From: a virus
Direction: 5' to 3' (one strand)
Length of the DNA: 25,448 nucleotides
Virus record (IMG/VR): IMGVR_UViG_3300042564_001257
Span: 1-25,448 of that record
Shown piece after piece: positions 1 through 25,448 of the stretch. Made by a program: the position numbers and the translations under genes. Every line of letters begins with the position of its first letter. The first letter of the stretch is position 1. The notes below the pieces were generated by a model. The model made no database searches. It was not told where the DNA came from and saw only the letters and a list, made by a program, of their open reading frames with translations.

Positions 1-101
1 CAAGTAGCAACTTAACCGACCTATATCGGCGGCCTTTTTACAACTTGCTTAGGTTGTGTTGCGATAACCACTTTATATTAGTGTCGGGTTATGCGCAAGC
101 T

Positions 102-404
102 TTATTTTGTGGCGTGTCGCAACTCTACAACCCAAGCTGCGAAGCGTGGCACAATCTCTGCGCAATGCGCGATCCAATCGGCTTCTGCGCCGTCTGGCGA
201 AGGGATAAGGCCGTATTCATCGATGTAATGGTTGCCGTCAAAAGTGTCTAGCAAATCATCGTTCTCTTCGATAGTAAAATCAAACCTATCCACAATGTCG
301 TCAAAATCGGGATCGATCTCGCCGTTCTTGGCAAGCGTGTAGTGGACATAAACCCGTGCCGTAGTGTCGAAGCTTGGTTCAAAGCTTAGGTGCAAAGCAA
401 TCAT
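102..404 (-). CDS. hypothetical phage protein, 100 aa
   Basis: I do not recognise the family. The product is acidic and soluble-looking, with an Asp-rich middle (residues about 30-60) and no membrane segment. The ATG at 404 follows an AGGGAT ribosome-binding site seven bases upstream on the minus strand. It lies 8 bp after the sliding-clamp-like gene, so the two are probably co-transcribed. Function cannot be inferred beyond membership of the left-arm small-gene cluster. Confidence 0.7.
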   Translation of the reverse strand: MIALHLSFEPSFDTTARVYVHYTLAKNGEIDPDFDDIVDRFDFTIEENDDLLDTFDGNHYIDEYGLIPSPDGAEADWIAHCAEIVPRFAAWVVELRHATK

Positions 405-412
405 CGCTATCC

Positions 413-1048
413 CTATGCCTTCAATAGTGTCGGTTGAATAAGCGCCGTAATACCAGGCTTCGACAACATAATCGGCTTCGGCTTCTTGTCGGCCGAAGGC
501 GTGAAACGGATCGCGAAGATATCGTCTGCCTTCTCGGCCGGTGATACCAACTTGGTTAGCTGCGCTAGCCTATCCAAGCTAATCGTAGCCGCCGCTTCTG
601 CGCCAGGTTCAAGGGTTATGCTGCCAAGTTGCTGGTGCATATTAGCCAATAGGTTGAAAACCATATCGGTAGTTGTCGGCCTAGCTTCGTTGCTTGCTAG
701 CCAAGCGTTCGACAAAAGATAACGGCTAGTGTTTGTGGCAAAGCCGTCAAGATCAAAAATGATACGGCTATTGCCCTTCTCTTTGGCAAAAGCTTTTAGC
801 TGCGCAATCGCAACTTTGTCTAGGCCAAAATACGCGATCTCATCGGTTGCGCTAGTTGCTTCGCCAGGCGTGGCCACAAACTCAACTTGCGCCATAACAT
901 ATTTATCCGTCGCGAAGGCCGTTAGCTTGCTTGTGGCCGGTTCAAAGCGCAACCATACGCGATCAAAAGCTGGTTGAAACTTATCTTTGCTTGCGCAGCT
1001 TAGAAGGCTAGCGATAGACAAAGCTTCTTGGTTAGTAATCTCGAACAT
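413..1048 (-). CDS. sliding-clamp-like (DnaN-like) protein
   Basis: This 211-residue protein reads like a reduced beta sliding clamp, the ring that tethers DNA polymerase to DNA. The N-terminal part (residues 32-57) has the clamp-like pattern of a strand ending in LRFEP, then KLTAFATD and a following strand, like the ATD/tDg motif of DnaN domain 1. The C-terminal tail IQPTLLKA resembles the usual final lxMPvrL strand. Bacterial DnaN is about 370 residues, so this would be a two-domain or diverged version; phages do carry short clamp relatives. The start has a GAGAGAGAT purine stretch about 6 bases upstream and is preceded by a TTGAAT-N16-TAATAA promoter. If the call is right, it would act in phage DNA replication. 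Homology was judged by eye, so other beta-rich folds remain possible. Confidence 0.5.
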   Translation of the reverse strand: MFEITNQEALSIASLLSCASKDKFQPAFDRVWLRFEPATSKLTAFATDKYVMAQVEFVATPGEATSATDEIAYFGLDKVAIAQLKAFAKEKGNSRIIFDLDGFATNTSRYLLSNAWLASNEARPTTTDMVFNLLANMHQQLGSITLEPGAEAAATISLDRLAQLTKLVSPAEKADDIFAIRFTPSADKKPKPIMLSKPGITALIQPTLLKA

Positions 1049-1092
1049 ATTTTTATCTCTCTCTCATTGTTTGTTTGTGTTGCATAACTTGA

Positions 1093-1120
1093 TTATTACA
1101 TAGGTTGCCGACATATTCAA
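1093..1120 (-). promoter_or_regulatory. probable sigma70-type promoter for the clamp-like gene
   Basis: On the minus strand TTGAAT (1120-1115) and TAATAA (1098-1093) are separated by 16 bp, about 45 bp upstream of the ATG at 1048. The sequence around the -35 box recurs imperfectly at 1224-1239 (13 of 16 bases), so an operator or tandem promoter is possible. Confidence 0.4.
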
Positions 1121-1267
1121 GCAACCGAATTGTTTGTGTCTAAAACTATAAACTATAAATAGCTTCTAAGAATTAGGGTTGTGGAATTGGTTGTGTCGGT
1201 GATCTTGCCTAAAATACGGCGTGTCGCAGACATATCCAATTTTTTTAGGGTTGTTTTCAAAGTGTGT

Positions 1268-1314
1268 TATATCTATATATATATATATATTATATGTTTA
1301 TATATATATATTTA
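1268..1314. repeat. TA dinucleotide low-complexity tract
   Basis: Forty-seven bases that are almost entirely alternating T and A, broken by single C and G bases. It is the most AT-rich stretch in the window and lies outside genes. Such a tract melts easily and is prone to slippage. Its role is unknown. Confidence 0.8.
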
Positions 1315-1423
1315 GCTTTTGCGAGAGACACTTGCAAAACAAAATCGCTGCCGCAAATCTTGCTTCTCACGCCTGGCCTTAGCTCGAACCAAATCTCTCG
1401 CCTTAGCTTGCGCCGTTCTCTTA

Positions 1424-1996
1424 CTATCTGGCCGCTTCAACGCGATCACCGCCATACAAGCGAGACACGCCAAAAGTATCTGCAATAGCCTTCTCTGGCG
1501 TATAGCCGCCGACAAACACATAACCCGAATAGCAATCGGCTTCACGCCATTGATACTCTAACTCGGCCGTCTCGACATTCTGCCAGGCTTCAAGGCGTTC
1601 ATCGAATAGGCCATAGATACCGCCATACAACCATTCTTTTAGCGTTTCGCCTTCAACCCGAAGCGAAGCTTCGTCAAAATCACGGCCATAAACAATCACA
1701 TCGCGCAACTCGCCTTGTGAATAACCGACAACCCGATACTCGACAAAAGGCATACCGGCCATACGAAGATACATTCTCACGGCCTTCTTCTGCCGTGCGC
1801 GATCATCGAAACGGCTAACAAGCTGCCGCAATTCCCAATAAAACTCGCCACGATCAAAATCGTAATCACGAAACTCTCGGCCAAACTCTACAAAGCCGAC
1901 ATCATCGCGCACAAAATCTTCAAGCTGCCAATGGTTGCCTTCATCAAGCTTCAACACAAAACGCCTAGTCTCGCTAGCGTAAAAAGTTTCGTTCAT
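1424..1996 (-). CDS. hypothetical phage protein, 190 aa
   Basis: No family recognised. The protein is acidic and unusually rich in aromatic residues and Arg (many F, Y, W; clusters such as DYDFDRGEFYWE at about residues 44-55), with no signal peptide or membrane span. It is the last gene of the overlapping minus-strand cluster. Its ATG at 1996 lies just after the stop of the 35-residue ORF, and AGAAGGGC, encoded within that ORF, serves as ribosome-binding site at normal spacing. Translational coupling is therefore likely. The length and clean initiation signals make it a real gene. Confidence 0.75.
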   Translation of the reverse strand: MNETFYASETRRFVLKLDEGNHWQLEDFVRDDVGFVEFGREFRDYDFDRGEFYWELRQLVSRFDDRARQKKAVRMYLRMAGMPFVEYRVVGYSQGELRDVIVYGRDFDEASLRVEGETLKEWLYGGIYGLFDERLEAWQNVETAELEYQWREADCYSGYVFVGGYTPEKAIADTFGVSRLYGGDRVEAAR

Positions 1997-1998
1997 TC

Positions 1999-2106
1999 TT
2001 ATAGCCCTTCTGTAATCTCTTCGGCTTGAAGCTTCTCTTCAAAACCCTTATCGGTTAGCGCGATCTCTAATCTCTCGATTAGCAAATCTAAATCAATGCC
2101 GTTCAT
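1999..2106 (-). CDS. small 35-residue ORF in the left-arm operon
   Basis: This short ORF begins at an ATG sharing TAATG with the stop of the membrane-protein gene upstream and ends two bases before the next ATG. The product is an acidic, Leu/Ile-rich, probably alpha-helical peptide with sequence MNGIDLDLLIERLEIALTDK at its N-terminus. Exact stop-start packing on both sides supports translation. Its last codons hold the AGAAGGGC ribosome-binding site of the next gene, so it may also act as a coupling ORF. No homology can be claimed. Confidence 0.6.
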   Translation of the reverse strand: MNGIDLDLLIERLEIALTDKGFEEKLQAEEITEGL

Positions 2107-2315
2107 TAGTTGCCCTTCTTGTAGTTTGTGAATAAAAACATTATCGAGATAATGCTACCTATAACTAGGCCAAGCTGCCAAACGCCTTCTGGCGTGTCGC
2201 CAGGTTGTGCGCCAAGCCCGATAAGTGTTGCGTTCAAACCAAACCAAACACTCGCAACGCCTAGCGCAATGGCCGGTGATACGGCCAAACGCCGCACAAA
2301 GTATCTTGCCTTCAT
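2106..2315 (-). CDS. small membrane protein with two TM segments
   Basis: A 69-residue protein with two hydrophobic spans (about residues 10-33 and 45-63) linked by a short polar loop containing GAQPGDTPEG, and basic residues at both ends (N-terminal KARYFVRR, C-terminal YKKGN). This is the layout of a small inner-membrane hairpin protein. The start has GAAGGGC five bases upstream. Phage proteins of this shape include holins and superinfection-exclusion proteins. Its place among early minus-strand genes, far from the peptidoglycan hydrolase, does not favour a holin. The role is unresolved. Confidence 0.65.
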   Translation of the reverse strand: MKARYFVRRLAVSPAIALGVASVWFGLNATLIGLGAQPGDTPEGVWQLGLVIGSIISIMFLFTNYKKGN

Positions 2316-2317
2316 CG

Positions 2318-2491
2318 TTAGCCCTTCACAATCGTTAGGTTCTTGCCTTTTAGGTATTCTCTAAAAAGCTTCGCGATCTCTCGCTTCGGGTATCCGTAAT
2401 AGGTATTCCATTCATACCAAGCGAAGCTGCCTTCGCTAACCAATGCGCTAGCCGTGTAGCCGCCGCTAGTTGTTTTTACAATGCTAATCAT
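2318..2491 (-). CDS. hypothetical protein, 57 aa
   Basis: I chose the ATG at 2491, starting MISIVK, over the upstream one at 2515. AGAAGGGC lies nine bases before it, the same initiation signal as other genes of this cluster, and the start overlaps the previous stop by 8 bp. The product has a Gly/Ser-Thr N-terminal half and a basic, aromatic C-terminal half (YYGYPKREIAKLFREYLKGK), suggesting a compact, possibly nucleic-acid-binding protein. No family recognised. Confidence 0.6.
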   Translation of the reverse strand: MISIVKTTSGGYTASALVSEGSFAWYEWNTYYGYPKREIAKLFREYLKGKNLTIVKG

Positions 2492-2684
2492 TCTCTTTTG
2501 CCCTTCTAGTTTCAAGTAGTGTTTTCAATTCGGTTAGGTTTTGTGTTGCAGCTTCGACAAGCATAAACGCCGTATCAAACTCGATCTTTTCGCGTTTACA
2601 TTCGGCCGACAAATTGGCCAAATCTTCTGCCAAGTATCGAAGGCTAGCTGCCGTTTTCATTCGGTTGCCGTATTCGTCAAACAT
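2484..2684 (-). CDS. hypothetical alpha-helical protein, 66 aa
   Basis: The ATG at 2684 (MFDEYGNRM) is preferred over the longer reading. AGAAGGGT lies ten bases upstream and the ATG overlaps the stop of the Cys-rich gene before it. The predicted protein is almost entirely helical and charged, with a heptad-like pattern through residues 15-60, so a small coiled-coil or adaptor protein is likely. No homologue recognised. Confidence 0.6.
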   Translation of the reverse strand: MFDEYGNRMKTAASLRYLAEDLANLSAECKREKIEFDTAFMLVEAATQNLTELKTLLETRRAKEND

Positions 2685-2859
2685 TCTTCGGCAACCCTTC
2701 TGCGCGATCATTCTCGGCGTGGCAATCGGTAGCAAAGCTGCCACAATCGAGACATTCATCGGCTTTGCAAAGCTCTTCGGCTTCGCAATCGTGCCAATAC
2801 TTTGCCAAGTGTAAAGCCGTGCCGCAAGTTTCGGCGTGTCGAATTATTAGTTTCGTCAT
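2677..2859 (-). CDS. small Cys-rich putative zinc-binding protein, 60 aa
   Basis: The product has six cysteines (C12, C25, C31, C36, C39, C46) and four histidines in 60 residues, including CLDCGS at 36-41. This composition fits a small zinc finger or ribbon. The start shares TAATG with the stop of the upstream gene, with GGAATGAG just before it. Zinc-finger proteins of this size are common among phage accessory genes and often bind nucleic acids or host proteins. The specific function is unknown. Confidence 0.6.
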   Translation of the reverse strand: MTKLIIRHAETCGTALHLAKYWHDCEAEELCKADECLDCGSFATDCHAENDRAEGLPKNV

Positions 2860-3266
2860 TATCTCATTCCGTTCAGTAATTCAAGCGCCCAAAGCAAGCC
2901 AGACACTCGGCCTTCGGCTTCGGTTCTGGCCATACTATCCAAAGCGTCATCGTATCCGTTATCTTCTTCAAGCTTTTTTGCTTCGGCTAATTCGTTCTCG
3001 GCCTTCACCAATTCAACGGCCAAGCGTTCAACGGCAGAAGCCAAACCAGGTTCGGCCGGTATTGGCGCGATCTCGGCCAAAATCTCATCGGCCAATTCTT
3101 GCACGGCCGAATTGTAGCCAAGCCTAAATTGTGTATCCAAATCATCGTCTCTATCTTGGCCGCCCAAGCCCTCGAACCAAGCAACTAACTCGCCTTCGTT
3201 CTTCTCGGCTATGCGGCGCTTCGTGTGCAACATCGCAACCAAGTTGCGCTTCTGTAATTCGTTCAT
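2859..3266 (-). CDS. hypothetical coiled-coil protein, 135 aa
   Basis: A soluble, acidic, helix-rich protein. Residues about 1-35 are basic helices (MNELQKRNLVAMLHTKRR) and residues 80-105 form an Ala/Glu/Lys-rich stretch typical of a coiled coil. The start overlaps the previous stop by ATGA and lies within a repeated GAAT(GAAT)n run that also supplies the GGAATGA initiation signal. No family recognised; conserved small-gene packing argues it is expressed. Confidence 0.65.
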   Translation of the reverse strand: MNELQKRNLVAMLHTKRRIAEKNEGELVAWFEGLGGQDRDDDLDTQFRLGYNSAVQELADEILAEIAPIPAEPGLASAVERLAVELVKAENELAEAKKLEEDNGYDDALDSMARTEAEGRVSGLLWALELLNGMR

Positions 3267-3562
3267 TCATTCATTCCGTTCTGGCCGTTCTGGCCGTCTA
3301 GTGTTCTTTTGTATTTGGTAATAAAGGCCACAACATCGGCCGAAGCGACAAACCACATTCGCACGGGTTCATTATTGTTTGCCCAATCGGCATACAAGCC
3401 GACATCGAAGCCGCCTTCGGTTGCCCAATCGGTTGCCACAAGCGAATACCCGTTCGGCAATTCAAGCTGCAACACAAAGCAACCGCCGCCGCTATCGTAA
3501 TGTTCGGCCTTCATCGGCAAAGCTTCGTGCAACTCGGCCAGGTTCTTCGGGTTGCCGTTCAT
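3263..3562 (-). CDS. hypothetical protein, 99 aa
   Basis: A soluble protein with a beta-rich centre (residues about 26-75, with GGGCFVLQLELPNGYSLVAT) and a tail made of a GQNGQNGMNE repeat. The tail is encoded by a duplicated 9-bp unit near 3282-3300. The ATG at 3562 shares TAATG with the upstream stop and has AGAAGGG 12 bases before it. No family recognised. Confidence 0.65.
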   Translation of the reverse strand: MNGNPKNLAELHEALPMKAEHYDSGGGCFVLQLELPNGYSLVATDWATEGGFDVGLYADWANNNEPVRMWFVASADVVAFITKYKRTLDGQNGQNGMNE

Positions 3563-3876
3563 TATGCGCCAAACCCTTCTGCCTTCAAAAGTTTACGAAT
3601 TGCAGACATCGCCGCCGATCGCGTGGCGTATTGGCGAAACTCGCCAATTGTCTCGATCTCTAACAAGCCGTTCTCGCTAATGTAAAAAGAGCGCACGGAA
3701 TAGCGGCGCACATCGGGATAATACGGCGAACTTGTATCTTCGCTACTAATAAAGTATTTGCCGCCGAAAACTTGACGGCTTACTCGGCTTTTGAAGAAGC
3801 GCATAGTGTCTGGCGCAAACCAATGCGAACCCCTTTTGTGCGCTTCTAATGCCAATTCAATAGTGTCGTAAATCAT
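3562..3876 (-). CDS. conserved phage hypothetical protein, 104 aa
   Basis: The pattern is one I associate with a small protein common in diverse phages: an APDTMRFFKSRVS segment (residues 21-33), GGKYFISSED (38-47), RYSVRSF (58-64), then ETIGEFRQYATRSAAMSAIR. The function of this family is not known to me. The start is preceded by GGAATGAAGAAG, giving a good ribosome-binding site. Its first helix has a net negative charge; the C-terminal helix is basic. Confidence 0.65.
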   Translation of the reverse strand: MIYDTIELALEAHKRGSHWFAPDTMRFFKSRVSRQVFGGKYFISSEDTSSPYYPDVRRYSVRSFYISENGLLEIETIGEFRQYATRSAAMSAIRKLLKAEGFGA

Positions 3877-3906
3877 TCTTCTTCATTCCATTCTGCCCGA
3901 AGGCGA

Positions 3907-4257
3907 TTAGTTGTTATCCGTTTGTGTTGCTTTGGCAAACATTGTCGAACCAAAAACGCATTGAATAAAGTTGAAGGCGTTTTCGCTAGGGTTGCCTTCG
4001 ACAAAATCGAAGAAGGCTTCTTCGCCGCCATAAGCGCCATCGCCTTCAAAGCTTTGAACCCAAAGGCGTTTCATAATCGGCGTTTCATCTTCTTCGATGT
4101 CGGCAAAGGCTAGCGACAAATAATCTTCGTTAGCGCCTTCAAACCGAATGTGCAAATAACAAGGGTATTCAAGATAAACGCTATCTACGCCGACACACTT
4201 GCGCAATTCAACGGCAAGCGCCTTCAATTCGTCTAGCGCCGTTTCATAATCGTTCAT
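3907..4257 (-). CDS. hypothetical acidic protein, 116 aa
   Basis: First gene of the leftward cluster. I place the start at the ATG at 4257 (MNDYETALDELK) because GGAATGAACGA lies before it, matching the initiation pattern of its neighbours. An in-frame GTG at 4293 would add 12 residues but has no ribosome-binding site. The protein is acidic, with a predicted beta region (LEYPCYLHIRFEG) and a Glu/Asp-rich middle. No family recognised. Confidence 0.65.
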   Translation of the reverse strand: MNDYETALDELKALAVELRKCVGVDSVYLEYPCYLHIRFEGANEDYLSLAFADIEEDETPIMKRLWVQSFEGDGAYGGEEAFFDFVEGNPSENAFNFIQCVFGSTMFAKATQTDNN

Positions 4258-4542
4258 TCGTTCATTCCAATCTCGGCCGAACCATTCGGCCACAAGAAGA
4301 GATTACCAAAAAAGCTTGGCCAGATCGCGAAGCCGCCAAAAAAAGTTTCACAAAATAGGCACACAAAAGCTAAAAAAGCAAATCGACACGCCGACACGGC
4401 CAAAAAAAATAGGCACAAAAAAGCTCGGCCGTCAAGCCCTGGCCCGATCCAAAAAGACCAATTTACCGGCCAAGCTAGGCCAAAAACGATCGACTCACCA
4501 CCGTGTCCAATTTTTGTAACTTTCTAGAATCTTTTGTGTCTG
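4258..4542. promoter_or_regulatory. divergent intergenic region with repeats
   Basis: The stretch separates leftward from rightward genes and should hold the promoters of both. It is rich in A runs and GGCC tetranucleotides and contains a 20-bp direct repeat (4352-4371 and 4406-4425). The Lys-rich rightward ORF here (4316-4519) has no ribosome-binding site and looks spurious. I could not identify a clear minus-strand -10/-35 pair for the leftward cluster. Confidence 0.5.
4352..4425. repeat. 20-bp direct repeat pair, 54-bp period
   Basis: AAAATAGGCACACAAAAGCT (4352-4371) recurs at 4406-4425 with one mismatch. A partial third copy of the AAAAAAGCT-plus-GGCC part lies near 4305-4320. Repeats at a divergent promoter could be repressor sites or origin iterons. 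Confidence 0.75.
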
Positions 4543-4551
4543 TGGTAGGAT
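4543..4551 (+). promoter_or_regulatory. extended -10 promoter, leaderless spacing
   Basis: TGG-TAGGAT ends six bases before the ATG at 4558. With the usual 6-7 nt from -10 to start of transcription, the message would begin at or next to the start codon. No ribosome-binding site precedes the ATG. It is the first rightward promoter of the structural region. Confidence 0.55.
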
Positions 4552-4557
4552 ATTTGC

Positions 4558-4803
4558 ATGAGTGAAATTATTGTGAGCATGTCTGGCTTGGGTCAGTTTT
4601 CTTTGCGTCTTGATTTGGTTGATGCGCCGTTGCCTGGTGATCCTGATCAGTCTGAGGTTTGGAAGGCTTTGTTTGATGATGGGTCTGGTGAGCCTTGGGT
4701 TGTGTTTTTTGAGATTGGTCCTGATTATGAGGTTTGGGATTTGATTGATGAGGCGATTCAGGTTTTTCGGTCTGAGTCTTTTCCTGATGATTTTGGTTTG
4801 TAA
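4558..4803 (+). CDS. hypothetical acidic protein, 81 aa
   Basis: First rightward gene, an acidic protein (many D and E, several W and F) with no recognisable domain. Its ATG has no Shine-Dalgarno sequence but sits six bases after a TGG-TAGGAT box, as expected for leaderless expression. The codons are very T-rich at third positions, as in the next genes through the large terminase. Position ahead of terminase genes suggests an early-late junction role, but this is inference. Confidence 0.6.
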   Translation: MSEIIVSMSGLGQFSLRLDLVDAPLPGDPDQSEVWKALFDDGSGEPWVVFFEIGPDYEVWDLIDEAIQVFRSESFPDDFGL

Positions 4804-4845
4804 AAATTTTTTTCGCGCATTTTTTGAAATTTTTTGGAGGTTTGT

Positions 4846-5049
4846 GTGTCTAGGGGTTTGACGGATCCTGTTGAGCCGGAGTCTGCTGGTGATGATGGTT
4901 CGGATGTTGAGAATATTATTCGTGATTTGATTTTGGCGCAGAACCGTTTGCATGATCGCCTTGTTGATTTGGAGCGCAAGTTTGATCATCTTGTTGCGGA
5001 TTCGGCGGATGCTTCTAAGCGTTCTAAGATTTGGTCTAGGGGTTTGTAG
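4846..5049 (+). CDS. hypothetical coiled-coil protein, 67 aa
   Basis: I use the GTG at 4846, five bases after a GGAGG ribosome-binding site, rather than the TTG at 4834 inside that site. The N-terminal third is Pro/Glu/Asp-rich; residues 25-50 (IIRDLILAQNRLHDRLVDLE) form a heptad-patterned helix, so oligomerisation is likely. The stop shares one base with the GTG start of the putative small terminase. An AT-rich leader with three T runs (4804-4836) precedes it. Function unknown. Confidence 0.6.
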   Translation: MSRGLTDPVEPESAGDDGSDVENIIRDLILAQNRLHDRLVDLERKFDHLVADSADASKRSKIWSRGL

Positions 5050-5576
5050 TGTCTGCTTTGGTTCCTACGTTTGGTCGTGGCACGACGGTGTTGGATGATA
5101 TTTTGTTGAGGGCTGCGGCTGATGGTCGTTCTCCGCAGGAGATGGAGCGGATCTCTGGTATTCCTGCTGCCCAGGCTGTGCAACATGTGAAGCAACTTCT
5201 TGATTCCCGTGATGTGTGGTCGGAGCATCAGCAGAGGCAACTTCTTCTGCATGAGTTGCATGAGTTGAAGAATAAGATTTCGGATCAGGCTTTTAAGTTT
5301 GAGGACATTGATGCACAGCGTTTGTTGCTTAAGACTTTGGAGATTATTGGTAAGCGGTTGGATGCGCAACAGTCTGTGTTGGATGAGAATGTTATCAAGC
5401 TTAGTGAGTATCAGCAGGGTGTTTTGTTGCGGGCGATGGATGCGGCTTTGGGTTTTGCGAAGGATCAGTTGGCGGAGCGTTATCCTGAGATTACCCGTGG
5501 CGAGTTGGATGCTTTGGTGGCGGATGGTTTGCAGAAGGCGAAGTATGAGTTGATGGAGGAAGAGAATGCTGAATAG
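5049..5576 (+). CDS. putative small terminase subunit
   Basis: A 175-residue, almost all-helical protein. Residues about 25-50 could form a helix-turn-helix (SPQEMERISGIPAAQAVQHV), followed by a long charged coiled coil (60-125) and a C-terminal acidic tail. Small terminases bind DNA through an N-terminal HTH, oligomerise through helices and recruit the large subunit by the tail. This matches in layout, and the gene is two ORFs ahead of the large terminase. There is no decisive motif, so the call rests on architecture and synteny. It starts with GTG overlapping the preceding stop by one base. Confidence 0.5.
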   Translation: MSALVPTFGRGTTVLDDILLRAAADGRSPQEMERISGIPAAQAVQHVKQLLDSRDVWSEHQQRQLLLHELHELKNKISDQAFKFEDIDAQRLLLKTLEIIGKRLDAQQSVLDENVIKLSEYQQGVLLRAMDAALGFAKDQLAERYPEITRGELDALVADGLQKAKYELMEEENAE

Positions 5577-5769
5577 TTTTTACGATGACCTAGACGATAG
5601 CATGCTGGACCCTGAGTTTGCTTATGAGTTTGGTAGGCAAGAGCGCGAGTTGGAGATTGTGCAACTAGTTCAAAGAATTGAGCGTCATTCAACCCATAGC
5701 GAACTTTGCTATAAGGAACACCGTTTTGTTGAGCGTCTTATTGCTGCTATCAAGGGGGACAACAAGTGA
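5566..5769 (+). CDS. hypothetical protein, 67 aa
   Basis: Overlaps the previous gene by 11 bp and the next by 4 bp, with GGAGGAAGAGA just before its ATG. The product is acidic at the N-terminus (YDDLDDSMLDPEF) and helical and charged afterwards. Its codon choice is richer in A and C than that of both neighbours, which may mean a separate origin. No family recognised. Confidence 0.6.
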   Translation: MLNSFYDDLDDSMLDPEFAYEFGRQERELEIVQLVQRIERHSTHSELCYKEHRFVERLIAAIKGDNK

Positions 5770-6107
5770 GCAAGCTGCCGTCTAGTGTTAGGATCGGTTC
5801 TCAGGTTTGGGATGTGTCTGAGCAGAAGCGTAAGCATTCGTCTGATGATGGGCATTATGGGTTTACGAACCCGAAGGATAATACAATTGTTATTGATTCG
5901 GATTTGCCTTTGTCGATGAAGCGCACGACTTTGGTGCATGAGTTGTTGCATGCGATTAAGGTTACTTTTGGTGGTTCGTTTCAGCCTGCGAAGTCTACTG
6001 AGTTTATTGAGTGGGAGCATTATTTTATTGGGTTGTATGAGGAACCTATTACGATGATTATTCGGGATAATCCTGAGTTGATGGAGTTTTTGTTAGCCGA
6101 TGATTGA
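5766..6107 (+). CDS. HExxH metalloprotease-like protein
   Basis: The 113-residue protein contains HELLH at residues 58-62 within a hydrophobic helix (TTLVHELLHAIK), the zinc-binding signature of gluzincin-type metallopeptidases. Acidic residues at E92-E93 (YEEPI) could supply the third ligand. The rest resembles short phage metallopeptidase-like proteins related to the IrrE/ImmA and SprT groups, without an HTH domain. It starts with GTG overlapping the upstream stop by GTGA and overlaps the large terminase by 8 bp, so it is produced together with packaging proteins. The substrate is unknown; it may process a host or phage protein early in assembly. Confidence 0.65.
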   Translation: MSKLPSSVRIGSQVWDVSEQKRKHSSDDGHYGFTNPKDNTIVIDSDLPLSMKRTTLVHELLHAIKVTFGGSFQPAKSTEFIEWEHYFIGLYEEPITMIIRDNPELMEFLLADD

Positions 6108-7605
6108 TGGCGTTCTTGATGGTGTGATTGCGGATTTGCGGAAGCGGTCGAAGAAGGAAGAGTATTTGACTGATCCGGCTTTGTGGGCTGCTGAGGTTTT
6201 GGGTAAGACTATGTGGTCGAAGCAACGGGAGATTGCGCAGTCTATTGTTGAGAATACGCACACGGCTGTTGTGAGTTGTAATGGTGCTGGTAAGTCTGGG
6301 CTTGCTGGCATGTTGGCTGTTTGGTGGGTTGCGGTGCATGAGCCTAAAGAGGTTGCGGTTATTTGTTCTGCACCAACTTATGTGCAGATTGCCCGTGTGT
6401 TGTTTACGGAGATGAAGGCCAATTTTGATTTGGCTAAGAAGAATGGTTTTACTTTGCCTGGGCAGATTAATCAGTCGCAGGAGTGGAAGCTTGAGGATGG
6501 CTTCGTTATGGCTTGGGGTCGTAGACCTGCCGACAAGGATTTGATCTCAAGCTTTCAGGGTATTCACCGTCGCTATGTGATGGTGATCCTTGATGAGGCT
6601 GGTGGTATTCCAGAGGATTTGTATACTGCTACTGAAGCGGTTACGAACACTGAGGGTGCTAGGGTTTTGGCGATCGGTAACCCTGATGCGCGTGGCACTT
6701 CTTTTCACAGGATTTTTCGTGAGGACCCGACTTGGAATAAGATAAAAATTTCTGCGTTTGATACGCCGAATTTTACGGGTGAGCCTATCCCTGACGAGTT
6801 GAAGCCTTTGCTTATTCAGCCTGCTTGGGTTGAGCGTCAGAAGATTTCGTGGGGTGAGGAGAGCGCCCGTTACAAGTCGAAGATTTTGGCAGAGTTCCCT
6901 GATGAGGCCGACAACACTTTCTTTTCGCAGATCGCTATTGATCGTGGGATTGACACTGAGGTTGTTGAGGATTACGGCATCACACCTAAGCTTGGTGTGG
7001 ACTTGGCGCGTTTTGGTGAGGATGATTCGGTTGTGTTTATGAACCGTGGTGGTCGTTGCAGGAAGATTGATACTTGGTCGAAGGCGACAGCGGTTGAGTC
7101 TGCTAACAGGATCCACAGGCTGGCGACTGAGCATGGTGTGAAAGAGGTTCGTGTCGATGGTGCAGGTTTGGGTGGGCCTGTTATCGATATTTTGGTGAAC
7201 CTTGCTAACGATGCTTACACTGTGATTTCTTTGTTGGGTTCTGCAGCTTCACCAGATAACACTCGCTGGTTCAACGCTAGGGCTTACAACTTTGATTCCT
7301 TGCGTGAACAGTTGTTGGAGGGCAAGATCGATATTGATCCTGACGACAAGCCTTTGTTGGATGAGTTGTTGATGATTCAGTATAAGTTCTCCCCGAAGGG
7401 TGCTATCCAGATTGAGTCGAAGGATGATATGCGTAGCCGTGGTGTGAAATCACCGGACAGTTTGGATGCTTTGGTGTATGCGACTGTGGATTTGTCGCCA
7501 CTTATGGAGGGCAAGTTCGCTGGTTTGAAACCAGGCGACAGGGTTACGGTGGATGAGATGCCGTTTGAGCGACAGGATCCGTTTCTTTCTTTGTGGAGTT
7601 GGTAG
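6100..7605 (+). CDS. terminase large subunit
   Basis: Motor and nuclease that packages DNA into the prohead through the portal. The ATPase domain shows a Walker A at residues 60-66 (CNGAGKS) and a Walker B at 161-166 (MVILDE). A coupling segment follows near 189-194 (VLAIGNP). The RNase H-fold nuclease has its acidic residues at D301 (GVDLARFGEDDS), D353 (VRVDGAGLGG) and D453/D456 (SPDSLDALVY). The 501 residues fit a full-length TerL. The gene overlaps the metalloprotease-like gene and is followed by the promoter and portal gene. Confidence 0.93.
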   Translation: MIDGVLDGVIADLRKRSKKEEYLTDPALWAAEVLGKTMWSKQREIAQSIVENTHTAVVSCNGAGKSGLAGMLAVWWVAVHEPKEVAVICSAPTYVQIARVLFTEMKANFDLAKKNGFTLPGQINQSQEWKLEDGFVMAWGRRPADKDLISSFQGIHRRYVMVILDEAGGIPEDLYTATEAVTNTEGARVLAIGNPDARGTSFHRIFREDPTWNKIKISAFDTPNFTGEPIPDELKPLLIQPAWVERQKISWGEESARYKSKILAEFPDEADNTFFSQIAIDRGIDTEVVEDYGITPKLGVDLARFGEDDSVVFMNRGGRCRKIDTWSKATAVESANRIHRLATEHGVKEVRVDGAGLGGPVIDILVNLANDAYTVISLLGSAASPDNTRWFNARAYNFDSLREQLLEGKIDIDPDDKPLLDELLMIQYKFSPKGAIQIESKDDMRSRGVKSPDSLDALVYATVDLSPLMEGKFAGLKPGDRVTVDEMPFERQDPFLSLWSW

Positions 7606-7625
7606 GTTTTGTTGGTTTATTTGTG

Positions 7626-7634
7626 TGGTAGAAT
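7626..7634 (+). promoter_or_regulatory. extended -10 promoter before portal
   Basis: TGG-TAGAAT in the short gap between terminase and portal; the start codon at 7666 follows with an AAAGGA ribosome-binding site eight bases away. No good -35 hexamer is seen, typical of TGn extended -10 promoters. Confidence 0.5.
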
Positions 7635-7665
7635 AGGTTTTACCTACTTTTAAAGGATTTTTCAC

Positions 7666-9093
7666 ATGGTTTCTGAGGGTTCTGCATCGTTTTTGAGCGA
7701 AGAATTACAGGCACAGATCGCAGAGAATGAACTGCTTCGTGAGTCTTATTCTTCTATGGCCCAAGCCATTCTGGCTTTTGATGACTCTGGTTGGAACACT
7801 GCTAACGCTTCAGGCACTGGCGATGGTTTCCAGCTCACCGAGTTGAAGGATGCGGCGAAGCGTATCCGTGAACAGACCGAAGGTAACCCGTTGTTGAAAC
7901 GTGGTTGTGGTTTGAGAAGTTCTTACATTTTTGGTCGTGGTGTTTCTTTCAAGGATCAGCCACCGAGGGTTCAGCGTTTCATTGAGAACTCTCGCAACCA
8001 AGAAGTTTTGTTTACCCCAGAGGCTCAGGCCATCAATGAGCGTAGCCACTTCACTGACGGCCAGTTCTTCTTGTTGGCCAACAATGTCACTAAAGAATTC
8101 CAGCGCATCCCTTTTGCTGAGATCTCAGCGATTGTGACCGACCCTGACGATGCGGAGCGTGTCCGTTACATTCGTCGCACTTGGACTAGCAAGGTTCAGG
8201 AATTGGCTTCTGGTTCTGCTAGGGATGTGCAGAAGGAAGAGTGGTATCCGGTGGATACTTACAAACCTGAGAGTGGCCGTTTTGTTTCAAACATTCAGGG
8301 TGTTCCTGTGAACACTAAGTTCACCATGTTCCACTCTGTTGTGAACCGTCGAGCAGGTCAGGTTCTTGGTGTCCCTGATGCGTTCCCTGCTTTGCCTTGG
8401 GCGCATGCTTATAACGAGTATCTGAAAGATGGTTCTCGCATGCTGAAGGCTTTGTCGATGTTTGCTTGGCAGTTGAAGGCTAAGACGAAGAGTGGTGTTG
8501 CTAATGCCGCAGCTACGATCGCCACACCAAAGACCGCAGGTTCAACAGCGATTGTTGGTGAGGGCATGGACTTGTCTGCGATGCCTCGCGGTAACGCTGT
8601 GAACCTAACCGATGGTCGCCCACTTGGATCAATGGTTGCTTCGGCGCTTGAGGTTTCGGTTGTGGCTTTGCTTTCAGACCCAGGCACTTCGGGTGCTTAT
8701 GGAACTGCACAGACTTTGGATGTTCCAACCGTGAAGGCGATGGAGGCTCGCCAGCAGGTTTGGACCCAGTTCTACAAGCGTGTGCTTGCTTTCTTGGGTG
8801 CGCGTGAAGATGCTGTGGATGTGAACTGGCCGAAGATCGAAACCGAACCTTCACAGCGTTTGACTCAGGCTTTGGCTTTGGCTTACGAGTCTGGTGCGAT
8901 CTGGCAGGATGAGTATCGTGCGGCGATCATTGAAGTTTTGGATGTCCCACGTTTGCGCAACGAAGTGCCTAACTCAGACAACGCACAGCAGGGTGGTAGC
9001 GCAATTCCATCGCAGGGTAACAGCGGATCTGTTGGTTCGATGCAGGACAACGGTAACGATGTTAGAGCGCAGGACAACGCACCCGTAGCATAG
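7666..9093 (+). CDS. portal protein
   Basis: The dodecameric ring at the capsid vertex through which DNA enters and to which the neck binds. The 475 residues, position directly after TerL, and the sequence style support this: an N-terminal helical part, GRGVSFKDQPP near residue 90, a long middle wing domain, then the helical stem/crown near ALEVSVVALLSDPGTSGAYG (residues 326-345). The last 35 residues are a Gln/Asn/Gly-rich low-complexity tail. It has its own AAAGGA ribosome-binding site and promoter. Homology is by pattern and synteny, with little alternative. Confidence 0.85.
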   Translation: MVSEGSASFLSEELQAQIAENELLRESYSSMAQAILAFDDSGWNTANASGTGDGFQLTELKDAAKRIREQTEGNPLLKRGCGLRSSYIFGRGVSFKDQPPRVQRFIENSRNQEVLFTPEAQAINERSHFTDGQFFLLANNVTKEFQRIPFAEISAIVTDPDDAERVRYIRRTWTSKVQELASGSARDVQKEEWYPVDTYKPESGRFVSNIQGVPVNTKFTMFHSVVNRRAGQVLGVPDAFPALPWAHAYNEYLKDGSRMLKALSMFAWQLKAKTKSGVANAAATIATPKTAGSTAIVGEGMDLSAMPRGNAVNLTDGRPLGSMVASALEVSVVALLSDPGTSGAYGTAQTLDVPTVKAMEARQQVWTQFYKRVLAFLGAREDAVDVNWPKIETEPSQRLTQALALAYESGAIWQDEYRAAIIEVLDVPRLRNEVPNSDNAQQGGSAIPSQGNSGSVGSMQDNGNDVRAQDNAPVA

Positions 9094-9102
9094 TTTCTTG
9101 TG

Positions 9103-9111
9103 TGGTATAAT
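9103..9111 (+). promoter_or_regulatory. extended -10 promoter before protease-scaffold gene
   Basis: TGG-TATAAT, the best match in the series, lies 29 bp upstream of the ATG at 9141, and a CGGAGA ribosome-binding site follows. It would raise expression of protease, scaffold, decoration and capsid proteins. Confidence 0.55.
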
Positions 9112-9140
9112 TTTCTTATCTAACCACTACGGAGATTTTT

Positions 9141-10124
9141 ATGAGCGTTTCACTTAACGAATCGATTGCGTTTAGCGCAACATCTTCGGGTAAGCGTTGG
9201 AGCGTAAAGGTTATTGAGTCTGGTTGGGGATCGTCAGGTTATTACCCTGCAACAATGTTGCAAGAGTATGGTCCCAGGGTGTTCAAAAAAGGCACTAAGG
9301 TTTTTATGAACCACCCAAGCATCGCTGAAGAGAATGACCGCCCTGAGCGCGACATCAACCAGTTGGCTGGCAAACTTGTTACCGATGCACGTTTCGACGG
9401 AACCGGTCTTGTTGCCGAAGTAGAGTTTTATTCACATTTTGCACCAATCATCAAAGAGATGGCTGGTGATGTTGGTTTGTCTATCCGCGCCATGGGTGAG
9501 TCCAAGGTTGGGGAGGCAGAGGGCCGTCAGGGTCCAATCATCGAAGCATTGGTGGATGACCCACTGACCAGCGTAGATGTTGTAACTGTAGCCGGTGCTG
9601 GTGGCAAATTCTTGTCACTGCTGGAAAGCTACAAAAGACAAGACGATGAGGCAACTTTGCTATCGGAGTCTGTATCGGAAGGAAACGAAATGCTAACTAA
9701 GGAAGAACTAGACGCAGCTATTGCTGACGTTAAGGCTACCTTCGCTGAGGCTTTCGGCAACCTACAGGAATCAGTAAAGTTCCTTGTAGAGTCTGCAACC
9801 CCTGCTGAGACCGAAGAGGCTACCGATGAGGCTGCTGAAGAGGTTGAGGCTGTGGACCCTGTAGAAGTTGCTGAGAAGTTCAACGAATCAGGTCTACCGA
9901 AGATCGCACTGAAGCGTGTTGCTGAGGCGATGAAGTCGGAGACTAACACTAAGACTGTAGACGAACTGATCGCTGATGAGAAGAACTATGTCTCATCTGT
10001 TTCAGAGTCTGCTGTAAAGAAGGTTGCTGCTGTTGAGACCACTGGTGTTATCAACGAATCAACCACCACTACCACTGCCGATGAGTTCGAGGCTGTTTTG
10101 TCTCGCATTGCTGGCAACAAGTAA
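9141..10124 (+). CDS. capsid maturation protease fused to scaffold
   Basis: Residues 1-165 look like a prohead serine protease: GWGSSGYYP at 28-36, NHP with H58, and GLSIRA with S114, the likely His and Ser of the catalytic pair, followed by a DVVTVAGAGG strand. Residues 184-327 are Glu/Ala/Val-rich, low-complexity and helical, as in scaffolding proteins that fill the prohead and are cleaved away. An in-frame ATG at 9690 (residue 184) has an AAGGAAACGAA leader, so a separate scaffold could be made from the same gene, as lambda does with C and Nu3. Position between portal and capsid genes supports the assignment. Confidence 0.82.
   Translation: MSVSLNESIAFSATSSGKRWSVKVIESGWGSSGYYPATMLQEYGPRVFKKGTKVFMNHPSIAEENDRPERDINQLAGKLVTDARFDGTGLVAEVEFYSHFAPIIKEMAGDVGLSIRAMGESKVGEAEGRQGPIIEALVDDPLTSVDVVTVAGAGGKFLSLLESYKRQDDEATLLSESVSEGNEMLTKEELDAAIADVKATFAEAFGNLQESVKFLVESATPAETEEATDEAAEEVEAVDPVEVAEKFNESGLPKIALKRVAEAMKSETNTKTVDELIADEKNYVSSVSESAVKKVAAVETTGVINESTTTTTADEFEAVLSRIAGNK
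9690..10124 (+). CDS. internal start: free scaffolding protein (predicted)
   Basis: In-frame internal ORF of 144 residues from ATG 9690, with a strong ribosome-binding site (GGAAGGAAACGAA) immediately upstream. It matches exactly the boundary between the protease domain and the acidic scaffold region. Phages of the lambda type make excess scaffold in this way. Expression from this start is inferred and not shown. Confidence 0.5.
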   Translation: MLTKEELDAAIADVKATFAEAFGNLQESVKFLVESATPAETEEATDEAAEEVEAVDPVEVAEKFNESGLPKIALKRVAEAMKSETNTKTVDELIADEKNYVSSVSESAVKKVAAVETTGVINESTTTTTADEFEAVLSRIAGNK

Positions 10125-10139
10125 GAAAAGGAAAAGTAA

Positions 10140-10481
10140 ATGGCTCTTAACGAGATTTACAAAGACGGCAATGAGCTTGTCCTTCCTGTAGCAAGCACTG
10201 TTAAATCAGGCGACTTGGTTCAGGTTGGCGCACTTGTTGGCCTAGCACAGCGCGACGCTGCTGTTGGCGAGGATGGAAACTACTACACCACCCTCAAGTT
10301 CAACGGTGTTGTCAAGCTAACCACCTCAGTTGCAGTTACTGTTGGCGCAGCAGTTTACGTTACTTCTGCTGGTGTTATCAATGTTACTGCTTCTGGTAAC
10401 AAGTTCATCGGTCACGCAGTGACTGCTAAGGCTGGAACCTCGGCTGGCGAGGTTTACGTTCGCTTGACCCAGGCAGCGTAA
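10140..10481 (+). CDS. DUF2190-like capsid decoration protein
   Basis: A 113-residue beta-rich protein with the pattern of the DUF2190 capsid-cement family: repeated GDLVQVGALVG, GAAVYVTSAG and a final GEVYVRL strand. These proteins add to the outside of the expanded capsid and stabilise it. It sits directly before the major capsid gene with an AAAGGAAAAG leader. A similar module occurs in the fibre gene at 13468. Confidence 0.75.
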   Translation: MALNEIYKDGNELVLPVASTVKSGDLVQVGALVGLAQRDAAVGEDGNYYTTLKFNGVVKLTTSVAVTVGAAVYVTSAGVINVTASGNKFIGHAVTAKAGTSAGEVYVRLTQAA

Positions 10482-10494
10482 GGTAAGGTAGAAA

Positions 10495-11598
10495 ATGACT
10501 GAAAAGATCACTTCACGTCACGTCGAGGCCGCTAAGGTTCTCGAAGGCGCTTTGCGCGGAGATCGCGCAGACAAGCTAAAGCTTCAGGAAGGTATCAGCA
10601 CTTCTGACCTACCTGTGCAGTTGGCTCCAACCATCAACAAGATCCTCTTGGAGAACTATGCAGTTCAGCCAAAGGTCTGGGACCGCTTCGCAACTCGTCT
10701 AGTAATGGATGACTTCCGCCCACAGCAGTTCCTGAACCTACGCTACGAGGATGAGGGTAAGGACAACGCTGGAGACACTTTCCGCGAAGGTTCACTACCT
10801 ACTGTTGGCGAATACGACGAATACCCTACCGCTGGTTGGTTCTCAGTAACTGAGGCAAGCCTTGCAGTGAAGAAGTCGGGTCAGCGCATCCGTTTCTCAT
10901 GGGAGTCAATCGTAAACGATGGAAACATCTCGCTTCTTGAGCGTCTACCTATTGAGCTTGCTCAGAAGGCTGCCGGCAAGGAAGATGAAGAAGTTACCAA
11001 GCAGCTCGTTTCAGGCTCAGGTCTAAACACCGCTAACTTCAAGTCTGCTAACGGCAACTTGCTTGCAGGTAACTTGGCTCTTACTCTTGAGAACCTTGAG
11101 AAGGCAATCCAGTTCGCTAACGAGCAGTCATACAACGGCAACTTGATCACTCCTGTGACTCGTTTCGCTCTTGTTATCCCACGCTCACTAGAGCTAACTG
11201 CTAAGAAGATCCTTGCAACCCAGACCGTTGAGACTTCAACCACTGTTGGCGGAATCGTTACCAAGACTGTAACTGGTAACCCAATCGGCACTCAGGTTGA
11301 GATCGTTGTAAACGACTGGATCACCAAGATCAATCCTCTTGCAGCATCTTACTGGTTCTTGATTCCAGTTCCTGGTCAGTCACTTAACCCTTCGGTTGCT
11401 CTTGGCTTCCTTCGCGGTTACGAGGCTCCAGAACTTCGCATCAAGGCTAACGGCGGAACCTTCCTTGGTGGAGGCGACGTTCCAGCCCGTGACGGTTCGT
11501 TCGACAACGACGACTTCGAGATGAGAATTCGTCACATCGCAACCGGTGGGTTCTTGGTTCCTGCTGGAACCGTTGCATCAACTGGTGCTGGTCTCTAA
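10495..11598 (+). CDS. major capsid protein (HK97-like)
   Basis: The 367-residue coat protein forms the icosahedral shell. Its place after scaffold and decoration genes, the abundant-gene codon use (CTA, AAC, GGC) and the strong AAGGTAAGG ribosome-binding site support this. Residues 1-55 resemble the helical N-arm; AGWFSVTEASLAVKKSGQRI (about 113-132) fits the E-loop/spine region; the C-terminal half has DNDDFEMRIRHIATGGF typical of the A-domain end. There is no obvious cleaved delta domain. A strong terminator follows. Confidence 0.88.
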   Translation: MTEKITSRHVEAAKVLEGALRGDRADKLKLQEGISTSDLPVQLAPTINKILLENYAVQPKVWDRFATRLVMDDFRPQQFLNLRYEDEGKDNAGDTFREGSLPTVGEYDEYPTAGWFSVTEASLAVKKSGQRIRFSWESIVNDGNISLLERLPIELAQKAAGKEDEEVTKQLVSGSGLNTANFKSANGNLLAGNLALTLENLEKAIQFANEQSYNGNLITPVTRFALVIPRSLELTAKKILATQTVETSTTVGGIVTKTVTGNPIGTQVEIVVNDWITKINPLAASYWFLIPVPGQSLNPSVALGFLRGYEAPELRIKANGGTFLGGGDVPARDGSFDNDDFEMRIRHIATGGFLVPAGTVASTGAGL

Positions 11599-11604
11599 AG
11601 ATCA

Positions 11605-11643
11605 AAAGAAAAGCCCCCACTTCGGTGGGGGTTTTTCTTTTCT
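11605..11643 (+). terminator. Rho-independent terminator after capsid gene
   Basis: AAAAGCCCCCAC and GTGGGGGTTTTTCTTTT form a perfect stem closed by a TTCG tetraloop and followed by a U-rich tail. It ends or reduces transcription after the most abundant protein. Confidence 0.92.
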
Positions 11644-11651
11644 GTGCAGTA

Positions 11652-11660
11652 TGTTAGGAT
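11652..11660 (+). promoter_or_regulatory. extended -10 promoter for tmRNA-like RNA
   Basis: TGT-TAGGAT nine bases after the capsid terminator. Transcription would start near 11667, at the base of the hairpin that precedes the tRNA-like element. Confidence 0.45.
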
Positions 11661-11664
11661 ATGG

Positions 11665-11705
11665 GTGTCTAGCGCCACGCATGTAAACGCACTGCGACTA
11701 GGCAC
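11665..11705 (+). other. stem-loop preceding tRNA-like RNA
   Basis: GTGTCTAG (11665-11672) pairs with CTAGGCAC (11698-11705) with one G-U pair, extended inward by CGC/GCG around a bulged A; the loop is 18 nt. It ends one base before the acceptor stem of the tRNA-like element, so it may be a 5' leader removed by RNase P. Confidence 0.5.
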
Positions 11706-11706
11706 T

Positions 11707-11786
11707 GGGCTAGGAATGGTGTCGATTGTTGCTCAAAGCTCTCATGGAGAAGCGACAAGACCAGAGTTCGATTCTCTGCTAGTCCA
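11707..11786 (+). ncRNA. tmRNA-like tRNA-Ala-like RNA, minimal form
   Basis: The 80 nt fold like the tRNA-like domain of tmRNA. The acceptor stem GGGCTAG/CTAGTCC has seven pairs, the third being G-U (the G3-U70 alanine identity pair), and the next base is A73. The T-arm is perfect: CAGAG-TTCGATT-CTCTG (11762-11778). There is no D-stem; instead TGG-N2-TCGA (11717-11725) matches the D-loop spacing of bacterial tmRNA. One long helix follows (TTGTTGCT 11726-11733 with AGCGACAA 11751-11758, plus TCTC/GAGA) in place of an anticodon arm, like helix H2. CCA is not encoded. A tag ORF and pseudoknots have no room. Predicted substrate of AlaRS and SmpB; function unknown. A degenerate tRNA is the main alternative. 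Confidence 0.55.
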
Positions 11787-11805
11787 CGCAAGACCAAGGA
11801 GAGCC

Positions 11806-11985
11806 ATGCCAATTTATGAATACGTCTGCCCTAAAGGGCATCTGACGATCGACAAGCGATCAATCCATGATGATAACGAACCAACTAAATGTCCAGAATG
11901 TGGCGAGTCGCTAACCCAAAAGATTGGCTCTTTTGGCCTTACATTCAACGGATCTGGCTTCTACCGCACAGATAAGAACAAGTAG
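11806..11985 (+). CDS. FmdB-type zinc ribbon protein, 59 aa
   Basis: Begins MPIYEYVC and continues with PTKCPECGE (C29, C32) and FNGSGFYRTD near the end, the standard layout of FmdB-family zinc ribbons. The usual first CxxC is altered: C8 is followed by PKGH, so H12 may replace the second Cys. The start at 11806 follows AAGGAGAGCC; reading further upstream would run through the tRNA-like RNA. Phage FmdB proteins are widespread and their role is unclear; regulation or head assembly has been suggested. It sits 20 bp after the tRNA-like RNA in the same probable transcript. Confidence 0.85.
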   Translation: MPIYEYVCPKGHLTIDKRSIHDDNEPTKCPECGESLTQKIGSFGLTFNGSGFYRTDKNK

Positions 11986-11996
11986 CTGCGTTTTTG

Positions 11997-12005
11997 TGCT
12001 ACAAT
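11997..12005 (+). promoter_or_regulatory. extended -10 promoter before hydrolase
   Basis: TGC-TACAAT, followed by a leader of about 70 nt to the ATG at 12083, which includes AAAGGTAGGT near the start codon. Confidence 0.4.
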
Positions 12006-12082
12006 ACTGGGATAACTGAATAAGGGCAGAATTACAGAAATGACCGAGAAATTACTCTCACTAAGGAAAGGTAGGTCACGTT

Positions 12083-12610
12083 ATGAAAAGGCTCGTTATA
12101 GCAGCTCTAATCGCTTTAACAGTTTCGGGAAGCACTGCCGCATCAGCGGATGTTCCGATCAGAGAAACAAAGCAACAAACAACAGACACTTCTGTGTCTT
12201 TTGTGCAAAAGCAAACACTACTGAATAACAAAGCAATGATTCAATCCGCCTATGTTGGTTTGAAGAAAACGGTTGGCAAAACTTGGTATGTGTTTAGCGG
12301 CAACACGCCTTCGGGTTGGGATTGCTCAGGTTTGACCATGTGGTTTTATGGGCAACTTGGTGTCGATCTGGAACACAGGGCCAGTGGCCAGCAGAAGGCT
12401 GGTAAAGCCACAAATGATCCCGTGTTGGGTGACATTGTGGTTTTCAAATACAAAGGCTACAAATCTGCTTACCACGTCGGTATTTATATTGGCGATGGCA
12501 AAATGATTCATGCACCAAGAAAAGGTCAAAGAACCTCTGTGGAATCAGTATCTGATTTCGCCGGTGATTACAGTGTCGTAACTTACCGAAGGGTTATTGA
12601 CACGATTTGA
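12083..12610 (+). CDS. secreted NlpC/P60 peptidoglycan hydrolase
   Basis: A Sec signal peptide is clear: KR at the N-terminus, a hydrophobic core (LVIAALIALTVSGS) and a probable cut after ASA at residue 22. The NlpC/P60 domain has the catalytic Cys in GWDCSGL (C81), the His in YHVGIY (H131) and a third polar residue H143 in MIHAP. These enzymes cut peptide bonds in the cell-wall stem peptide. A signal peptide lets the enzyme reach the wall without a holin, so it may be an exported endolysin, or a wall remodeller. Being in the structural region, it might also be virion-associated, but a cleavable signal argues against that. Confidence 0.85.
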   Translation: MKRLVIAALIALTVSGSTAASADVPIRETKQQTTDTSVSFVQKQTLLNNKAMIQSAYVGLKKTVGKTWYVFSGNTPSGWDCSGLTMWFYGQLGVDLEHRASGQQKAGKATNDPVLGDIVVFKYKGYKSAYHVGIYIGDGKMIHAPRKGQRTSVESVSDFAGDYSVVTYRRVIDTI

Positions 12611-12626
12611 AATAAGCGCAACAATG

Positions 12627-12632
12627 TATAAT
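12627..12632 (+). promoter_or_regulatory. TATAAT box in hairpin-rich gap
   Basis: TATAAT lies within a small inverted repeat (CAACAAT/ATTGTTG, 12619-12637), just before two further hairpins. It could start the short RNA described next or the fibre operon. Confidence 0.35.
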
Positions 12633-12638
12633 TGTTGT

Positions 12639-12695
12639 TACGATCCTCCTCCTTGATCGTAGAGATCCCCTGTTGAGTTTTCTCCAGGGGATCTT
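12639..12695 (+). ncRNA. candidate small RNA with anti-Shine-Dalgarno loop
   Basis: Two hairpins follow a TATAAT box. The first (TACGATC 12639-12645 with GATCGTA 12655-12661) shows CTCCTCCTT in its loop, and GATC-N2-CCTCCTT resembles the 3' end of 16S rRNA. The second (12662-12672 with 12685-12695) is an 11-pair stem with a 12-nt loop and no U tract, so it could be a weak terminator. No ORF is seen. Whether it is a discrete RNA or only a leader/terminator region is unclear. Confidence 0.3.
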
Positions 12696-12709
12696 GCCCT
12701 AAGATAAGA

Positions 12710-12715
12710 TAGAAT
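12710..12715 (+). promoter_or_regulatory. -10 box with leaderless spacing, fibre operon
   Basis: TAGAAT ends exactly six bases before the ATG at 12722, and no Shine-Dalgarno sequence is present. The longer string GATAAGATAGAATA recurs at 22395-22408 ahead of the tape measure gene. Confidence 0.5.
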
Positions 12716-12721
12716 AATACA

Positions 12722-13468
12722 ATGATCATCTTTCCAGATAACAATCTGCCTCGGCCCTCTCAGGACTGGGCAGAAACTGTTGAGCAAGAGATCAAGAAAC
12801 TTGATAGAAAAAAGGGTGGAAATGGCGCATCTGGGTCTGATGGTGTTCGAGGTCCAGAAGGCCCTCAAGGACCGCAGGGAGAACAAGGTCCAGAGGGACC
12901 AATGGGTGTTCAAGGGTTACAAGGTCCAGAAGGGCCAGAAGGACCTGAAGGCCCTAAAGGTGATATGGGCGACACCGGCCCACAAGGACCTGTCGGACCG
13001 CAAGGCGAAACTGGACCAACTGGACCGCAGGGCGAACAAGGAATACAGGGTATTCAAGGAGTTCAGGGGGCAACTGGACCGCAAGGCATACCTGGTGAAA
13101 CTGGAGCTACAGGACCTCAAGGCCCTAAAGGAGATACTGGGGCTACCGGACCTCAAGGCCCACAGGGTGAGCAAGGTGAAACTGGGGAGACTGGACCTAT
13201 GGGTCCTATGGGTCCTGCTGGCCCACAAGGCATTCAGGGTGCTAAAGGCGATAAAGGTGATCAGGGGCTAACTGGTTTATCTGCTTATCAGGTTGCACAA
13301 CTTGATGGGTTTGAGGGAACTGAAGCCGAATGGCTGGATAGCCTCGTTGGGCCTGAAGGCCCTGCTGGCCAAGATGGTCAGCCTTATGGTAACATTGATG
13401 GCGGTAAAGCAAATAGCGTTTACGGCGGTATCAGTCCACTTGTGGGCGGAAGTGCGAGTAGTTTCTAA
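12722..13468 (+). CDS. collagen-like fibre protein
   Basis: Residues 1-33 form a head ([13 protein letters not shown], then a charged helix), followed by about 150 residues of Gly-X-Y triplets (GPQ, GPE, GIQ, GAT), which form a trimeric triple helix. Then comes a conserved [20 protein letters not shown] module and a Gly-rich end with [13 protein letters not shown]. Such proteins are trimeric phage fibres that carry or extend receptor-binding parts. It lies directly before an Mtd_N-type partner (TAATG overlap) in a block between capsid and neck genes. Expression looks leaderless. Confidence 0.85.
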
Positions 13469-14232
13469 TGGCTGTGCAAATACAATTAAGGAATGACACT
13501 GCGGCTAACTGGACCGCAGCTAACCCGATCCTTGCACAAGGTGAGATGGGTATTGAAACCGATACCGATCTTTTTAAAATCGGCACGGGTCTCGACCCGT
13601 GGAACCTTCTTCCTTATGGCGGTCTTGTTGGGGCCGCTGGAGAGGGTGTGGCTTCTGGCGGAACCGCTGGACAGATCTTAGCAAAGGTCGATGGCACTGA
13701 TTACAATACAACATGGATTGATAACTTTACCGGCCAAGTAAAGCACCTTGTAAAAAACAACACTGGCGTTACCATCGCTAAGGGTTCTGTTGTTTATGTT
13801 TCATCTTCTGATGGTGCAAACATGAATGTTTCTTTGGCGGATGCAGATAGTGAAGCAACATCGTCTAAGACTATGGGTATTACTGAAGCTGCAATCTTGC
13901 AGGGCGATTTTGGTTATGTCATAACCGAGGGCTTGATTTCTGGTTTGAACACTTCTTTGGCAACCGCTGGTCAAGCGGTTTGGCTTTCATCAACTGCTGG
14001 CCAGTTTGTTTTTGGGTCACCACCTGCCAAGCCAGCGCATAGCGTATACCTCGGTGTTGTAACCCGTGTGCAAACAAACAATGGTGAGATCTTTGTGAAA
14101 GTTCAAAACGGCTATGAGCTAAACGAGCTGCATGACTTGAACGTTTCAAGTGCTGTTCAAAATGATTTTATAAAACTAAACTCATCTGGCATGTGGGTAA
14201 ACTCAAACATCATCGATGGCGGAACAGCCTAG
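13468..14232 (+). CDS. Mtd_N-type fibre protein
   Basis: The first 55 residues (QIQLRNDTAANW, PILAQGEMGIETD, KIGTG) match the N-terminal beta-prism-like domain of major tropism determinant-type phage fibres. Residues about 88-212 contain GQAVWLSSTAGQF and GEIFVKVQNG, strikingly like the decoration protein at 10140 (GAAVYVTSAG, GEVYVRL). The protein ends IIDGGTA, an ending shared with the next gene. It starts at TAATG overlapping the collagen-like gene, so the two are likely partners. Fibre or capsid-attached fibre role is inferred. Confidence 0.75.
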   Translation: MAVQIQLRNDTAANWTAANPILAQGEMGIETDTDLFKIGTGLDPWNLLPYGGLVGAAGEGVASGGTAGQILAKVDGTDYNTTWIDNFTGQVKHLVKNNTGVTIAKGSVVYVSSSDGANMNVSLADADSEATSSKTMGITEAAILQGDFGYVITEGLISGLNTSLATAGQAVWLSSTAGQFVFGSPPAKPAHSVYLGVVTRVQTNNGEIFVKVQNGYELNELHDLNVSSAVQNDFIKLNSSGMWVNSNIIDGGTA

Positions 14233-14234
14233 CA

Positions 14235-14243
14235 TGGTAGAAT
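14235..14243 (+). promoter_or_regulatory. extended -10 promoter before second fibre pair
   Basis: TGG-TAGAAT nine bases before the ATG at 14253, giving a message with a leader of only a few bases. Confidence 0.5.
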
Positions 14244-14252
14244 GGAATTATT

Positions 14253-15338
14253 ATGGCTGACATCCCAAGCAATCTTTCCTACGGCACAGTTACTGGCCGC
14301 TTCTTGTTGGCTTACGCTGACAGTAATGACATAGGTTCAAATCCAGATGCTGTCCCTGCGAAGGGAACAGTTTACTTTACCCCATCACCTAACTACATCA
14401 AAGACGTTACAGCAACACCTGCACCAGTAACGATCCTGCCTGCATCTGTAGAATGCGAGCTTGACTCTGAAGGTTACATAGTTGGTTATGGCACTGATCG
14501 CGGTGTAAGACTTCTCGCAACAGACGACCCACAGGGTAACCCCGTGGATTGGACTTGGCGAGTTGAGTTCAGGCTAACGGATGCGACTGGCTCACCCGTG
14601 CGCACCGTTCCAGAATTTAGCTTTGAGTTGCCAGGTGGAACAACTGTAGATCTTACAGATGTAACTCCTGTGCCAGATGCTAACGGAACCTATTACCTTG
14701 TTGGCCCAACTGGACCTGCAAACGAACTCACTGTGGGAACGGTAACCACCGGCAATGCTGGAACTTCGGCTGTAGTTACCATCACAGGTGAATCGCCTTC
14801 TCAAGTAATTAACTTTACGATCCCAAAGGGCGATCAGGGCATTCAGGGCATTCAGGGCATTCAAGGTCCTATTGGCCCTACCGGTGCTACTGGGTTGAAC
14901 TGGCAGGGAACTTGGTCTGCGCTTACTAACTATGTGAACGATGATGCTGTTTACCATAACTCATCTTCATGGTTTGCCTCTGGAGATCCAGATGTTGGCG
15001 AAGAGCCTAGCGCATTATCTGCTCACTGGGTCCCGTTGGCCTTGCAGGGCGCTACTGGACCGACTGGCCCTAGCAACAATCTTTCAGTTGGAACTGTAAC
15101 CACTGGTGCGGCTGGATCTTCTGTTGTTGTAAACATCACTGGAACTTCACCAAACCAAACAATAGACTTCACAATACCGAAGGGTGACAAGGGTGACACT
15201 GGTGCTACTGGTCCACAAGGACCAGCAGGCAGTCTATCGACACTAACCGCAACTGCCCCTATCGTGTATAATAGTCTTACATCAACCTTGTCGTTTGATC
15301 CGACATACGTTACTTTCATTGACGGAGGAACTGCATAA
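14253..15338 (+). CDS. collagen-like fibre protein with duplicated module
   Basis: The 361-residue protein has an N-terminal beta domain (about 1-150), then two copies of a roughly 38-residue module (LTVGTVTTGNAGTS and LSVGTVTTGAAGSS, each ending in NFTIPKGDQG or DFTIPKGDKG) that leads into Gly-X-Y stretches. Between them is a small domain with NWQGTWSALTNYVNDDAVYH, a carbohydrate-binding-like pattern found in fibre proteins. It ends TFIDGGTA. A 9-bp tandem repeat encoding GIQ lies at 14835-14861. It is the second collagen-like gene in the block and directly precedes a second Mtd_N-type gene. Confidence 0.82.
   Translation: MADIPSNLSYGTVTGRFLLAYADSNDIGSNPDAVPAKGTVYFTPSPNYIKDVTATPAPVTILPASVECELDSEGYIVGYGTDRGVRLLATDDPQGNPVDWTWRVEFRLTDATGSPVRTVPEFSFELPGGTTVDLTDVTPVPDANGTYYLVGPTGPANELTVGTVTTGNAGTSAVVTITGESPSQVINFTIPKGDQGIQGIQGIQGPIGPTGATGLNWQGTWSALTNYVNDDAVYHNSSSWFASGDPDVGEEPSALSAHWVPLALQGATGPTGPSNNLSVGTVTTGAAGSSVVVNITGTSPNQTIDFTIPKGDKGDTGATGPQGPAGSLSTLTATAPIVYNSLTSTLSFDPTYVTFIDGGTA
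14835..14861 (+). repeat. three perfect 9-bp tandem repeats (GIQ codons)
   Basis: CAGGGCATT is repeated three times in the collagen-like region, in frame. Slippage here would change triple-helix length by one Gly-X-Y triplet at a time without breaking the frame. Confidence 0.85.
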
Positions 15339-16522
15339 TGGCAGCCCAAACTGTAATTAAACTTCGCAGAGATACCGCTGCTAACTGGACATCGACTAAC
15401 CCAATCCTTGCTGCTGGCGAGCAAGGCTTTGAGACCGACACTGGTAAGATTAAGATTGGTAACGGCTCAACCACTTGGACCCTGCTTTCTTACAGCAACC
15501 CTGGTGGCGCAGTGCCACAGTCTCAGGTCACAAACCTAACCACAGATCTATCGGCAAAAGCCCCACTCGCAAACCCGACCTTCACCGGCACTGTAACCAC
15601 AGCGGCCCTCAACGTAACTGGCAACCTAACAGTTGGTGGAACTACTACCACCGTCAATGCGACTGATTTGGTTGTAGAAGATCCGCTAATTTATATTGGC
15701 GAAGGAAACAATGCCAACGTGGTAGACCTTGGTGTTGTTTCGTCTTTCAACGATGGGACATACCAACACTCTGGCCTTGTGCGCGATGCAAGCGACAACA
15801 AGTGGAAATTGTTTAAGGGCGTAATTGACGAACCTACGACTACAGTAAACTTTGCTCAGGGTTCCCTTGATGCACTTGCCGTTGGTTCGCTTGAAGTAGG
15901 ATCGGTCTCGAACACCGAGATTGGCTACCTTGATGGCGTTACATCCGCAATTCAAACGCAACTAAACGGAAAAGCATCAACCTCTGGAACCTTAGCACAG
16001 TTTGCTTCAACTACATCCTCAGAACTTGCAAGCATTATTTCAAATGAAACCGGTTCTGGTGCGCTTGTTTTTGGCACTTCGCCAACAATAACAACGCCAA
16101 CTATAAACTATGGAACTCTTGTAATGGCAACTGTTAGGTCATTGAAAGAAACCAGCTCCGTGGTTGCAAGTGCCGCTACTGGCGTAATAAATTACGATGT
16201 TTCTACATCAACTGACTGGTATTACACATCAAACGCCACCGCAAACTTTACATTAAACTTTAGACAATCTTCTGGGGTTACTTTAAATAACTCTCTTGGA
16301 ATTGGAGATACAGTCACATGTGTTTTTAGAAACACAAACGGGACAACACCTTACTACCCTAACGTGATCCAGATTGATGGAACAAACGTAACGCCAAAGT
16401 GGCTTGGTGGCACTGCGCCTTCTGCTGGTAACGCTTCATCAATTGATGTCTATTCATTTGTAATTACTAAAACGGCGAATGCGACATTTACTGTTTTGGG
16501 TTCAGTCTCTAAGTTTGCTTAG
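15338..16522 (+). CDS. Mtd_N-type fibre protein, second copy
   Basis: The N-terminus (VIKLRRDTAANW, PILAAGEQGFETDTGKIKIG) is a second copy of the domain at 13468. A linker with LANPTFTGTVTT leads to a beta-rich middle (ALNVTGNLTVGG, DLVVEDPLIYIGEG) of a kind seen in many phage tail fibre proteins, and residues 255-394 form a C-terminal beta domain that may be the receptor-facing part. Start overlaps the previous stop by TAATG. There is no C-type lectin domain or adjacent reverse transcriptase, so a diversity-generating element is not supported. Confidence 0.78.
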   Translation: MAAQTVIKLRRDTAANWTSTNPILAAGEQGFETDTGKIKIGNGSTTWTLLSYSNPGGAVPQSQVTNLTTDLSAKAPLANPTFTGTVTTAALNVTGNLTVGGTTTTVNATDLVVEDPLIYIGEGNNANVVDLGVVSSFNDGTYQHSGLVRDASDNKWKLFKGVIDEPTTTVNFAQGSLDALAVGSLEVGSVSNTEIGYLDGVTSAIQTQLNGKASTSGTLAQFASTTSSELASIISNETGSGALVFGTSPTITTPTINYGTLVMATVRSLKETSSVVASAATGVINYDVSTSTDWYYTSNATANFTLNFRQSSGVTLNNSLGIGDTVTCVFRNTNGTTPYYPNVIQIDGTNVTPKWLGGTAPSAGNASSIDVYSFVITKTANATFTVLGSVSKFA

Positions 16523-16531
16523 TAGGTAAAA

Positions 16532-17392
16532 GTGCCATTATTCACTTTATTCGCCGCAGCTGGCGCAAGAGCCTATGGCTTTATGCAATCCGCAAAGACC
16601 GCCCTTGTGGATGCATTCACTAGAACGACATCTGGATCTTTGGGCAGTTTTTGGTCTAACCTTCGCGGAACTTGGTATGCGAATGGTTCGCAGGCTCAGA
16701 GCGACGACGCTGCCGGAAACTACCCATTAGCGGTTGCCACGCTATCTTCAACTAACATGGTCGTTTCGGCCTCGGTTGGTGGAGGTGGCGGTGTGGGTTT
16801 CTGGGTTTCGGATGCTAATAACTGGTGGGCTGCGGCTTACACCAACAACTCATCAAGCTATTCCTGCAACTGCCAGACTTGCACGAGTTACTGCTGCAAC
16901 ACATGCCAGGTAACGAGTTCGACATACTGTGGCTCTGCTTACGGCTGCAGCAGCGGTTACGTTTGCCAGACATCTAAGTGCTGTGTCGGTGGTGGCTCTG
17001 TTATTGGAAACGCAACGCTCTACCCACTGAGTTGCACAGTAACCAACTGTTCCGCTTGTGGTCAGTATGCTTGCGGAAGTTACTCTTGTAACTGCTCAAC
17101 CTGCACCGATTACTTCCACTACCTAAGACTATCAAGATCGCTTTCTGGAACCGTGACCACTTCTGTCGTCAGCGATGTTTCGCTAGGCCAAGCCGCAGCG
17201 GCTGTGAGGGTAACAACATCTGGAGATGCCATTACAGCGGTTGCTTATTCTGATTCAGGCGCAAGCAATGCGATCGGAACAATCAACACAACTCAGGCTG
17301 GAGCGGTAAAGGCCGCCAAGGCTGGTATAATTAAAGTTCCATCAAACTATACGCAAAGTTCAACAATCGATAACTTTGCGGCGGAAGGATAA
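16532..17392 (+). CDS. lectin-like fibre/tail protein with 18-Cys insertion
   Basis: Starts with GTG after TAGGTAAAA. Residues 28-108 and 193-286 appear to be two halves of one concanavalin/LamG-like beta sandwich (FTRTTSGSLGSFW, GFWVSDANNWWAA; later YLRLSRSLSGTVTT and STIDNFAAEG). Between them, residues 110-193 hold 18 cysteines, starting SYSCNCQTCTSY and ending GSYSCNCSTCTDY, so the insert is bracketed by two similar CNCxTC units. The insert may be a disulfide-rich or metal-binding knob carried on a loop of the sandwich. Likely host-binding role at the virion surface. A -10-like box lies in its 3' end. Confidence 0.75.
   Translation: MPLFTLFAAAGARAYGFMQSAKTALVDAFTRTTSGSLGSFWSNLRGTWYANGSQAQSDDAAGNYPLAVATLSSTNMVVSASVGGGGGVGFWVSDANNWWAAAYTNNSSSYSCNCQTCTSYCCNTCQVTSSTYCGSAYGCSSGYVCQTSKCCVGGGSVIGNATLYPLSCTVTNCSACGQYACGSYSCNCSTCTDYFHYLRLSRSLSGTVTTSVVSDVSLGQAAAAVRVTTSGDAITAVAYSDSGASNAIGTINTTQAGAVKAAKAGIIKVPSNYTQSSTIDNFAAEG
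17323..17331 (+). promoter_or_regulatory. extended -10 box inside gene end
   Basis: TGG-TATAAT inside the end of the Cys-rich gene, 66 bp before the next start at 17397. It matches the box at 9103-9111 exactly but overlaps coding sequence, so chance is possible. Confidence 0.35.
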
Positions 17393-17396
17393 AAAA

Positions 17397-17843
17397 ATGG
17401 CGGAAGCAACACACCAGCACGATCAAGCACCAGAACTACCGGCAGACAGTTTCTCTGTTGCCCTAATAATCGATGGCGTAGTCCAAGATGTTTTGCACTC
17501 AGAGGCAAGGCTCGCCGCGCTTTTCCTTAGCGAACCAGAGATCGTTGAAGTAACTGATTGGTATAGGGCCAGAACCAATACTTCTCAGAACTTAGTTGGC
17601 GCTAAATATGAAAATGGCGAATTTACCTTGCCAGAAAAAATTGAAGAACAAAGCGTGGTTGGATCTTCTATAAGTCCAAAGCTAAACCCGTCTTTCGTTT
17701 GGAACAACGAGACACAGAACTGGGAACCACCAATCCCCTACCCAGTAGATGACAAGCACTACCGTTGGGATGAGGAAACGATCTCTTGGGTTGAAATTAC
17801 TGAAGATCTAGAAACCATAATCCAGGGGATGGAGCAGGCGTAA
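17397..17843 (+). CDS. W-rich phage structural/assembly protein
   Basis: I use the ATG at 17397 (MAEATHQH), which has GGAAGGAT seven bases upstream. The C-terminal half holds the repeating phage pattern FVWNNETQNWEPPIPYP then HYRWDEETISWVEI, known from tail fibre and fibre assembly proteins. Residues 20-80 look like a small alpha/beta domain (VALIIDGVVQDVLHSEARLA). It ends TAATG over the next gene. A fibre accessory or assembly role is the best guess. Confidence 0.65.
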   Translation: MAEATHQHDQAPELPADSFSVALIIDGVVQDVLHSEARLAALFLSEPEIVEVTDWYRARTNTSQNLVGAKYENGEFTLPEKIEEQSVVGSSISPKLNPSFVWNNETQNWEPPIPYPVDDKHYRWDEETISWVEITEDLETIIQGMEQA

Positions 17844-18088
17844 TGGCTGACCCATTTGAAAGACCAGCGCGACCTTGGGACATGCTCAACAAAAATATCG
17901 GCAGAGTTGAAACTGAGATTGCGGCCGAACGTTTGAGCATCTGCAAGGAATGCCCACTATACATTCCAACAACGCACCAATGCAAAGACTGCAAATGCTT
18001 TATGGATATGAAAACAAAACTGCCAAACGCAGAGTGTCCAATTGGCAAATGGGGTCAAGTGAAGATTGATTTCAAAGATCGTAAGTAA
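17843..18088 (+). CDS. small CxxC zinc-binding phage protein
   Basis: An 81-residue protein with six cysteines (C34, C37, C47, C50, C52, C65) in the pattern ERLSICKECPLY, QCKDCKCFMDMKTKLPNAECPIGKW. I recognise this as a conserved small protein of T4-like and pelagic phages (DUF6171-like) that probably binds zinc. Its role is unknown; it often lies beside structural genes. Its last bases carry the next promoter region. Confidence 0.75.
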   Translation: MADPFERPARPWDMLNKNIGRVETEIAAERLSICKECPLYIPTTHQCKDCKCFMDMKTKLPNAECPIGKWGQVKIDFKDRK

Positions 18089-18090
18089 GG

Positions 18091-18096
18091 TATAAT
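18091..18096 (+). promoter_or_regulatory. -10 box with leaderless spacing, neck operon
   Basis: A perfect TATAAT ends six bases before the ATG at 18103, and no ribosome-binding site is present. It restarts transcription at the neck genes. Confidence 0.55.
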
Positions 18097-18102
18097 TATC
18101 TA

Positions 18103-18510
18103 ATGGCACATTTACCAGACGTTTACCCACCTGATTACGCAACGACTATCGGGCAAATTCGTCTGCTAATTCCAGATACGGAACAGTTAGAGAATCTCGC
18201 TGATCCGAACGCTGATGCTTCTTACATTTTTGATGATCACCAAATCCAAGCCTTTGCTACCCTTTACGGCAATAACGTAAAGCGAGCTGCGGCGCAGGCT
18301 AAACTTGTGCTGGCCACTTCCGAGTCGCTGATTGCTAAGGTTATCCGCACAGCGGATTACACGACTGATGGCGCTAAGTTGGGTGCGGAACTTCGCGCCC
18401 AAGCGAAGCAGTTGCAGGATGAAGCCGACAAGGATGACTTGGCTGACTCTTACGATGACTCCTTCGCGGTCGTTGGTTACAACACCAAGTGGGATAATAC
18501 ATGGCTTTAA
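18103..18510 (+). CDS. head-to-tail adaptor
   Basis: A 135-residue helical protein with the pattern of siphophage gp6-type adaptors that extend the portal ring: TIGQIRLLIPDTEQL near residue 15, DDHQIQAFATLY (44-55), then helices with KRAAAQAKLVLATSESLIAK and a charged C-terminal part. It is the first of four neck genes and overlaps the next by 10 bp. The start codon lies six bases after a TATAAT box, implying leaderless translation. Confidence 0.72.
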   Translation: MAHLPDVYPPDYATTIGQIRLLIPDTEQLENLADPNADASYIFDDHQIQAFATLYGNNVKRAAAQAKLVLATSESLIAKVIRTADYTTDGAKLGAELRAQAKQLQDEADKDDLADSYDDSFAVVGYNTKWDNTWL

Positions 18511-18968
18511 ACACTAGAGGTTCGACCGATCCACGCTGGCTGACACATTTCAAAAGCGTGGGTCGTTCGCTCTATTTGGCTAATGTAGAGATCTACAGGG
18601 CCGCTTCAGGTGGCCAGGTTTACGATGCTGAAAACAATACTTGGGCTGTTACTGCTACACAGTTATTTCTAGGCCCTGCGAGAGTTCAGCCGGTGACTTC
18701 TGTGAACGAAGTCAGCGACTCCTACAACCCAACATACATGCAGACTGTTCGTGTTCAGATTGAGTTCAACAAAAACCAGTCTATAACCGCTGGCATTACC
18801 GTTCCAGACATCCGCCCAAACGACCGCCTGCGCGTGTTGTCGTCACGCCATGATGGGCAATTAGAGAAGTTTATTTTCACAGTAACTGGTGTTCTAAATT
18901 CAAGCAACGCTTGGGAGCGCACCCTAATCTGCAAGGCAGATATTGAGCTAGACCCTACGGAGGTTTAA
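18501..18968 (+). CDS. head-to-tail stopper-like protein (DUF6093-like)
   Basis: The 155-residue beta-rich protein has LYLANVEIYR, then LFLGPARVQPVTSVN and PDIRPNDRLRVLSSRHD, as in small actinophage neck proteins assigned as stoppers. The stopper binds below the adaptor and holds DNA in the head. Assignment relies on gene order (adaptor, stopper, gp10-like, tail terminator) as much as on sequence. It overlaps the adaptor gene. Confidence 0.62.
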   Translation: MALNTRGSTDPRWLTHFKSVGRSLYLANVEIYRAASGGQVYDAENNTWAVTATQLFLGPARVQPVTSVNEVSDSYNPTYMQTVRVQIEFNKNQSITAGITVPDIRPNDRLRVLSSRHDGQLEKFIFTVTGVLNSSNAWERTLICKADIELDPTEV

Positions 18969-18969
18969 C

Positions 18970-19605
18970 GTGTCTTACAAAGATCGTTGGCCTAAACTTA
19001 GGGACCCAAGTTCAGAAGGCTATCAGACTGCTGGCCGTGAAAACTTCGATAACGTTGTCGAGATTGCTTTTGACTTCTCGAACATTGACGTAACTACTAG
19101 GATTGTTCGCAAGGAACTTAGCGACCTGAATTACCAGTTTTACAACATTATGAAAAATCTGCCCTCTGATCCTAAGAGTGGTTTCATTTACCCTAGCAAG
19201 CGACTGCGCCAAGTAAGAACGATGGGCAGCTTGGATCAGGTTTTTAGGTTGTTGCCTGATTCGGAGCGACTGGGCAAAGACATTAGTGCATTGGGCCGAA
19301 TCGTTGCGGCTGAAGGCAAGAACACCATGAAGAAATACATTGGTGGCCGAATTGAAACTGGCCGAATGATCGGCTCAGTCTACGGCAGAACCTATAAGAA
19401 TAAGAGCGGTGTGCTTGTGCGAATTGGTTGGCTAGATCTTTGGTATAAGTATTTTGGTTTCCAAGAAAACGGAACAAACCGTATCCGCCCAATGCGAGCG
19501 GTTCTTAGGACATTCCTGGAGGTTGTCCCAGAGGTTCGCAAGTCCTTGGATTACTACTTCAGGAACTATAGCAGTAAGTCAAATGGTAAAGGAATGAAGA
19601 AATAA
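18970..19605 (+). CDS. HK97 gp10-like neck/tail component
   Basis: A GTG start follows the previous stop directly. The 211-residue protein has the gp10-type signature in its second half: ETGRMIGSVYGRTY, VRIGWLDLWYKYFGFQENGT and RIRPMRAVLRTF. Such proteins take part in joining head and tail. The first 70 residues are a less conserved helical extension, and the end is Lys-rich (SNGKGMKK). It ends TAATG over the tail terminator gene. Confidence 0.72.
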   Translation: MSYKDRWPKLRDPSSEGYQTAGRENFDNVVEIAFDFSNIDVTTRIVRKELSDLNYQFYNIMKNLPSDPKSGFIYPSKRLRQVRTMGSLDQVFRLLPDSERLGKDISALGRIVAAEGKNTMKKYIGGRIETGRMIGSVYGRTYKNKSGVLVRIGWLDLWYKYFGFQENGTNRIRPMRAVLRTFLEVVPEVRKSLDYYFRNYSSKSNGKGMKK

Positions 19606-20030
19606 TGGCACTGAACTTACTCCCCACCCAAGACGACATTGCCGACAGATTGAGGGAACTGGCTCAAGATGTGTATGAGACTTCTGCGCCAGATGACTCT
19701 AAGTTAAGGTTTGATGCTAACGGCATGATCTTGCCATACATCGTGTTGGAGTTCTCAGACATGTATGAGTTGGCTGGCGCTTCTGGCATTGTATCTTCTC
19801 GCTACGACACCAAGGCTTCTTATGTAATCGTTTCATGCGTTGGCCCAACCGAGCGTTCTGTGCGCCAAGTTGCCGAACTGGTAAGGGATAAACTTACTGG
19901 ATACATTCCAGTTGGCGCAGGGGAAATGAAGTTGAGCGGTGGCGGAGTGAGTTATGCACAGGCTGAAAGCAAGCCTAATCGCTACGTTTCGGAGATCGCC
20001 TTCACGTTCCCAGTGAACATTGTATGGTAG
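19605..20030 (+). CDS. tail terminator-like protein
   Basis: A 141-residue alpha/beta protein: N-terminal helix (DDIADRLRELAQDVYE), a strand DANGMILPYIVLEFSD, then YVIVSCVGPTERSVRQVAELVRDKLTG and a final strand pair (YVSEIAFTFPVNIVW). This layout and the position before the tail tube gene fit tail terminators that cap the tail tube. Its stop codon TAG is part of the TAGAAT promoter box. Confidence 0.68.
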   Translation: MALNLLPTQDDIADRLRELAQDVYETSAPDDSKLRFDANGMILPYIVLEFSDMYELAGASGIVSSRYDTKASYVIVSCVGPTERSVRQVAELVRDKLTGYIPVGAGEMKLSGGGVSYAQAESKPNRYVSEIAFTFPVNIVW

Positions 20031-20033
20031 AAT
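20025..20033 (+). promoter_or_regulatory. extended -10 promoter before tail tube genes
   Basis: TGG-TAGAAT overlaps the stop codon of the tail terminator gene, 24 bp before the start at 20058, which has AAGGA as ribosome-binding site. Confidence 0.5.
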
Positions 20034-20057
20034 AGACTTTAGCATGGAAGGATTGCA

Positions 20058-20273
20058 ATGGCTCTAGCTATTAACACGCTCACTGGTAAAACCGTCAGCG
20101 TTCCAGACCACTACATCGGTCACCCAGTTTTGGGCAAGAACCTCAGCCTGGTAAAAGGCGAGGCTCCGGCTGCACCAAAGAAAGAAACAAAAAAAGAAAA
20201 GGAGCAGCCAGCTCCAGAGGTTTCAGTCGATGAGGCTGAGATCGAAATCAACATTGAAGAGAACGAGGAATAA
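20058..20273 (+). CDS. small protein with basic linker and acidic tail, 71 aa
   Basis: The first 35 residues are a small beta-like domain (LTGKTVSVPDHYIGHPVLGK), then a KKETKKEKEQ linker and a strongly acidic end (EIEINIEENEE). Small charged proteins at this site in actinophages sit just before the tail tube gene and may help tail assembly. I do not recognise a family. Confidence 0.6.
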   Translation: MALAINTLTGKTVSVPDHYIGHPVLGKNLSLVKGEAPAAPKKETKKEKEQPAPEVSVDEAEIEINIEENEE

Positions 20274-20276
20274 AGC

Positions 20277-21353
20277 ATGGCTACAAAGATGCTTCGCCCG
20301 AACGTTGGTATTTATGTTGCCGCCGCAGATGCATTTGCTGACTGGACTGCCCCTACGCTGACCGAGATCACCAATGCAACTAAGGTTTTCAACATTTCAC
20401 CAGCCGTTACTGACGACTACACCCTAAACATGACCGACTCAAGCACCGACAACTCACTTGCGGTTGTGGACAACGCTTCGGTTAGCACCCCAACCTATTT
20501 CAACTACGAGGCTTCGCTTGACGGCTTCCGCGACGAGAACGCTTCGGCAACTTCTGTTTACAACAAGTTCCGTGACCTATTCGCTGCACCTGATGTAAAG
20601 TATTACCTCATCAAGCGTGTTGGCAAGACTCACGATGCAGCTTTTGCGGCTGGCGATGAGATCTCGATTTACGGCGTAAAGACCGACTACCCTGTGGACC
20701 TAGTTGGGGATGGCGAGATGCTACGCATCGGCGCTCGTTTCCTAACCACTGGTGAAGTAAAGGTAAACGTTGCAGTTGCTGCTGGAACTGCTGGCCTTGG
20801 CCCTGCACTTGCAGCCACTGTCGGAACCAAGTCACAGTCAAACGGTAAGATCAAGGTCTACTGGGTTGCTGCTGACGACATCACTGACGAAGAGCAGTTT
20901 ATTTCTGCACCAACCGACTACCAGATCGGACTTGGCCTTGACCTAACCGCAGCTATTGCGTGGGATGGTTACGACCTTGGTGCAACTGACTCAAACAAGA
21001 TCGATGACCGTGGCATTATCGACGAGGGTGCTGTGCAGTCTCGCGGTTTCGCACAGTTCAACGGTTCGCTAACCTTCTTCCGTGGCATCACATCGGAGAC
21101 CACCGGCGCTTACGCAGATGCATTCGCTGCATTCAAGGCTGCTACTGACGGCTCACGCCCGAACGGCTACCTAGTAACTCGCATTGGTGTTCCTGCAACC
21201 ACCGCTATTGCGGCTGGCCAGAAGGTAAACGTATTCAAGTTCATTGCTGACGCATTCATGGACAACACCGAAGGTGAGGACAGCGTTAAGTTTATGGTGA
21301 ACTTTGCCCCACAAGGCAAGCTCGGCGTAAACGTAACTGTTATCGCTGACTAA
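20277..21353 (+). CDS. major tail protein (tail tube)
   Basis: A 358-residue protein placed between tail terminator and chaperones and followed by a strong terminator, as expected for an abundant tube protein. The first 150 residues have the tube-like pattern (KVFNISPAVTDDYTLNMTDSS, then TYFNYEASLDGFRDE). Residues 160-200 contain an Ala/Gly/Val-rich piece, GEVKVNVAVAAGTAGLGPAL. The codon use is of the highly expressed type, like the capsid gene. Confidence 0.82.
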   Translation: MATKMLRPNVGIYVAAADAFADWTAPTLTEITNATKVFNISPAVTDDYTLNMTDSSTDNSLAVVDNASVSTPTYFNYEASLDGFRDENASATSVYNKFRDLFAAPDVKYYLIKRVGKTHDAAFAAGDEISIYGVKTDYPVDLVGDGEMLRIGARFLTTGEVKVNVAVAAGTAGLGPALAATVGTKSQSNGKIKVYWVAADDITDEEQFISAPTDYQIGLGLDLTAAIAWDGYDLGATDSNKIDDRGIIDEGAVQSRGFAQFNGSLTFFRGITSETTGAYADAFAAFKAATDGSRPNGYLVTRIGVPATTAIAAGQKVNVFKFIADAFMDNTEGEDSVKFMVNFAPQGKLGVNVTVIAD

Positions 21354-21360
21354 TTAGGCT

Positions 21361-21409
21361 GACTGGGGGTGGTTTTGCGCCCGTTTACCACCCCCAGTCT
21401 TTAATTTTA
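21361..21409 (+). terminator. Rho-independent terminator after tail tube gene
   Basis: GACTGGGGGTGG (21361-21372) pairs with CCACCCCCAGTC (21388-21399); one more T-A pair extends the stem to 13, the loop is 13 nt, and a TTTAATTTT tail follows. It reduces read-through to the chaperone genes. Confidence 0.9.
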
Positions 21410-21421
21410 TAAACGAGCAAA

Positions 21422-21442
21422 ATGAGCGAAGGAGTAAAATGA
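21422..21442 (+). CDS. six-codon upstream ORF at chaperone start
   Basis: ATG AGC GAA GGA GTA AAA TGA, whose stop overlaps the ATG of the chaperone gene. AAATGAGCGAAG is a direct duplication of the start region of that gene. It may couple or limit translation, or be a harmless duplication. Confidence 0.3.
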   Translation: MSEGVK

Positions 21443-22005
21443 GCGAAGAACTAAACGAGGTTGTTTCTCTAGTTGAGAAAGCCCAGGCTAAAGGCAACTT
21501 TAATCTTGCCGATTTCATTAAGGGTCGTGGCTACCCTGAAGATTCTGTTGAAGTATATTTCGATGTGGCCAGCGCCTACGAGATTTCTAAACTAAACGAC
21601 AAACTAATTCTTATTGAAGATCCCGAAGAGGCAAAGCCTGTTGAGGATGCTATTCGTGAACTCGAAAAGAAGGTTCTTGCTTCTCGCCTAAAGTTCAACA
21701 TGCGCGGAATTGATCAGCGACAAGTTGAGTCTATTGAGGCTAAGGAAAAAGAGACCAGCACCGATGAGGGCGACGACTGGTATGTTGGCTACCTCTGTGC
21801 GCTAATTGCGGCGAACATTGTTAGCATTGAAAACGCTGATGGCGAAGTCGAACAGCGAGTGTTCACTAAAGAAGATGTTGTTGAACTTCGTGGCACTCTC
21901 ACTGGCGACTCTTGGGAAAAGATTGTTAGCACTATGCAGAAACTTACTCTGGCCAGTGGCTATTTCAAGGGCTTGAGTGATGCAGGTTTTTTACAGAAGT
22001 CCTGA
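21439..22005 (+). CDS. tail assembly chaperone (G-type)
   Basis: The 188-residue product keeps the tape measure soluble during tail assembly. It is helical and acidic, lies between the tail tube and tape measure genes, and ends at a classical -1 frameshift site (TTTTTTA, 21987-21993), which is the strongest evidence. Residues 100-116 are Glu/Asp/Lys-rich; residues 117-130 (WYVGYLCALIAANI) form a hydrophobic helix. The start has GGAG seven bases upstream, inside the tiny upstream ORF. Confidence 0.85.
   Translation: MSEELNEVVSLVEKAQAKGNFNLADFIKGRGYPEDSVEVYFDVASAYEISKLNDKLILIEDPEEAKPVEDAIRELEKKVLASRLKFNMRGIDQRQVESIEAKEKETSTDEGDDWYVGYLCALIAANIVSIENADGEVEQRVFTKEDVVELRGTLTGDSWEKIVSTMQKLTLASGYFKGLSDAGFLQKS
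21987..21993 (+). promoter_or_regulatory. -1 frameshift slippery heptamer TTTTTTA
   Basis: In the zero frame GGT TTT TTA, so T-TTT-TTA fits X-XXY-YYZ exactly. It lies 9 bp before the zero-frame stop. The -1 frame is open from here to 22409. Confidence 0.85.
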
Positions 22006-22409
22006 CTTGGGAGTATAACCGGCAATACATTGTAAAGATCAAAGCTGCGCTACGGGCTGGTATTAGGCCCGTAGCAATGCTGTTTCACGAACAGCCCACA
22101 GATCCTTGGACAAGTTTTGATTTTATGCTGGTTGAGGCTTTTCAGATTCTGGAAGATGAGACTTGCTCCGAGTGTGGCAACCCTATTTGGGTCTGCCGAA
22201 ACTCTGATGCAAATAATCTTGGCTTCAAGATAAAGACCACAAAATGTTACGCCAAGGCGGAACTTGAAAAGTGGAACGATAAGCAACAGAAAAGAAAGTC
22301 CAAGTTAGGTTACGGCGAGATGCCTTACATCGTGCCTTACACTTACGATGATGGGCCAATGCCAACCCGTGGGTCTTATTATCGTGGGCTATCAGATAAG
22401 ATAGAATAA
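21993..22409 (+). CDS. tail assembly chaperone frameshift extension (T part)
   Basis: After the -1 shift the frame runs 138 codons (TEVLTWEYNRQYIVKIKAAL and on), giving a G-T fusion of about 323 residues. The T part has ETCSECGNPIWVC, a Cys cluster common in actinophage T domains, and a basic stretch (EKWNDKQQKRKSK). An in-frame ATG at 22077 exists but is preceded by a hairpin and no ribosome-binding site, so the fusion is the better reading. The fusion links the chaperone to the tape measure and the tube. Confidence 0.82.
   Translation, partial: TEVLTWEYNRQYIVKIKAALRAGIRPVAMLFHEQPTDPWTSFDFMLVEAFQILEDETCSECGNPIWVCRNSDANNLGFKIKTTKCYAKAELEKWNDKQQKRKSKLGYGEMPYIVPYTYDDGPMPTRGSYYRGLSDKIE
22049..22075 (+). 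other. 9-bp stem-loop downstream of frameshift site
   Basis: GCTACGGGC (22049-22057) pairs perfectly with GCCCGTAGC (22067-22075) around a 9-nt loop, 55 nt after the slippery site. That is farther than usual for a frameshift stimulator. Confidence 0.6.
22402..22407 (+). promoter_or_regulatory. -10 box before tape measure
   Basis: TAGAAT in GATAAGATAGAATA, the same string as before the fibre operon (12703-12716). The tape measure start is about 34 bp downstream. It overlaps the end of the chaperone gene. Confidence 0.4.
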
Positions 22410-22441
22410 ATAGAAGGTTTCCCTAGATACGGCGGTATGTT

Positions 22442-25400
22442 TTGGCTAAAGAGCGTCTTGATTTTATAATCAGTGCCAGCGTTGCTGAGTTTAGCTCCGC
22501 GGTCAAAAAGGCCAAGGGCGATCTAAAGTCTCTGGCAGATGCGGTCAAGGACTCTAAGGCTGGCCTAAACAAGGGCATCACTGCTACACCTGGCGAGAAG
22601 AACGCTAGGGCTGAGGCCGATGCGCTTCTGGCAACAATCAAGAAACTTACAGCGGCAGAGCGTGAACTCACCCGTGAGCAGAAGGCTCGCCTTGCCGGTC
22701 AGATCGCTGGCTATAAAGAAACCCTCAAGAATGCTTCACCTTCAGCCCAAGCGGCTATTGGTGCTAGGCAAGAGGCCGCAGCTCAAAGATCTTTCATTGC
22801 ACAGCAGAAGGCGCTGGCGGCTGAAGCGGCCGCTATTGCGAGGGAAACGCAGTCTGCCGCCAACCGAACCATTACTCTCCGCTATGCGCTTTATGACGTT
22901 GGCTCTACCGCACAGCAGGCTTCGCAGGCAATGCTCGGATTTGCCAACGCAGTGTTCCAGGCACAGATGGCGCAGGAAAAGTCGTTTGCCCAGATCGAGA
23001 AAACCCTTGTGGGTATCGCTGATCAGGCGGCTCTTGATGCGCTCAAGCAGGAACTCCTAGACCTTTCTACCCAAATCCCTTTGACCTTTGATGAACTAAC
23101 TAAGATCGGTATGCTTGGTTCGCAGTTGGGTATCGCCTCTCAGGACATCGCCAGCTTCACCGAGGTGGTTGCAAAGTTCTCGGCTATTACTGGTATGTCT
23201 GCCGAAGATACCGCAATGGGTTTTGGTAAGATTGCTAACCTTTTGGGACTTGCAGCTTCTCAGTATGAGTCGCTTGGTGCGGCCATTGCAAAAGTCGGTG
23301 TAAGTTCTGCCGCTACCGAATCACAGATCATCAATACTGCTGGTCAGATTGGTGCTGTCGCTAAGGCGGCAGGTTTCAGTGCATCTGAAGTCATCGGCCT
23401 TTCGGCATCGCTTGCCTCACTAAAGGTTGCCCCAGAAGAATCTCGCGGTGTGCTTGTGCAGACATTCCACCAGATGGACATGGCGGCCAGAAGTTTTAAC
23501 ACTGGCGTAAAAATGGGTGGCGAACGTTTGCGCCTATTTGCCGACATCGCTGGCGTTAGTTCGGAAGAGTTTGCGGCTGGTTGGGGAGACAAGACCAGTG
23601 GTGGTGCTTCAAAGATTTGGGAGAAGTTCATTCGTGGACTGGGCAACAGGGACATCTCTCGCTCCCTAGTCCAGATCGGCCTTGATGGTGTGCGAACCTC
23701 AAAAGGTTTGACAGCCCTAGCCAACAGCGCAGACTCTATCTTTGGCCCTAATGGCACACTTGCGCTGGCTAGAGAAGCAGGTGCTTCTGGCAGTTTCTTG
23801 GATGAATCATTTAGCGTTATTGTGGAGACGCTAGCCGCTAGGGTAAAGACCTTGCAGACTTCGTTCGAGAACTTGTTTGCGGCACTTGGTAGCAACTCGG
23901 CAATGCTAGATGTTATTGCTTTTATTATTGATTCGATTAAAAACCTAAACGTTGCATTGGCCAACACCTTCAACAAGAGCGACTTCCTTTCCGGCCTAGC
24001 CGCTGGTGTCGTGGTTGTTGCCGCTATCGGTGGCGCACTGCTTGCGATCGTTGGAACCGTATCTATCGCTGTTGCTAGCTTCTACGCTTTGCAGACAGCC
24101 TATGTTGGTCTTGCGGCTAGCGGTGTGGCTGTTCGCGGTAGCCTAACTGGCGTTATAGCCAGCCTCTTCGGCGTGACCCCTGCGGCAAAGGTTGCGCAAA
24201 CAGAATTCGTGGGCGTTGGGTTGGCCGCTCAAGGCTCGGCATTGGGTATGCTGAAAATGGCCAGCGCAGCCAAGATAGCCAAGTATGCTTTAGTTTCTAC
24301 AGGTATCGGCGCTCTAGTTGTTATCCTTGGGGAACTTGCCTCTGTGCTAATGCAAGCATCAGACAGCAGCGAAGAAACGGTGACTGGGCTTGATGAAGTC
24401 CAGAGGGCCGTAAAGGAAACCGGCGAAGAAGCCGCAATGGCTAGCAGGGAATTGCAAGGCTTTATTGATCTTGTGATGCTTGAAGGCAAGAATACTCTTG
24501 GTGTCGAGAATGCGCTTTACTCTTTGGGCCAAGCACTGCAAAAGGGTAAGGGTGACTTTAGCCAATACACTTCAACTGGCAGGGCAAACCTTGCAGCTCT
24601 TCAGGCAACCATCAGCGCATACGCAACTGCCGCTAATGGCGATCAGCAGAAGTTGGCAGATAACCTTCAAGCCTTGATGAACTATATGATTGTCGCTGGT
24701 TATGCTACGGCTGAATCTTTGTATGTTGTGCAGCAAGCAATCTTTGCAACAGGCAAGACCGCCCAGGGTGTTGTTGTAAACTTTGCATCGCTTGATGATG
24801 GCTTCAAAAATGTAACAGGTTCTGCCGGAACAGCAAAAACTGCACTTGAAAAACTTGATGAAATCTTGCAAAAGATTTTCCGAGCATACAATGTTCGCAT
24901 GGGGCTGGCTAGCGCAATGGAAGATCTTGGTAAGTCTATTGCTGAGAACGGCAATGCTTTTGGTTACGGCACTGAAGGCATGCGCAATAACCTAAAGTCA
25001 CTTCAGGATACCATTACCGCATTCAAGGAAAGTTCTAACGGCGACCTAAAGGTTTTCCGTGGCAACATCTTGTCTCTGCGCACAGCCATGCAGCAACTAG
25101 GCATTACTAGCCCAGTTGCTTTAAAACTTCTAAACGATGTTTTGGCTAAGACCGGAAGTAAGGGTAAGGCGAGTTCCAAAGAGATCGCCGCAATTTTCAG
25201 CAACATAAACAACAGCATAAAGGCGAACTCTAAGAACATCAAGGACTATGTTTCTGATTTGAACAAAGTTCTTGGCGATGCTTTCTCTAACCGTTACGGC
25301 ACAGAAGAGGCAATGGATCGTATCTCTTCTGCCTTCAACGAAATGAGAGAATCTGCTAACGCGGCTAAAGATGCAATTGCTGAAGCCCAACGCGAAATCC

Positions 25401-25448
25401 AAGGCATTCGTGCGGATAAGAACATCCTAGAATACCAACTTAGTGTAG
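22442..25448 (+). CDS. tape measure protein (partial, runs off window)
   Basis: The frame is open for 1002 codons to the right edge. There is no ATG start; upstream the frame is closed at 22424, so I use TTG at 22442 (MAKERLDFIISASVAEFSSA) with GGCGGT just upstream. An N-terminal charged helical part (about 1-150) is followed by a TP901-type core with GSQLGIASQDIASFTEVVAKF near 225. Two hydrophobic parts (about 515-560, GVVVVAAIGGALLAIVG, and 616-640, TGIGALVVILGELASVL) probably cross the host membrane at DNA entry. The rest is long helix. Tape measures set tail length and take part in genome ejection. Confidence 0.9.
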   Translation, partial: MAKERLDFIISASVAEFSSAVKKAKGDLKSLADAVKDSKAGLNKGITATPGEKNARAEADALLATIKKLTAAERELTREQKARLAGQIAGYKETLKNASPSAQAAIGARQEAAAQRSFIAQQKALAAEAAAIARETQSAANRTITLRYALYDVGSTAQQASQAMLGFANAVFQAQMAQEKSFAQIEKTLVGIADQAALDALKQELLDLSTQIPLTFDELTKIGMLGSQLGIASQDIASFTEVVAKFSAITGMSAEDTAMGFGKIANLLGLAASQYESLGAAIAKVGVSSAATESQIINTAGQIGAVAKAAGFSASEVIGLSASLASLKVAPEESRGVLVQTFHQMDMAARSFNTGVKMGGERLRLFADIAGVSSEEFAAGWGDKTSGGASKIWEKFIRGLGNRDISRSLVQIGLDGVRTSKGLTALANSADSIFGPNGTLALAREAGASGSFLDESFSVIVETLAARVKTLQTSFENLFAALGSNSAMLDVIAFIIDSIKNLNVALANTFNKSDFLSGLAAGVVVVAAIGGALLAIVGTVSIAVASFYALQTAYVGLAASGVAVRGSLTGVIASLFGVTPAAKVAQTEFVGVGLAAQGSALGMLKMASAAKIAKYALVSTGIGALVVILGELASVLMQASDSSEETVTGLDEVQRAVKETGEEAAMASRELQGFIDLVMLEGKNTLGVENALYSLGQALQKGKGDFSQYTSTGRANLAALQATISAYATAANGDQQKLADNLQALMNYMIVAGYATAESLYVVQQAIFATGKTAQGVVVNFASLDDGFKNVTGSAGTAKTALEKLDEILQKIFRAYNVRMGLASAMEDLGKSIAENGNAFGYGTEGMRNNLKSLQDTITAFKESSNGDLKVFRGNILSLRTAMQQLGITSPVALKLLNDVLAKTGSKGKASSKEIAAIFSNINNSIKANSKNIKDYVSDLNKVLGDAFSNRYGTEEAMDRISSAFNEMRESANAAKDAIAEAQREIQGIRADKNILEYQLSV

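What the first reader, a model, noticed from the sequence alone, without database searches (positions are those of the whole stretch)
11707..11786. Minimal tmRNA-like tRNA-Ala-like RNA in a phage capsid/fibre junction
Seen in sequence: a seven-pair acceptor stem with G-U as third pair, an unpaired A at the discriminator position, a perfect five-pair T-arm with TTCGATT loop, a stemless D region with TGG-N2-TCGA, and a single long helix instead of an anticodon arm. From established knowledge, G3-U70 and A73 are alanine identity elements, and the stemless D-loop with GG-N2-TCGA followed by helix H2 is the tmRNA tRNA-like domain; GAC just before the T-stem also matches. At 80 nt it has no space for a tag ORF or pseudoknots. 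A phage RNA of this kind could recruit alanyl-tRNA synthetase and SmpB, act in ribosome rescue without tagging, work with a separate coding piece, or decoy the host system. Known mRNA-domain-free tmRNAs are those of some jakobid mitochondria.
Basis: partly seen in the sequence, partly recalled or inferred. Interest (0 to 1): 0.88.

Follow-up and report, generated by a model that had tools for sequence, protein, structure and literature searches.

The report
Tag-less mini-tmRNA carried by phages
This phage carries a gene for an 80-letter RNA that is just the alanine-accepting half of the bacterial ribosome-rescue RNA (tmRNA), and the same small RNA turns up unannotated in many other phages, which suggests that viruses often interfere with, or take over, the cell's rescue of stuck ribosomes.

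Summary
Window 11707-11786 encodes a complete tmRNA-type tRNA-like domain (TLD): 7-bp acceptor stem with G3-U70, A73, stemless TGG-N2-TCGA D region, helix H2, GAC and a 5-bp T-arm. It has no room for a tag frame or pseudoknots.

It belongs to a large phage RNA family. A loop-only pattern gave 61 distinct IMG/VR sequences in which acceptor stem, H2 and T-stem covary strongly. G3-U70 and A73 are invariant (61/61). A covariance model built without the window's relatives finds the window copy at 67 bits, as its only hit. The curated Rfam tmRNA model calls the 80-nt RNA itself in 37 of 50 related viral records, although not in the window.

The family occurs in isolates (Streptomyces phages LuckySocke, BRock, GiJojo, pSt2308, Alone3). 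I predicted it from position alone in Pontimonas phage phiPsal1 and found it there. In several lineages it sits 100-130 nt upstream of the capsid gene. None of 56 records examined encodes SmpB.

Best explanation: a TLD-only tmRNA, charged with alanine and loaded with host SmpB, which competes with host tmRNA at stalled ribosomes. Identity is near certain; function is inferred. One precedent is published (mycobacteriophage DS6A).

The parts
11707..11786 (+). TLD-only mini-tmRNA (whole RNA, G1 to discriminator A73; CCA not encoded)
   Evidence: sequence; R1 87.2 bits; R2, built without the window's clade, 67.4 bits
11707..11713 (+). acceptor stem 5' strand GGGCTAG; G3 pairs with U70
   Evidence: G-U at pair 3 in 61/61 distinct homologues
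11717..11725 (+). stemless D region TGGTGTCGA
   Evidence: matches the tmRNA D region GGNNUCGA (established knowledge); used in the search pattern, so its conservation is not independent evidence
11726..11732 (+). helix H2, 5' strand TTGTTGC
   Evidence: all 7 H2 pairs show double-sided changes across homologues
11733..11751 (+). H2 cap: internal loop TCAAAG / AA and short hairpin CTC-TCATG-GAG
   Evidence: family consensus AARNCC..GGA
11752..11758 (+). helix H2, 3' strand GCGACAA
11762..11778 (+). T-arm CAGAG TTCGATT CTCTG
   Evidence: T-stem pairs 100% formed with double-sided changes
11779..11786 (+). acceptor stem 3' strand CTAGTCC plus A73
   Evidence: A73 in 61/61
11611..11642 (+). terminator-like hairpin after the capsid gene, upstream of the RNA
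   Evidence: GCCCCCACTTCGGTGGGGG followed by T-rich tail; present after the capsid gene in relatives too
11666..11704 (+). possible leader hairpin just 5' of the RNA
   Evidence: weak: z -0.8
10495..11598 (+). major capsid protein gene upstream
   Evidence: Pfam Phage_capsid_4, PHROG 133/4523
11806..11985 (+). FmdB-like zinc-ribbon gene 19 nt downstream, Shine-Dalgarno AAGGAG at 11796-11801
   Evidence: Pfam Zn_ribbon_8, PHROG 1076

Best explanation
The window encodes a TLD-only tmRNA: the tRNA-like domain of tmRNA with H2 closed by a small conserved hairpin in place of the whole mRNA and pseudoknot domain. Shown by sequence comparison: the structure, its conservation, its relation to tmRNA, the invariant alanine identity elements, and the absence of a tag frame and of phage SmpB. 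Inferred: after 5' and 3' trimming and CCA addition by host tRNA enzymes, host alanyl-tRNA synthetase charges it, host SmpB and EF-Tu bind it, and it enters the empty A site of stalled ribosomes in competition with host tmRNA. It then accepts the nascent chain on its alanine but offers no resume codon, so the chain is not ssrA-tagged. The net effect during the late, capsid-making phase would be to override host trans-translation: tag-less rescue, or blocked tagging, sparing unfinished phage proteins and changing ribosome turnover. I put identity as a TLD-only tmRNA at about 0.93 and this mechanism at about 0.5.
For: Stem covariation in two disjoint member sets. Acceptor pairs 4-7 vary freely while pair 3 stays G-U in 61/61 and A73 in 61/61, in a set picked without specifying the acceptor. 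Rfam tmRNA RF00023 exceeds its cut-off in 37/50 records, aligned over positions 1-374 with the mRNA part skipped, and in isolates. R2, made without the window's clade, finds the window copy at 67.4 bits. No SmpB in 50 IMG/VR records nor in 6 isolate genomes. Located among tRNA genes in isolates or 100-130 nt upstream of the capsid gene; predicted and found in phiPsal1. Literature: the DS6A-type TLD-only RNA inhibits E. coli tmRNA (PMC4131195, PMC11915505). Established: the tmRNA TLD with SmpB mimics tRNA-Ala, is charged by AlaRS and binds EF-Tu (PMC8012679).
Against: No expression, charging or binding data. RF00023 does not hit the window copy itself, only homologues. Published inhibition did not need charging (PMC4131195), so the invariant G3-U70 suggests more than SmpB titration, but what exactly is unknown. 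The conserved H2 cap has no assigned partner. The window's closest relatives by capsid lack the RNA within the flanks held, so it is dispensable or was recently gained.
Confidence: 0.6

Rival explanations
1. Pure decoy: the RNA only titrates host SmpB (or AlaRS) and never acts on the ribosome.
For: A similar molecule inhibits tmRNA whether or not it can be charged (PMC4131195); no phage SmpB.
Against: If charging were irrelevant, G3-U70 should drift to G-C or A-U; it is 61/61 while neighbouring pairs vary.
Confidence: 0.2
2. Beneficial tag-less rescue: the RNA helps free ribosomes in infected cells when mRNA is degraded, as proposed for CDS-less mitochondrial tmRNA, rather than blocking host tmRNA.
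For: Precedent of CDS-less mitochondrial tmRNA co-occurring with SmpB (PMC11915505); conserved chargeability.
Against: Known TLD-only RNA inhibits in E. coli; with no resume codon it is unclear how the ribosome would be recycled.
Confidence: 0.25
3. RNA-processing punctuation: the tRNA-like fold is a cutting site for RNase P and RNase Z that separates the upstream transcript from capsid or downstream gene mRNA; the released RNA has no role of its own.
For: Frequent position in leaders of capsid genes and next to the FmdB gene here; co-transcription with tRNAs elsewhere.
Against: Any tRNA fold would do; it does not explain invariant G3-U70, A73 and the conserved H2 cap. Some copies have a -10-like element 6-8 nt before G1, so transcription probably starts at the RNA itself and no 5' cut is needed.
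Confidence: 0.12
4. Alanyl donor for a non-ribosomal reaction, or an odd tRNA-Ala.
For: Alanine identity elements.
Against: No anticodon arm, no canonical tRNA by ARAGORN, and tmRNA-type D region and H2 are kept.
Confidence: 0.04
5. Decayed fragment of a host tmRNA captured by integration (att site).
For: Phages do integrate at ssrA genes (established knowledge; PMC9004378).
Against: Both halves of the TLD are present and covary with a closed H2 in many lineages; copies lie in head-gene or tRNA clusters.
Confidence: 0.01

Closest known systems
Mycobacteriophage DS6A TLD-only tmRNA (tmRNA Website tmID 11587; Phage__Mycobacterium.9)
   Different: a single singleton phage in the literature; its sequence was not held here, so homology to this family was not tested
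Standard bacterial tmRNA (ssrA, Rfam RF00023)
   Same: acceptor with G3-U70 and A73, stemless D region, H2, T-arm; RF00023 recognises most family members
   Different: no resume codon, tag frame or pseudoknots; about 80 nt instead of about 360; H2 closed by a conserved AARNCC..GGA hairpin
Full-length or permuted phage tmRNAs (Gordonia GMA2, Ruegeria RpAliso, Synechococcus S-CAM1, Caulobacter CcrSC, Pseudomonas SM1)
   Same: phage-borne, same TLD
   Different: these keep the mRNA part (Rfam hits)
CDS-less mitochondrial tmRNA (jakobids, oomycetes; RF02544) and two Mallomonadaceae plastid RNAs
   Same: no tag frame; TLD retained (PMC11915505)
   Different: mitochondrial forms are mostly permuted; organellar, not viral

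Membership tests
tmRNA (ssrA) | 7-bp acceptor with G3-U70 and A73 | tested here: met
   window sequence; 61/61 homologues
tmRNA (ssrA) | stemless D region GG-N2-UCGA and T-arm | tested here: met
   isolates found by BLAST rather than by the pattern keep it with natural variants
tmRNA (ssrA) | helix H2 in place of the anticodon arm | tested here: met
   7 pairs, all with compensatory changes
tmRNA (ssrA) | mRNA-like domain with resume codon and tag | tested here: not met
   only 33 nt between TCGA and GAC in the window, H2 included
tmRNA (ssrA) | pseudoknots PK1-PK4 | tested here: not met
   no space
tmRNA (ssrA) | match to curated model RF00023 | tested here: inconclusive
   window copy not hit; 37/50 homologous records above cut-off
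tmRNA (ssrA) | alanylation, SmpB binding, action on stalled ribosomes | not testable with these tools
   needs biochemistry
TLD-only (CDS-less) tmRNA, DS6A type | little more than a TLD, phage-borne, no tag | tested here: met
   definition from PMC4131195
TLD-only (CDS-less) tmRNA, DS6A type | sequence homology to DS6A RNA | not tested
   DS6A record not in the collections
canonical tRNA | D stem and anticodon arm with 7-nt loop | tested here: not met
   ARAGORN none; Rfam tRNA 23.2 bits, below 29
jakobid-type mitochondrial tmRNA (RF02544) | match to RF02544 | tested here: not met
   not among the matches listed at E up to 10, though two lower-scoring same-clan matches were left out of that list

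The most novel reading that the evidence does not exclude
Phages of several distinct lineages use a dedicated class of about 80-nt, alanine-charged, tag-less tmRNAs to override the host's trans-translation during capsid production. The conserved capped H2 would be a binding site for a factor not used by ordinary tmRNA. This would be a widespread viral anti-quality-control RNA.
Probability: 0.4. Interest if true: 0.88.

Novelty: new variant of a known kind. Interest (0 to 1): 0.74.

Why it matters
Phage tmRNA surveys rely on ARAGORN, which misses this form or miscalls it: it reported nothing in the window and gave false tag peptides in L084 and L139. The literature found here names one phage case, DS6A. 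The data turn that curiosity into a large phage RNA family with strict alanine identity and a repeated link to the capsid gene. They also give isolates on laboratory hosts, so whether phages block or replace ribosome rescue becomes directly testable. A covariance model of this family would annotate it in existing genomes.

Tried and rejected
Capsid relatives: 80 phages with similar capsid proteins were searched; none carries the RNA in the flanks held, so context alone did not find homologues. BLAST of the window RNA against isolates gave mostly T-arm matches to tRNAs and no full-length match. Canonical tRNA: rejected. Two-piece or permuted tmRNA with a separate coding piece: no RF00023 match other than the TLD-only RNA itself reached the cut-off in the 50 records, and the window has none. 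ARAGORN tmRNA calls in L084 and L139 were inspected and rejected: the 5' half was misplaced and the true 5' half lies inside the 80-nt RNA. Integration scar: rejected by covariation. Energy folding alone: inconclusive. DS6A sequence: not held; Mao 2009 and Jacob 2004 not held, so cited through later papers. Consensus promoter scan near the window copy: nothing convincing.

Full report
What was checked. ARAGORN reports no tRNA or tmRNA in the window, Rfam reports nothing at curated thresholds, and with permissive settings the best match at the RNA is the tRNA family at 23.2 bits, below its cut-off of 29. Energy folding alone is unconvincing (z -1.66). The case therefore rests on comparison.

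Setting. The window is a 25-kb viral record. Upstream are terminase, portal, protease, decoration and major capsid genes, then a terminator-like hairpin, then the RNA, then after 19 nt an FmdB-like zinc-ribbon gene with its own Shine-Dalgarno sequence, an NlpC/P60 protein and collagen-like fibre genes. Nearest isolate portals are from Clavibacter, Stenotrophomonas and Microbacterium phages at 33-41% identity, so an actinobacterial host is likely but not shown. Clavibacter phage CN1A and Microbacterium phage Jacko lack the RNA, and so do 80 phages with related capsids, within the flanks held.

A family exists. It returned many places where the unspecified parts pair perfectly: 61 distinct sequences with a 7-bp acceptor and a 5-bp T-stem, the window copy included. 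In these 61, acceptor pairs 1-2 are always G-C, pair 3 is always G-U, pairs 4-7 vary with compensation, and the base after the acceptor is always A. Neither the acceptor nor A73 was in this pattern. One further match (L115) has only six acceptor pairs and lacks the G-U. A second, stricter pattern did fix those bases, so its matches are not used for the identity claim.

Structure. For 25 members with equal linker length (R1), 97.2% of cells pair and covariation is 0.789, against 0.204 for shuffles and at most 0.139 when slid. For a disjoint set of 18 members outside the window's clade (R2), the values are 98.2% and 0.756. All seven H2 pairs show double-sided changes in both sets. R2 finds the window copy at 67.4 bits, E 3e-16, its only hit in the window. 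In most members H2 is closed by a conserved internal loop and short hairpin (AARNCC..GGA, often with a CNNG loop), a feature I cannot match to a known motif.

Relation to tmRNA. The curated Rfam tmRNA model, run on 50 of these viral records, exceeds its cut-off in 37. It aligns to the 80-nt RNA from model position 1 to 374 with the whole mRNA part skipped. It also calls the RNA in Streptomyces phages and phiPsal1. It does not report the window copy; the link there is through R1 and R2. Full-length or permuted tmRNAs in other phages (GMA2, RpAliso, S-CAM1, CcrSC, SM1) are a separate form.

Isolates and context. LuckySocke, BRock, GiJojo, pSt2308 and Alone3 carry the RNA between tRNA-Val and the next annotated tRNA in tRNA clusters, without annotation as an RNA. 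In 26 viral loci with 12 distinct RNAs, the RNA lies upstream of homologous major capsid genes, mostly by 101-128 nt (capsid identified). From that position alone I looked upstream of the capsid gene of Pontimonas phage phiPsal1, whose capsid is 61% identical to one of these. The RNA is there, at 82.7 bits, 116 nt before the gene. In L157, a phage with the same head-gene set as the window, it lies between terminase and portal, so its position moves. In a strict-pattern scan of 84,980 prokaryote species genomes only 7 stretches matched, 5 confirmed by R1, against at least 119 in viral contigs: it is mainly a viral feature. A -10-like hexamer ends 5-8 nt before G1 in 14 of 87 upstream regions, about three times the count at other offsets, consistent with transcription starting at the RNA in some lineages; in the window no such promoter is seen.

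SmpB. No SmpB gene was found in 50 IMG/VR records or in 6 isolate genomes; many of the viral records are fragments, but the isolate records are described as complete. The RNA must work with host SmpB or without it.

Mechanism. Established knowledge (PMC8012679): the TLD with SmpB mimics tRNA-Ala, is charged by AlaRS and bound by EF-Tu, enters the empty A site and accepts the nascent chain. Published for DS6A: a TLD-only RNA of this kind inhibits endogenous tmRNA in E. coli, reportedly whether or not chargeable (PMC4131195; PMC11915505). The strict G3-U70 here argues that charging matters to the phage, which favours action on the ribosome over simple SmpB titration. I therefore favour a charged, tag-less competitor of host tmRNA acting around late gene expression. 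That step is inference.

Novelty. Literature searches found only the DS6A precedent among phages. The 2025 tmRNA database, which included RefSeq viruses, lists 9 standard-form sequences without a CDS in total (PMC11915505). A 2022 survey that counted phage tmRNAs with ARAGORN (PMC9004378) would not see this form reliably. The kind was known from one phage; the breadth, covariation, invariant alanine identity, conserved H2 cap and capsid linkage are new here as far as the held library shows.

Noticed in passing
L139:5905-6228 and L084:2976-3318: ARAGORN reports tmRNAs with tag peptides here, but the true 5' half lies inside the 80-nt RNA; published lists of phage tmRNAs made with ARAGORN may contain such false tags.
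   Followed up: yes
L114:5-81 and L114:1317-1392: Two copies of the mini-tmRNA in one phage contig (42.9 and 61.2 bits).
   Followed up: no
L281:1471-1538 (Vibrio phage D239): A 68-nt TLD-like RNA with a shorter middle and an aberrant D region, 35.7 bits with R2, between tRNAs; perhaps a more reduced form.
   Followed up: no
L239, L095, L096, L109 upstream of the RNA: A -10-like hexamer ends about 6-7 nt before G1, in some cases right after the terminator of the preceding gene, suggesting the primary transcript starts at the RNA.
   Followed up: partly
L222:10395-10475 and about 25 other loci: The RNA lies 100-130 nt upstream of the major capsid start; the leader between them was not analysed for regulation.
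   Followed up: partly
L201, L203, L204, L205, L207 (Cellulosimicrobium, Nonomuraea, Hydrogenophaga MAG, Phytoactinopolyspora, Cellulomonas): The only five confirmed copies in prokaryote genome contigs; some sit near tRNA genes, probably prophages or other mobile elements.
   Followed up: partly
L212:3344-3400 (Gordonia phage GMA2): Pistol ribozyme match (56.8 bits) inside a tRNA cluster.
   Followed up: no
window 13468-14232: Protein with a Major tropism determinant N-terminal domain (Mtd_N), between collagen-like fibre genes.
   Followed up: no
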